From the NCBI GenBank assembly GCA_003225075.1, contig QIAP01000051.1, positions 1-50,273 of the forward strand: a DNA stretch of 50,273 nucleotides, given 5' to 3'. Shown piece by piece: positions 1-50,273 of the stretch. Both the position numbers and the translations under genes were made by a program. The stretch's first letter is position 1. Each line of letters begins with the position of its first letter. The notes under the pieces were generated by a model. It was not told the DNA's origin. It did no database searches and worked only from the letters and a program-made list of their open reading frames with translations. This DNA comes from Acidobacteriota bacterium. Its GTDB lineage: Bacteria > Acidobacteriota > Terriglobia > Terriglobales > Acidobacteriaceae.

Positions 1-814
1 TGGCCATCCGATTCGAGTGCCGGGCGTTGGTAAGCCATAGATCGTTGGTAAGTAGGGTCTCCATTTGCGCCGCGATAAACCGCATCTTCGACGCCAACTG
101 CATCCCTTGTTTTCGCAAATAGAGGAAATCCCGACCGACCTTACTTTCCGCCAGGTTTTCATTGAACAAGACGACTGCCTCCCCACCCATGAGCCCATTC
201 TTGGTCCCACCAAAAGAGAGCGCGTCTACCCTTAGATCACCTGTCGCCTGACGCAGCGTCTGTCCCAAACTAGCTGCCGCATTCGATATCCGCGCCCCGT
301 CCATGTGCAGAAACATCTCGCGATCATGCGCGAAGCCTGCGAGTGCCTGAATCTCTTCCGGCCGGTAAACCGTTCCCACTTCAGTGGATTGTGTTATAGA
401 AATCACCCGCGGCTGTACATGGTGCTGGTCGCCGATTCCATGGTAGGCATGCTCCACAGATTCAACCGTCAATTTCCCATCTCGCGGCGCGAGGGGAATG
501 AGCTTGCACCCAGTGAATTTTTCAGGCGCGCCACACTCGTCGGTATAGATGTGGGCGGCCTCGGAGCAGATCACCGCATGGTATGACTCCGTCAGTGACT
601 TGAGACTAAGCACGTTGGCGGCAGTCCCGTTGAAGACGAAATACACATTGATGTCCTCGCCAAAGTGCTCACGAAATTTCTTCACTGCGGATTGGGTGTA
701 GGCGTCGTCACCGTATCCCACGACATGGCCCTGGTTAACAGCACCAATCGCCTTAATAATGTCGGGATGAATCCCTGCATTGTTGTCGCTGGCAAAGCTG
801 CGCAGAGGTTTCAT
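1..814 (-). CDS. ltaE: Low-specificity L-threonine aldolase, 3' end outside window
   Basis: PLP-dependent beta-eliminating lyase that cleaves L-threonine or allo-threonine to glycine and acetaldehyde in the cytoplasm. The frame opens at the ATG whose complement is 812-814 (protein start MKPLRSFASDNNAG) and stays open for 271 codons to position 1, so the C-terminus lies outside. Seen motifs: SDNNAGIHPDI near the N-terminus, GYGDD and FNGTAANVL in the cofactor-binding half, the HMDGARISNAA segment, and SFGGTKNG, whose Lys is the expected Schiff-base residue. These match the fold-type I threonine aldolase family. The short plus-strand frames at 305-586 and 665-910 are shadows of it. The gene is divergent from the efflux genes, with a 114-bp gap. 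Family assignment is firm; the real substrate preference cannot be read from sequence. Confidence 0.93.
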   Translation of the reverse strand, partial: MKPLRSFASDNNAGIHPDIIKAIGAVNQGHVVGYGDDAYTQSAVKKFREHFGEDINVYFVFNGTAANVLSLKSLTESYHAVICSEAAHIYTDECGAPEKFTGCKLIPLAPRDGKLTVESVEHAYHGIGDQHHVQPRVISITQSTEVGTVYRPEEIQALAGFAHDREMFLHMDGARISNAAASLGQTLRQATGDLRVDALSFGGTKNGLMGGEAVVLFNENLAESKVGRDFLYLRKQGMQLASKMRFIAAQMETLLTNDLWLTNARHSNRMA

Positions 815-928
815 CGCCCAAACAATTTAGCAGACCCAACCCGCTTGCGCTTGCCCGCCAGGGTGGCGCCCACTCAAGAGGACTGGAAGCCGTGCGCGTC
901 CGCATGGTAGTTTTATGGCTCACTGAGA

Positions 929-2065
929 ATGAATAGAAACCTCAATATTTACGGCCAGCGCAAAGCACGGAGCAGGCCAATAAGTTTCCTGTGGACGGTG
1001 GCGGCCGCAGCGATGAGTTTCACCATTGCCTGCGGCGGAAAAGACCCCAAGGCTGCAGGACCACAGGGGCCTCCAGCCATGCCAGTCAAAGTCCAGACGG
1101 CGCGCTCGGTGGCGGTGAACGACACCACGGAGTACGTGGCCACACTGAAGTCGCGCGATTCTGCCGTCATCATGCCTCAGGTCGAAGGCCAGATTACCCA
1201 GATCTACGTGCATTCCGGCGATCGAGTTTCGCCCGGCGCTCCGCTAATGCAGATCGACCCGGCCAAGCAGCAAGCCACCGTCACTAGCCAGGAGGACACG
1301 CGGGCAGCGCAGGAGGCCAATTTGAAGTGGGCCCGCAAGCAGTACGATCGGATCAGTTCGTTGTATGCGGCGGGCGTCGCCAGCAAACAAGAATCTGATC
1401 AAGCCAAAACGGCGCTGGACGCAGCGGAAGCGCAGTTGCGCGCTCTCGATGCCAGTGTGCGTGAACAGCGGGTGCAGCTTCACTATTACCGCGTGGCGGC
1501 GCCCGCCGCAGGAATTGTCGGCGACATCCCTGTTCGAGTCGGTGATCGCGTAACCACTACTACACCGCTCACCACGGTAGATAAACCCGGCACTCTGGAG
1601 GCATACATTTACGTACCCATTGAGCGTGCGTCGCAGCTGCGCCTCAACATGCCGGTGCAGATAATGGATTCTTCGGGACATGCAATCGCTGAAAGTCGCA
1701 TCAGCTTCATCTCTCCCCAGGTGGATAACACGACCCAGACAGTCCTCGTGAAATCCCGAATCGCAAATAACAATAACAAAGACATTCTGAGAACGTCTCA
1801 GTTCATTCGTGCCCGCATTATCTGGGGCACCCGCAATGGACCGGTGGTGCCTGTGTTGGCGGTATCGCGAGTCGGGGGCCAGTACTTCGCATTCGTCGCA
1901 GAGCAAAACAACGGCTCCTACGTCGCACATCAGAAACCACTGAAGCTTGGGGAAATAGCAGGCAATGACTACGTCGTGCTGGACGGAATTAAGCCGGGGG
2001 ACAAAGTGGTTGTCTCCGGCACGCAGTTCCTGGTAGATGGCATGCCGGTGATTCCGCAAAGCTGA
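929..2065 (+). CDS. RND efflux periplasmic adaptor (membrane fusion protein, AcrA/MexA type)
   Basis: Periplasmic adaptor that links an inner-membrane RND pump to an outer-membrane channel. The 378-residue protein starts with a basic stretch, a hydrophobic segment and a lipobox-like FTIAC ending near residue 35, so it is probably a lipoprotein. A biotinyl/lipoyl-like half (VEGQITQIYVHSGDRVSPG, about 85-105) is followed by an alpha-helical hairpin rich in Ala/Glu/Lys (about 115-185), the second lipoyl half (RVAAPAAGIVGDIPVRVGD) and beta-barrel and membrane-proximal domains (VVSGTQFLVDGMPV at the end). It lies 39 bp upstream of the RND pump and is surely co-transcribed with it. No clear ribosome binding site precedes the ATG, and an internal ATG at 1013 would give a shorter signal. 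No TolC-like gene is nearby, so the outer-membrane partner must be encoded elsewhere. Confidence 0.93.
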   Translation: MNRNLNIYGQRKARSRPISFLWTVAAAAMSFTIACGGKDPKAAGPQGPPAMPVKVQTARSVAVNDTTEYVATLKSRDSAVIMPQVEGQITQIYVHSGDRVSPGAPLMQIDPAKQQATVTSQEDTRAAQEANLKWARKQYDRISSLYAAGVASKQESDQAKTALDAAEAQLRALDASVREQRVQLHYYRVAAPAAGIVGDIPVRVGDRVTTTTPLTTVDKPGTLEAYIYVPIERASQLRLNMPVQIMDSSGHAIAESRISFISPQVDNTTQTVLVKSRIANNNNKDILRTSQFIRARIIWGTRNGPVVPVLAVSRVGGQYFAFVAEQNNGSYVAHQKPLKLGEIAGNDYVVLDGIKPGDKVVVSGTQFLVDGMPVIPQS

Positions 2066-2104
2066 TTCTGCTGTAGCTGCACCCGAACGTTCCTACAAGC
2101 TCCT

Positions 2105-5100
2105 ATGTTCGTTGACTTCTTCATACGACGTCCGGTGTTTGCCACGGTTTGCGCCCTACTGATCATACTGGCGGGCTCGGTCGTAATCCCTTCGCTTCCC
2201 ATTGCGCAATTTCCTACTCTGGCTCCGCCTCAGGTGGGCGTAACTAGCGTCTACATCGGCGCCAGTGCCCAGACGGTCGAAACTGCGGTCACAACGCCGC
2301 TCGAACAACAGATCAACGGCGCTGAGGGGATGAAATACATCACCTCCTCGAGCAGCAGCAACGGCGTGAGTCAGGTCGTCGCCACATTTGATCTTGATCG
2401 TAACCCTGACTTAGCGGCCGTCGACATCCAGAACCGTGTGAATACTGCGCAGGGACGTCTGCCCGGCGCCGTCAAAGCCACCGGCATTACCATCGCCAAG
2501 AGTTCGCAGAACTTCGTTTTCGGCGCCGCTGTCTATTCCCCGGACGGTCGCTACGATCCCCTGTTCATGAGTAATTACCTGGACGTTTATGTCAAGGACT
2601 CGCTGAAGCGCGTGCCCGGCGTTGCCGACGTTCTCATTTTTGGCGAGCGCAAATACTCCATGCGATTGTGGCTGGATCCGGTCCGCATGGCGGGTCGTGG
2701 CCTAACCGCGCCGGATGCGGTTAACGCGCTCGCCGAACAGAACGTCGAAGTGGCCGCCGGACAAGTCGGGCAGCCTCCCACGCAATCGGGACAGGCTTAT
2801 CAGATCAGCGTGCGCGCCATCGGCCGTCTCAGTGAACCGGCTCAATTCGAGAACATCATCCTTAAAACTAACGCCGATGGGACATTGGTACGCGTGAAAG
2901 ATGTGGGGCGCGTCGAACTCGGGGCGGAAGACTACGGCTCCGAACTCCAGTTCGACGGGAAGGACGCAGTAGGCATAGGCATCACCCAACTCTCCACTGC
3001 CAACGCGCTAGAGGTGGATCGGACAGCCATAGCAGAACTGGAAAGGCTCTCCAAACATTTCCCGCCGGGCATGGTCTATAACCTGGCGTTTGACACCACC
3101 GACGCGGTGAGTGAGTCCATCAAAGATGTGCTCGGCACTCTCATTCAAGCCATCGTGCTGGTTATCCTGGTGATTTTCATTTTCCTGGAAGACTGGCGCA
3201 GTACCATCATTCCGGCCGTGACTATCCCGGTTTCGCTCGTGGGGACGTTCGCCTTCGTCAAACTGCTCGGATTTTCCATTAACACCCTGACTCTGTTTGG
3301 CATCACCCTGGCTACAGGACTTGTCGTCGACGACGCCATCGTGGTGATTGAGAACATCCAGCGCCACATCCAGGAAGGCGAGCGGGACGCGCACAAAGCA
3401 GCCTCAACTGCCATGAAAGAGGTGACCGGAGCGGTCATCGCAACCTCCCTGGTGCTGGTGGCCGTGTTCCTGCCGGTCGCGTTCTTTCCCGGCACGACGG
3501 GAATTCTTTTCCGGCAGTTCGCACTCACTATCGCATTCTCCATTTCCATTTCGGCTTTCAATGCATTGACTCTCGCTCCGTCGCTTTCTGCGATCCTGCT
3601 GGGACGCGAGCGTGGCAAGCACGGTTGGTTCTTTTCCAAGGTCGACAAAGTAATCGCTGGCATAACCGAAGGCTACCGGCGCTCCCTGCGCAGATTCCTC
3701 AACTACCGGGTAGTTGCGGTGATTCTGTTTTTCGCCGGCCTCGCAGTGACCTATTTTGTATTGGTTCGTGTGCCAAAGGGCTTCGTCCCCAACGAGGACC
3801 AGGGTTACTTGATCATTGCTGTGCAAGCGCCTTCTGGAGCAGCGCTGGAGTACACCAAGAATATCGGCCAACAGATCACAGCGGTCCTCTCCAAGGCGCC
3901 GGAGGTAAGGGACGTTTTCGCGATCTCCGGCTTTGGTTTTGCCGGAAGCGCACCGAATCGAGGGGTCACCTTCGCCACCCTTCGCCCATATTCCGCGCGC
4001 AAGGGAAATCAGCATACTGCTGACGCGGTGCTAGCCCGCCTGCGCGGACCACTATTCGGAATCTCCGGTGCTATCGTGATTCCCTTTTCTCCGCCGTCCG
4101 TTTCCGGTGTGGGTGCTTTCGGGGGTTTTCAATTTGAGGTGCAGGACCAGGGCAATCATACGCTTGAGGAACTCGCTAAGGTCACATCCGATGTCGTTCA
4201 TCAGGGCAGCGCTCGCAAAGATCTAGCCGGTTTGTACACTGGCTACACCGCCAATGATCCCCAGTTTCTGATAACCATCGACCGGGAAAAAGCTAAGAGC
4301 CTGCACGTCCCGTTGCAGCAGATCACGGATACCCTCGGAATCTATATGGGATCGGCGTACGTGAATGACTTTGACTTCAACAACCGGTCCTATCGCGTCT
4401 ACGTGCAGGCTGACAAGCAGTTCCGTTCGCGCCCGCAGGATATGCGCCAGTTCTATGTTCGCTCCGATAGCGGGGCCATGATCCCATTGGACAACCTGGT
4501 CTCGATCACTCAGACCACAACTCCCCAAGTGATCAGTCACTACAATCTGTTCCGTTCGGCTGAAATTGACGGGTCGGCCGCGCCCGGGTTCAGTTCCGGC
4601 CAGGCAATCTCTGCCATGGAAGGCTTGAGCAACAAGACGCTCCCGCAGGGATTCACTTATCAATGGACGGGACTTTCTCTGGAAGAATTGCAGTCGGGGG
4701 CGACATCCCTCATCCTATTCGGCCTCGGGACACTGGTCGTATACCTGACGCTCTCCGCCCAATATGAAAGCTTCGTGTTGCCTTTCATCGTACTGCTGGC
4801 GGTTCCCATGGCAATGCTGGGGGCTCTGGGCGCGCAGTGGATGCGCGGCTTGGAGAACGATGTTTATTGCCAGATCGGACTAGTGATGCTGGTGGGACTA
4901 TCCAGCAAGAACGCCATTCTGATCGTCGAATTTGCCGAGCAGTTGCGGCACCGCGGCATGCCGCTGGTAGAAGCAACCATTGAAGCCGCTAGAATCCGTC
5001 TGCGACCTATCTTGATGACGTCGTTCGCATTCATTCTTGGCGTTATACCCCTGGTGATAGCCAGCGGCGCGGGAGAAAAAGGACGTCATTCCGTCGGCAC

Positions 5101-5212
5101 CACCGTGTTCGGCGGCATGATTATGTCCACCATCCTCAACCTCTTTTTCATCCCCGTGCTCTACCTGGTCATTGAGGGTTGGCGCGAGCGTGGCCAGGCT
5201 GACGTTGGGTGA
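2105..5212 (+). CDS. RND multidrug efflux permease (AcrB/MexB, HAE1 family)
   Basis: Proton-driven inner-membrane drug exporter. At 1035 residues it has the normal family length. It opens with MFVDFFIRRPVFA, the signature N-terminus of HAE1 pumps, and has two repeats of a periplasmic loop plus transmembrane bundle. The proton-relay pair is visible as Asp409-Asp410 in GLVVDDAIVVIEN (TM4), and the partner Lys935 lies in GLSSKNAILIVEFAEQ (TM10). Porter-domain motifs such as TPLEQQINGAEGMKYI are also present. The ORF is intact and follows the adaptor gene. Substrates cannot be predicted. The short frames on both strands within it are shadows. Confidence 0.96.
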   Translation: MFVDFFIRRPVFATVCALLIILAGSVVIPSLPIAQFPTLAPPQVGVTSVYIGASAQTVETAVTTPLEQQINGAEGMKYITSSSSSNGVSQVVATFDLDRNPDLAAVDIQNRVNTAQGRLPGAVKATGITIAKSSQNFVFGAAVYSPDGRYDPLFMSNYLDVYVKDSLKRVPGVADVLIFGERKYSMRLWLDPVRMAGRGLTAPDAVNALAEQNVEVAAGQVGQPPTQSGQAYQISVRAIGRLSEPAQFENIILKTNADGTLVRVKDVGRVELGAEDYGSELQFDGKDAVGIGITQLSTANALEVDRTAIAELERLSKHFPPGMVYNLAFDTTDAVSESIKDVLGTLIQAIVLVILVIFIFLEDWRSTIIPAVTIPVSLVGTFAFVKLLGFSINTLTLFGITLATGLVVDDAIVVIENIQRHIQEGERDAHKAASTAMKEVTGAVIATSLVLVAVFLPVAFFPGTTGILFRQFALTIAFSISISAFNALTLAPSLSAILLGRERGKHGWFFSKVDKVIAGITEGYRRSLRRFLNYRVVAVILFFAGLAVTYFVLVRVPKGFVPNEDQGYLIIAVQAPSGAALEYTKNIGQQITAVLSKAPEVRDVFAISGFGFAGSAPNRGVTFATLRPYSARKGNQHTADAVLARLRGPLFGISGAIVIPFSPPSVSGVGAFGGFQFEVQDQGNHTLEELAKVTSDVVHQGSARKDLAGLYTGYTANDPQFLITIDREKAKSLHVPLQQITDTLGIYMGSAYVNDFDFNNRSYRVYVQADKQFRSRPQDMRQFYVRSDSGAMIPLDNLVSITQTTTPQVISHYNLFRSAEIDGSAAPGFSSGQAISAMEGLSNKTLPQGFTYQWTGLSLEELQSGATSLILFGLGTLVVYLTLSAQYESFVLPFIVLLAVPMAMLGALGAQWMRGLENDVYCQIGLVMLVGLSSKNAILIVEFAEQLRHRGMPLVEATIEAARIRLRPILMTSFAFILGVIPLVIASGAGEKGRHSVGTTVFGGMIMSTILNLFFIPVLYLVIEGWRERGQADVG

Positions 5213-5380
5213 ACTGTTCGCCGAGATGCAAGAAGCGGTAAGCTCACTATGCGTCCACTTGGCGAAACAAACGAACATTTCCAGTCGGAGCGGACACCAA
5301 CTGATCTCATAAAATATTCGGTGGCACCCGGGGATAGAGTATTGAGAATGTAGCCGCGCCTTGCCGTCCGGAGGACGAGA

Positions 5381-6520
5381 ATGAAATTTCGCATAGTACT
5401 CGCCATTCCATTGCTGGGCATACTCTTCATCGTTGCATCCCAGCAGATGTTACAAGCGAAGTCTAGAATGCACAAAAAGGCGTTTGGCAAGACCGACAGC
5501 CAAGAGGTTGATCTGTACACCCTCACCAACAACAGCGGCGTCGAGGTAGCCATCACCAATTTCGGTGCGACTGTGGTGTCGCTGAAAGTCCCCGACCGTC
5601 AGGGAAAGTTCGCTGATGTAGTCCTTGGCTACGATGATCTTGACGGTTATGTCACCGATAAAGCCCATTTTGGCGCCACCGTCGGCCGTTACGCCAATCG
5701 CATCGCTCATGGCAAATTTGTTTTGAATGGAACTACCTACACGCTCGCCAAAAATAACGGTGAAAATCACTTGCACGGCGGCATTCGCGGTTTCGACAAA
5801 GTTCTTTGGACCGCTAAAGACGTTTCTACGCCCGCGGCTGCCGCGCTCCAATTGAACTACCTAAGTAAGGACGGAGAAGAAGGTTATCCCGGCAACTTGT
5901 CCGCGCAGGTCACCTACACTCTGGCCAATAACAACGAGCTGCGCATCGACTATGCCGCAACCACGGACAAGGACACCATTGTTAACCTGACGAATCACTC
6001 CTATTTCAATCTGGCCGGGCAAGGACAAGGCGATATCCTCCAGCACCAGCTCCGGCTAGATGCCAGCCGGTTCACTCCAGTGGATGCCACTTTGATTCCT
6101 GCCGGAGAAATTCGCAGTGTGAAAGGTACGCCTTTCGACTTCACGCACTCAACAGCGATCGGCTCTCGCATCGGCCAGGACGATGAACAACTGAAGCTGG
6201 GTCAGGGATACGACCATAACTTCGTATTAGATGACGACATTCGAGGGAAGCCTGTGCTGGCTGCCGAAGTCTACGAACCCACCTCGGGTCGGACGATGGA
6301 GGTATGGACCACCGAACCGGGCATCCAGTTTTACACCGGAAATTTCCTGGATGGTACCGCCCACGGCAAAGCGGGGAGGACGTACCCTCGCCGCTCGGGA
6401 TTTTGTCTCGAGACACAGCATTTTCCCGATTCCCCCAACAAGCCCAAGTTCCCCTCGACGATCCTGAAACCAGGAACCCGGTTCAAATCCACCACGATTT
6501 ACAAATTCTCTGCCAGGTAG
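5381..6520 (+). CDS. galM: Aldose 1-epimerase (galactose mutarotase), probably exported
   Basis: Interconverts alpha and beta anomers of aldoses such as galactose or glucose. The 379-residue protein has the family motifs in order: FGATVVSLKVPD, ATVGRYANRIAHG, NHLHGG (His132), NLTNHSYFNLAG (catalytic His206), GYDHNFVLD (Asp278) and FCLETQHFPDSPN (catalytic base Glu344). The first 26 residues form a hydrophobic signal-like segment (VLAIPLLGILFIVASQQML), which cytoplasmic GalM lacks, so the enzyme probably acts in the periplasm on sugars released outside. A GGAGGA ribosome binding site sits just before the ATG. It stands alone between the efflux operon and a convergent regulator gene. Confidence 0.93.
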   Translation: MKFRIVLAIPLLGILFIVASQQMLQAKSRMHKKAFGKTDSQEVDLYTLTNNSGVEVAITNFGATVVSLKVPDRQGKFADVVLGYDDLDGYVTDKAHFGATVGRYANRIAHGKFVLNGTTYTLAKNNGENHLHGGIRGFDKVLWTAKDVSTPAAAALQLNYLSKDGEEGYPGNLSAQVTYTLANNNELRIDYAATTDKDTIVNLTNHSYFNLAGQGQGDILQHQLRLDASRFTPVDATLIPAGEIRSVKGTPFDFTHSTAIGSRIGQDDEQLKLGQGYDHNFVLDDDIRGKPVLAAEVYEPTSGRTMEVWTTEPGIQFYTGNFLDGTAHGKAGRTYPRRSGFCLETQHFPDSPNKPKFPSTILKPGTRFKSTTIYKFSAR

Positions 6521-6570
6521 GAGGGAACCAAACTGAAGACGATCAAGAATTGATTATTTATGCGGGGAAT

Positions 6571-6972
6571 CTAGTCATTCACCAATTGCGGGAAGAAAGT
6601 TTCATCACGCAGCAACGCTTCAACGCCCTGCACCAGATCTCGAATCACATCCGCCTTCGAGACCGCACCGCGGACACCTACCCCTCGCGCCAGTTCAATC
6701 AATTGGTTGGACAGAAACATGCTGAAAAGTAAGATCGGGATGTGGGGAATCGTTCTGGCGATTTCAGCCGCCGACTGCAGGCCATTCATTACCGGCATGG
6801 CAAAATCCAGAACCACAAGATCGGGATTCAAACGGCGTGCCTCCTCAACCGCGTCACGACCGTCGACAGCTTCACCGCAGACCTCCCAGTCGGGATGCCG
6901 TCCCAGCAAATTGCGTACCTGCCGGCGGACCAATTCATTGTCATCTGCTATCAGGATTCGTGCGGGCAACAC
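6571..6972 (-). CDS. Stand-alone response regulator receiver protein
   Basis: Single CheY-like receiver domain: LIADDNELV with the acidic pair, the phospho-acceptor Asp in LVVLDFAMPVMNGL, Ser in LLFSM, and the conserved Lys in AVSKAD. I chose the GTG at 6970-6972 (or the adjoining TTG) because a GGAGG lies just upstream and the domain begins immediately; an in-frame GTG at 7059 without a binding site would add 29 residues. Its sequence is close to the receiver of the NarL-type regulator at 36.2-36.8 kb (shared WEVCGEA.DGRDAV block), but it stops where the linker to the DNA-binding domain would begin. It may act by protein contact or be a truncated NarL regulator. No kinase is adjacent. Confidence 0.85.
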   Translation of the reverse strand: MLPARILIADDNELVRRQVRNLLGRHPDWEVCGEAVDGRDAVEEARRLNPDLVVLDFAMPVMNGLQSAAEIARTIPHIPILLFSMFLSNQLIELARGVGVRGAVSKADVIRDLVQGVEALLRDETFFPQLVND

Positions 6973-7073
6973 GCCTCCACGGACTGATTGGAATGGATGG
7001 ATCTTACAGACGAGCGGCGGAATGATTCTCTCAGAGGCGCGACGGGATGTGAATGGCACTATAAGGCCAACCT

Positions 7074-7091
7074 ATAGCACAGCTGTGCTAT
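7074..7091. promoter_or_regulatory. Perfect 18-bp palindrome, candidate operator
   Basis: ATAGCACAGCTGTGCTAT is a perfect dyad with no spacer. It lies about 100 bp upstream of the receiver gene on the minus strand and 280 bp upstream of the BON gene on the plus strand, so either could be controlled from it. A dimeric regulator site is an inference; I do not recognise the family. Confidence 0.4.
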
Positions 7092-7232
7092 TAAATCGTT
7101 TCAACCCTGATAAATTCTGTTTAAGTGGGCGAAATTTTGCGCCCCATATCTCGGCTTAAGCCCTTTTTAATCAAACCCCTTGCGCCGGGCCCGCATGGTA
7201 CACTCGGGTAAGAAGCTCTGGCGGAAGGCCTA

Positions 7233-7278
7233 AAACGAGTAAGATCGTTTACCGCGGGCACCGCATCAACAATGCGGT
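7233..7278 (+). other. Two short hairpins in the leader of the BON-domain gene
   Basis: AAACGA/TCGTTT (7233-7250, 6-nt loop) is followed by ACCGCAT/ATGCGGT (7260-7278, 5-nt loop). Both would lie in the 5' untranslated region of the BON gene if transcription starts upstream of about 7200. I do not recognise a riboswitch class, and the rest of the 300-bp gap shows nothing else. Confidence 0.3.
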
Positions 7279-7367
7279 AAAGGTTCCTAGGCAGCAATCG
7301 CCCCCGCAGTCACGTCGTCGCGGTTGACTTCCAAGAGCAGTCGCCGTCCCCTGAAGGAGGACACTCG

Positions 7368-7991
7368 ATGAAAACTTTTGTTCTAGCATTGCTTCTCGGA
7401 GTCTTACCCGCCTACGCACAAGACTCCCCTGCTACGCCTCAGCAGAATTCCGATGCTGCCGGCGGCACGAATTCCACCGCTCCCCAACAGAATCCAAACG
7501 CCACGAGCGCGGAGAACCGCCAGGGTCTGACTCAAAAAGGAATTGACCGCATTATCAAGGAAGTGCATCACGAGCTCGTGCTGCTGCCGTTTTATGGCGT
7601 GTTCGATAACCTCGCCTACAAGGTCACGCCGGATGGCACCGTCACGCTCCTGGGACAGGTTTCCCGCCCCACGTTGAAGACGGACGCCGAGCGGGCAGTG
7701 AAACATATCGAAGGTGTGGAGCGTGTAGACAATCAGATTGAAGTGCTACCCACTTCCCCCAACGATGATCGGATCAGGCGCGACACCTATCGCGCCATTT
7801 ATGGAAACGAAGTCTTGAGCCAGTACTCCCTGCGAGCGGTACCGCCGATACACGTCATCGTCAAGAATGGAAATGTCACTCTCGAAGGTGTGGTCGCACG
7901 CCAGATGGACAGACAGATTGCGGAGATGCAGGCCAAGAGCGTCCCCGGAGTTTTCTCAGTCACCAACAATCTGCGAGTCGAGACCGACTAA
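7368..7991 (+). CDS. Secreted protein with two BON domains
   Basis: 207-residue exported protein. Residues 1-17 are a signal peptide (MKTFVLALLLGVLPAYA), then a Gln/Asn/Thr-rich linker to about 50. A first BON-like domain follows (LAYKVTPDGTVTLLGQVSRP ... VEGVERVDNQIEVLP) and a second at about 140-205 (IHVIVKNGNVTLEGVVAR ... VPGVFSVTNNLRVE). BON domains occur in OsmY-like periplasmic stress proteins and are thought to bind membranes or lipids. A strong GAAGGAGGA binding site precedes the ATG. The next gene encodes an OmpA-family protein, which fits an envelope role. The ligand is unknown. Confidence 0.88.
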   Translation: MKTFVLALLLGVLPAYAQDSPATPQQNSDAAGGTNSTAPQQNPNATSAENRQGLTQKGIDRIIKEVHHELVLLPFYGVFDNLAYKVTPDGTVTLLGQVSRPTLKTDAERAVKHIEGVERVDNQIEVLPTSPNDDRIRRDTYRAIYGNEVLSQYSLRAVPPIHVIVKNGNVTLEGVVARQMDRQIAEMQAKSVPGVFSVTNNLRVETD

Positions 7992-8015
7992 TGCTGTTGC
8001 TGTGCAGTTTTGAGG

Positions 8016-8031
8016 TGTTCCACGTGGAACC
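8016..8031. other. parS-like centromere site 1
   Basis: TGTTCCACGTGGAACC differs from the classical 16-bp ParB-binding palindrome TGTTCCACGTGGAACA only at the last base. It lies between the BON and OmpA genes. Caution: the sequence also forms the left arm of a long hairpin (8019-8054, 15-bp stem with one G-T pair, loop GCGCGT), so it could instead be an RNA structure or part of a terminator, although no T-run follows. No parA or parB is in the window. Confidence 0.55.
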
Positions 8032-8284
8032 TTGCGCGTAAGGTTCCGCGTGGATTACATTTTCTCGATCCGCCATTTCGTAGCTCAAAATCGCGCCCTT
8101 CCCTTGGAGGGCCCCCGAAATTTCCTCAAAACTAATACCTGGACCTGCAGCAATAAGAATTTTCCATCGCATCAGCCTCGTAACTCACGAGACACTTCCG
8201 GGCAGGGTTTGCATGTGGAAATATTAGAGTTTGAATCAAAGCGTCGGCCTCGACCCGGCAACTAAAGCACAGTAGGATGGCATC

Positions 8285-9934
8285 ATGAAAAGGCTTCTAC
8301 TTTCAATTTGCATAGCGCTGATGGCTGGATGGGCCGTGGCCCAGCAGGATACGGCTCCCGTTGAGCCCATGGATCAGACCCCGGTGTTCCGGGTCAACGT
8401 GGTATCTCGGACGACGAAAGCGGTGAACTATCGTCATCGCGGCGGCTCGACCACTGTTGACTTCAAAGGAACCAATCTCATGCCGGAAGCCAGCGGCCGG
8501 GCGAAAGTGGACAGCAAAGCCGGACGCCTGGAGATCAGTGCTGACTTTGCCCACCTGCAGCCTGCGAGCAAGTTTGGGGCTCAGTATCTAACCTACGTGC
8601 TTTGGGCCATTACTCCTGAAGGTCGTTCGGTAAACCTGGGCGAGATCGTGCCCAATAATGGCGGGAAAAACGGCATCGACGTCACCACCGACTTACAAGC
8701 CTTCGGCATGATCGTCACGGCTGAGCCTTATTTCGCTGTGACCCGGCCCAGCAATCTGGTGGTTGTGGAAAATATCATTCGCCAGGAGACTAAGGGATTC
8801 GAGCAGCCCATCGACGCCCGCTTCGACATGCTCGAAGGCGGACAGTACACCATTGATGTGCCTGCGGCACAACTTCCCTCGGCCAAGGCGGCTCCTAAAA
8901 CACCCTTGGACTTGCTCGAAGCCCGCAACGCTGTTGCCATTTCTAAGGCCGCTGGGGCGGACCGTTATGCGGCCGATAGCCTGGCCAAAGCTACCGACAT
9001 GCTCACACGCGCGGAAGACTACCTTCGCCGCAAACAGGGCAGAACTCCAATTGGCACTGCGGCTCGTGGCGCCACGCAAATGGCCGAAGACGCTCGTGTC
9101 CTGACTCTGCAAAGAAAGGAACAGGAAAGAGTCGCCGCGGAAAAGCGGGCCATGCAGGAAGCGCAGGAGAAGGCTGAGGCCGAAGCCAAGGCGTCCGCCG
9201 AGGCGGAAGCCAAAGCTAAAGCTCAGGCAGAAGAAGATGCCCGTCGGCGTTCGCAGGCCGAAGCAGATCAGGCAGCAGCGGAGAAAGCCAGGGCAGAAGC
9301 GCAACTGGAGCAAGCAAAAGCAGAGGCCTCCCGCAGTGCCGCCTTGGCGGAACAGCAGAAGGCGCAGGCGGAAGCCGAAAAGTCGCGCTTGGCCGCCGAC
9401 GAAGCCATTCGTCAGAAAGAAGAAATGCGGGCGCGCCTGCTCAAGCAACTCAACCAGGTACTGGAGACAAAGGATACCGCCCGCGGTTTGATTGTCAGCA
9501 TGCCAGATGTGCTTTTCGACAGCGGACAGTACACCCTGAAACCGGCAGCCCGCGAACGCCTGGCGAGAATTTCAGGGATTGTGCTTGCCTATCCCGACTT
9601 GAGACTGGAAATCGAAGGGCATACCGACAACATCGGCAGTGATGAGTTCAATCAGATTCTTTCAGAGAAACGCGCCGCCACCGTCAGGGATTACCTGCTC
9701 ACCTCGGGAGTTCCAATCGACAATATCATCGCCCGCGGCTTGGGGAAGACGCGCCCAATCGCTGATAATGCCACCGCGTCCGGCCGGAAACTAAATCGCC
9801 GCGTGGAAATGATTGTTTCTGGCGACGTGATTGGGACCCGGGTCGGGAGCAGTCCGGGAGCCGATGCCCGCACTCCAGTTTCCAACCCCGGGGCAACAAA
9901 AGAATCCCCAGCTCCAGTCACGGTGCCGCAGTAG
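8285..9934 (+). CDS. OmpA-family protein with DUF4398-like region and long coiled coil
   Basis: 549-residue envelope protein tethered to peptidoglycan. Signal peptide at 1-19 (ending GWAVAQ), a beta-rich N-terminal domain to about 195, a DUF4398-like helical region (LDLLEARNAVAISKAAGADR), an Ala/Glu/Lys/Gln-rich coiled coil at about 270-390, and a C-terminal OmpA domain at about 405-510 with DVLFDSGQYTLKP, LRLEIEGHTDNIGSDEFN and LSEKRAATVRDYL, the diaminopimelate-binding pattern. A Pro/Ala-rich tail ends the protein. It probably spans the periplasm. A binding site AGGATGG precedes the ATG. The gene sits between the two parS-like sites and is convergent with selC. Many shadow frames inside reflect its repetitive Ala/Glu codons. 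Confidence 0.92.
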   Translation: MKRLLLSICIALMAGWAVAQQDTAPVEPMDQTPVFRVNVVSRTTKAVNYRHRGGSTTVDFKGTNLMPEASGRAKVDSKAGRLEISADFAHLQPASKFGAQYLTYVLWAITPEGRSVNLGEIVPNNGGKNGIDVTTDLQAFGMIVTAEPYFAVTRPSNLVVVENIIRQETKGFEQPIDARFDMLEGGQYTIDVPAAQLPSAKAAPKTPLDLLEARNAVAISKAAGADRYAADSLAKATDMLTRAEDYLRRKQGRTPIGTAARGATQMAEDARVLTLQRKEQERVAAEKRAMQEAQEKAEAEAKASAEAEAKAKAQAEEDARRRSQAEADQAAAEKARAEAQLEQAKAEASRSAALAEQQKAQAEAEKSRLAADEAIRQKEEMRARLLKQLNQVLETKDTARGLIVSMPDVLFDSGQYTLKPAARERLARISGIVLAYPDLRLEIEGHTDNIGSDEFNQILSEKRAATVRDYLLTSGVPIDNIIARGLGKTRPIADNATASGRKLNRRVEMIVSGDVIGTRVGSSPGADARTPVSNPGATKESPAPVTVPQ

Positions 9935-9945
9935 GCGATTAGGGT

Positions 9946-10042
9946 TGGCGGAAGCGTGTGCGAGTCGAACGCACCGGCGACAGGAAACCTGCCGCCCGCC
10001 GGTTTTGAAGACCGGGAGGATCACCGGACCCCATGCGCTTCC
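9946..10042 (-). tRNA. selC: tRNA-Sec (anticodon TCA), selenocysteine tRNA
   Basis: Read on the minus strand, 97 nt from GGAAGCGC to an encoded CCA. The anticodon stem and loop are CCGGT-CTTCAAA-ACCGG, anticodon TCA at 10006-10008. The D loop TCCGGTGA is identical to the one I recall for E. coli selC. A 9-bp variable arm (GGCGGCAGG with CCTGTCGCC around TTT) and the T arm GTGCG-TTCGACT-CGCAC are present. The 8-nt acceptor (GGAAGCGC with ACGCTTCC) has one C-A mismatch at the eighth pair. Length, extended acceptor, long variable arm and TCA anticodon together are diagnostic. It implies UGA recoding by SelB in this organism; selA, selB and selD are not in the window. Confidence 0.93.
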
Positions 10043-10123
10043 GTGGTGTCAACGGCTTACGGTTCCATGTTAGCTGGAGTCCTCGTTGCTGCCTAGGTCT
10101 GGCAGAGAGTCGCTGCGTCAAAG

Positions 10124-10139
10124 TGGTCCACGTGGAACA
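10124..10139. other. parS-like centromere site 2
   Basis: TGGTCCACGTGGAACA matches the ParB site TGTTCCACGTGGAACA at 15 of 16 positions. It lies 82 bp upstream of the 5' end of selC and about 2.1 kb from the first site. Unlike site 1 it is not part of a longer hairpin, which makes a DNA-binding role more likely. It could also overlap the selC promoter region. Confidence 0.5.
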
Positions 10140-10188
10140 TTGTACCGGCAAGTTTGCACACACAGTTATGTACGTCTATTATCGCTAA

Positions 10189-10383
10189 GTGAAACTACGA
10201 ACAAGAGTTACGAAGGGTCGCAGAGGAAAGACTGCCGGTAGAAAAACTGCCGGAAGAAGAATTGCCAACCTGAGAGCCGCAGCCGGTGGGTCGAAACGCT
10301 CTCCTAATCTGATTGCGGAGATCGGGGAACTGTACCGGGGCGTGGGTACCAAACGCGGATCAATCGGGCGTTACGGAAAGTGA
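10189..10383 (+). CDS. Very basic small ORF, doubtful
   Basis: A GTG-started frame of 64 codons encodes a protein with about one third Arg/Lys/Gly, including the internal repeat KTAGRKTAGR. It resembles no family I know. No convincing ribosome binding site precedes it. It might be a nucleic-acid-binding peptide or chance coding in GC-rich sequence. From 10384 to 10531 I see nothing else. Confidence 0.2.
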   Translation: MKLRTRVTKGRRGKTAGRKTAGRRIANLRAAAGGSKRSPNLIAEIGELYRGVGTKRGSIGRYGK

Positions 10384-10531
10384 TGACCGGGGAGAGGAAA
10401 GGGGCTCGAGAGTGAAAGGAAATCGAGTGTGCCTAAGGTCGAAAGCTACCCACCCTTCCGAGACGCGGAAGAGTTGGCCGGCCTCCCATGAAAAACCGCA
10501 AACTGCCTTTCATTGGGGCGGCGGGAATGGA

Positions 10532-10819
10532 TTAGATAGTTGCCCCTTCGCCCACAACCGTCATCCATTTCCGCACGTACCATTTCTTCACTAACCCATT
10601 GGCAACGTACGGATCGGAAGACGCAAAGCGCTCGGCTACTTCAGGCTTGCTGCCATTGAAGATGAGCACAGCGGAATCCACCGGGTCAAGAAGTGCGCCA
10701 GCCAAAACCAGGTCGCCGCGATCGTACGCCTCTCTCGCTTTCTTCAAGTGTTCTGCGCGAAACGGTTGGCGCTTGGCGACGAAATCGTCAACAACCTCAT
10801 AAAATAAAATGAGATGCAT
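10532..10819 (-). CDS. YciI-like protein
   Basis: 95-residue protein of the YCII-related, dimeric alpha-beta barrel family. It starts MHLILFYEVVDDFVAKRQPF, followed by HLKKAREAYDRGDLVLAGAL and a C-terminal WYVRKWMTVVGE strand. I chose the ATG at 10819 because AGGAA lies 6 nt upstream and the family fold begins there; an upstream start would add 20 unrelated residues. The family has few known reactions (possible dehalogenase or hydrolase-like chemistry using His/Asp), so no substrate is proposed. It is divergent from the monooxygenase-like gene at 10915 with a 95-bp shared promoter region. Confidence 0.85.
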   Translation of the reverse strand: MHLILFYEVVDDFVAKRQPFRAEHLKKAREAYDRGDLVLAGALLDPVDSAVLIFNGSKPEVAERFASSDPYVANGLVKKWYVRKWMTVVGEGATI

Positions 10820-10914
10820 TTTGGTTCCTAAATCCGCTAAGAATGATACGTGGTCGTGATTATCGGCGCCGCTCGCCAACGCCTTTACTATATTAGAACC
10901 ATGGATGAGTCGCT

Positions 10915-11229
10915 ATGAAAGATGAACCGAACATTGCTCGACTCTGGACGGGGCAGACCACACACCAGGAAGCCGAAGCCTATTATCGCCACGTTAGGGA
11001 GAAAGTGATTCCGAAACTGAAGGAAATTGAAGGCCACAAGGCAGCGTACGTCCTATGTCGTCCAATCGGCGAGAGGATCGAATTCCTGGTGATGACGGTT
11101 TGGGACTCGATGACGTCGATCCGAAAATTTGCAGGTGCGGAGGCGGAACGAGCCGTCGTGGCACCGGAAGCGAAAGCTGTACTGTTCAGTTTCGACGAAT
11201 TCGTTCGGCATTACGAAATACTTTCTTAG
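10915..11229 (+). CDS. Antibiotic biosynthesis monooxygenase-like (ABM) small protein
   Basis: 104-residue protein with the size and pattern of a single dimeric alpha-beta barrel: IARLWTGQTTHQEAEAYYRH, then VIPKLKEIEGHKAAYVLCR, then IEFLVMTVWDSMTSIRKFAG. The W-D-S and KFAG pattern is common in ABM/heme-degrading-like families. No cofactor residues can be named with confidence. It is divergent from the YciI-like gene, another barrel of the same superfamily, which may mean common regulation. The function remains open. Confidence 0.7.
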   Translation: MKDEPNIARLWTGQTTHQEAEAYYRHVREKVIPKLKEIEGHKAAYVLCRPIGERIEFLVMTVWDSMTSIRKFAGAEAERAVVAPEAKAVLFSFDEFVRHYEILS

Positions 11230-11392
11230 GTAGTTTTCCGCCGAAGACGGAGGCACCCCGCCGGCAGCTGTTGGTGCTGACCCCAGATGTGGCCTGATAG
11301 GCCCGTGAGGGAAGAGGCAGAGTCTTCGGCGTGGCTCCGCCTCAGAATGGCAATGTCAATGGAGGTTGCGAGATCAACTGGCTAGGCGACCG

Positions 11393-11545
11393 CTATGCGG
11401 CGCATGCGGTGTGTCCACAGTCGCAGGCAATTTCGACTTCATCGTCGCCTGCATCTTCGCACAACTGGCTACAGTACTTCTCGCCAGCTGGCGCCAGACA
11501 CTCGCAGGATGGGTGGGCGCATTTCTTCTGCTCGGGGTTCGCCAT
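11393..11545 (-). CDS. Bacterial metallothionein (SmtA/BmtA family)
   Basis: Fifty-residue Cys-rich protein that binds soft metals such as Zn, Cd or Cu in the cytoplasm. Eight Cys lie at 9, 14, 16, 25, 29, 41, 43 and 48, with His at 11 and 45. The N-terminal KCAHPSCEC and C-terminal CDCGHTAC strongly resemble cyanobacterial SmtA, whose protein I recall begins with a KCACEPCLC-type block and ends with a GHTGC block. A strong AGGAGG (complement of 11550-11555) lies 4 nt before the ATG. Compared with SmtA one N-terminal Cys is replaced by His11 and the protein ends two residues after the last Cys. No ArsR/SmtB-type repressor gene is adjacent. Confidence 0.88.
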   Translation of the reverse strand: MANPEQKKCAHPSCECLAPAGEKYCSQLCEDAGDDEVEIACDCGHTACAA

Positions 11546-11701
11546 AAGGCCTCCTTAAGCGTGAACAATTGAGGTACCGTGCGTTTCTGGAACCTCGGCA
11601 GCTTAGGTGCGAAAACATGCGTCCGGGTTAGCTGGGAGGTGCGCGTGGTTGCTTTTGAAGAGATAAATTCGCGGCAGCGGCAAAGGTTAGCCGGCGCAAA
11701 A

Positions 11702-11728
11702 AGATGGGCCGCCCGAGGGCGGCCCTTT
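11702..11728 (-). terminator. Rho-independent terminator of the peroxiredoxin gene
   Basis: GGGCCGCC and GGCGGCCC (11706-11725) pair perfectly around a 4-nt loop. On the minus strand the stem is followed by ATCTTTTTG. It lies 15 bp past the stop codon of the peroxiredoxin gene. Confidence 0.8.
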
Positions 11729-11742
11729 GAATCCCAACTCCC

Positions 11743-12441
11743 TTACTTCGGCTGGGGGACGATGCGCAGATACGGCTTGGGCGCCTTCCAGCCGCCGGGG
11801 AATTTCTGTTTCGCTTCCTCCTCCGGCACCGAGGGCAGGATGATGACATCGTCGCCTTGCTTCCAGTTTGCCGGTGTAGCAACTTTGTGCTTGGCCGTGA
11901 GCTGAATGGAATCGAGAACGCGCAACACTTCGTCGAAGTTGCGGCCCGTGCTCATCGGATAGCTGAGCTGCAGTTTGATCTTCTTGTCGGGACCGATGAC
12001 GAATACCGTACGTACGGTGGCGTTGTCGGCCGCGGTGCGGCCCTCGGAGGTGGTCCCGCTCTCGGCCGGCAACATGCCGTAGAGCTTGGCGATTTTGAGT
12101 TGCGGATCGCCAATCATCGGGTAGTTGATCTTGTGGCCCTGAGTCTCCTCAATATCGGCTGCCCACTTGCCGTGGCTGCTCACTGGGTCCACACTCAGCC
12201 CGATAATTTTAGTGTTGCGCTTGGCGAATTCGGGCTGGAGCCCGGCCATGTAGCCGAGTTCTGTGGTGCATACGGGGGTGAAGTCTTTGGGGTGGGAAAA
12301 TAAGATCGCCCAGCCGTCGCCAACCCATTCGTGGAAGCGGATGGTGCCTTGGGTGGTTTCGGCAGTGAAATCGGGAGCGGTGTCATTGATTCGGGGAATT
12401 CGGGGCGTGCTGTCAATCGGAGTTACGGTTGCAGTGCTCAT
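11743..12441 (-). CDS. 1-Cys peroxiredoxin (Prx6 type)
   Basis: Thiol peroxidase that reduces H2O2 and organic peroxides. The 232-residue protein has the peroxidatic motif HPKDFTPVCTTE with Cys58, and the long C-terminal domain of the Prx6 subfamily (PANWKQGDDVIILPSV and FPGGWKAPKPYLRIVPQP). I see no resolving Cys in the usual C-terminal place, consistent with a 1-Cys enzyme. The start at 12441 is chosen because GAGGAG precedes that ATG and the Prx fold begins soon after; an upstream GTG/ATG would add 26 unrelated residues. It is monocistronic, with a strong terminator, and lies beside the metallothionein gene, which suggests a small stress-defence neighbourhood. Confidence 0.95.
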   Translation of the reverse strand: MSTATVTPIDSTPRIPRINDTAPDFTAETTQGTIRFHEWVGDGWAILFSHPKDFTPVCTTELGYMAGLQPEFAKRNTKIIGLSVDPVSSHGKWAADIEETQGHKINYPMIGDPQLKIAKLYGMLPAESGTTSEGRTAADNATVRTVFVIGPDKKIKLQLSYPMSTGRNFDEVLRVLDSIQLTAKHKVATPANWKQGDDVIILPSVPEEEAKQKFPGGWKAPKPYLRIVPQPK

Positions 12442-12554
12442 GATTTTTTCTCCTCGCTGAAAGTCGGTCGTTTCCCGGGCTAAGCCGTTCGGGAGTTCTC
12501 GAAAATTAGTACCCGCCAAAGCTCTTAATCGGATGAGTAAAGACTAGGAAAACG

Positions 12555-12586
12555 AAAACCCACCCGCTGTGTGCCGGGTGGGTAGG
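12555..12586 (-). terminator. Terminator-like hairpin upstream of the peroxiredoxin gene
   Basis: CCCACCCG (12559-12566) pairs with CGGGTGGG (12575-12582) around an 8-nt loop. On the minus strand it is followed by TTTTCGTTTT, the form of an intrinsic terminator. It lies about 115 bp before the peroxiredoxin start, with no minus-strand gene behind it, so it may be a leader attenuator or end an unannotated small RNA from the 12.6-12.8 kb gap. I see no convincing gene in 12587-12843. Confidence 0.45.
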
Positions 12587-12843
12587 AAAAGGTCAGTTGC
12601 GCTACCCACACACCGGCGTCCACGTACAACAACACAGGGCGCTCGGCATGGAGTGTTGGCGCATACTTTTACTAGAATACGCGGCGGGCAAAATGGCTGT
12701 CAAATGGGCAGTATGGGCCAGCGAAGCTCTTTTCGACTCCTCGTCCGCGCTTACTTTTGCATCCGGCGTAACCGGTTTGAAATCAGACAGCAATGATGGA
12801 CCCTAAGCGTCGACCGATCATTCCATAATTAGGAAGGAAGCGC

Positions 12844-13734
12844 ATGACGAAGCCGAGAAAGCTCGCGATGGTACAAGTGGACGTTTTCAGTTCCCAACCT
12901 CTCGAAGGCAATGCCCTGGCAGTCATCACGGACGGGCGTGGACTGAGCGACGCCGAGATGCAAGGCTTGGCGCGCGAGACGAATCTTTCAGAAACAACCT
13001 TCATTCTGCCAGGCGATACCACAGTTGAGCGTGAACGCGGAGTGCGAGTGCGGATTTTCACCGTCCACGAAGAATTGCCATTTGCTGGACACCCAACGCT
13101 GGGAACGGCGTTTGTGCTGCGCGGGTCGAACGGTGCGCGTGAGGTCAGGCTCAATTTAAACGTGGGAACGGTGCCTGTACGGTTCGAAGAAGGACCTGGC
13201 CAACCGGGCTTCGGCGAGATGACCCAGGTCGATCCGAAATTTGGAACAGTGCATGAGCAAGAGATAGTGGCCAAGGTTACGGGCCTGGAAAAAACAGATC
13301 TGGATGATTCGCTGCCCATTCAGACGGTGTCGACGGGTGTGCCGTTCACCGTCACGCCGGTACGATCCCTACAGGCACTTCGCAATTTGCGCATGGATTA
13401 CGGTCGTACTGGTGAATACCTGGAGAAGACCGGTGGAAAGTTTTTTTATTTTGTGACACGAGAAACGGTTGATCCGGCAGCGCGACTGCATGCCCGCATG
13501 CTGTTCTATAACGGCGAAGATCCGGCCACCGGGTCGGCCGCCGGCTGCACAGCCGCCTGGATGGTGGCTCATGGCGTGGCGAATCCTGAGGAGCGCGTTC
13601 TCATTGAACAAGGGATGGAAATGAAGAGGCCGAGCCGGATTTTTGTGCGCGCCTCGAAGTTGGATAACCGAGTGGTTAATGTGCGGGTCGGTGGAAATGT
13701 AGTCGAAGTGATGCGCGGCGAAGTTTTCTTCTAA
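12844..13734 (+). CDS. PhzF-family isomerase/epimerase
   Basis: 296-residue protein of the phenazine biosynthesis PhzF-like, diaminopimelate-epimerase fold. Both halves are visible: N-terminal VQVDVFSSQPLEGNALAVI with the catalytic Glu50 in NLSETTF and FAGHPTLGTAF, and C-terminal EDPATGSAAGCTAAW, the glycine-rich loop of the second half. AGGAAGGAAG precedes the ATG. No other phenazine genes are nearby, so a general isomerase role is more likely than phenazine synthesis. The true substrate is unknown for most members. Confidence 0.92.
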   Translation: MTKPRKLAMVQVDVFSSQPLEGNALAVITDGRGLSDAEMQGLARETNLSETTFILPGDTTVERERGVRVRIFTVHEELPFAGHPTLGTAFVLRGSNGAREVRLNLNVGTVPVRFEEGPGQPGFGEMTQVDPKFGTVHEQEIVAKVTGLEKTDLDDSLPIQTVSTGVPFTVTPVRSLQALRNLRMDYGRTGEYLEKTGGKFFYFVTRETVDPAARLHARMLFYNGEDPATGSAAGCTAAWMVAHGVANPEERVLIEQGMEMKRPSRIFVRASKLDNRVVNVRVGGNVVEVMRGEVFF

Positions 13735-13944
13735 GCGGCCGACTGAATTCTCCGCGAAAAATACCTGTAGGCACAGAGTAGAAAAAAAATCAATGGGGCC
13801 AACCTACCATTAGCATGCGCGTCACTTTACAGGCCCGTGCTCTGAGCCTTAGGATGCTGACGCTCTGGAAATCAAGAATCTCCCAAACAATAGTTAACAC
13901 TTTTCCAGCTGGCCGCGAGGCCAATCACGACTTCGGAAGCACGA

Positions 13945-14364
13945 ATGAAACCGAAAAGAACAATCCTCTGCGTTGACGACCACGAACAATCTCTTTCCAT
14001 TCGCAAAATCATGCTCGAAACCCGCGGTTACCGGGTCATCGCCTGCTCCAGTGGCGAAGAAGCCCTGGAATGTTTTCGCCGTGGCGGAATTGACCTGGTA
14101 CTCACCGATCTGATTATGCCGGGCCTGGACGGCACTAAGTTAATCGAGCAAATCAAAACAATTTCACCGCAGACTCCGGCCATCCTGCTTTCCGGAAAGG
14201 TCAAGATTTACGACCGCGACACCCAAGCCGACGTATTCCTGCCCAAAGGCATGTACGCACCGGTTGAACTATTGGAACGCATCCGTCTTCTGTTAGTGCG
14301 CAAGCGTGGCCCCAAGAGCACGCAGCGCACGCCACGCACACCTTCCCAACCCAGCGCAGCCTGA
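13945..14364 (+). CDS. Single-domain response regulator (CheY-like)
   Basis: 139-residue receiver protein with Asp11/Asp12 (ILCVDDHEQ), the phospho-acceptor Asp55 (LVLTDLIMPGLDG), Ser83 and Lys101 (FLPKGM). A basic Pro/Thr-rich tail of about 20 residues replaces an output domain. No histidine kinase is adjacent. It may relay phosphate or bind a partner. A loose association with the following ABC gene is possible, but a gap of about 60 bp and the absence of functional logic leave this open. Confidence 0.9.
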   Translation: MKPKRTILCVDDHEQSLSIRKIMLETRGYRVIACSSGEEALECFRRGGIDLVLTDLIMPGLDGTKLIEQIKTISPQTPAILLSGKVKIYDRDTQADVFLPKGMYAPVELLERIRLLLVRKRGPKSTQRTPRTPSQPSAA

Positions 14365-14427
14365 AACGAAAACTTCCGCCAGCAGGCCACCGGCAAGACC
14401 GTTCAGCCTGTGTTATCGTCGTTTTGG

Positions 14428-15129
14428 ATGGGTCTTTTTATCGAAGCCGCGGATTTGCGCAAGACCTACCGCATCGGAAAACTGGAAGTGCCGGCGCTGT
14501 GCGGGATTAGTTTCGGTGTAGAGAAGGGTGAATTCGTAAGTGTGGTCGGCCCATCGGGAAGCGGTAAGTCTACACTGTTCTATCTATTGGGTGGGCTTAC
14601 CCGCGCGGATTCAGGCCGCATAGTGGTGGACGGGGATGACTTCGCGCAACTTTCCGACGCCGAACGCACCCGCATGCGTAAACGAAAAATTGGATTTGTT
14701 TTTCAGAAATTCAATCTATTGCCCACGCTGGACGCGCGGTCGAATATTGAGATTGCGCAGGACATTGCGGGCACCAAGAACGGCGATCCGACGTACTTCA
14801 ATAAAATTACTGAATTGTTGGGAGTGGCCAAACGGCTGCACCACCGGCCGTCGGAACTGTCGGGGGGAGAACAGCAGCGGGTGGCGCTGGCGCGGGCCCT
14901 GATCAACAAGCCGGCAATCGTCTTAGCGGATGAGCCCACCGGCAACCTCGATTCCAAGAACTCGAAAATTGTGCTCGGCATGTTGCGTCAAACCAATCGC
15001 GACCTGGGACAGACCGTGCTCATGATTACCCACAACCCGGAGGCCGCGAGCTATGCCGATCGCATTATTCATATGCGTGATGGCCAGATTGTCTCGCCCG
15101 AAGAAGATCCACAGTGGGCCATACATTGA
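14428..15129 (+). CDS. ABC transporter ATP-binding protein (MacB/LolD type), orphan
   Basis: About 233-residue ATPase subunit. Walker [11 protein letters not shown]-loop in [15 protein letters not shown], signature [15 protein letters not shown], Walker [14 protein letters not shown] and the H-loop in MITHNPEAA are all present, and the FNLLP block is typical of the LolD/MacB/FtsE branch. I prefer the ATG at 14428, where the domain begins, over an ORF start at 14410. No permease gene with the FtsX/MacB fold is adjacent, so its membrane partner must be elsewhere. The next gene begins 20 bp downstream on the same strand. Confidence 0.93.
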
Positions 15130-15149
15130 GCGATATCGAAACATGAGTA

Positions 15150-15887
15150 ATGTCGAACATGGATGATTTGAAAAGGCCGATTCTTCCGGGAAAGGGCGCG
15201 TCGGATTACGAACGCTATCTGCGCACGGATGAGTTGCTGGCCCTACAGAAGCAGCGGGAAGAACTGCTGCACCAAGATGAGTTGACATTCCAAGTCGTCC
15301 ACCAGAGTTCGGAGCTTCTGATGAAGGGCGCGGCGTTCGAACTGGAGCGCGCTCACGATCTGATTGTAGAAAGCGATTTCGCCAATGCTGGGCGCTTGCT
15401 TCGCCGCGCCAACCAGATGTTGGAATATCCCATCTCTTTGTTGCACGTCCTGGAGACGATCACGCCGTACGACTACCACCTGATCCGAGCTGGACTGGGA
15501 CACGGCAGCGGGCTCGATTCGCCGGGGTTTCTTGCGCTCCTGCACACCGGCACGAGCCTGGGAAAGGTGTTCTACGAGCAAGTGCATCGGGCGCAGCTTA
15601 CCCTCGACGATCTCTACCGCCGCCACGCCGAATTCTTCGGATTGCATGACGTAGCCGAACGACTACTGGATTTTGACGAGCGCATGCACCTGTTTCGCTT
15701 TCATCATCTGAAGTTGGCACAGCGAATCATTGGTGGCGGCGTGGTGGGAACGATGGGCACGCCGGTCGAAGTGCTGCACCAGCGAATGGAGCACTTGTTA
15801 TACAAGGAGTTGTGGGACGTCAGGAACCAAATCACCGCCAAGGCCAGTGCCGATATGAAGGAGCGCGGCGTACCCTCACAGTATTAG
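15150..15887 (+). CDS. Tryptophan 2,3-dioxygenase family protein, divergent
   Basis: Heme dioxygenase family that opens the indole ring of tryptophan to N-formylkynurenine. In the 245-residue protein, substrate-side His51 is in VVHQSSELLMKG, Arg113 in YHLIRAGLGHGSGLDS, and the proximal heme ligand is probably His186 in RFHHLKLAQRIIGG. Compared with canonical enzymes (about 280 residues) it is short, replaces the ELWFK block by ELLMK and the GTGGSSG loop by GTMGTPV. Members of this family outside primary tryptophan degradation catalyse other indole oxidations, so substrate is uncertain. No kynureninase or formamidase gene is near. Starts at 15150 or 15159 are both possible. Confidence 0.82.
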   Translation: MSNMDDLKRPILPGKGASDYERYLRTDELLALQKQREELLHQDELTFQVVHQSSELLMKGAAFELERAHDLIVESDFANAGRLLRRANQMLEYPISLLHVLETITPYDYHLIRAGLGHGSGLDSPGFLALLHTGTSLGKVFYEQVHRAQLTLDDLYRRHAEFFGLHDVAERLLDFDERMHLFRFHHLKLAQRIIGGGVVGTMGTPVEVLHQRMEHLLYKELWDVRNQITAKASADMKERGVPSQY

Positions 15888-16004
15888 GGCGCCGTCCCGG
15901 CGATGGCGGCGATGTGGATTCTCGCGCGCGATTCTCGCGTCGAGCGTGATTCCAGCAGCAGGTTTGCGGGGAAACTTGCGGGTTGTTTATAATCGAGCTG
16001 CCGA

Positions 16005-16080
<76 letters not shown>

Positions 16081-16092
16081 GGTTTAAAAGAT

Positions 16093-16115
16093 CCCCGCAA
16101 TGGCGGGGTATTCGT
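16093..16115 (+). terminator. Terminator-like hairpin after tRNA-Gly
   Basis: CCCCGC (16093-16098) pairs with GCGGGG (16103-16108) around AATG and is followed by TATTCGTTTC. The T-tract is interrupted, so termination may be partial. Confidence 0.45.
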
Positions 16116-16185
16116 TTCTATGGCGCTTTTCCAAGCATGGTGCGCCATAGACTTTTTCCCCATGCGGCGATAATTTAGAGGATAG

Positions 16186-16260
16186 GGCGCGGTACCCAAG
16201 TGGTAAGGGAGAGGTCTGCAAAACCTTTATACGTGGGTTCGATTCCCACCCGCGCCTCCA
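16186..16260 (+). tRNA. tRNA-Cys (anticodon GCA)
   Basis: A 75-nt cloverleaf with acceptor GGCGCGG/CCGCGCC, anticodon loop CTGCAAA (GCA) in stem AGGT/ACCT, T arm GTGGG-TTCGATT-CCCAC, and an encoded CCA end. It is 106 bp from tRNA-Gly on the same strand, probably one transcription region. The following 16261-16506 holds no feature I can support. Confidence 0.97.
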
Positions 16261-16506
16261 AGTCTTTTCATGCCAGTTCTCTCATATTCCTACCGAAGCG
16301 AACGCAATCGCACGCCCGAGACTGTCCACAACACGTTAGGTCATGAACTTTGGACGAAGCTGGCATCGATGTGACCACTTGCGTTGACAGCAAGCGTGGG
16401 CTAGCATCGGGCTTCCCCGACACAATAGTCTCCGCCATTTGGAACGTGCGGCCTACGCTATTGAGACAGCAGCGAGTCCACCGGACCGGCCTGAAACCGA
16501 GATGCT

Positions 16507-16935
16507 ATGATGCGCCGAATCAGCAGTTTTTTGGTTGTTGGGTTGTTTCTGGCCGCCATGCCTGCCGCCAAAGGCCAGGAAAGAGCCGTGGTTACAGATT
16601 ATTTACCGGCTACTCCCAGCACACAAAAAAAATACTGGAGCACGGAAAACAAGATTAACTTCTCGATATTGGCGGCACAAGTTGCGGCTGATGCCATCAC
16701 GACTCAGCGAGGCTTGAATCAAGGTCTCAGGGAAGCGAATCCGCTTATGCGTCCGCTGGTCACCAGAGGCGTGGTCGGGCAGACGACAGCCTCCGCGCTG
16801 AGCTTCGGCGCCGGCCTGGGCACCGTGTATCTGCTGCACGTAATGCATCATTACCGCGCCGAGCGCATCACTATGCGCCTCATTCTTGCCGGAGAAGGCG
16901 CTATCGTGGCGCATAACATCGCATTGTTGCGCTAA
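16507..16935 (+). CDS. Small exported or membrane protein of unknown function
   Basis: 142 residues: a signal peptide (MMRRISSFLVVGLFLAAMPAAKG), a central segment NFSILAAQVAADAITTQRGL and two hydrophobic helices (about 92-112 and 122-141). The Asp-x3-Thr-Thr pattern followed by EANPLMRP resembles small membrane proteins of the DUF5658 kind, but I am not certain. No strong binding site precedes the two tandem ATG codons. Function unknown. Confidence 0.6.
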   Translation: MMRRISSFLVVGLFLAAMPAAKGQERAVVTDYLPATPSTQKKYWSTENKINFSILAAQVAADAITTQRGLNQGLREANPLMRPLVTRGVVGQTTASALSFGAGLGTVYLLHVMHHYRAERITMRLILAGEGAIVAHNIALLR

Positions 16936-17093
16936 CCGCCCTTCCTCAGAACGGTTACATCCCAAATAGATGGATAGCCTGATCTCTGCCTTTCCCTTTC
17001 CTTCGTCGCGCGGACTATAATGCCCGTTCTTCGGCTAGTGCGGTCGGCGTGGCCATTCATGGGCACGAAGAGCTGGTGGGGGCAGGAGGAGCC

Positions 17094-17443
17094 ATGGCTT
17101 CTGTTGGAAACGCCGGAGTGGAAGGCACATCGGGACCGAGTGCTTGGTGGCTCCAGATCGTCCCGGTGGTTGTAGGACTGGGGGGATTCGGTGCGTACGC
17201 GACCTTCAGGGCGTTTGAGGGAGCTTACTTCCAGTGGGGACCTTATCTGTCTCCTTTTTACTCCCCACTCATTGATGTGCATCATCACTACTGGCCATTT
17301 TCTCCGGCGTTGCTGATTCTGGGTGGGCCGCTCAGCTTCCGGCTCACTTGTTATTACTATCGCAAAGCCTACTACCGCGCTTTTTTTCTCGATCCACCCG
17401 CCTGCTCGGTGGCAGAAAATCCAAGCCGCCGTTATGGAGGCGA
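17094..17443 (+). pseudogene. Succinate dehydrogenase membrane anchor, 3' part deleted
   Basis: The first about 115 residues of an SdhC-like anchor subunit: a membrane segment (WWLQIVPVVVGLGGFGAYA), a His-rich loop (IDVHHHYWPFSP), a second segment, and RLTCYYYRKAYYRAFFLD followed by PPACSV and RRYGGET. This pattern resembles anchors of non-canonical acidobacterial or actinobacterial SDH. AGGAGG precedes the ATG at 17094; an in-frame upstream GTG at 17049 is less likely. After about 17443 the reading frame no longer matches an anchor and runs on to a stop at 17570, because the sequence turns into the flavoprotein gene in another frame. The last helices and their quinone or heme ligands are missing. 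Confidence 0.75.
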
Positions 17444-17893
17444 GACCTGCTGGCCCCTTTTGAACGGCGAGATGGGGAAAGTCCATACGTGCTTCATAGC
17501 GATCTACAGGAAACCATGCAAAATCTGGTTGGCATTTTTCGCACCGAAGAAGACCTGCATTCGGCGCTGAAGAAAATCGAGCAGCTACAAGAACGAAGTG
17601 AGCAGCTGGCGGTCAGTGGCTCCCGAATGTTTAACCCGGGCTGGCATCTCGCCCGCGATCTGAAATCCATGCTGACAGTTTCGGAAGCGGCGACTCGCAG
17701 CGCCCTGGCACGGCGGGAGAGTCGGGGAGCGCACAGCCGCATTGACTGCCCCAACCTCGACGCCGCTTGGGGAAAGCAAAACAATGTTATATCGCGTCGA
17801 GGGCGGAGCATGGAACTTCGCCAGATGCCGGTGCCCCAGATGCCGGGGGATTTGCAATCGTTACTTGCTGACGAAAAGGGAGCCGGAGCTTAG
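17444..17893 (+). pseudogene. sdhA: Succinate dehydrogenase/fumarate reductase flavoprotein, C-terminal fragment
   Basis: In the frame ending at 17893, recognisable SdhA sequence begins abruptly at about 17445 with DLLAPFER and SPYVLHSDLQETMQNLVGI, then continues to the true end: RMFNPGWHLARDL, SEAATRSALARRESRGAHS and LRQMPVPQMPGDLQSLL. That is about 145 C-terminal residues of a protein that usually has about 600 or more. The FAD-binding N-terminus, the flavin-linking His and most of the active site are absent. The fragment abuts the truncated anchor gene, so one deletion of roughly 1.5-2 kb (estimated from family lengths) removed the end of one gene and the start of the next. It may be a genuine mutation or an assembly collapse. 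Confidence 0.8.
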
Positions 17894-17895
17894 CT

Positions 17896-18651
17896 ATGGC
17901 TGAGGCCATCTTGAAAATCTTCCGTGGCACGCGTGAGGGTGGCGAACTCGCGGAGTACCGAGTGCCAGTTGCCCCTGGCATGGTAGTGCTCGACGCGCTG
18001 CATCACGTGCAGAAGCATCAGGCGCCTGACCTGGCTTTGCGCTGGAACTGCAAAGCAGGGAAGTGCGGTTCGTGCTCGGCAGAAGTCAACGGGCGGCCGC
18101 GCCTCACCTGTAAGACTCGCATGGATGCGTTGCCGCAGGATAAACCCATTACCGTCCTGCCCATGAAGGCTTTCGCGGTCATCAAAGACCTGGTGACGGA
18201 CGTGTCGTGGAACTACAGAGTGAATAAGAAAATTCCGCCGTTCCAGCCCCGTGCTGTGACGGAATGGAAGATGTACCAGCCCGACATTGATCGGGTGCAG
18301 GAATTTCGCAAGTGCATTGAATGTTTCTTGTGTCAAAACGTTTGCCACGTTCTGCGTGAACACGGCAAGCAGGAGCACTTCGGCGGTCCGCGATTCTTTG
18401 TGCGAGTGGCTGCCCTGGAAATGCACCCCCTCGATGGCCTCTCGCGCACCCACCTGCTCAAAGACCAACTCGGGCTTGGCCTCTGTAACATCACCAAGTG
18501 CTGCACCGAAGTTTGTCCCGAGGGAATCCGCATCACCGACAATGCAATCATTCCCCTCAAAGAACGCGTGGTCGATGATTTCTACGATCCCTGGCATTGG
18601 TTGCTGCGAAAACTTGGGAAGAAGGTGAGCAAGTCCGTCGCAGAACACTGA
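17896..18651 (+). CDS. sdhB: Succinate dehydrogenase/fumarate reductase iron-sulfur subunit
   Basis: Electron-transfer subunit of complex II. The 251-residue protein has the [2Fe-2S] motif CKAGKCGSC plus Cys72, a [4Fe-4S] motif with Cys140, 143, 146 and 150 (CIECFLCQNVC), and a third cluster near CNITKCCTEVCPEG (Cys197, 203 and 207 the likely ligands). It starts 2 nt after the flavoprotein stop, consistent with an sdhC-sdhA-sdhB operon. The gene itself is intact. With the neighbouring anchor and flavoprotein broken, a working complex would need other copies elsewhere. Confidence 0.95.
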   Translation: MAEAILKIFRGTREGGELAEYRVPVAPGMVVLDALHHVQKHQAPDLALRWNCKAGKCGSCSAEVNGRPRLTCKTRMDALPQDKPITVLPMKAFAVIKDLVTDVSWNYRVNKKIPPFQPRAVTEWKMYQPDIDRVQEFRKCIECFLCQNVCHVLREHGKQEHFGGPRFFVRVAALEMHPLDGLSRTHLLKDQLGLGLCNITKCCTEVCPEGIRITDNAIIPLKERVVDDFYDPWHWLLRKLGKKVSKSVAEH

Positions 18652-18661
18652 AGGAGGTTTT

Positions 18662-19168
18662 ATGGAGTACAAGCTGAAATCGATCTCCCCGGAAAGTGTG
18701 GACGCTGCCCTATCAAAAGTTGAACTTTATCGTTTTCTAAATGAACCGGAAGAGGCAGAATCCATCTGTCAGGACGTGCTGGCGGTAGACCCTGGACACC
18801 AATTGGCGTTGCGCATGCTGGGCCTGGCGATTACAGATCAGTTCACCGGCAGTTCGTCTGATCGGTACTCCGAAGTGGAGACCATTTTTCAACAGCTCAC
18901 CGACCGCTATGAAAAGCTCTATTACACGGGACTCCTGCATGAGAGGCGAGCCAAAGCCCAGCTTCACGCCGGCCGACCACCGCACACCTTGATGGTGCTT
19001 CTGGAGGAAGCGATGCGCTGTTACAGCGAGGCGGAAAAGATTCGGCCGACAGGAAATGATGAAGCAATTCTGCGCTGGAATCGCTGTGTGCGTTTGATTC
19101 ACGGCCATGCTGAATCCGATTGGCACCGTGAAATGGAAATGTTTGAAATGGGAGACACCACTCCCTAA
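18662..19168 (+). CDS. TPR-like protein downstream of sdhB
   Basis: 168 residues, mostly helical, with tetratricopeptide-like repeats (LYRFLNEPEEAESICQDVLA then DPGHQLALRMLGLA, and later LLEEAMRCYSEAEKIRP). A strong GAAGGAGG binding site overlaps the end of sdhB, so the two are co-translated. No signal peptide. A role in assembling or stabilising the complex is plausible from position only; no function is known to me. Confidence 0.75.
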   Translation: MEYKLKSISPESVDAALSKVELYRFLNEPEEAESICQDVLAVDPGHQLALRMLGLAITDQFTGSSSDRYSEVETIFQQLTDRYEKLYYTGLLHERRAKAQLHAGRPPHTLMVLLEEAMRCYSEAEKIRPTGNDEAILRWNRCVRLIHGHAESDWHREMEMFEMGDTTP

Positions 19169-19211
19169 TCGAAGCCTACATGAAACGGCTAACGTCAGTG
19201 GTGTCCTGCCC

Positions 19212-20135
19212 TTATTGCTTCGGCTTACTCTCGCTTTGATTGCCTTGTTGGGTTCGTTTGGCCCTGGCCATTCGTCCGGCAGCGCCGAGGGACGAGTTCG
19301 GACAACCCGATGCCACAGCACAAGTGGGAAGGGGAATTGACGAATCGTATCCGAAATCGGCATTAGCACCCCTGGCTAGGGTCGCATCGATTTTCATATT
19401 TTCCCCAGATACGTGAATGACGCGTGTCCAGCCCATGTATCCTGACTGACGAATCGCAATCGTATGATCCCCAGGGCCAACGATCACCCGCAGAGGGGTT
19501 GCGCCTACAATTCTCTCGTCAACGCTGAGTTCCGCTCCGCTTGGGATGGATGAAATATTCAGCTCGGTGGTCCTGTTGAAGGAAGGGCCAGGACTAAGAC
19601 CAGCGCCCGGAGTGGCGCTTGCGTTAACTGGAAATTCTCCATTCACGTAGGCCGTGAACTCCGTATCTTGCGGAATGGTTACCTCTTTACCGCGGAGAGA
19701 GACAGGGCTAATCACGACTCGAGAGGCGGTTTGAGCCGTCCCATTCATGTCCTGCGCCGCGCGCAGAGGCGCTTTGTTGCCATTCGCCAGTTGAACGTAC
19801 TCAATGCTTATATCCACCTTCGCTCCTCGGCCGATTCCGCGCTTGTGCTGCACCGCCGTCACGGTCGCGAGCGCCGCGGCGCCCTTAGGAATGATGGCTG
19901 TGTTTTCGAGGTGGATTTCTTCGATGACTTCGCAATTGACGATGTCGCCGACCCGGGCATCAACGGAAGACACTGATCGTCCAGTTTTCAGCTTAACTGC
20001 AGTTCCGTCTTTAAGAACGAGCGGGGAAACGGACGCATTTGCCGCCACCGAAGAACTGGGGGCGGGCGCTTGCCCAGAGATATTAATCGCCCGTAGGAGG
20101 ACGGTAGTAATAATGATGAGGCTAAGGTGTTTCAT
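19212..20135 (-). CDS. Secreted PEGA-domain protein
   Basis: 307-residue exported protein. Signal peptide 1-22 (MKHLSLIIITTVLLRAINIS), then a domain with VKLKTGRSVSSVDARVGDIV and IIPKGAAALATVTAVQ, a pattern shared with other acidobacterial secreted proteins that hold a property constant across a membrane or matrix. A PEGA domain follows at about 190-255 (NISSIPSGAELSVDERIVG, TPLRVIVGPGDHTIAIRQSGY). PEGA domains are surface beta-sandwich modules. It is convergent with the TPR gene and separated from treY by 150 bp, so it is probably transcribed on its own. Its first domain resembles that of the glycine-zipper protein at 32.3 kb. Confidence 0.8.
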   Translation of the reverse strand: MKHLSLIIITTVLLRAINISGQAPAPSSSVAANASVSPLVLKDGTAVKLKTGRSVSSVDARVGDIVNCEVIEEIHLENTAIIPKGAAALATVTAVQHKRGIGRGAKVDISIEYVQLANGNKAPLRAAQDMNGTAQTASRVVISPVSLRGKEVTIPQDTEFTAYVNGEFPVNASATPGAGLSPGPSFNRTTELNISSIPSGAELSVDERIVGATPLRVIVGPGDHTIAIRQSGYMGWTRVIHVSGENMKIDATLARGANADFGYDSSIPLPTCAVASGCPNSSLGAAGRMARAKRTQQGNQSESKPKQ

Positions 20136-20285
20136 AAGAAGTCAGTTTTCCGCGAGGAGCGCAAGAACTGACAGTAGCTCTGTAGCACGGCCGGAATAAA
20201 GTTACGAAGGTCACGAATATAGCCGCATAAGTGAGGTTTGATCGCGGTTCGGGTGCGGCCGCTTCGACGGGACGGGGGAGAAGAA

Positions 20286-23159
20286 CTAAAGCACTTGTGT
20301 CGCGCCGGAGGAGAGTAGCGCTAGCGGAAAATGTTTGAACAGGTCGCTAAGATGCAACACGCTGACGCGCCGGGAAGATGCGGCGGTTATTTCTTCTCCG
20401 GTGAGGATGTTGTGCCATTGCTTCGGCGCCTTGCGGGGCAGGACCATGGTGCCGTTTCCCCAAACATCTTCGCCCATGGGCGGCTGCCCCGGCGAAACCA
20501 GTTTCGTAAGAAGCCGCGGTACTGCGATCAGCGCCCAGTTATCTTTAGTGCGTCGTGCGAATATGCAGACGTGGTCGCGGTTGTCTCCGCTCGCCTCAAG
20601 TGGGAGGTAGTCCCCGTGAAGAAACAGGTCGGAATTAGCGGTCCGAAAATTCAAAGATCTTGCAATCACGTGGAGCTTTATTCTGCCATCCTGCCAGTGA
20701 TCCAGTAACTCGCGGAAACATTGTGGAGAACAACGCTGTTTTTTCTTCAGTTCGTCGAGCATCCCCATGCGTTGCGCGAAGTCCACGGGCCCGCGGTTAT
20801 CAGGGTCCACCAGTCGCAAGTCCCAAAGCTCTGATCCCTGATAAAAGTCGGGAATACCAGGGAAGGTGATTTTGATCAGCACCTGCGCTAATCCATTCAA
20901 CGCTCCCCAATAGGCAATATCCTTCTGGAAACGTAGGAAGTCTTTCAGAAACTCATTATTTTTTGACTGCTCGGTTATGGCTTTCACGAAGGCAATGAGG
21001 GCCTTCTCGTGGCTGGCGTTCGGCACCGTCCATTTAGTGTGCACCATGGCCTCGCGAGTCGCCTTAATCATGTAGTCTTGCAGACGTTGACGGAAGGCTG
21101 GAATCTTGTCATCTTGCAGCGGCCAGGCACCGATCATAGTCTGATACAGCAGAATTTCTTCGTTTGGGGTGGGAACCGCCGTCCCATTTGTTACTTGCTT
21201 TTCTCTCTGGTTGAGCCGCCGCCAGCGTTGGAGATGCTTCTCCCATTGCGCAGGGATTTCTGAAAGCACATCGATTCGCACCCGCACATCTTCGGCACGC
21301 TTGGTATCGTGAGTGGAGGTGGCGTTAAGCGTAAAGGGCGACGATTTTTGGCGGTCACGCCCGAGCTCGTGAAATTGCGCCAAGGCGATGCCCGGTGAAT
21401 GTGGATTGCCGCCTACCTCATTCAAAGACACCAAGCGGTTGTATACATAGAGAAGAGAGTCCTCGAACCCCTTCGCCATAATGGGACCGGTAAATTGCTG
21501 CCAGCGCATGACAAACGCCAGCCGGGATTCTCTCTGCTCGGGAAATAGTTGCGGCCCCTGCTGCAGCAGTAGCACTTGCCTTACGAATTGAAAGCAATCG
21601 GAATTCAAATCTGGATTGCGCCCGCGTGCCGCAGCGATAGCCGTTTCTATGTACTGCGCGTCCTGCGGGCTCACGTCGAAACTCCGGATGTAGGTGCGGT
21701 ATACCGGCAGACAAGCGATGGTCTCGACCAGTGCCCGCGCCAAATTGCCGCGTTGCAGCTCGCGAGCGTAACGGTCCTGTTCGGCAAGGCGGCTAAGATG
21801 GCGTCCGAGGGCATTCATCTCGACTGCCAACAGAGTTTGCATGACCTGCTTCTTCTTTTCGTAAACCAGATCTTCGTAAGCGAGTTTCAGGACTGTAAAC
21901 TCGCGGTAGATGCGATCGATCTCTGTGGCATTGCTCTTCTCCACAAAAATGCCGTTCACGATATTGACGAAGTCGTAGCCGGTGGTGCCGTAGACTGGCC
22001 ACTCCGGTGGCAACGATTCGCAATTGCCGAGGATCTTCTCAACTACCACATAAAAAGGTGCGGACTGGTTTTCCGCTGTGCCCGGGAACAGATGATCCTG
22101 CAAACGTTTCAGATAGCCCTTGGGATCGCGCAGCCCATCAATGTGGTCGATGCGTAGGCCGGTGATCAGGCCTTTTTCAGCCAGGCGCAGAATCACTGCG
22201 TGTACGGAGTCGAAGATCACCGGATCCTCCACGCGAATTCCAACGAGGTCCGTAATAGTAAAGAAGCGACGATAGTTGATGGCCTCATTACTGTTTCGCC
22301 AGAAGGCAAGCAGGTACGCCTGGTCGGAAAGTAGCCGGTCGAGGTGAAGAAAACTAGATGGCATTCCTTTCTTGCCATTAAAGATTCGCACGTTCTGGTC
22401 AACAAAGCGCCGCACGTCCGCCGAGGTGGTATACAGTCGCCATAGTCTCTCTTTAATGGCGGAGCGATTGAGTCGTCTTTCGCCCGCTTTTTCGACCAGG
22501 AGCGCGGAACGTTCCGGCAATCGATCCAGTGCGGAAAGAATTCCTTCCAACTCCTGGATCGGCGAGGATGCGTCACCTATTTTTTGCTTTAGTTTGTCCA
22601 GTCGGTGACTAAGGATTTGGCGATAAGGTTTGGCGGCGACCGGCAGCTTAATATCGAAGTATCGGATGTAGAAGCTGCCCTCTTCGAAGACCAGAGTGAG
22701 TTGCTGGTTTTCGAGCGAATTAGCGTACGAATCGCCAAGGAGTGGAAGAAGAATCCGATTGTCCAGAGAGCGGCTTGGAGGGTGCCAGTCAACATCAAAA
22801 TAGGAAGCTGAGGCGGAAGCCGGTCCGTCTTCGAGTAAATCCATCCACCAGGGATTCTCACTACTTGCTGCCATGTGATTGGGCACAATATCAAGCAGTA
22901 GGCCCATTCGGTGGGCCTGAAGCTGTCGAGCAAGGTTCTCAAAGTCCTCTTCGCTGCCGAGTTCCGGATTCAGCTTGGTTGGGTCGGTGATGTCGTAACC
23001 GTGGGTGCTGCCGCGTCGCGCCTGCAGAATGGGAGACGCATATAGATCGGTGATACCAAGATCGTGGAAATACGAAATCAGAGCTCGGGCATCCTCAAAT
23101 CGCATTCCCGAATGAAACTGCAGACGATAGGATGCGACTGGGATTCTGGGCTGGGTCAT
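20286..23159 (-). CDS. treY: Malto-oligosyltrehalose synthase
   Basis: GH13 enzyme that turns the reducing-end alpha-1,4 bond of malto-oligosaccharides into the alpha,alpha-1,1 bond of trehalose. At 957 residues it is at the long end for TreY. Diagnostic blocks: YRLQFHSGMRFEDARALI, YASPILQARRGSTHGYDI, IVPNHMA, GLRIDHIDGLRDPKGYL (nucleophile Asp), EKILG (acid Glu) and STHDTKRAEDVRVRI, then FPGIPDFYQGSELWDL near the C-terminus. Its start abuts the stop of the GH57 gene with no gap. It is the last gene of the trehalose operon, and with TreZ it makes trehalose from glycogen-type glucans. Confidence 0.95.
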   Translation of the reverse strand: MTQPRIPVASYRLQFHSGMRFEDARALISYFHDLGITDLYASPILQARRGSTHGYDITDPTKLNPELGSEEDFENLARQLQAHRMGLLLDIVPNHMAASSENPWWMDLLEDGPASASASYFDVDWHPPSRSLDNRILLPLLGDSYANSLENQQLTLVFEEGSFYIRYFDIKLPVAAKPYRQILSHRLDKLKQKIGDASSPIQELEGILSALDRLPERSALLVEKAGERRLNRSAIKERLWRLYTTSADVRRFVDQNVRIFNGKKGMPSSFLHLDRLLSDQAYLLAFWRNSNEAINYRRFFTITDLVGIRVEDPVIFDSVHAVILRLAEKGLITGLRIDHIDGLRDPKGYLKRLQDHLFPGTAENQSAPFYVVVEKILGNCESLPPEWPVYGTTGYDFVNIVNGIFVEKSNATEIDRIYREFTVLKLAYEDLVYEKKKQVMQTLLAVEMNALGRHLSRLAEQDRYARELQRGNLARALVETIACLPVYRTYIRSFDVSPQDAQYIETAIAAARGRNPDLNSDCFQFVRQVLLLQQGPQLFPEQRESRLAFVMRWQQFTGPIMAKGFEDSLLYVYNRLVSLNEVGGNPHSPGIALAQFHELGRDRQKSSPFTLNATSTHDTKRAEDVRVRIDVLSEIPAQWEKHLQRWRRLNQREKQVTNGTAVPTPNEEILLYQTMIGAWPLQDDKIPAFRQRLQDYMIKATREAMVHTKWTVPNASHEKALIAFVKAITEQSKNNEFLKDFLRFQKDIAYWGALNGLAQVLIKITFPGIPDFYQGSELWDLRLVDPDNRGPVDFAQRMGMLDELKKKQRCSPQCFRELLDHWQDGRIKLHVIARSLNFRTANSDLFLHGDYLPLEASGDNRDHVCIFARRTKDNWALIAVPRLLTKLVSPGQPPMGEDVWGNGTMVLPRKAPKQWHNILTGEEITAASSRRVSVLHLSDLFKHFPLALLSSGATQVL

Positions 23160-25583
23160 CTATTGGACTCGCAGGTGGAGCTTCTCAGCGAGATGGGTAA
23201 AGTGTTCTACCCAGGCACGGGCTGTCTCGTCCCCTTGTTCTGCGCGGGCACGGTTCCGGCTATAGACACCATCCATATTCTGGGCATAGAGGTTCTCCAC
23301 TTGCCAGAAGTTCACCGCGAAAGGCATTGAATGCGCCAGGTTCACTACGTTTTCGAGCTGTTCCAAAGTAGTGAGATCGTCGGGAGACGAACCCAACTCT
23401 TCGGCTTTGCGCTCAGCCCTTTTTCTTAGGACATACTCGAGCGTCGGGGTGTCGAGAGGAATACGCGTGGTGGCCGCTTCTTTAAGCAACCCTTGGATGC
23501 GTTCAATATCCAAGTTCTCTTGTTCGAGCGCCTCCCGAATCTGGCTGTTGAGTGCAAACTCCGCCATGAGATGGAAAATCCGAGGTTGTGGAACTCCCAT
23601 GTCCGCCAGGAAGTGCATCAGTGGTACGTGCTGTTCATAGACCCGCCGGTTGGTGGTCTCGACTTCCTTCAACGTAGATTCAAGGATCATACTGATGATC
23701 CGGTTCTGTTCATCGCGGAAGAGCGACTTCAAAGAGTAAATATTCTTGCCAAAGTCCTTGTCCAACAGACGAATGACTTCCGGGGTGTCGGCCCGAGAGA
23801 AGGCTTCATTCAGCTCCTTTACCACAGCGGAATAGGCCTGCTGATCGGCAAATTCACGCACACCTCCAGTAATACTGTGGCCGCCAAGGTAGAGGACACC
23901 GAAGCCCAGCGTCGATGACTCTCGGGTGATTTCTGAAGTGAACTTGACCCTGCCCAAAGCCAGTTTCATCTTCCCAGCTTCCTGACTCGTATATTCGAGA
24001 CGTTCCGCGGTGTAGCAATAGATGCGGGCCCGCTCGGGGTAGGATTGGAACATTGAACTGATCGCGTAGTGGGCCGCCAACTTGGGTAAATCAACAATCG
24101 CCGGTTTCACGAATTTTTCGTAGATGAGCGCGCCATCGCGATGTTCGGCAACATTGCTCTTGGCCAGCGCCAATTTTTCCAGGAATTCAGGCTCGACCGA
24201 CCCCTCAAAAAGTTCGTTGGCCAGGTGAACGGCGCGGCCTGCATACTGGATTACCTGCACCGTCTCGATGCCGGAAAGTTCATCAAAGAACCAGCCGCAA
24301 CTGGTGTACATGAGCATGGCGTGACGTTGAAGTTCCAAAAGCTTCAATGCAGTGACAATCTCGGATTCGTTAAGAGGGCGAACCGCGTGCTGTTGAAAGA
24401 AACGTGAAACGCTTTCATCCGAGCGGTCGCGAATGACGTTGATGTAATCGTTGCGTGCGGCCCAAGGGTCTTTTAGCAGGGAACGCGCTTTCTCTTCGTA
24501 CTTGGGCGCGAGCGTGTCGCGCAGCCAGTCCAGAGCCTGACGTAATGGGCCGCGCCATTCCTGGTTCCAGCCGGCGTGGCCCCCGGAATTGCAACCGCAG
24601 TTACTCCGCCAGCGTTCAACTCCATGGACACAGCTCCATGAACTGTTTTCAAAAATCTCCGCCTGGTGGGTAGGAGGGTTTTGTTCCAAGAACTCGCCGT
24701 AGTTTGTCAGCTTAGCTAGCTCGTTTTCCTCAATATACTGCACCGCATAGGAAAGGGCCATCTCACCACGATGATGATGATGACCATAGCTCTCGCCGTC
24801 GGTCGCGATGTGCATCAATTGGGGCCAATCTCGTTCTTGGGAAAATCCGCTGACCAGTCGGCTGGCGAACTGTTCGCCGTTGTTGAGCAATCCTTCAAAG
24901 GCGACGGCGCGCGAAATCGGGCCGTCGTAGAAGAAAGCGGCGATTTTTCGCTTGGAGGGCAGGCGCACTTCATAGGCTCTTGTCGGATCAATGCGATCTC
25001 CACTGACATCTTTCCACGAACGGCCGCCAAGGCGGCGAACTCGCGATGCTTGCCGAGGCACCAAAATGGTGAACTTGATGCCATTTGCGGCGAGAATATC
25101 GAGAGTATCCAGATCGACCGCAGTCTCAGGAAGCCACATGCCCTCAGGCTGGCGTCCAAAACGATGTTCGAAATCCCGAATTCCCCACAGCACTTGCGTG
25201 ACCCGGTCAGCGTGGTTGGCCAGCGGCATAATCATGTGGTTGTAGGCTTGGGAAATTGCTGAGCCGTGACCCGAGTACACCTTCGCACTCTTGCGATCGC
25301 CTTCCAGAATGGCCTGGTAAACTTTCGGCGCTTTTTCTTGTAGCCAGGAGATGAGAGTCGGACCGAAATTGAAGCTGATTTTGGAATAGTTGTTGACGAT
25401 CCTGGTGATGCGATTTTCCGAATCCAAAATCCTCGACGCCGCATTAGGCGCGTAACACTCAGCGGTGATCCGCTCGTTCCAGTCGTGATAGGGGTACGCG
25501 GAATCCTGAAACTCCACCGACTCAAGGGACGGGTTCTCCCGCGGCGGTTGATAAAAATGACCGTGAATACACAGGTAGTTCAT
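23160..25583 (-). CDS. GH57/DUF3536 glycoside hydrolase-like protein
   Basis: 807-residue protein in the operon of treY and treZ. The N-terminal GH57 domain starts MNYLCIHGHFYQPPRENP; the nucleophile block GMWLPETA holds Glu153 and the acid block ATDGESYGHHHHRGE holds Asp262. A large DUF3536-type C-terminal half follows from about 290 (WSCVHGVERWRSNCGCNSGG). Such proteins act on alpha-glucans as amylases or 4-alpha-glucanotransferases; this member's reaction is not established. It probably trims or shapes glucans for TreY. The ATG at 25583 is preferred because GGAG lies 8 nt upstream; a GTG at 25595 is possible. Confidence 0.87.
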   Translation of the reverse strand: MNYLCIHGHFYQPPRENPSLESVEFQDSAYPYHDWNERITAECYAPNAASRILDSENRITRIVNNYSKISFNFGPTLISWLQEKAPKVYQAILEGDRKSAKVYSGHGSAISQAYNHMIMPLANHADRVTQVLWGIRDFEHRFGRQPEGMWLPETAVDLDTLDILAANGIKFTILVPRQASRVRRLGGRSWKDVSGDRIDPTRAYEVRLPSKRKIAAFFYDGPISRAVAFEGLLNNGEQFASRLVSGFSQERDWPQLMHIATDGESYGHHHHRGEMALSYAVQYIEENELAKLTNYGEFLEQNPPTHQAEIFENSSWSCVHGVERWRSNCGCNSGGHAGWNQEWRGPLRQALDWLRDTLAPKYEEKARSLLKDPWAARNDYINVIRDRSDESVSRFFQQHAVRPLNESEIVTALKLLELQRHAMLMYTSCGWFFDELSGIETVQVIQYAGRAVHLANELFEGSVEPEFLEKLALAKSNVAEHRDGALIYEKFVKPAIVDLPKLAAHYAISSMFQSYPERARIYCYTAERLEYTSQEAGKMKLALGRVKFTSEITRESSTLGFGVLYLGGHSITGGVREFADQQAYSAVVKELNEAFSRADTPEVIRLLDKDFGKNIYSLKSLFRDEQNRIISMILESTLKEVETTNRRVYEQHVPLMHFLADMGVPQPRIFHLMAEFALNSQIREALEQENLDIERIQGLLKEAATTRIPLDTPTLEYVLRKRAERKAEELGSSPDDLTTLEQLENVVNLAHSMPFAVNFWQVENLYAQNMDGVYSRNRARAEQGDETARAWVEHFTHLAEKLHLRVQ

Positions 25584-25599
25584 AATGTTCTCCACGGGC

Positions 25600-27501
25600 C
25601 TACACTCGGGCGAAGACGCAGAAGGATTTCGGCCGTATCCTGAGCTCTGCCGCGTCTTTTGAGTTCAACGTCTGGGGAAGGGTTGCGCCGTTGCCGCCCC
25701 AGCGCTGGTCCGAGGAATCCAGAAAGTTCTGCCACTTTCCACCCGGTATCGGGACGCTGGGCGAAACGTCTGCGTCACTCAGATTGAAAACCATGAACAC
25801 CCGCGAGGTCTCACTCCATCGAGTGAGGCAGAATAATTTTTCTTTTTCGAACGCCTTAACTTCCATCTGCTCTTTATTCAGGTTCCGAAGAGCTGGAATG
25901 GAACGCCGTAATCGGATCAACTCGCGATAAAAATCCCGTAGATTCCGGTGCGGCTCACAGTGAGCCAGGTCATGGTTCAGCTTTGACCTTGCGAACGTGG
26001 CTTCATCTTGAGGGTCGGGGGGCTCCTGCTGCCACCCGAATGTCGCGAACCCTTCCTTCCGGCCTCGGCGGACAGCTTGAATCAAGTCCAAATCTGAATG
26101 ACTCGTGAAATACAGAAACGGGGCCGTTTCCCCATACTCTTCCCCCATGAAAAGGAGTGGAACGAACGGTGACAAGAGCACCAATCCAGCCGCCAACTTC
26201 GTGGCTTCGAACGAGACAAGCGTGGAAAGTCGCTCGCCCAAGATGCGGTTGCCTACCTGGTCGTGGTTCTGGGAAAACACCACAAATTTGTCAGCCGGAA
26301 TTTCGCGGGATGAATTGCCATGACGGCGCTGTCGAAATTCGGAGAACTGTCCGGAGTAGATATAACCTTCCTTGAACGCCTTCTCGAGATCATGCATGTT
26401 GCCAAAATCCTGGTAGTAACCACTGCATTCGGCGGTGAGCAACCTATGCACAGCGTGATGGAAGTCATCATTCCACTGGGCGTCCAACCCGTAACCGTGA
26501 AGGTGGTGTGGCAACACGAAACGAACGTCATTCAGATCGCTTTCCGCAATGAGAAATATTTTTCGTCCGGCTTGGCGAGCAAATTGTTGGACCGCAGAAG
26601 CGAGTAATTGCAGAAAAGGCTGGGCATTGCGGTCCACAATCCCATGTATCGCGTCGAGCCGAAGGGCGTCTATGTGGAACTCGTCAATCCAGTAAAGAGC
26701 ACTTTCCGTAAAGAAGCGCACTACGCCATCGCTCTGTTGCCCATCAAAGTTGATGGCTTGACCCCAGGGCGTGCGATACGCGTCCGTGAAATACGGACCG
26801 AAATCCGCCAAGTAGTTGCCTTCCGGCCCGAGATGGTTGTAGACCACATCCATCACGACTGCCATTCCTCGTTGGTGACAAGCATCAACTAACCGCTTCA
26901 ACCCTTCCGGCCCGCCGTAGCTGTTCTGCACGGCAAAGGGATACACGCCGTCGTAACCCCAGTTTCGATTGCCGGGAAATTGAGCCACCGGCATCAACTC
27001 GATCGCTGTGATGCCCACATCTTTGAGTCCATCCAGCCGGGGCACGATGGAGTCGAACGTTCCTTCTGGCATAAACGTCCCGACGTGCAGCTCATACATC
27101 ACATAATCGTCAAGCGCCAACCCCGACCAGTCGCCATCCCTCCAGCGAAATACCGATTGCCCGGTTATCTGAGATGGTCCATGTACGCCTTGCGGTTGGT
27201 ACTTTGAAGCGGGATCAGGTCGTTCCTTTTCACTATTCAGCCGAAACACATACTGGGAACCGGGCTCAACGTTTTCAACCAACGCGTAGAAATAGCCTCG
27301 GCCAGCCTGGTTCATGGGAATGAAACGGTTGCCCAAGCTCACGAATCTGAGTTCAACCTGCTTGGCAGTAGGAGCCCAAACCAGGAACTGACATCGGCCG
27401 TCCCCAAGATACCTGGCACCCAGGTGCTGCGGGATAGGATCATTTTGGGAGCTTCCGGCCGAACCGCTTTCGGAGTCGAGAATTTCGCATCGCTGGGCCA
27501 T
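25600..27501 (-). CDS. treZ: Malto-oligosyltrehalose trehalohydrolase
   Basis: GH13 enzyme that releases free trehalose from maltooligosyl trehalose made by TreY. In 633 residues: an N-terminal CBM48-like domain (YLGDGRCQFLVWAPTAKQVE), then the catalytic barrel with GYDGVYPFAVQNSYGG, VVMDVVYNHLGPEGNYL, the nucleophile Asp283 in ALRLDAIHGIVD, the acid Glu320 in FLIAESDLND, and VVFSQNHDQVGNRILGERL. Four nt separate it from the treT stop, so translation is probably coupled; I see no good binding site of its own. Confidence 0.95.
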   Translation of the reverse strand: MAQRCEILDSESGSAGSSQNDPIPQHLGARYLGDGRCQFLVWAPTAKQVELRFVSLGNRFIPMNQAGRGYFYALVENVEPGSQYVFRLNSEKERPDPASKYQPQGVHGPSQITGQSVFRWRDGDWSGLALDDYVMYELHVGTFMPEGTFDSIVPRLDGLKDVGITAIELMPVAQFPGNRNWGYDGVYPFAVQNSYGGPEGLKRLVDACHQRGMAVVMDVVYNHLGPEGNYLADFGPYFTDAYRTPWGQAINFDGQQSDGVVRFFTESALYWIDEFHIDALRLDAIHGIVDRNAQPFLQLLASAVQQFARQAGRKIFLIAESDLNDVRFVLPHHLHGYGLDAQWNDDFHHAVHRLLTAECSGYYQDFGNMHDLEKAFKEGYIYSGQFSEFRQRRHGNSSREIPADKFVVFSQNHDQVGNRILGERLSTLVSFEATKLAAGLVLLSPFVPLLFMGEEYGETAPFLYFTSHSDLDLIQAVRRGRKEGFATFGWQQEPPDPQDEATFARSKLNHDLAHCEPHRNLRDFYRELIRLRRSIPALRNLNKEQMEVKAFEKEKLFCLTRWSETSRVFMVFNLSDADVSPSVPIPGGKWQNFLDSSDQRWGGNGATLPQTLNSKDAAELRIRPKSFCVFARV

Positions 27502-27505
27502 GAGC

Positions 27506-28897
27506 TTAGGCTAAACCAAGCAAAATGCGGAATAGCAGTACCCAGCGCCGAACGTTGGTGGTCATCAACAGATTTTCCTTCACATGCTCGTGGCCGTTCT
27601 TACCAAGTTGCTTGGCGAATTCTGGATGGGTGAGCAGATATCGAATCTGATAAGCACAGCCTTCCACCGAGTGCACGAGGACGCCGGTCAGCTTATGAAT
27701 TACCTGAGTTGGAATCCCACCGACGGCGCCCGCGATCGTCGGCTTAGACTTCCATAATGCCTCAGTCACTGTCAGCCCGAAGCCTTCTTTAAGTGATTTT
27801 TGCACGATGAGGGTCGAAGCGCGTTGCAGCGCGTTGATTTCGAGGGCTGACCAGGGTGGCAGCTCAAGAAGAATGATGTCGGGATCGTCCCCTGCTGCTT
27901 CCTGCACTTCTTTCAGAACGACAGCGCCTTCAGGATCGTCACTTGCGCCGCCACCAGCCAGGACCAGTTGGCAGTCAACGTAGTTCCGCGCCATCTTGTA
28001 AGCCTGAACAACTCCGACTGGATCTTTGAGACGATCGAAACGCGAAATCTGTGTGACGATCGGACGCGAACGGTCAACGCCAAAATCATCGCAAACCTTC
28101 TGGATGTAGCTCTCATCCAGTTCCTTATTCTTTTCCGAGAGCGGATCGATACAGGGATAGAACAGATATTGCGGAATGGCGAGCTGGCGGGCAAATTTTG
28201 GCGAGGAAAAAATCGCCGCATCATACTGATCGATCATCGGCCGCAAGAAACCCCATACCCCGGGATTAGGATTCGATAGGTCAATGTGGCAACGCCACAC
28301 CCATTTCCCGGGATGATCCTTCTTTGAAGAAACCAGCGCCGCGGGCTGGGGATCGTGGATCACGATGACATCTTCTTCAAATGCCATCCGCTGGCGGTTC
28401 TGCTCATTGGTTGCCAGGAAGGCTTCCTGAGCCTGGCGGGAGAGCTCGTAGCTTCCTCCGTGCAGCGCATTGTGAAAGGCCTTAGTGATCTCGAAGAAAT
28501 CATTGCCACCGGTAATTACGTCCCAATGGGTGGTGACGTCGAGCTCGGCCATTAACGGTACCAGGCGATTTAGCATTTCGGCGACCCCGCCGCCTACCGC
28601 GGTGGAGTTCACCATCTTTACTGACTTGCCCTTCAGGACCGTTGCCAGAAAGCGGAGTTCGTCAAGCTCGGGCTTGCCGATGATTGGCTCATAGTCGTCC
28701 AGCCGGGGAGGAGGAGGCGCCATCGGAGGCGTATCTGAAATGCGCGGTTGTTTGCGCCGTTCGCGCTTCGGTACTGCCGTGGCTGGTTCCGGCCCAACAG
28801 AGACAGTTGATGATCCGCCTACGCCGTTATGTTCGGCACTCGGGGAGGCTGTTTCGGCTACAGAACTAATATTTCCGGAATTTTGAGTCTCGCTCAT
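27506..28897 (-). CDS. treT: Trehalose glycosyltransferring synthase (GT4)
   Basis: GT4 retaining glycosyltransferase resembling TreT, which reversibly makes trehalose from NDP-glucose and glucose. In 463 residues, a low-complexity N-terminus of about 65 residues (Pro/Ser/Glu-rich) precedes the TreT-like segment DDYEPIIGKPELDELR, KMVNSTAVGGGVAEMLNRL (donor-loop glycines) and AFHNALHGG. The C-terminal nucleotide-sugar half has QISRFDRLKDPVGV, LVLAGGGASDDPEG and SLKEGFGLTVTEALW with the family Glu residues. AAGGTAGGG precedes the ATG. It lies between the DUF5752-like gene and treZ, giving a third trehalose route in one operon. A different glucosyl acceptor cannot be excluded. Confidence 0.88.
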   Translation of the reverse strand: MSETQNSGNISSVAETASPSAEHNGVGGSSTVSVGPEPATAVPKRERRKQPRISDTPPMAPPPPRLDDYEPIIGKPELDELRFLATVLKGKSVKMVNSTAVGGGVAEMLNRLVPLMAELDVTTHWDVITGGNDFFEITKAFHNALHGGSYELSRQAQEAFLATNEQNRQRMAFEEDVIVIHDPQPAALVSSKKDHPGKWVWRCHIDLSNPNPGVWGFLRPMIDQYDAAIFSSPKFARQLAIPQYLFYPCIDPLSEKNKELDESYIQKVCDDFGVDRSRPIVTQISRFDRLKDPVGVVQAYKMARNYVDCQLVLAGGGASDDPEGAVVLKEVQEAAGDDPDIILLELPPWSALEINALQRASTLIVQKSLKEGFGLTVTEALWKSKPTIAGAVGGIPTQVIHKLTGVLVHSVEGCAYQIRYLLTHPEFAKQLGKNGHEHVKENLLMTTNVRRWVLLFRILLGLA

Positions 28898-28916
28898 CGC
28901 CCTACCTTATGAAAAG

Positions 28917-29600
28917 TCATGCCCTCGCACTGCTGAGCATGCGAATCAATTGGTTTCGCACGTCCTCGAGGGTCAGCGTATAGATATCAATGCGATTGAG
29001 GCTGGCGGCGGCTTGACGTAATCCAAGCTCCTTTTCCAGCCAGGCAGAAAAATCGTTTGACGCCAATTTCAACCGTAATCTCGCCTCAATAAAGTGGTGG
29101 TGGATGGAATGAATGCTCACTCGTTTGAGAGCTTCAATGAATTCCCGAAGATTTTGAGCCTTAAATGGGGTGGGAATCACTACGCTTTCAGAAGCACAGA
29201 AATAGAAGGGCTCAAGCGCTGCGCGATCGCGCGAAAGTGGATTCCACTTCAAATAATCTTCCACGATCCTGATGATTTGTTCGCGTAATGAAGCGAGCGA
29301 AGTAAAAGTGCGAACATCAATGGCCGCCAACCGCTCGGCCAAGCCCGCCTCATTGCACTCCGTGTAGGCCCAATGGGCAAAGTCATTCGAGAAGCCTTCC
29401 CGGATGTAGTGGTGCTCTTGGAGCGTCTGGAACGTATGCTGGAATATGGACTCATCCGGGCAGGAGCGCAAAGCGTCAAGCAATTCTCCAAGACTATCCG
29501 CACGCTCTCGTTCAATACGCAGCAAATGCGAGGAGGAGTTGAAATGAAATGGGGATGGCGCCGCACGGGTGAACACGTCAGGGGTGGCCGAAGAAATCAT
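28917..29600 (-). CDS. DUF5752-like protein in the trehalose operon
   Basis: 227-residue soluble protein, mostly helical, with PFHFNSSSHLLRIERERADS, a central EHHYIREGFSNDFAHWAY block and a C-terminal IHSIHHHFIEARLRLKL plus NDFSAWLEKELGLR. It matches my recollection of DUF5752, a family found beside trehalose and glucan genes in several phyla. His and Asp residues recur, but no catalytic pattern is clear. GAGGT lies just upstream of the ATG. It follows the otsA fusion after 140 bp and precedes treT by 19 bp. A role as a small regulator or scaffold of the pathway is inference only. Confidence 0.7.
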   Translation of the reverse strand: MISSATPDVFTRAAPSPFHFNSSSHLLRIERERADSLGELLDALRSCPDESIFQHTFQTLQEHHYIREGFSNDFAHWAYTECNEAGLAERLAAIDVRTFTSLASLREQIIRIVEDYLKWNPLSRDRAALEPFYFCASESVVIPTPFKAQNLREFIEALKRVSIHSIHHHFIEARLRLKLASNDFSAWLEKELGLRQAAASLNRIDIYTLTLEDVRNQLIRMLSSARA

Positions 29601-29740
29601 GATGACCTCAATAAAAACTGCTCTGATTGGTATTTTCCAGCGCCAGTCACAGCATAGGGAGGGCTGGAACGCGGCTTGCGACCCTAGTTACGATGAGATT
29701 TATGGCCATTCGGATGGACGATTTTTCAAAAACGCAACCA

Positions 29741-32029
29741 TCAGATGGCTGACGCAACCCGATTTCCGTTTGCCTCGGAATGACCCGGCTTTTCGACGCG
29801 AATCTCGGAAAGTTCGGTGATCAGATTCCCTGCCCAACGGTAGACGTTATTCTCTTTCACCACTTTACGCATTCGCTGCATGCGGTTTTGCCGGTCATCC
29901 GGTTCCATCTCCAGCGCAAAACGGATTGCGTCCGCTACTTGTTCCACGTCATAGGGATTAACAATCAGCGCATCGCGCAACTCCCGAGCCGCTCCCGTGA
30001 ACTGGCTAAGCACAAGCACTCCCTGCTCATCTTCCCTGGCCGCCAGGAACTCCTTGGCAACCAGGTTCATGCCATCGTGAAGTGACGTCACCATACAAAG
30101 ATCCGCGGTGCGATAGAACCTCTGAATTTCCTTGTGACTATGCTGCCGGTTGAGGAAGATGATGGGTCTCCATTTGCCGGTTTGGAAGCGCCAGTTAATG
30201 CGGTCCGCCTCTGCCTCAACTTCTCCCAAAAGATCGTGGTAACGCTTGATGTGAGTGCGGCTGGGGGCGCCTATCTGGACAAAAGTAAACTTACCCAGGT
30301 AGTCAGGATATTTCTCGAGGAGACGCTCAATGGCCCGGAACCGCTCCTGAATACCTTTTGTATAGTCCACCCGATCAACGCCAACTCCGAGGAAAAGGGT
30401 GTTGACGCCAAGCTCCCGCAACAACGCAGTTTTTTCAGTGTAGATGGACTCTTTGCCCACCCCATCGCCTTGGATTTCATCAAACGCCACACTGATCGGG
30501 AACGGCTTCACGATGGTGCGATGGTCTTCCCGCTCCACCGCGAAATGATCCCAGTCGATGCGCGACTCTAGGGTGCGATCCACCGTCTGCAAAAAATTGT
30601 TGCAATCGGAGTGAATATGGAATCCAACTAAATCCGCTCCGAGCAAGCCATCGACCAATTGACGTTGCCATGGACAGATGCTGAATTTCTCCGGGTTGGC
30701 CCACGGTATGTGCCAAAAAATGGCGATTCTAGCGTCCGGGCGCTTTTTCTTGATCATGCGTGGCAGCAAGGCAAAGTGATAATCCTGGGCCAGCAGGAAG
30801 GGGTGCTCGGTACCCGCCATTTCCTCCAGTACGGCATCGGCAAACTTCTGGTTGACATGCAAATAATGTTCCCAGTCCGAAGCCCGAAAAAGCGGCCGTA
30901 CGTGAGCTACATGGCAAAGTGGCCACAGCCCTTCGTTAGCGAAGCCGAAGTAATATCCTTCCTCTTCTTGCTTGCTTAACCAGACCCGCCGCAAAGTGTA
31001 GCGAGGGTCTTCGGGCGGCACTCGAAGAGAATCGTGCTTATCTACTGTCTCCTGATCGGCATCACCGCTGCCATGCGCAACCCAGGTTCCATCACACGCG
31101 CGCAAAATTGGTTCGAGCGCGGTTACTAGACCGCTGGGAGGCACTACCACCTCAAGGGAGCGGCCGCGTCGCGTGTGCGAGTAGGGCTCGCGGTTGGAGA
31201 CGACAAACAAGCGGCTCTCCGCCAACCGGTTGCGCACGTGAACCGAAAGACGTTCTGCAGTCCAGTTAGATTCCGCCGCATCGCGGAGCTGCGCTTCCTT
31301 CTCCGCAGCCGAGCGCGCTGCCGATAGGCTCCTGGCGAATGTTTCCACCTCTCGGGCAAGGGGACGCAGAAGATCAATATCAGGCACCGCTGCCGTAACC
31401 GAACCTTTGCCCGTTCGCAAGGCTTTCATCCATTGAGCCGCCTTGGCGATGGGACCGACGATGCTCCAACGAACAATCAGCAGGGTAATCGAAGAAATCA
31501 GAAGTACCAGGACCAAATCGCGTAAGAAACTCTCGCGCCAAATCTGGATCGTCTGTGCCTTGATGTAGCTGGCGTCGTGAACAATCGCCAACGCTCCAAC
31601 AATCTGATCTTGCTGATGAAGGGGCCAGGCGTAGATATGAACATAGGAATGATCGAGGTGGACAAACTGACCGCCACCCTGGCCCTTACTGACGGCTTGC
31701 GCCACCACAACCGGCTGATCTGGGAGACGATGGGCAAGCCCCGTGGTTACGGCGATAGGCGCGCCCTTCTGATTGTAAATTGCCACTCCATCCAAATGCT
31801 GCCGGTTGCCGAAGCGCTCGACTATGCGTTGTAGTTCCTTCTGCGATCCCTTGGCGAGGTGAGGTTCGATATTCCCCGCCAGACTTTCGGCTAGGACTTC
31901 CGCGCGCCTCTCCAGATCCCGGGTGAGACCGCGTTTTTCCGATCGCACCTCGTAATAAGAGAATGCGAGCGACACCAGCGTGATGCCCACAATTAACGAA
32001 ATGATCAGGCGAACACTCAGAAGGCGCAC
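29741..32029 (-). CDS. otsA: Membrane-anchored trehalose-6-phosphate synthase with periplasmic sensor and HAMP-like linker
   Basis: 762-residue fusion. N-terminal half: TM1 (about 7-26), a periplasmic domain of about 140 residues ([29 protein letters not shown], reminiscent of single-Cache sensors), TM2 (about 171-190, [15 protein letters not shown]), then a HAMP-like helix and a coiled coil (about 192-260). The catalytic half from about 272 is GT20: [59 protein letters not shown], and [18 protein letters not shown] with [18 protein letters not shown]. These are the OtsA active-site motifs, so UDP-glucose plus glucose-6-phosphate to trehalose-6-phosphate is expected; a glucosylglycerol-phosphate-synthase-like activity is the alternative. 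No otsB is in the window. It heads the operon. Confidence 0.9.
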
Positions 32030-32328
32030 GGTAAAGCTCGCTTTTCTCCGTCGAGGTAGCCGTGCCGGATGGCACAGTTAAGAACATGTTCCTACAGAAA
32101 AACCAGGTTTTCCATCCGCATCTGCAGACAGTCTCCCCTACCACGATACAGTGAATCACAAGATGGGGCTATCCAAAAAAATGTGTAGTTCATGCCGGAA
32201 AATCCCGTACTCCCTGCTACCGTCGGATTCCCCCGTTCATACCTTCTTTTACCGATTGTGACGACGACCTCCAGCACTCACCATCAGAAGAGTCGAAGAA
32301 AAACTTGCAAGCCAGGAGGGGTTTCATC
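32030..32328. promoter_or_regulatory. Divergent promoter region of the trehalose operon and the glycine-zipper gene
   Basis: This 300-bp gap separates the otsA fusion (minus) from the gene at 32329 (plus), so it should hold both promoters. I cannot point to specific -35/-10 hexamers or an operator with confidence. An AGGAGG binding site at its right end belongs to the gene at 32329. Confidence 0.4.
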
Positions 32329-32955
32329 GTGAAACAAATTCTTGTGTTGTTACTCTTACTTGGACTAGCGGCCGCTGCCCCGTCTATGGCCGCTGCCCAA
32401 TATAATTCGAGCTCTCGGAGTGCCAACGGAGTAGTGCTCCCGGCAGGCACCGAGATCGCCATCCAAACCAATGAGGCCATCGACTCGAAAACAGGCCGAG
32501 TGGGCCAGACATACAATGCGCAAGTCGCCCAGGATGTAATGGGCCCATCGGGAGAAGTACTGATTCCGAAGGGTTCGGATGCGTCACTCATTCTTCGCCA
32601 AGCATCGAGCGGTGGCACGGTTAGCAGCCCCGATCTCGCGCTTGACATCAACTCAGTGACCATTCAGGGTCGCCGCTACGGAGTCAGCACAGCGGACATC
32701 AAGGAGAGCGGAAATCAGGGCATCGGGAAGAATAAGCGCACGGCCGAGATGGTCGGCGGTGGAGCAGCCTTAGGTACTTTGCTCGGCGCGATTGCGGGAG
32801 GCGGAAAAGGCGCGGTGATCGGCGCTGTCGCCGGGGCCGCTGCAGGCGGCACGGCACAGGTGTTAACCAAGGGCAAGGAAGTTAGAGTTCCTGCCGAAAC
32901 CGTATTGAAGTTTAAGCTCGACAAACCGCTCCGTCTGCAGCCCGTCACCTACTGA
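32329..32955 (+). CDS. Secreted glycine-zipper protein
   Basis: 208-residue exported protein. I use the GTG at 32329, since AGGAGGGG lies upstream and a clean signal peptide follows (KQILVLLLLLGLAAAAPS); an earlier ATG at 32305 would put charged residues before it. After the signal comes a beta-rich domain (VVLPAGTEIAIQTNEAIDS, VLIPKGSDASLIL) related in pattern to the PEGA protein at 19.2 kb, then a glycine-zipper segment (GGGAALGTLLGAIAGGGKG, AVAGAAAGGTAQV). Such zippers insert in or pack against outer membranes. A terminator follows. Function unknown. Confidence 0.8.
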   Translation: MKQILVLLLLLGLAAAAPSMAAAQYNSSSRSANGVVLPAGTEIAIQTNEAIDSKTGRVGQTYNAQVAQDVMGPSGEVLIPKGSDASLILRQASSGGTVSSPDLALDINSVTIQGRRYGVSTADIKESGNQGIGKNKRTAEMVGGGAALGTLLGAIAGGGKGAVIGAVAGAAAGGTAQVLTKGKEVRVPAETVLKFKLDKPLRLQPVTY

Positions 32956-32976
32956 TTTAGAACACCTCAACAAAAG

Positions 32977-33003
32977 AAGGGGGCCAGGAATGGCCCCCCT
33001 TTC
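32977..33003. terminator. Bidirectional terminator between convergent genes
   Basis: GGGGGCCA (32979-32986) pairs with TGGCCCCC (32991-32998) around GGAA, with TTTCT on the plus side and CTTCTTTTG on the minus side. It can end both the glycine-zipper gene and the SYLF gene. Confidence 0.75.
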
Positions 33004-33036
33004 TAAATTCTAAGCATCGAACTCGCGACCTTCAGC

Positions 33037-33777
33037 CTACCGCTGTGGCCGCTCGCTTGAACTACGCTCAGCCTTGGCTTCCGCGGCATATTTCCGGACC
33101 GCTGCAACGAATTGTTCAGCACCCTTGGGAACAGCCACCTTGCCGGTGAGAATATCCCCGAATGGAACCATCCGGCCATACAGCACCTGAGTTTCGTCTT
33201 CATCCTGCTTGACTACCGCTCCGTTTAGGGTAATGCCGGCGAATACTCCCCTGGCGCGAGAGTAGGTCAGTACTTCCGACCGCAATTTCCAGTCGGTAGT
33301 TCCTTCCGCCTGGCGGCCTACCGGTCCGGCTGCCACTGAGGCGTCGGCCCCTAACTTGAACTTGCTGGCCAACAGATTTTTCATACCTTTGTCGTTCATG
33401 ACCAGCATTACAAGATCGATGGCCTCTCCCCCGATCTGCAATCCCCAGTCACCACCTGCAATTGTGAACGGAGCTGGTGCGCTCCAGCCAGAACTTGTGC
33501 GGCACGTCGCTACGCCTTTGCCATAGCGGCCGCCCACAATAAACCCGGCCTTCAACATAGAGGGGACGACCGCGACACACTTGGCTGATTCAAGAATGTC
33601 TTGCGGAATTCCCTTATCCGGGGCTCCCATTATCTCGTCCAGAACATTTGTTGCCGATTCAATCCGTTTCAATTCATCCGACACGTTCTTCTCTGACTTG
33701 TCCGCGGCCCAACCGGCACCGGCAAGCAGAACAACGGCGATAGCAATCGCCGGAATAGCTCTCCAATTCAGTCTCAT
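33037..33777 (-). CDS. Secreted SYLF-domain (Ysc84/DUF500) lipid-binding protein
   Basis: 246-residue exported protein. Signal peptide MRLNWRAIPAIAIAVVLLAG; then the SYLF domain with RIESATNVLDEIM, IPQDILESAKCVAVVPSMLK, GRYGKGVATCRTSSGW, APAPFTIAGGDWGLQIGGEA and FAGITLNGAVVKQDEDET. SYLF domains bind phosphoinositides in eukaryotes; bacterial roles are unknown. The ATG at 33777 is chosen because GAGGAG precedes it. The residues after about 230 are charged and low-complexity. It is convergent with the glycine-zipper gene. Confidence 0.88.
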   Translation of the reverse strand: MRLNWRAIPAIAIAVVLLAGAGWAADKSEKNVSDELKRIESATNVLDEIMGAPDKGIPQDILESAKCVAVVPSMLKAGFIVGGRYGKGVATCRTSSGWSAPAPFTIAGGDWGLQIGGEAIDLVMLVMNDKGMKNLLASKFKLGADASVAAGPVGRQAEGTTDWKLRSEVLTYSRARGVFAGITLNGAVVKQDEDETQVLYGRMVPFGDILTGKVAVPKGAEQFVAAVRKYAAEAKAERSSSERPQR

Positions 33778-33940
33778 AACACTCTCCTCTTGAATTCCAC
33801 GGTGCTCGTAAGCCCTGGGATCAGCTGTCAGCATCAGGAATGGTTACAACAAACTCCATCCGGTACACCACGTAGCGTGAGGCGAACCTTGCTGTAAGGT
33901 CGGGAATGTGAAGACATTGCTGATCGAAGGATTCCCACAT

Positions 33941-34690
33941 CTAGCGGACTGACGAAGAGGCTTGCCCCGCACCCGTGTCAACGGATTCTGCGGTAATAAT
34001 GAGCCGTTTGGGAGCCGGGCCGAAGTAGTGAATCGGATAGCATGTAATAAGAGTCAGACGGTTTCCGCCCGAACTCTTGAGCACGGATATGTCGTTTGGC
34101 TCAATTATTTTAGTATCGGTTACCTGATAATGATAAAGCTTGCCTCCACGGTCTACGTAGATGGAGTCGCCGGAAACTAACTCCCCCAAGTGACGGAAGA
34201 AAGTATCACGATGTCCCGCCACCACGGAATTGCCGGATTCTCCCAGAGCGGCAGTATGGGCCAGGTGCCCGGGGCCAACAAGCAGCGCCTTCCGAGACGT
34301 GCCCTCCACCACCACTGCGCTTAAGTTGATCTTGGGAATCACCAGGCGTGCCAAACTTGGGCTTCCGCTAGACACATGTGTCGGGGAGGACGTCGATTGG
34401 GATTGCCATTCGTGAGCTAGTCTGTTTTGTTCAACCAGCATCCAGGCGTAATCCGCAGCTACATAGCAACAAAGGATTAGTCCGACGAGAGTAAGCAGCG
34501 CAGGCAGGAACCGAACATAGAGGGATGTGGAATTGGCATGGCCGCCGGCGAAGCTGGTCACACGCAGCCGAGTTCCAAGCCTCCTCAACGTGCGCTCACA
34601 AGGGCTAAACAAAAAATGCGCAGGCTGCCAGAAGTCCGCGCTTAGCGAACTCTGGCAGTGCGCATTCGCTCCAGGGCGTTTAGGAGACAT
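33941..34690 (-). CDS. Sortase (transpeptidase)
   Basis: Cysteine transpeptidase that cleaves an LPXTG-type signal and joins the protein to an amine acceptor on the cell surface. In 249 residues: a long basic N-terminus (about 58 residues), a membrane anchor (about 59-80), then the sortase barrel. Catalytic His160 is in SVVAGHRDTFFRHLGEL, Cys217 in RLTLITCYPIHYFGPAP, and the Arg in PKRLIITAES. This pattern fits class D. The start lies 2 nt after the stop of the LPQTG gene, so the pair is translationally coupled and the upstream protein is the likely substrate. Sortases are typical of monoderms; here the other genes indicate a diderm. Confidence 0.93.
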   Translation of the reverse strand: MSPKRPGANAHCQSSLSADFWQPAHFLFSPCERTLRRLGTRLRVTSFAGGHANSTSLYVRFLPALLTLVGLILCCYVAADYAWMLVEQNRLAHEWQSQSTSSPTHVSSGSPSLARLVIPKINLSAVVVEGTSRKALLVGPGHLAHTAALGESGNSVVAGHRDTFFRHLGELVSGDSIYVDRGGKLYHYQVTDTKIIEPNDISVLKSSGGNRLTLITCYPIHYFGPAPKRLIITAESVDTGAGQASSSVR

Positions 34691-34692
34691 CG

Positions 34693-35871
34693 TTAGCTGA
34701 TCGTGCGGACTCCACGTTTTAGTCTCTTAGAGCTCGCTAGCCCTGCGATCAGGAAGCCAACACCAAGCAGTCCGGCCAAGGGTAGCTCGGAACCGGTTTG
34801 GGGAAGGTTTCCGTTGTTAGCTCCCGCCGCATTACGTCCTGCCTTGGCGGTGGTTGCATTCGCATCGCTGGCCGGTGGGCTCTGGGTTGTGTCGTTGCTC
34901 GGCGGAGTCGCGGTCGCAGCATCGCTGCTGCTTGGCGATTGGGCCGAAGTAGACGGAGCAGGTGAAGTTGACTGGCTGCTGGGCGAAGCCGCACTGGCAC
35001 TGGTATCAGGAGTAGTGGAGGTCGCACTGCTGCTGGGCGCGGTCGTTGTGCTCGCGCTGCTGCTGGGCGAAGCTGCACTGGCACTGGTATCAGGCGTAGT
35101 GGAGGTCGCACTGCTGGGCGCTGTCGTTGTACTCGCGCTGCTGCTGGGCGAAGCTGCACTGGCGCTCGTATCAGGCGTAGTGGAGGTCGCACTGCTGCTG
35201 GGCGCGGTCGTTGTGCTCGACTGGCTCATGCTCGACGTATCGCTTGAGCTGTTCGAAGGAGTGTTTGCTGCCGACGACGGAGGAGTGGTAGCTCCCGCAG
35301 CCCCAGTGGAGCTCGAACCGCAGTGATCCGAGATCATGGTGACGGAGCTCACCTGGAAGGAATTATTATCACCGGTACTCGGGCTGCTGCTCGGCGTCGC
35401 GCCCGGACTGGTGTTGCTGCTTCCCGCTGCGGCAGAATTCATCTGCCCGCTGATCTGGACTTCGTGTCCTACATGGTTCTGAAGCTGATCGGTGCTCCCG
35501 ACAAGCTTAATCACATTCCCCGTGCTGGTCTGGGTCAGAGTGTAGTTACCATTAGATCCGCTTACGCAGCCCTGGATTGAGTTTCCGGCGCTCGTCGAAT
35601 CGGTCGCGCCAGGCGTCGATGACTGGCCGGAAGGTGTTTGGGTGGATTGCGATGTTGATGGCGATTGAGAAGTGGACGGCGATGTACTCGACGGACTTTG
35701 GGTTGACGGCGTCTGACTCTGGTCCGGCGAGGGACTCTGGGTCGACGGCGATTGTGTCGACGGACTTTGACTCGATTGGTCCGACGACGGACTCTGGCTG
35801 GGGGGTGTCTGGGCCCAGACCACCGCTGTAGCCAGCAGTACGATCGATAGCAGTAACAAAACTTTTCTCAT
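34693..35871 (-). CDS. Mucin-like surface protein with LPQTG sortase signal
   Basis: About 392 residues, the likely sortase substrate. Signal peptide (MRKVLLLLSIVLLATAVVWA), a QSPST/SQSPST-rich region to about 88, then a small domain (about 97-190; YTLTQTSTGNVIKLVG, HVGHEVQISGQM) with two Cys that may form a disulfide. A Ser/Thr/Ala/Pro-rich region with three 27-28-residue repeats follows. The C-terminus is a full sorting signal: LPQTG, a hydrophobic helix (LPLAGLLGVGFLIAGLA) and a basic tail (KRLKRGVR). I chose the ATG at 35871, 7 nt after GGAGG; an ATG at 35877 is too close to it. Probably a glycosylatable wall- or envelope-linked adhesin or coat. Confidence 0.88.
   Translation of the reverse strand: MRKVLLLLSIVLLATAVVWAQTPPSQSPSSDQSSQSPSTQSPSTQSPSPDQSQTPSTQSPSSTSPSTSQSPSTSQSTQTPSGQSSTPGATDSTSAGNSIQGCVSGSNGNYTLTQTSTGNVIKLVGSTDQLQNHVGHEVQISGQMNSAAAGSSNTSPGATPSSSPSTGDNNSFQVSSVTMISDHCGSSSTGAAGATTPPSSAANTPSNSSSDTSSMSQSSTTTAPSSSATSTTPDTSASAASPSSSASTTTAPSSATSTTPDTSASAASPSSSASTTTAPSSSATSTTPDTSASAASPSSQSTSPAPSTSAQSPSSSDAATATPPSNDTTQSPPASDANATTAKAGRNAAGANNGNLPQTGSELPLAGLLGVGFLIAGLASSKRLKRGVRTIS
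34978..35217 (-). repeat. In-frame tandem repeats of about 84 bp in the LPQTG gene
   Basis: Three copies of a 28-residue unit (one lacks a Ser) of the form STTTAPSSSATSTTPDTSAS plus AASPSSSA. The DNA copies are nearly identical, so copy number could vary between strains by slippage or recombination. Confidence 0.85.
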
Positions 35872-35877
35872 CCTCAT

Positions 35878-36180
35878 TCCTCCGATTTCCTTCCTCCGGA
35901 ATTGCCCTGCCTGATCAATGAATTGTGGTCAATTTTTCTTAGAATTCAGGTACAGGTTCGGCCTTCGGACTTGCTTGCATTCATCCTTACAGCCCATTAA
36001 GTCTAGGCGCTCAACTCCGGCGGGTGAATCCAGTACAGCCTTTAGCCTCCTAAGGAAAACACTGTACAAACCGGGATGTTCCCGCGTATGCCGGGTCGTC
36101 TGGCGATATCAGCGCTGGACCGGGAAATGTAAACGGGGCGCTTGCGAGACTTTGCGAAATGGGAGAATTGTCATCCGCGG
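35878..36180. other. Intergenic region upstream of the sortase operon
   Basis: About 300 bp between the LPQTG gene start (minus) and the stop of the response regulator gene (minus). It must carry the promoter of the LPQTG-sortase operon. GGAGGAAGGAA near 35880-35900 (complement) is its ribosome-binding region. I see no other gene or repeat. Confidence 0.4.
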
Positions 36181-36837
36181 TTACGCCACTTGGACGATGT
36201 TGTTTCGCACCGCGAATAGTACCAGTTCGCTGATCGAATGCACGTTGAGTTTGCGCATAATGTTGGAGCGGTGAGTCTCCGCCGTTTTCACGCTAAGACC
36301 CAGCGCGGTAGCCACTTCCTTCGTGCTTCTGCCTTCCGCAAGCATCTGGACGACTTCCCTTTCTCGCGGCGTGAGAATTTCGCGCGGACCTCCTTCTTCC
36401 GCCGTCCGAGATTTGTTCCTTAGAGTCGATTCCAGCACCAGTTCGGCCACCTTTGAGGTAAAGAAAGTCTTGTGCCGCTGTAAGGCTTCAATGGCAGCAA
36501 CCAGTTCGTGGCTGGCATCGGATTTGAGCAAGAAACCGCGGGCGCCTGATTCCAGTACCTCCCGCACAAGTTGTTCTGATTCATGCATGGTCAGAATCAG
36601 GATCCTGGTTTGAGGCAGCGCCTGCGTAATTAGACGGGTAGCTTCGAGCCCGTTCAAGTTAGGCATGGAAATGTCAAGGACCACAACGTCAGGTTTTAAT
36701 TCGAGCGCCTTGTTCACGGCATCCCGCCCGTCGGTTGCCTCGCCGCATACCTCCCACCCCGGGTGGCCCGCAAGTAGCCCCCGCACGCCATGCCGAACTA
36801 CTTCATGATCGTCAGCTAGCAGGATACGAAGATTCAC
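36181..36837 (-). CDS. NarL/FixJ-type response regulator
   Basis: About 218 residues. The receiver starts LRILLADDHEVVRHGVRGLL; its phospho-acceptor Asp is in VVVLDISMPNLNGL and its Lys in LLKSDAS. A C-terminal LuxR-type HTH follows: ILTPREREVVQMLAEGRSTK, ALGLSVKTAETHRSNIMRKL. I chose the GTG at 36837 because GAGGTG precedes it; another GTG at 36858 would add seven residues. It may control the sortase operon or the DUF892 gene downstream of its own promoter; no kinase is near. Its receiver closely resembles the stand-alone receiver at 6.6-7.0 kb. Confidence 0.9.
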   Translation of the reverse strand: MNLRILLADDHEVVRHGVRGLLAGHPGWEVCGEATDGRDAVNKALELKPDVVVLDISMPNLNGLEATRLITQALPQTRILILTMHESEQLVREVLESGARGFLLKSDASHELVAAIEALQRHKTFFTSKVAELVLESTLRNKSRTAEEGGPREILTPREREVVQMLAEGRSTKEVATALGLSVKTAETHRSNIMRKLNVHSISELVLFAVRNNIVQVA

Positions 36838-36888
36838 CAAGTTCTCACCTCTGAACACAGACCACGGCGACCTATGCTCTTATGTCGC

Positions 36889-37455
36889 TTATGCCGCCCG
36901 CCGAGGAGTGCTCTGAGAGCTTTCATCTGTCGGCTTCGCCTCTAACAGCTCTTCTTTTTTACTGCTTTCGTCGCGGGCAATCTCAGCGTTGACCACTTGC
37001 GCAAGGATCGTAAGTTTCCGGTCCGCCTCCTGTTCCTCCTCGAGAGTCGCCTGCAACTGTGCCGCGGTATCGCGCTGTTGCAATGCAGTGGCGTATCCTC
37101 GCAGCGTTCCGTAACTTGCTATCTCATAGTGCTCAATTTTTTGTAGATGCGCGATGAGCGATGCGGGCAGGACATTGGCGGCAAGTTTTTGCGCGCCGAT
37201 CTCTTCAGTTTCTTTGATCATCGCCTGCATCACCCTGCAGGTCTCTCGATTGGAAGTTTCGCCCACTACCTGCAAGATCATATCCAGACGCGCCGCATGA
37301 TCCTTTGTCTGCTCCAGGTGTTCCTGAAGAAGTTCCCTCAACTGCGAAGATGCAGCTGTGACGATTTTGGGCAGAGCGTCGGCCAACTGATTCTCCGCAT
37401 CGCGAGTCTTTTTTAGTTCCGCAATGAACAACTCGGTGAGTTGGTTGGTGTTCAT
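36889..37455 (-). CDS. Ferritin-like DUF892 (YciE-type) protein
   Basis: 188-residue helical protein of the DUF892 family: LTELFIAELKKTRDAENQLA, LQEHLEQTKDHAARLDMIL, HLQKIEHYEIASYGTLRGYA and TLEEEQEADRKLTILAQ. The Glu/His pairs on four helices fit a ferritin-like di-iron fold. E. coli YciE-like relatives are stress-induced. The last about 25 residues are a charged Ser/Glu tail. AGGAA precedes the ATG. Its role is not established. Confidence 0.88.
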   Translation of the reverse strand: MNTNQLTELFIAELKKTRDAENQLADALPKIVTAASSQLRELLQEHLEQTKDHAARLDMILQVVGETSNRETCRVMQAMIKETEEIGAQKLAANVLPASLIAHLQKIEHYEIASYGTLRGYATALQQRDTAAQLQATLEEEQEADRKLTILAQVVNAEIARDESSKKEELLEAKPTDESSQSTPRRAA

Positions 37456-38172
37456 AACGAGTTCCTGCGCTGTCCTTCTTCCTTCTGCTCTAACTAACTC
37501 AAAGGGCGGGAGGCGGGCGTCGAGAAACCATTTAATTTCTAGGCGCCTGCCCGGGGTGGTTGGAATATTGAGGAATGCATCTCGCGTAAACTTAACTTGG
37601 CGAACACCCTTCTACAATCCCACCCCTACTGTAGCTGCATTGAAAAATTACCTTAGCTTTTGCGCACAAAACTTAATTAGTCAAAAAACTTAATTAGTCA
37701 ACAAGAGTCAACTGCGACCGGTTGATTCTCCTTTATCGGAGAGCGTGGATGTAAGTCACGGCATGACGCTGCATCAAAGCTGCCAAGCCAATGTAGAAAT
37801 TATTTAGTTCTCAGGCCTATCCGGTACATGCGGTAGCTCCCTACGGGATTTGCTGTAGGGAGCTATATCACTGCGAACGGGGGACCCATCTTGCGATGAT
37901 CGAGGCGAGTTGAGTCGCTTTTTTCGAGTACGTTGATTCGTGTAGACGGCATTGCTGATAACCCTAGACCAGCCCAGAAGGTCATTGATCACTTCTAAGG
38001 TCCCGGAAATTGTGCGGCGGAAAATTTTACTTGCACTGCGTCGTCGTTGCATCGCCGTACTACGAGAGTCATTCACAAGTCACGCACGTTCATCCACTTA
38101 TGGTTTGGCAGAGCGCATGCGAACGATTCTTCGTTCGCGAAAATAAAACTCCCCTATATTTTTGGAGGCAAA
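37456..38172. other. Long intergenic region with a direct repeat and a hairpin
   Basis: About 715 bp without a supported gene. It holds a tandem direct repeat of AAACTTAATTAGTCA (first copy ending near 37683, second ending near 37700) and a perfect 11-bp inverted repeat TAGCTCCCTAC/GTAGGGAGCTA at 37834-37865 with a 10-nt loop. The region is locally AT-richer than its flanks near 37.7 kb. Predicted short frames on both strands lack binding sites or family features. Confidence 0.4.
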
Positions 38173-38622
38173 ATGATGCAAGTGACGAATCTGTTCCGCC
38201 GACTGGAAATTCCTGCACTCGTTCTCGGACTGGTGTCGTTGGGAACATCTGTGCTCGCTCAGCAACAGAAGCCCGACAATCCGCAAGTCCCCGACCCCAA
38301 CGCGCAGACCCAGCAGCAGCCCAGCGCTCCATCCGGGTCCCAAAGTCAGAGCGCTACCCCGTCTGGAAGTCAAACAGCTTCGCCAAGTCCAGCAGGCTCC
38401 GACAGTCAGATGACACCTCAAAGCCAGCAGACTTTTACTGGCAAGATTGTCAAAGCCGATGGCAATTTCGTGCTTCAGGATCAGACTAGCAATGCCATGT
38501 ACCAGCTCGATAATCAGGACCAGGCAAAGTCCTATGAAGGCAAGAATGTGAAGGTTACTGGGACTCTCGACAGTTCTAGCAAGACGATTCACGTGTCCGC
38601 GATCGAGCCCTTCTCTTCTTAA
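38173..38622 (+). CDS. Small secreted OB-fold-like (DUF5818-type) protein
   Basis: 149 residues: signal peptide to about 31 (IPALVLGLVSLGTSVLAQ), a Gln/Pro/Ser-rich linker to about 90, then a beta-rich domain FTGKIVKADGNFVLQD, MYQLDNQDQAKSYEGKNV, KVTGTLDSSSKTIHVSAIEP. The last domain resembles a DUF5818-type OB fold and recalls the small domain of the LPQTG protein. GGAGG precedes the tandem ATG at 38173/38176; an earlier ATG would add an unlikely prefix. A strong terminator follows. Ligand unknown. Confidence 0.8.
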   Translation: MMQVTNLFRRLEIPALVLGLVSLGTSVLAQQQKPDNPQVPDPNAQTQQQPSAPSGSQSQSATPSGSQTASPSPAGSDSQMTPQSQQTFTGKIVKADGNFVLQDQTSNAMYQLDNQDQAKSYEGKNVKVTGTLDSSSKTIHVSAIEPFSS

Positions 38623-38637
38623 AGCCGCGTAAATAGA

Positions 38638-38670
38638 GGGATCGGCGTATGCCGGTCCCTTTTCCTTTTC
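38638..38670 (+). terminator. Rho-independent terminator
   Basis: GGGATCGGC pairs with GCCGGTCCC around GTAT (38638-38659), followed by TTTTCCTTTTC. It ends the gene at 38173-38622. Confidence 0.85.
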
Positions 38671-38859
38671 TTATTGTTTGTCGTTTTTGAAAGTCTTTAG
38701 CGAAGTCTTGATCTTTGACAACAAATATTAGGAAACGCCTGAGGAAGGACCTTTAGTGACTTCGGGTAAGCGCCAAAAACAGCACGGCGCCGGGCCGACT
38801 TCTCCGCAAGTCTTCCCGGCACCCGTGATGCATGGACGGCTTACCGCCTAGCCGCCGGT

Positions 38860-39024
38860 TCATGCAACCTGTTCTTCGTCTTCTCCCTGAATATCAGTTT
38901 CTTCGATATCCGTTCCCGTCGGATTAATCTCCGACTGGTGCATGGAGCGACGATGTTCTTGCAATTCGGACTCAGAGCTGAAGCTCTGGCCGCACGCTCG
39001 ACAAGTCTTACTGGATGGGTCCAT
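38860..39024 (-). CDS. Small C2H2 zinc-finger protein
   Basis: 54 residues with one C2H2 finger: CRACGQSFSSESELQEHRRS and MHQ, giving C-x2-C-x12-H-x4-H, then a very acidic tail (EETDIQGEDEEQ). I chose the ATG at 39024 because AGGAG lies 9 nt upstream; an upstream start would add 15 basic residues. Single classical fingers are unusual in bacteria and are usually basic DNA binders; the acidic tail here suggests protein rather than DNA contact. Function unknown. Confidence 0.72.
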   Translation of the reverse strand: MDPSSKTCRACGQSFSSESELQEHRRSMHQSEINPTGTDIEETDIQGEDEEQVA

Positions 39025-39607
39025 GGAATTTATCTCCTGTCTGTTGGAGTTGATCTTTTTCGCCTGCAATCTTGATAACTATTTTTCTAGCATCCTCTGA
39101 ATCTTGAATCGCACCTGCTGCAACGGCGAGCTGCGAACTTCGGCCACTTTATGAGTGAGTCGTAAGGCAAAACCATCCGGTACTCGCTGTACCCGCAAAC
39201 AGTATCTCCTGTACTAATGTGCTCTTTGCTGCCGTTGCCAGTGTGGCCCCCAACAACGTCGCTTGTTCTAACCGGAGTACAACGGGCTAGGAACCGCGGC
39301 AAAGATTGCGGCTGCGTTACGTCCCTTCAATCTGACCCATGCTTTTCGGTATTACCTGCATAACGTTGCACAGTGCTACCGTGAGGGGCTTGCCTGTCGC
39401 TGTCTGGGCGGGATATCAACTGCACGAACCACTCCTAAGTCTTACATTCCTAATCATATTTCGGTACAGCAACTCCGCTTAGTGATTACAAATAAGACCC
39501 GATAGTGAACTCTGCTGTTCACACTTACACTCAGCGCAACTGAACACGCTCGCACTAGACCCGCGGTGACACGGCTAGACGACCTGTGCCAGGAAAGGAG
39601 ATCCAAA
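39025..39607. other. Intergenic region upstream of the sigma factor gene
   Basis: About 580 bp with no supported gene. A short inverted repeat GTGAAC/GTTCAC (39505-39522, 6-nt spacer) lies about 85 bp upstream of the sigma factor start and could be an operator or a small hairpin. No clear autoregulated ECF promoter is recognisable by eye. Confidence 0.35.
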
Positions 39608-40318
39608 GTGACAGATGCCACGGCAATGCGTCCGGAACATCAACTGATCTCGCGTGCCCTTAGCGGTGATCAGGATGCTTTTGCGGAACTGTTCGAGTCC
39701 CACAAGAACCACGTCTATTCCCTCTGTTTACGTATGACGAGCAACATCGCCGAGGCCGAGGACCTGACCCAGGATGCTTTCATTCAGGTCTTCCGTAAAC
39801 TCGCCACATTTCGTGGTGATTCGGCCCTCTCCACGTGGATCTATCGCGTGGCGATGAATACAACGCTTATGCACTTCCGGAAGAAAGCTCTGCGCCAGGT
39901 TTCCCTCGACCAACGCGCCGACACGCCGAACGAAAAGGCAGAAAAGATTGATCTCTGTCAGGACGATGGACGCCTGCGGGGAACAGTCGACCGCATTGCG
40001 CTGACTCGTGCGATCGGCGAACTGCCTCAAGGCTATCGCACCATCTTTCTTCTGCACGACGTGGAGGGCTACGGGCACCATGAAATTGCCCGGCTGTTGC
40101 ACTGTTCGGTCGGCAATTCCAAATCACAGCTTCATAAAGCGCGGCTCAAAATACGCGAAGCTCTTTTGTCTCACACCAAAGTGAGTGTGTGTGCGCCGGC
40201 AGCCGGCTCGGCCGGAACCCGCGTGGTTCGAGCAGAGCGTATTTCCGCGATTCCGGAAATCCGCGACGAGCGGGCAACCTCCGGGGTGACGGGGTACCCG
40301 AAAGAAGCCATCGCCTAA
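39608..40318 (+). CDS. ECF-type sigma-70 family sigma factor
   Basis: About 236 residues. Region 2: HVYSLCLRMTSNIAEAEDLT, QDAFIQVFRKLATFRGDS, ALSTWIYRVAMNTTLMHFRK. Region 4: IGELPQGYRTIFLLHDVEGY, GHHEIARLLHCSVGNSKSQL. A C-terminal extension of about 45 residues, Ala/Arg-rich, is not typical. AAAGGAG precedes the GTG at 39608 by 7 nt; the ORF opens earlier at 39566. No anti-sigma gene follows directly, but a STAS protein lies two genes on. Probably controls the genes downstream. Confidence 0.9.
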   Translation: MTDATAMRPEHQLISRALSGDQDAFAELFESHKNHVYSLCLRMTSNIAEAEDLTQDAFIQVFRKLATFRGDSALSTWIYRVAMNTTLMHFRKKALRQVSLDQRADTPNEKAEKIDLCQDDGRLRGTVDRIALTRAIGELPQGYRTIFLLHDVEGYGHHEIARLLHCSVGNSKSQLHKARLKIREALLSHTKVSVCAPAAGSAGTRVVRAERISAIPEIRDERATSGVTGYPKEAIA

Positions 40319-40353
40319 GCTGTCAGGTCGGCCGTACGAGAAAGGGACATGCA

Positions 40354-41466
40354 GTGCGAGCAGCCGCGGTTTTGATTGTAGATGGAATAACCCAGCCTTG
40401 GAATTCTGCTGAGACGGCGGACGCTCTTTCGCTTCGAGTGATCGAGGCAGAGTTCCGGACTAATCCTCTTTCTGCACGTCGCTTCGTCCTGTCGGATTTC
40501 CTCGGCGCCACTGTCCTGCAGCGGGTCATCAATCGGCTGCAAATATGCGAAGTGGATCCTATTTGTATCCTCGGTGATCCACACCATCCCGCGAGCGTGG
40601 AATTCGCACACTCTCCCGTGGACGGACCGCAACCATCATTTCAAAATTTATGGGCAGAGGCGGAGCAGCTCTTCCTTCAATTTGCGCAGCGGGAAATTGA
40701 TTTTGTCTTCTTAATTAGATTAGGGACCTACGCTGAACTGGATTTTGTCGATCTATTACAGTTCCACCGGGAAAATGGCGAAGCGTTCACCTGTGTGGAG
40801 GGTACACGAGGGCCCGTGCACATCTTTGTCCTGAGCCTTGCCAAAGGATCCGGCTGGGCCGATGCGCTTAAGAGTGTTTTGCGCAGAGAGCCGTCGCTAA
40901 GCGCACGCTATAAGTTTTACGGGTACATAAATCCACTGGCGAGTGCCTATGATTTCCGTCGGTTGGCGCAGGACGCGCTTGCCGGGCGCTGCGATCTTAA
41001 ACCGGTGGGCAAAGAACTTAGACCTGGAATTTGGGTGGGCGAGGGTGCTGCCATTGACCGGCGGGCCCGAATCCTTGCGCCCGCATACGTGGGCGCACAT
41101 GCCGAAATCATGGCGGCCGCTTTAATTACTCGCGGTAGCGCCATCGAACACCATTGCCAGGTCGATTGTGGGACGGTCGTGGACGATTCCAGCGTGCTGC
41201 CTTACACCTATCTGGGTCCTGGACTGGAAGTTACGCATGCGGTCGTCGATGGCGGCAGATTATTACACTTGGCCCGCAATATCGAAGTACAGATCGCGGA
41301 TCGCCGCTTGATCGGTCCTACTCATTCTGCATCGGCGCGTCACCGGACCGGGGTGAACCCCCTGAAAAGCCCCACCGCACATGGGATTCGGGGTCTGGTC
41401 GCGCCAACCGAATGTGTGGAACCAGCATCTTTCCATAAGGCCGGCGAAATTGCTCCTTCGTCGTAA
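40354..41466 (+). CDS. Nucleotidyltransferase-like protein with left-handed beta-helix, catalytic motif not recognisable
   Basis: About 370 residues. The N-terminal part (AAVLIVDGITQPWN, FLGATVLQRVINRLQICEVD) has the layout of a sugar-1-phosphate nucleotidyltransferase, but I cannot find the glycine-rich GTRL-type signature or the PK motif. The C-terminal part (WVGEGAAIDRRARILAPAYV, GSAIEHHCQVDCGTVVDDSS) is a hexapeptide left-handed beta-helix as in GlmU and GDP-mannose pyrophosphorylases. The GTG at 40354 is chosen because AGGGA precedes it; the ORF opens at 40189 inside the sigma gene. It may be a regulatory or structural relative of the NDP-sugar enzymes in this polysaccharide cluster. Confidence 0.7.
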   Translation: MRAAAVLIVDGITQPWNSAETADALSLRVIEAEFRTNPLSARRFVLSDFLGATVLQRVINRLQICEVDPICILGDPHHPASVEFAHSPVDGPQPSFQNLWAEAEQLFLQFAQREIDFVFLIRLGTYAELDFVDLLQFHRENGEAFTCVEGTRGPVHIFVLSLAKGSGWADALKSVLRREPSLSARYKFYGYINPLASAYDFRRLAQDALAGRCDLKPVGKELRPGIWVGEGAAIDRRARILAPAYVGAHAEIMAAALITRGSAIEHHCQVDCGTVVDDSSVLPYTYLGPGLEVTHAVVDGGRLLHLARNIEVQIADRRLIGPTHSASARHRTGVNPLKSPTAHGIRGLVAPTECVEPASFHKAGEIAPSS

Positions 41467-41503
41467 CCGCTCGCTAAGTTGAATGGGCAAATCAAGGAGA
41501 ATT

Positions 41504-41914
41504 ATGCAAAAAGTTCGAACGCCGGTTTTAATACAACGCCTGCCGGCACGCTTTAATGCTGGGCAGGTACGGGCCATCATGCAGGAGTTGCAACCTTTCT
41601 TAAAAGCGGATCGTCCTCGTGTGGTTTTTGACCTCTCCCAGGTAGAAGAAATGGACGCAGCCAGCGTGGACATGCTGCTGCAATGCATGAGTGACGCCTC
41701 AAAGCGCGATGGTGACGTTAAACTCGTCTCGCCCTCCGTGCGCGCCATGGTGATTTTAGAACTAACACAACTGGATCGTCTGTTTGAAATTTTCGAGAGT
41801 CCCGAGGAGGCGTCGGCCAGTTTTGGTGGGCCGTTCACGGCATCGCAGACGGAGGATTTGCTCCTGGGTCTCCCGTCAGCCAGCCTCGGTCATTTGGAAG
41901 CAGAGCAAGCATAA
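41504..41914 (+). CDS. STAS-domain protein (anti-sigma-factor antagonist-like)
   Basis: 136 residues from the ATG at 41504, preceded by AAGGAG. The STAS fold is seen in VVFDLSQVEEMDAASVDMLL and the following helices, with the last about 35 residues outside it. In SpoIIAA-type antagonists the block reads D-S-S-G-L with a phosphorylated Ser; here it is D-A-A-S-V, so the normal phosphorylatable Ser is Ala. It may bind a partner without the usual phosphorylation switch. Position near an ECF sigma gene suggests a link to it. Confidence 0.8.
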   Translation: MQKVRTPVLIQRLPARFNAGQVRAIMQELQPFLKADRPRVVFDLSQVEEMDAASVDMLLQCMSDASKRDGDVKLVSPSVRAMVILELTQLDRLFEIFESPEEASASFGGPFTASQTEDLLLGLPSASLGHLEAEQA

Positions 41915-41950
41915 GCAGCACGTCGGTACTTTGTTTCATTAGAGGGATGC

Positions 41951-42550
41951 ATGACAATGAGCCGCTGGATCCACCGCCTGATCGGCGTCTTTCTGGTCAT
42001 TCCGCTTGCGGGAGCGCCCGAACTATTGGCGGCACTCAACGGACAGCAACCCGACGCTGGGGTGCAACAAGCGGGTGGGCAACAAGTTGCTCAATTACCA
42101 GATACTCCCAGTGTCTCCTTAGCCCAAGCCCGGGCCGCAGACCCCGTGCCGCCAACGGATTCGCAGGCGCAGCCGGCTAATACGCAGCCGAACGCAAGCG
42201 CACCGAGTGCTCCTGCGCAAGAAGATTCTCGACCGCAAGCTAACCCGCTGCCAGCACAAAATTCGCAACAGCCGCCAGACCCCACTCCGGCGCAGAACAC
42301 GCCACAGAATGAAGACCAGAAGAAAACTCCTGACCAGCAGCAACCGGCCGGCGCAGCCGCTGCTCAACTGGGGCGCACAACCGGCGGCGCGGCCTCGAAG
42401 CCCGCAGGCGCGGCTATGGCGCCCGCCAAACAGCGGCAGAGCCGGTCTTTGCTTCTCAAGATGGGTTTGTTGGCCGCGGCCGGGGTCGCAGTGGGAACCG
42501 TCGTAGGCCTCACCAAGGCCACGCCCAGCAAGCCGCCTGGTGCTCACTGA
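41951..42550 (+). CDS. Pro/Gln-rich exported membrane protein
   Basis: 199 residues. A signal peptide (WIHRLIGVFLVIPLAGAPEL) is followed by a low-complexity region rich in Gln/Pro/Ala/Asn (about 35-140) and a single C-terminal membrane helix (LLLKMGLLAAAGVAVGTVVG). It does not match a family I recognise. Its stop overlaps the start of the P-loop kinase gene by one base, which implies coupled translation. It may anchor or scaffold polymer synthesis. Confidence 0.65.
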   Translation: MTMSRWIHRLIGVFLVIPLAGAPELLAALNGQQPDAGVQQAGGQQVAQLPDTPSVSLAQARAADPVPPTDSQAQPANTQPNASAPSAPAQEDSRPQANPLPAQNSQQPPDPTPAQNTPQNEDQKKTPDQQQPAGAAAAQLGRTTGGAASKPAGAAMAPAKQRQSRSLLLKMGLLAAAGVAVGTVVGLTKATPSKPPGAH

Positions 42551-43311
42551 TGAGGGTCACGCTGCACCTTAACGTGATTATGTTTTCTACCCTGCCCAGC
42601 CCGTCTGAAGTGCGACCCGCAGATCATCCACTCTTGATCAGCTTTTCCGGTATTGATGGAGCTGGCAAGAGCACGCAAATAGAGGGCCTCCAGTCTCTGT
42701 TGTGTGAAGCCGGAATGTGCGTGGTTCGATTGCAGTTCTGGGATGACGTCGCCGTTCTAAAGCGTTTTCGCGAAGACGCCATGGTGAAGGTCTTCAAAGG
42801 GGAAAAAGGCATCGGCAGCCCGGAAAAACCGGTGCATCGCAATGACAAGAATGTGCGTCGCTGGTATCTCACCCTGGGACGCTGCGCGCTGTACCTTTGC
42901 GATGCAATCCGCCTTCGCTCAGTCGTCGCAAAATTGCGAAGGAGGGAACCTGACGCGATCATTTTTGACCGATACAGTTACGACGAACTGGCTACCCTTC
43001 GCCTCGACAGCAAGCTAGTACGACTTTACGCCTGGCTGTTGATGAAGTTGATCCCGCAACCCGACATTGCTTACGTGCTGGACGCCGAACCAGAAACTGC
43101 TCATCGGCGGAAACCTGAGTATCCGGTGGATTTTCTTTATCGCTACCGCCATGCCTATTTGTCGCTCGGTTCGCTGGCCCATATGGCGATTATCGACCCC
43201 GGCAATCCGGAAGAAGTTCAGCGCAACATTCGGGAACGGTTGCGGGCGAGCTGTCAGGAGCGGAAAAACGGGTCTGCGTTGTCTCGTCGAGTAAGCACCT
43301 TGGGAATTTGA
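42550..43311 (+). CDS. Thymidylate kinase-like P-loop kinase
   Basis: 253 residues with the P-loop FSGIDGAGKSTQIEGLQSLL and the later FDRYSYDELATLRLD block, as in thymidylate kinases, plus ARG-rich lid sequence between (RWYLTLGRC, KLRRREPDAI). The ATG overlaps the previous stop; an inner ATG at 42580 is an alternative start. It lies in a glycosyltransferase cluster, so phosphorylation of a nucleoside or of a lipid or sugar intermediate is possible; a housekeeping TMP kinase would usually lie elsewhere. Reaction not known. Confidence 0.78.
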   Translation: MRVTLHLNVIMFSTLPSPSEVRPADHPLLISFSGIDGAGKSTQIEGLQSLLCEAGMCVVRLQFWDDVAVLKRFREDAMVKVFKGEKGIGSPEKPVHRNDKNVRRWYLTLGRCALYLCDAIRLRSVVAKLRRREPDAIIFDRYSYDELATLRLDSKLVRLYAWLLMKLIPQPDIAYVLDAEPETAHRRKPEYPVDFLYRYRHAYLSLGSLAHMAIIDPGNPEEVQRNIRERLRASCQERKNGSALSRRVSTLGI

Positions 43312-43493
43312 ACTCTCCGTGATGTGTTCGCCTCCGCAAGGGAGCGGCTACGACCCTGTGTACCCCCGGCGGTTGACCGCCCGTTCCTTTGCCCCGGCTA
43401 CAGGACATACATTACCTGAGCCAGCCAACGGTTCTCTCCTGTTCTCCATCCAAAGAAAGCAACGAAATTTATGCCAGGGGATTGGGCTCCGAC

Positions 43494-44231
43494 ATGCAGG
43501 TAGTGAATTCGTTCCGAAAATTTGGCTTGGTGATTCCCACCTTGAATGAGGCGGGGAATATTCCGGTACTGCTCGATCGTATCCGCACTGCACTACTATC
43601 TTTGGATCTGGATTATGAGTTACTCGTCGTGGATGACGACAGCCGGGACGGAACCCAAGATGTCGTCCGCAAACATGCCGATGCTGATCCTAGAATCAGG
43701 CTGCTAGTCAGGCGCGGCCAGCGCGGTCTTGCAGGCGCCGTCATTCACGGTTGGCGTTATACCAACGCCGATCTTCTCGGCGTCATTGACGCCGACCTGC
43801 AACATCCTCCCGAGTTACTGCCGGACCTGATTGAAGGCGTTCGCGCTGGTCACGACATTGCTATCGCCAGCCGCTACGCCAACGGAAATTCTCCCGATGG
43901 TTGGAACGCGGCACGGCACGCCGTTTCGCGACTAGGGACGCTGGTGAGCATGCCCTTACAGAGGGCCGGGCGCCGTGTCAAAGATCCACTGTCCGGTTTT
44001 TTTGTGGTGAAACGCGAATGTCTTGAGGGTCTGAATTTACGACCCGCCGGATTCAAGATTCTGCTCGAGATTTTGGTGCGCGCCCGCATCAAGTCGGCGG
44101 TGGAAATGCCTTTCCAGTTTGGCCTGCGGCACGCAGGCAAGAGCAAAGCCGACGTGAAGGTGGCGCTGGATTATTTTTCGTTGCTTGGAAAGCTCTCCCG
44201 TGAAACGTTTTTCGGGCCGGGTCAGCGATGA
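43494..44231 (+). CDS. GT2 glycosyltransferase (dolichyl/undecaprenyl-phosphate mannosyltransferase-like)
   Basis: About 245 residues. The GT2 fold shows FGLVIPTLNEAGNIPVLLDR, ELLVVDDDSRDGTQDVVR, the DXD motif in LLGVIDADLQHPPELLPDLI, and the acceptor block ASRYANGNSPDGW with DPLSGFFVVKRECLEGL. This resembles dolichol-phosphate mannose synthases. I chose the ATG at 43494, where the fold begins; an in-frame ATG at 43389 has no better signal. Its stop overlaps the next gene start by 4 nt. It should charge a lipid carrier with one sugar for the GT4 enzyme or an exported glycan. Confidence 0.9.
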   Translation: MQVVNSFRKFGLVIPTLNEAGNIPVLLDRIRTALLSLDLDYELLVVDDDSRDGTQDVVRKHADADPRIRLLVRRGQRGLAGAVIHGWRYTNADLLGVIDADLQHPPELLPDLIEGVRAGHDIAIASRYANGNSPDGWNAARHAVSRLGTLVSMPLQRAGRRVKDPLSGFFVVKRECLEGLNLRPAGFKILLEILVRARIKSAVEMPFQFGLRHAGKSKADVKVALDYFSLLGKLSRETFFGPGQR

Positions 44232-45997
44232 AAATCTGTCTCGTAACGTCATTTCCGCCCAGCCGGCGCGGGTTAAATGAATACGGGTATCACATCGCTC
44301 GTGAACTTCAGAACAACCCTTTGTTAAGTCTGACGGTTCTGGCTGATGAGCTGCTATCTACAGAACCCGAACTTCCGGGATTTTCCGTCGTTCGCTGCTG
44401 GGACTTCAATCGAGTTACCAACCCGTTGTGTCTGCTCCGCGAAATTCGACAACTGCAGCCTGATGTGGTCTGGTTTAACGTGGGATTTGCCAGCTATGGG
44501 AATAAAGCGCTCCCCGCTTCCATCGGCCTCGCGGCCCCAGCTCTGATCAGTCTGGCTGGATTTCAAACTCATGTCACCTTGCATCAGCTCATGGACACCG
44601 TCGACCTAAAGGACGCTGGGGTCCATTTCCCCACACTTTACAAAGTGGCGGGAGCGCTAATCACTCGCGTCTTGCTGATGTCAGATTCTGTTTCCGTTTT
44701 GCTGCCGGCGTACCGTCGAATTCTCCGTGAAAAATATCGCTCCGAGCATGTGCACTTTCGCCCGCACGGAATCCTTTCCGGTCGTCCGGAATACCCCGAC
44801 TTTTCGCGGCGTGACCCATCGGCTCAGCGCGTGCTTGCCTTTGGTAAGTGGGGGACCTACAAGCGGCTGGAGCCGATGATTGAGGCTTTTCGGTCGGTTG
44901 CCCTGGAAATGCCGGGGGTACGCCTGGTGGTGGCAGGTGGAAATCATCCCAACACGCCGGGCTACGTGGAAGCGGTCGCCGAACGTTACCGCCATGATCC
45001 GCAAATCGAATTTACCGGCTATGTCCCAGAAGCGGCGATTGGCGATCTCTTCCGCAGCGCCAGCGTAACCGTGATGCCCTACTCGTCTTCGGCAGGATCC
45101 AGCGGAGTAGCGCACCTGGCGTGCCAGTACGGTGTTCCTATCATCGCATCCGACATTCGCGACTTCCGTCAGCTGGCAGAAGAGGAAGGACTCGCAATTG
45201 AATTTTACCGGGCCGGCGATAATGTTAGCCTGGCGACCATGCTGCTGCAGCTTCTGCAATCTCCCGAGCGGCAGCAAGCCATGGCTTTGCAGAATTTCTC
45301 CGTCGCCTTGCATATGACCATGCCGCGGGTCATTCGGGAATATCTTCGCTCATTTGATTTGCAGGAACGCATCGAACTTCTCCGGTCTCTTTCCCGAATA
45401 CGCCGATTGCCGCACTGGATGCCCATGCGCTCCACTGTCGGGGCTCTGATTTTACGGAACTGGACGGCCTGGCGTTCATGGCTGCCTTCGCCGCACATTC
45501 TTCAACAGGATCCTGACGATCTAGTGGACGGTCAGGCTGACGGTAGTGGCACTTTGCAGGCCTCCCGAGCTGCCGGTAACGATGAGGGCGAAAGTTCCGA
45601 CTGGCATCGTGAGCGTGGAATCCTGGCTGGCTTGCCTGACTTGTCCCCCTCCGCAAGAACTGAGCAGCAGCATCCCGCAGATGAGCAGGAACGACAGGAC
45701 GGGAAACATCATCTTCTTGCGGCGCTGCTGGCCGCACAACACGAACCCGGGGATGACCACCCCCAGAAAGCCAACGGACCGCAACAACTGTCGGCCCGGC
45801 AGCTCGTTCGTGTCTGGAACCGCGGCAACGGTAATGGACGAAATGGTGAGCACGGATCCGACGGCGCTGCTTCCGGGAACAACCGTAGCCGGGGAAAAGG
45901 AACAACCCAATCCCACAGGAAGACCAGAGCAGGAAAGCGCGATCGTGCCATTGAAGGGTATGGATTCGGGAGTAATCGTGATACCGGCGCTGCCTGA
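44228..45997 (+). CDS. GT4 glycosyltransferase with an antisense-derived C-terminal extension
   Basis: The first about 430 residues are a GT-B enzyme: ICLVTSFPPSRRGLNEYGYH, VLAFGKWGTYKRLEPMIEAF, RLVVAGGNHPNTPGYVEAV and the C-terminal SSAGSSGVAHLACQYGVPII. It is coupled to the GT2 gene by a 4-nt overlap. From about 45521 the frame runs on for 158 codons over the 3' end of the glycoside hydrolase on the other strand. That part (rich in Gly, Arg, Gln and Asp) has no homology I recognise. The catalytic domain ends near residue 430, so the original stop was probably lost. Confidence 0.85.
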   Translation: MKICLVTSFPPSRRGLNEYGYHIARELQNNPLLSLTVLADELLSTEPELPGFSVVRCWDFNRVTNPLCLLREIRQLQPDVVWFNVGFASYGNKALPASIGLAAPALISLAGFQTHVTLHQLMDTVDLKDAGVHFPTLYKVAGALITRVLLMSDSVSVLLPAYRRILREKYRSEHVHFRPHGILSGRPEYPDFSRRDPSAQRVLAFGKWGTYKRLEPMIEAFRSVALEMPGVRLVVAGGNHPNTPGYVEAVAERYRHDPQIEFTGYVPEAAIGDLFRSASVTVMPYSSSAGSSGVAHLACQYGVPIIASDIRDFRQLAEEEGLAIEFYRAGDNVSLATMLLQLLQSPERQQAMALQNFSVALHMTMPRVIREYLRSFDLQERIELLRSLSRIRRLPHWMPMRSTVGALILRNWTAWRSWLPSPHILQQDPDDLVDGQADGSGTLQASRAAGNDEGESSDWHRERGILAGLPDLSPSARTEQQHPADEQERQDGKHHLLAALLAAQHEPGDDHPQKANGPQQLSARQLVRVWNRGNGNGRNGEHGSDGAASGNNRSRGKGTTQSHRKTRAGKRDRAIEGYGFGSNRDTGAA

Positions 45998-47338
45998 CTG
46001 CCCCGATTTGATAGTGATTGCTGAAGGCGAGGCTGTAAGTGTCACCTTCAGCCCGGGCCCGCCCTGCACTGTATAGCGCACCGCCTGAGACATCTGATTC
46101 TTCAGTGTTGCTTTTCCTACAGCTTGCACGTATACGGTGTAGGCCCCTGCGGCCAGCGAGTAGCTGCCCAGGTTCAGGGAACGTGAGCCGGGTGCGTTGG
46201 TGTTTAGAGCCATTAAATTTTGGCCATCTCTACTTATATAGACCACATAGTGGTCAATCGTGTTTTCCTTTCCAGTAATGTTCCATTGCAGGACACTTCC
46301 AGAAAGACTTGCCGACAGAGAAACGCAATTATCGATTCCGGTTTCCAGTTCAGTGCCCTCTTGATAATCATTCCAGGTCACCAGTTGTAGCCCTCCCATT
46401 TGGTGGCCGGAATTGTAGATGCTGTTAATTTTGTCAAATGTCCCCAGCCAGGTTTGGCCGCACTGCTGGCTCATGATGCGGTGCATAGTCCAGGAGGCAA
46501 GGTTATCGTTGAATCCTTTATAGGCGCCGCCAATGGTTAGTTCTTGCGGCGCTGCTTCTCCAGCGGTGTAAAACTTCGTCAAGTAGCTATTCGCAAAATC
46601 GTTCGTAGTCGGCTCGACCCAGGCATAGCTTCCGCCACTCAGGGCGTGCCTAAAACCTTCCGAGTGCTGGAAAATATACAGGGGTGTTCCACCCACGGCT
46701 GCATTGACGGCGTTCCAGTCGAGGCTGAAGTGCAAATCCAGATCGAAGTTGGTGATAACCGGTTTCCCATTGATTCGCATGTAGGCGGGAGAGGGGAAGT
46801 ACGTATCCTGGACGTACTGGATCTGCTTGATGAGGGCCTGTTGTGGATTACATCCCGAGCACGAATTCCACTGCAGTGCCCCCTTATCCACCATGATGGC
46901 GAATGTAAAACCGGGGTGGCTCTCCGCCTCTGCCATGACCAGCTTTGCCACGGCATCCTCAAAATTCCCCGGGCCATACCAGTCCATGATCACACCGTCG
47001 ATTCCGCGGCTGATCATGTCCTCGATTTGGCGATGGACTTGTGCGGGATCGTTGGACTTGTAGCCGACGTTCATCGGGCTCGGTCCACCAAACCAAAGCA
47101 TGAGATGGGCGTAGATCTTCGTGGTGGCGCCTGGATACAGAAGCGTGTGGATATCCAGTTTGCTGATACTTGAAGCGCCGATGTCGCCGTTGGATTGCGC
47201 CTGAAAAGAATTAGCGGCGCTGGTGTTGTTCGAAGTCTCCGCGATCAGCGTGGTCGTAGGAGTAATGGTGAGCGTTCCTGCGAAGCCCGCAGGCAATCCC
47301 AAACACAACAAGGCAAAAGAAAGCAGGCACTGACGCAT
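45521..47338 (-). CDS. Secreted glycoside hydrolase, GH71/GH99-like, with Ig-like tail
   Basis: 605 residues. Signal peptide MRQCLLSFALLCLGLPAGFA; catalytic region about 55-370 with KIYAHLMLWFGGPSPMNVGY, GIDGVIMDWYGPGNFED, VMAEAESHPGFTFAIMVDKG, MRINGKPVITNFDLDL and LVTWNDYQEGTELETGID. This fits the GH71 (alpha-1,3-glucanase) or GH99-like clan. A beta-sandwich region (about 375-450), an Ig-like domain with ALSCSGLPVGLGCSFSPATV, then a membrane helix and a Cys/Gly-rich tail follow, an architecture common in Acidobacteriota. The ATG at 47338 is preferred (GAGGTG upstream); the ORF opens at 47440. The 3' end overlaps the GT4 frame by 477 bp. Confidence 0.82.
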   Translation of the reverse strand: MRQCLLSFALLCLGLPAGFAGTLTITPTTTLIAETSNNTSAANSFQAQSNGDIGASSISKLDIHTLLYPGATTKIYAHLMLWFGGPSPMNVGYKSNDPAQVHRQIEDMISRGIDGVIMDWYGPGNFEDAVAKLVMAEAESHPGFTFAIMVDKGALQWNSCSGCNPQQALIKQIQYVQDTYFPSPAYMRINGKPVITNFDLDLHFSLDWNAVNAAVGGTPLYIFQHSEGFRHALSGGSYAWVEPTTNDFANSYLTKFYTAGEAAPQELTIGGAYKGFNDNLASWTMHRIMSQQCGQTWLGTFDKINSIYNSGHQMGGLQLVTWNDYQEGTELETGIDNCVSLSASLSGSVLQWNITGKENTIDHYVVYISRDGQNLMALNTNAPGSRSLNLGSYSLAAGAYTVYVQAVGKATLKNQMSQAVRYTVQGGPGLKVTLTASPSAITIKSGQSGSAGITITPESIPFNGTIALSCSGLPVGLGCSFSPATVVPGSSAVGSVLTISSITVAAVPDTNELPGRQLLRSVGFLGVVIPGFVLCGQQRRKKMMFPVLSFLLICGMLLLSSCGGGQVRQASQDSTLTMPVGTFALIVTGSSGGLQSATTVSLTVH

Positions 47339-47564
47339 GCACACCTCGAGAACGAGGGGGCAGAATGCGGAGGGTTCCACCCCGTTAACGCGCCGGCTTG
47401 AAACGGGTGCGGGCGGTACCGCACTATCGATTGCCGGCACTTCACTGTTTTTCTCGTTGGGCCGATACTAACGTCAGGTCTGACTTCGACCATGGTCACT
47501 TTGGTGAGTGGACTTTTGAGTAGTCCGAGTTCATGTCACTCCCGCGTTGCTTTTGACCAGTCGG

Positions 47565-48302
47565 TCAGAAGCATTTGAAGTCGGGAGTCGTCGTGCCGCT
47601 CTTTATCTGGTTGAACACGCTCTTCTGCTGCTGCTGGTAGACGCCCTTTATTAATGCATAATGGATCCACTGAACCAGCCCATAGCGTTGGCTCAGGTAG
47701 TACTCTTCCTTGTCCCCGCAGTTACCGTAGTTACTGTCGCAGTTATAGCGATAGCTCACTACCAGAGTCTTCATGTTGTTGGGAAGATTTCCCCCCAGCG
47801 AAAGATAGTAAGGACCCCAGACTTGGTTATTCGCAGTCTTCAGAGTGTGGTCCGTGTGGTGGTTGCAATCTGTGTAGATTTGATACGCGGTGTTGGCGAC
47901 TTTGATAGTTGACCCGGGAAACCCGGCCGTCGCACACCTGTGTGTTAGCGGCATGTTGGTGTCATAGGTGGACTTCTTATAGCTGCTAGGATTGCTCCAG
48001 GCATATTCCGTGATCCACAAGTAAATGTTGTTGTTGTCATACAGCTGAATATCCCAGGGATACCCGGTGCCGCTCTTGGTCCAATAAAATTTGGTAGACC
48101 ACATGTCCGTGTAGAGGGGATTTGCGGTCCCTGCCATGTATTTCGACCCTCGCAGATCGGAATCCATGGTCATCCAGTCCAGCATGTCGTACTGGCCAGA
48201 CGGGCAGCTGATCGTGCTTTCGGCGTGAGCCGGCGTTACATTTTGGAAGAGTCCAAGCCACATTAGTACCGCACTTGTTAACAGATATGTACGTAATTTC
48301 AT
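47565..48302 (-). CDS. Secreted protein of unknown function
   Basis: 245 residues: signal peptide to about 27 (YLLTSAVLMWLGLFQNVTP), then a mature part rich in Tyr, Trp, Asn and Cys (CPSGQYDMLDWMTMDSDLRG, WSTKFYWTKSGTGYPWDIQL, TDCNHHTDHTLKTANNQVWG, YNCDSNYGNCGDKEEYYLSQ). Six Cys in the mature part may pair. I recognise no family; the composition suggests an extracellular carbohydrate-related or structural protein. It lies 226 bp upstream of the hydrolase gene on the same strand, so co-expression is possible. Function unknown. Confidence 0.75.
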   Translation of the reverse strand: MKLRTYLLTSAVLMWLGLFQNVTPAHAESTISCPSGQYDMLDWMTMDSDLRGSKYMAGTANPLYTDMWSTKFYWTKSGTGYPWDIQLYDNNNIYLWITEYAWSNPSSYKKSTYDTNMPLTHRCATAGFPGSTIKVANTAYQIYTDCNHHTDHTLKTANNQVWGPYYLSLGGNLPNNMKTLVVSYRYNCDSNYGNCGDKEEYYLSQRYGLVQWIHYALIKGVYQQQQKSVFNQIKSGTTTPDFKCF

Positions 48303-48365
48303 TATTCAAAAACCTCGTAGAATTCGCCCTCCTGCGCTCCTCGACGGGAGACACACATAGAGTGA

Positions 48366-48384
48366 AGGACTGCCAGGCAGTCCT
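48366..48384. promoter_or_regulatory. 19-bp palindrome, candidate operator or hairpin
   Basis: AGGACTGCC-A-GGCAGTCCT is a perfect dyad with a one-base centre. It lies 64 bp upstream of the unknown secreted gene (minus) and 320 bp upstream of the broken phosphoesterase (plus). The remainder of 48303-48703 holds nothing else I can name. Confidence 0.35.
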
Positions 48385-48703
48385 CTTCCAAAACAGGGTT
48401 GTGGGCTTAAGTTGCTGGAGTGTACGTATTTTGCGGTGTCGCCACAATCAGCCGAACACCTTAAAAATGTGGAAAAAGAAGGCCTTTTCAGCGGCCATTG
48501 TCACAAAACGTGCCAAATAAGGCGCTCCAGCCCTATTTCTTAACTAGTAAAATATGGAATTCAATATATTGTGGCTTCAAAGGGTGCACTCCGTTCCCCC
48601 CACCGACCCGGCTTGTCACTAGATTCCCGCCCACCTATCCAACGCGAACCGCGCTGTTCGTCATCTCAGGGGCGCGCAGGAGATCGCCCGACAGGAGGCG
48701 GAA

Positions 48704-50144
48704 GTGCAAATGAAGCCTGGGTGGAAGTTGCTATCTGTATCGACGATCTTGGCCTTGTCGGTCGCCCTGACGGGATGTCAGCGACTAGGAACCACTAACA
48801 ACAGTCAATCCAACGCGACTCCGCCTCCACCACCGCCGATATCAAATCCGCAGGGCCTGCAAAAACTAAATCACATTATCTTCATGGCTCAGGAGAACCG
48901 TTCTTTCGACAATTATTTCGGCCAACTCAGTGCTTACTGGAACGCCAATGGTATTCCGCAGCAGCCCCTCGATGGCCTGCCAGCGAATGCTTCGAATCCC
49001 GCTGCGAGCGGCTCCGCCACCGTTAGGCCGTTTCACTAGGCCACGGCTTGCGTGCAGAACACCACACCAACCTGGGCTGAAAGCCATAAAGACTGGAATC
49101 TCTTGAATCCCACCAGCACGACCCCCAAACTCGATGGATTCGTCGCTGAAGCCGCGCACTATGCGCAGAAACCCCCGCCGACCGATGGCATTGTCTTCGA
49201 TCGCGCCGGCATTCGCGCGATGGGCTGTTACGACGGCAACGATCTGAATTACTACTATTTCATGGTCTCAAAATTTGCCACGTCCGATCGTTGGTTTTCG
49301 CCCGTCATGACTCGCACCGAACCCAATCGCCTTTATCTGCTGGCCGGCACTTCGGCCGGCCATGCCTACCCTCTCGAAGACAACGGATTGACCTCACCTG
49401 ATTCCAACCTGCATCCCACAATTTTTCAGTCGCTCGACAAGGCTGGCATCTCGTGGAGGATCTACGAAACGGACCCCGGAACCTCCTATATCTACAAATT
49501 TCAGCCCTACGCCGACCAGCACACCGCCAATATCGTGCCTGCTTCCCGGTTCGCCACCGAGGCGCAGAATGGCACCCTGCCCACCGTTGCATTGATTGAG
49601 AGCAGTGGTCTTTCGCGACTGGACGAGCATCCCCGGAACAACTACAGACCGGCGCCAATTACGTTGCCGGTCTGATCAACGCTCTCATGACCAGTCCGTC
49701 ATGGAACGATTCGGCTTTCATCCTCACTTTTGATGAGGGTGGAGGCTTGTATGACCACGTTCCACCGGTGCCGGCCGTCCAACCCGGACTGGATCCCGCC
49801 CTCTGACATTCCGCCGGGGGGAATCTGCAGCGGAGTTTCAGGAGGTATCTGCGACTTCAACTACACTGGGTACCGGGTCCCGCTGCTTGTGGTTTCACCG
49901 TTTACCAACAAAGAATTTCGTGTCCCATACCGTCGCAGACTACACCGCCATCCTCAAGTTGATCGAGACGCGGTTTAAGCTGGCCAATCTCTCCAAGCGC
50001 GCCGCCGCTCAAGTGGATATGTCTGAGTTCTTCGACTTCACCAACCCGCCCTGGATGACGCCTCCCTCATCGCCACTGCAGGACACCACCAAGCTTTGCA
50101 ACTATCCCTGCAATAAGTGCAGGAACGCTACAACGACCGGGTAG
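48704..50144 (+). pseudogene. Phosphoesterase (phospholipase C-like), degraded
   Basis: A secreted phosphoesterase of the family that includes phospholipase C and acid phosphatases. Start: GTG at 48704 or ATG at 48710, preceded by AGGAGG, then a lipoprotein signal ending VALTGC. Recognisable family blocks: HIIFMAQENRSFDNYFGQL, FDRAGIRAMGCYDGNDLNYY, LTFDEGGGLYDHVPP and the end VSHTVADYTAILKLIETRF. The frame is broken by a TAG at 49037-49039 where the family has a codon such as Leu, by a one-base loss near 49640, and by frame changes near 49790-49805 and near 49910. Coding similarity stays strong across the breaks, so decay is recent or the errors are in the sequence near this end. Confidence 0.85.
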
Positions 50145-50273
50145 CTAACCACGGATTCAGATCAGCTTCGGCAATCAGTCCTGCCCGGCAACTTGTGGAT
50201 GCGGCTCAATGGGAATCGAGTGGAAGTTGTGTTTAGGGTTTGGAAGCGGTGGTGTTGACTGTGATGTTCTGCG
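50145..50273. other. Window end, no feature seen
   Basis: After the phosphoesterase remnant I find no gene, RNA or repeat in the last 129 bp. Confidence 0.5.

Follow-up and report, generated by a model that had tools for sequence, protein, structure and literature searches.

Can a signal from outside the cell act directly on the synthesis of trehalose-6-phosphate (T6P)? The question is raised by one gene in the window analyzed here, a 50,273-nucleotide stretch of DNA from a member of the Acidobacteriaceae (contig QIAP01000051.1). OtsA, the T6P synthase of family GT20, is normally free (soluble) in the cell, and receptor input modules containing a HAMP segment are known for outputs such as kinases, phosphatases, cyclases, and chemotaxis. 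A first-pass annotation of the sequence had nevertheless described the two as parts of a single protein. We find that the sensor-HAMP-T6P-synthase architecture is real and conserved across phyla. Our preferred reading, to which we give a probability of roughly 0.6 on sequence and predicted structure, is that the protein would be a receptor enzyme, in which a Cache/HAMP signal gates T6P synthesis as a one-component system, without a phosphorelay. The parts of the gene are as follows.

29741..32029, minus strand: whole gene of the Cache-HAMP-GT20 fusion, a single open frame of 762 aa with a GTG start
31955..32023, minus strand: TM1, residues about 3-25, from hydropathy and helix 2-60 of the AlphaFold2 model
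31535..31954, minus strand: periplasmic single Cache domain (WalK/sCache_3-like), residues about 26-165, from VIA-align, WalK profile, and sCache_3_2 matches
31466..31534, minus strand: TM2, residues about 166-188, from hydropathy and helix 154-206 of the model
31322..31465, minus strand: HAMP-like segment, residues about 189-236, aligned to histidine kinase HAMP, with Pfam HAMP sub-threshold
31265..31321, minus strand: helical linker, residues about 237-255, within helix 219-254 of the model
31214..31264, minus strand: junction helix, residues 256-272, with W256 and L261 invariant, from conserved spacing and the starts of non-fused relatives
29807..31213, minus strand: GT20 catalytic domain, residues 273-741, from Pfam, structure match, and active-site residues

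In many relatives of the fusion gene, a start codon stands at the corresponding position. Hydropathy of the window protein peaks near residues 3-21 and 166-190, leaving a periplasmic domain of ~140 residues between the two helices, and an AlphaFold2 monomer model built from an alignment of 67 rows (mean pLDDT 88.3 for the whole chain) agrees with this layout. TM1 runs into a long Cache helix (2-60), followed by a Cache-type sheet (79-152), TM2 continuing into HAMP AS1 (154-206), a connector, AS2 with the linker (219-254), the junction helix (258-269), and then the GT20 domain. Confidence is low through the HAMP and linker, where the ten-residue means of pLDDT between 191 and 260 are 55-76. The transmembrane pair around a periplasmic domain, and the complete GT20 domain in one intact frame, thus stand as first described.

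The catalytic half is readily recognized. Pfam GT20 (PF00982) covers residues 273-741 (E 7.3e-123, 411.2 bits against a cut-off of 32.5, profile positions 2-472 of 473), and the closest fold for the whole chain is that of M. thermoresistibile OtsA (MtrOtsA) with ADP and glucose-6-phosphate (G6P) (E 2.0e-39). From the donor and acceptor contacts of MtrOtsA named in PMC6879718, 15 positions were mapped by hand through an alignment in which the MtrOtsA chain positions run one ahead of the published numbers, and were compared with E. coli OtsA; the base contacts were omitted, as was Arg365, which is reported there to be less conserved outside mycobacteria. At 14 of these 15 named positions the window protein is identical to MtrOtsA, and at the remaining one it has H418 for Gln146, a histidine also present in E. 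coli OtsA. Twelve of the 15 are invariant across all 67 aligned fusions (R280 is found in 65, H418 in 63, and R591 in 66), and the five G6P-contact positions read R, Y, D, H, R, as they do in E. coli OtsA. The motif FWHIPW at 438-443 occurs in 65 of the 67 fusions, the other two having FWHVPW. The GT20 catalytic residues are shown by this alignment to be intact, and T6P would be the expected product.

The receptor half is less obvious to domain models. Residues 1-267, modelled separately (pLDDT 82.5), gave a Cache fold that VIA-align matches to the crystal structure of the WalK Cache domain (5is1; Z 16.0, 131 aligned residues, rmsd 2.8) and to 4ywz_B (Z 15.9, 136 aligned, rmsd 2.5). A deposited WalK model spanning TM1, Cache, TM2, and HAMP is matched over 254 residues (Z 16.2, rmsd 4.3), and the fusion profile itself retrieves WalK chains in the PDB (E 2.4e-5). 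Predicted fold and hydropathy together place a Cache fold between two transmembrane helices, as in a single Cache sensor, so that the sensor proposed for residues 1-270 is borne out. No Pfam Cache model exceeds its cut-off in the window protein (CHASE8 16.7 bits against 27, dCache_3 14.3 against 25.7, sCache_3_2 13.2 against 28.4). In a scan of 19 N-termini at E 0.1, ten matched SMP_2 (PF10144), nine sCache_3_2, three CHASE8, and two Cache_WalK. Control of the YfiN/YfiR kind, a candidate raised by weak matches to CHASE8 and the NCBIfam model HK_near_YfiR_like, was rejected: CHASE8 is below cut-off, a WalK-type Cache fits better, and no YfiR-like periplasmic partner recurs among the neighbor clusters of 76 loci.

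Kin of this half are found among histidine kinases. Within the phylum, some proteins match only the N-terminal half, and these include sensor histidine kinases, three of which were scanned and have a clear HAMP (E about 4e-14), HisKA, and HATPase_c. In hhalign, the N-terminal 262 columns align with a profile of four such same-phylum proteins at 99.7% (E 1.9e-26), and the alignment runs through TM1, Cache, TM2, and HAMP. Because the profiles align end to end, the input half is shown at the profile level to be homologous to histidine kinase receptors and can be regarded as their receptor module. Neither HisKA nor HATPase_c is found in the window protein itself (Pfam, E 0.1).

The connection between the two halves calls for more caution. 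The HAMP-like helix of the first-pass annotation is upheld by profile alignment, which places a bona fide HAMP of histidine kinases in the same position after TM2, and by the WalK fold match, but not by the Pfam score: HAMP (PF00672) reaches 13.4 bits in the N-terminal piece of the window protein against a cut-off of 25 (E 0.098), and Pfam finds no HAMP at E 0.1 in four proteobacterial isolates scanned. We therefore assign the segment to HAMP by homology, not by score, since the kinases to which it aligns have a clear HAMP and the fold matches WalK. In the 67-row alignment, the proteobacterial branch has a four-residue gap in AS1 and a seven-residue gap after AS2, and by this measure its HAMP is the more eroded. 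The coiled coil that had also been proposed is only plausible from the sequence; helix 219-254 is predicted, but hydrophobic residues recur in the linker with marginal periodicity, equalled in strength by 110, 145, and 151 of 2000 shuffles in the three length classes. Between P222 and W256 there are 33 residues in 35 of the 67 rows, 26 in 25, 34 in six, and 32 in one. The two main lengths differ by seven residues and look heptad-quantized; this is weak evidence, because the spacing classes follow clades, and the difference may represent one event.

At the junction the pattern is more uniform. W256 is invariant (67/67 fusions), and 22 residues separate it from N279 in 64 of the 67. In four of 15 non-fused relatives (L062, L161, L162, and L170), a start codon immediately precedes the junction tryptophan. 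That these four enzymes begin at this residue suggests that the receptor was plugged onto the enzyme's own first helix, which could be the place where a helical signal acts. Large movements of OtsA helix alpha-1 during catalysis are described in PMC6879718.

On our preferred reading, the periplasmic single Cache would sense a ligand or the state of the envelope, and TM1/TM2 and the HAMP-like segment would relay a conformational change by way of the short helical linker to the junction helix. That helix, at the start of the GT20 domain, would shift the enzyme between less and more active states, such that NDP-glucose and G6P would be converted to T6P only upon the outside signal. We infer dimerization, the gating itself, and the direction of control; the signal would most likely be osmotic or desiccation-related. 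Counting against this reading are the weak or absent Pfam HAMP, the low model confidence and marginal periodicity of the linker, two relatives with a transmembrane peak and no Cache domain, the saturated dS in the window's sensor comparisons, and, as described below, the lack of a recognizable OtsB in the window genome and the score under the OtsA equivalog cut-off.

A fusion seen once could be an accident, but this one recurs across genomes. Within the phylum, 117 of 297 genomes have some match to the protein, which in many cases is a canonical OtsA or involves the sensor half alone. Near full-length matches, counted where a single alignment begins no later than residue 10 and reaches at least residue 719, occur in 29 of the 297, the window's own genome included. 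Across phyla, the best 80 named loci among the matches listed were taken as the sample; in 72 of these, TM1 and TM2 are present at the spacing of the window protein, and these 72 span at least 15 named phyla, with five further entries unranked. Of the remaining eight, one has a shortened sensor (L080), two have a transmembrane peak without a Cache domain (L102 and L152), and five are interrupted by a contig end or a frame break. These counts rule out a fused unrelated ORF, whether by chance or by misassembly. In the two sensor-less loci (L102:5953-7791 and L152:5875-7689, both plus strand), transmembrane peaks precede the GT20 domain and no periplasmic sensor is seen; an assembly frame break is possible there. 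Most fusion records are metagenome-assembled genomes, for which binning error is possible, and four are named strains not marked as such: Paucimonas lemoignei DSM 7445, Janthinobacterium sp. LM6, Noviherbaspirillum aridicola NCCP-691, and Magnetospirillum moscoviense BB-1. Since members occur in named strains, the class is testable at the bench.

Pairwise identity averages 24% in the periplasmic part and 26% in the HAMP, compared with 62% and 50% in the two halves of GT20, a pattern to be expected if a single enzyme is placed under different sensors. For the sensor, dN/dS is below 1 (0.02-0.60) in eight of 13 pairs, of which two have a dS slightly over 2; among the remaining five, which include all three window pairs, dS is saturated. 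By these ratios the sensor was under purifying selection in the eight measurable pairs, the window's own lying outside them.

These observations bear on the strongest alternative, that the receptor-derived half has lost its signalling role and serves as a tether that holds T6P synthase to the inner membrane, close to OtsB, to channels, or to sugar uptake. The weakness or absence of HAMP in Pfam would fit a tether, as would the two loci in which a membrane segment persists without a sensor, and three related GT20s attached to a Na+/H+ exchanger-like domain (L066, L068, and L069) also look tethered. However, a plain anchor would need neither a folded periplasmic domain of 140 residues nor a fixed junction spacing, and the periplasmic region bounded by transmembrane helices is kept in 72 of the best 80 loci and under purifying selection in the eight measurable pairs. 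We regard a tether without signalling as unlikely, if still worth serious consideration. The three exchanger-linked proteins (L066:6504-10055, L068:6792-10430, and L069:6353-9085, all minus strand) carry GT20 C-terminal to PF00999, which is matched at E about 4e-20 to 4e-21, and their GT20s fall outside the fusion clades. A similar long protein, L067, groups with them in the tree and has no exchanger match at E 0.01.

What the T6P would be used for is suggested in part by the neighboring genes. In the window, the fusion is followed by a row of five genes.

28917..29600, minus strand: DUF5752 protein of 227 aa, the next gene downstream (PF19027, 4.9e-62)
27506..28897, minus strand: TreT-type trehalose synthase (PF21269, 1.4e-55)
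25600..27501, minus strand: TreZ (TIGR02402, 746.5 bits, cut-off 538.8)
23160..25595, minus strand: GH57 with DUF3536 (PF12055, 8.3e-125; PF03065, 7.9e-23)
20286..23159, minus strand: TreY (TIGR02401, 947.7 bits, cut-off 498.65)

BLAST clustering of genes within 4.5 kb of the fusion in 76 loci (fusions of at least 590 aa) finds trehalose phosphatase, OtsB, in at least 49, GH15 in at least 22, and TreT and DUF5752 in at least 20 each; these are lower bounds, as some loci are short and overlapping frames were dropped. Besides the trehalose and GH15/GH13 genes, three clusters recur in four loci each, and one member scanned from each was an ABC ATPase, a ROK kinase, and a MarR regulator. A search of one open library listed no paper on DUF5752, judging by titles and the starts of abstracts. 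In two of the 22 ORFs with DUF5752 as best match, it is fused to an MscS-type channel: L083:8762-10153 and L098:2590-3996 (both plus strand) have 4-5 transmembrane peaks, a PF00924 beta-domain, and DUF5752, and lie between OtsB and TreT. These fusions tie the gene row to turgor, circumstantially, and give some support to an osmotic context for the fusion. The osmotic guess of the first-pass annotation thus gains operon partners in its favor (OtsB, trehalose synthases, DUF5752-MscS), but the first-pass interpretation is weakened by the lack of a recognizable OtsB in the window genome and by the HAMP, which is under the Pfam cut-off here and absent from the scans of four proteobacterial members. 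A fusion of DUF5752 to TreT, suggested by length in L033, was not borne out by Pfam; the 606-aa TreT there (L033:7403-9223, minus strand) has an N-terminal extension of ~180 residues that matches no Pfam model at E 0.01. Elsewhere in the window, ARAGORN identifies a selenocysteine tRNA (9946-10042, minus strand).

The missing phosphatase deserves attention, as the window genome (G000) is 97.6% complete in 259 contigs, and encodes one GT20. No trehalose-phosphatase domain (PF02358) is found in it or in three other fusion-bearing genomes (G084, G121, and G261), and a relative's OtsB used as query, a search that had no positive control, found no match in the window genome. In all, OtsB is present in 27 of 32 fusion-bearing genomes and was not found in five, these four and G136, which is 67% complete. 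Since OtsB accompanies the fusion in most genomes and often lies near it, T6P would usually be a precursor of trehalose.

In the OtsB-less lineages, T6P could instead be a signalling metabolite that acts on other proteins, with bulk trehalose supplied by TreT and TreYZ. TreT, TreZ, and TreY do stand in the fusion's gene row, and TreT occurs in three of the OtsB-less genomes, G000, G121, and G261, but not in G084 (nine of 29 genomes searched have it). The same four genomes have no GH65 and nothing over the cut-off for TreC, and T6P level is reported to control morphology in Arthrobacter (PMC5685639). Against this, OtsB is the rule among fusion genomes, a GH13 of the window genome scores 437.6 bits to the TreC model, under its cut-off, and T6P could be dephosphorylated by two HAD-IIB hydrolases of this genome, which score over cut-off and are both truncated at contig ends. 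PF09506 (salt-tolerance phosphatase), considered as an OtsB substitute, gave no match, and the control genomes gave none either. A purely signalling role for T6P here is, on balance, improbable. Hardly easier to credit is a broader conjecture, which we offer as a speculation: that the fusions form a widespread, hitherto undescribed class of receptor enzymes whose envelope sensor gates sugar-phosphate synthesis directly, and that in lineages that have lost OtsB, T6P might be a second messenger released on an external cue, beside a DUF5752/MscS-linked TreT as an osmotic response module.

The identity of the product is also touched by the family models. The window protein misses the cut-off of the OtsA equivalog TIGR02400 (437.8 bits against 564.85), as do two isolate members (427.4 and 416.7 bits), and it misses that of GgpS, TIGR02398 (324.6 against 569). 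In a 73-row tree, nine canonical OtsAs fall outside the clade formed by the fusions and their near relatives (support 100), and the fusion label changes five times, or three without the two sensor-less rows; these are loose counts from a quick tree with long branches. That the enzyme uses another acceptor, such as glycerol-3-phosphate in the manner of GgpS, would be in keeping with the sub-threshold score, the separate clade, and the lack of OtsB in the window genome, but is very improbable, given that the OtsA model outscores GgpS, that the five G6P-contact positions, in a comparison covering OtsAs, are those of E. coli OtsA, and that trehalose-phosphatase genes lie nearby in at least 49 of 76 loci.

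The receptor enzyme that we favor can be set beside several known systems. With OtsA it shares the fold, the active-site residues, and, in its relatives, the linkage to OtsB; it differs in its 270-residue N-terminal membrane receptor, its distinct GT20 clade, and its score under the TIGR02400 cut-off. With WalK and related Cache-HAMP sensor histidine kinases it shares, by profile and predicted fold, the TM1-Cache-TM2-HAMP input half, but it lacks HisKA and HATPase_c, its HAMP is under the Pfam cut-off, and its output would be a metabolic glycosyltransferase. In HAMP-linked transmembrane adenylate and diguanylate cyclases, receptor input is joined directly to an enzyme with no phosphorelay, and the outputs are second messengers; the fusion would work alike, but would make the precursor of a compatible solute. 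Arthrobacter OtsA, described as an osmotic stress sensor by way of T6P level and self-assembly, likewise ties T6P synthase to osmotic sensing, and its abstract, unlike the protein described here, mentions no receptor domain (PMC5685639). The search of one open library, judged by titles and the starts of abstracts, listed no description of a HAMP- or membrane-fused T6P synthase. A HAMP-type receptor joined to an enzyme is a known kind of protein, and T6P synthase as its output would seem to be the new element. If the preferred reading is true, bacteria could regulate osmolyte synthesis after translation, on an external cue and with neither a phosphorelay nor transcription. That the fusion recurs in many phyla suggests that production of a stress-protecting sugar may be under such direct external control.
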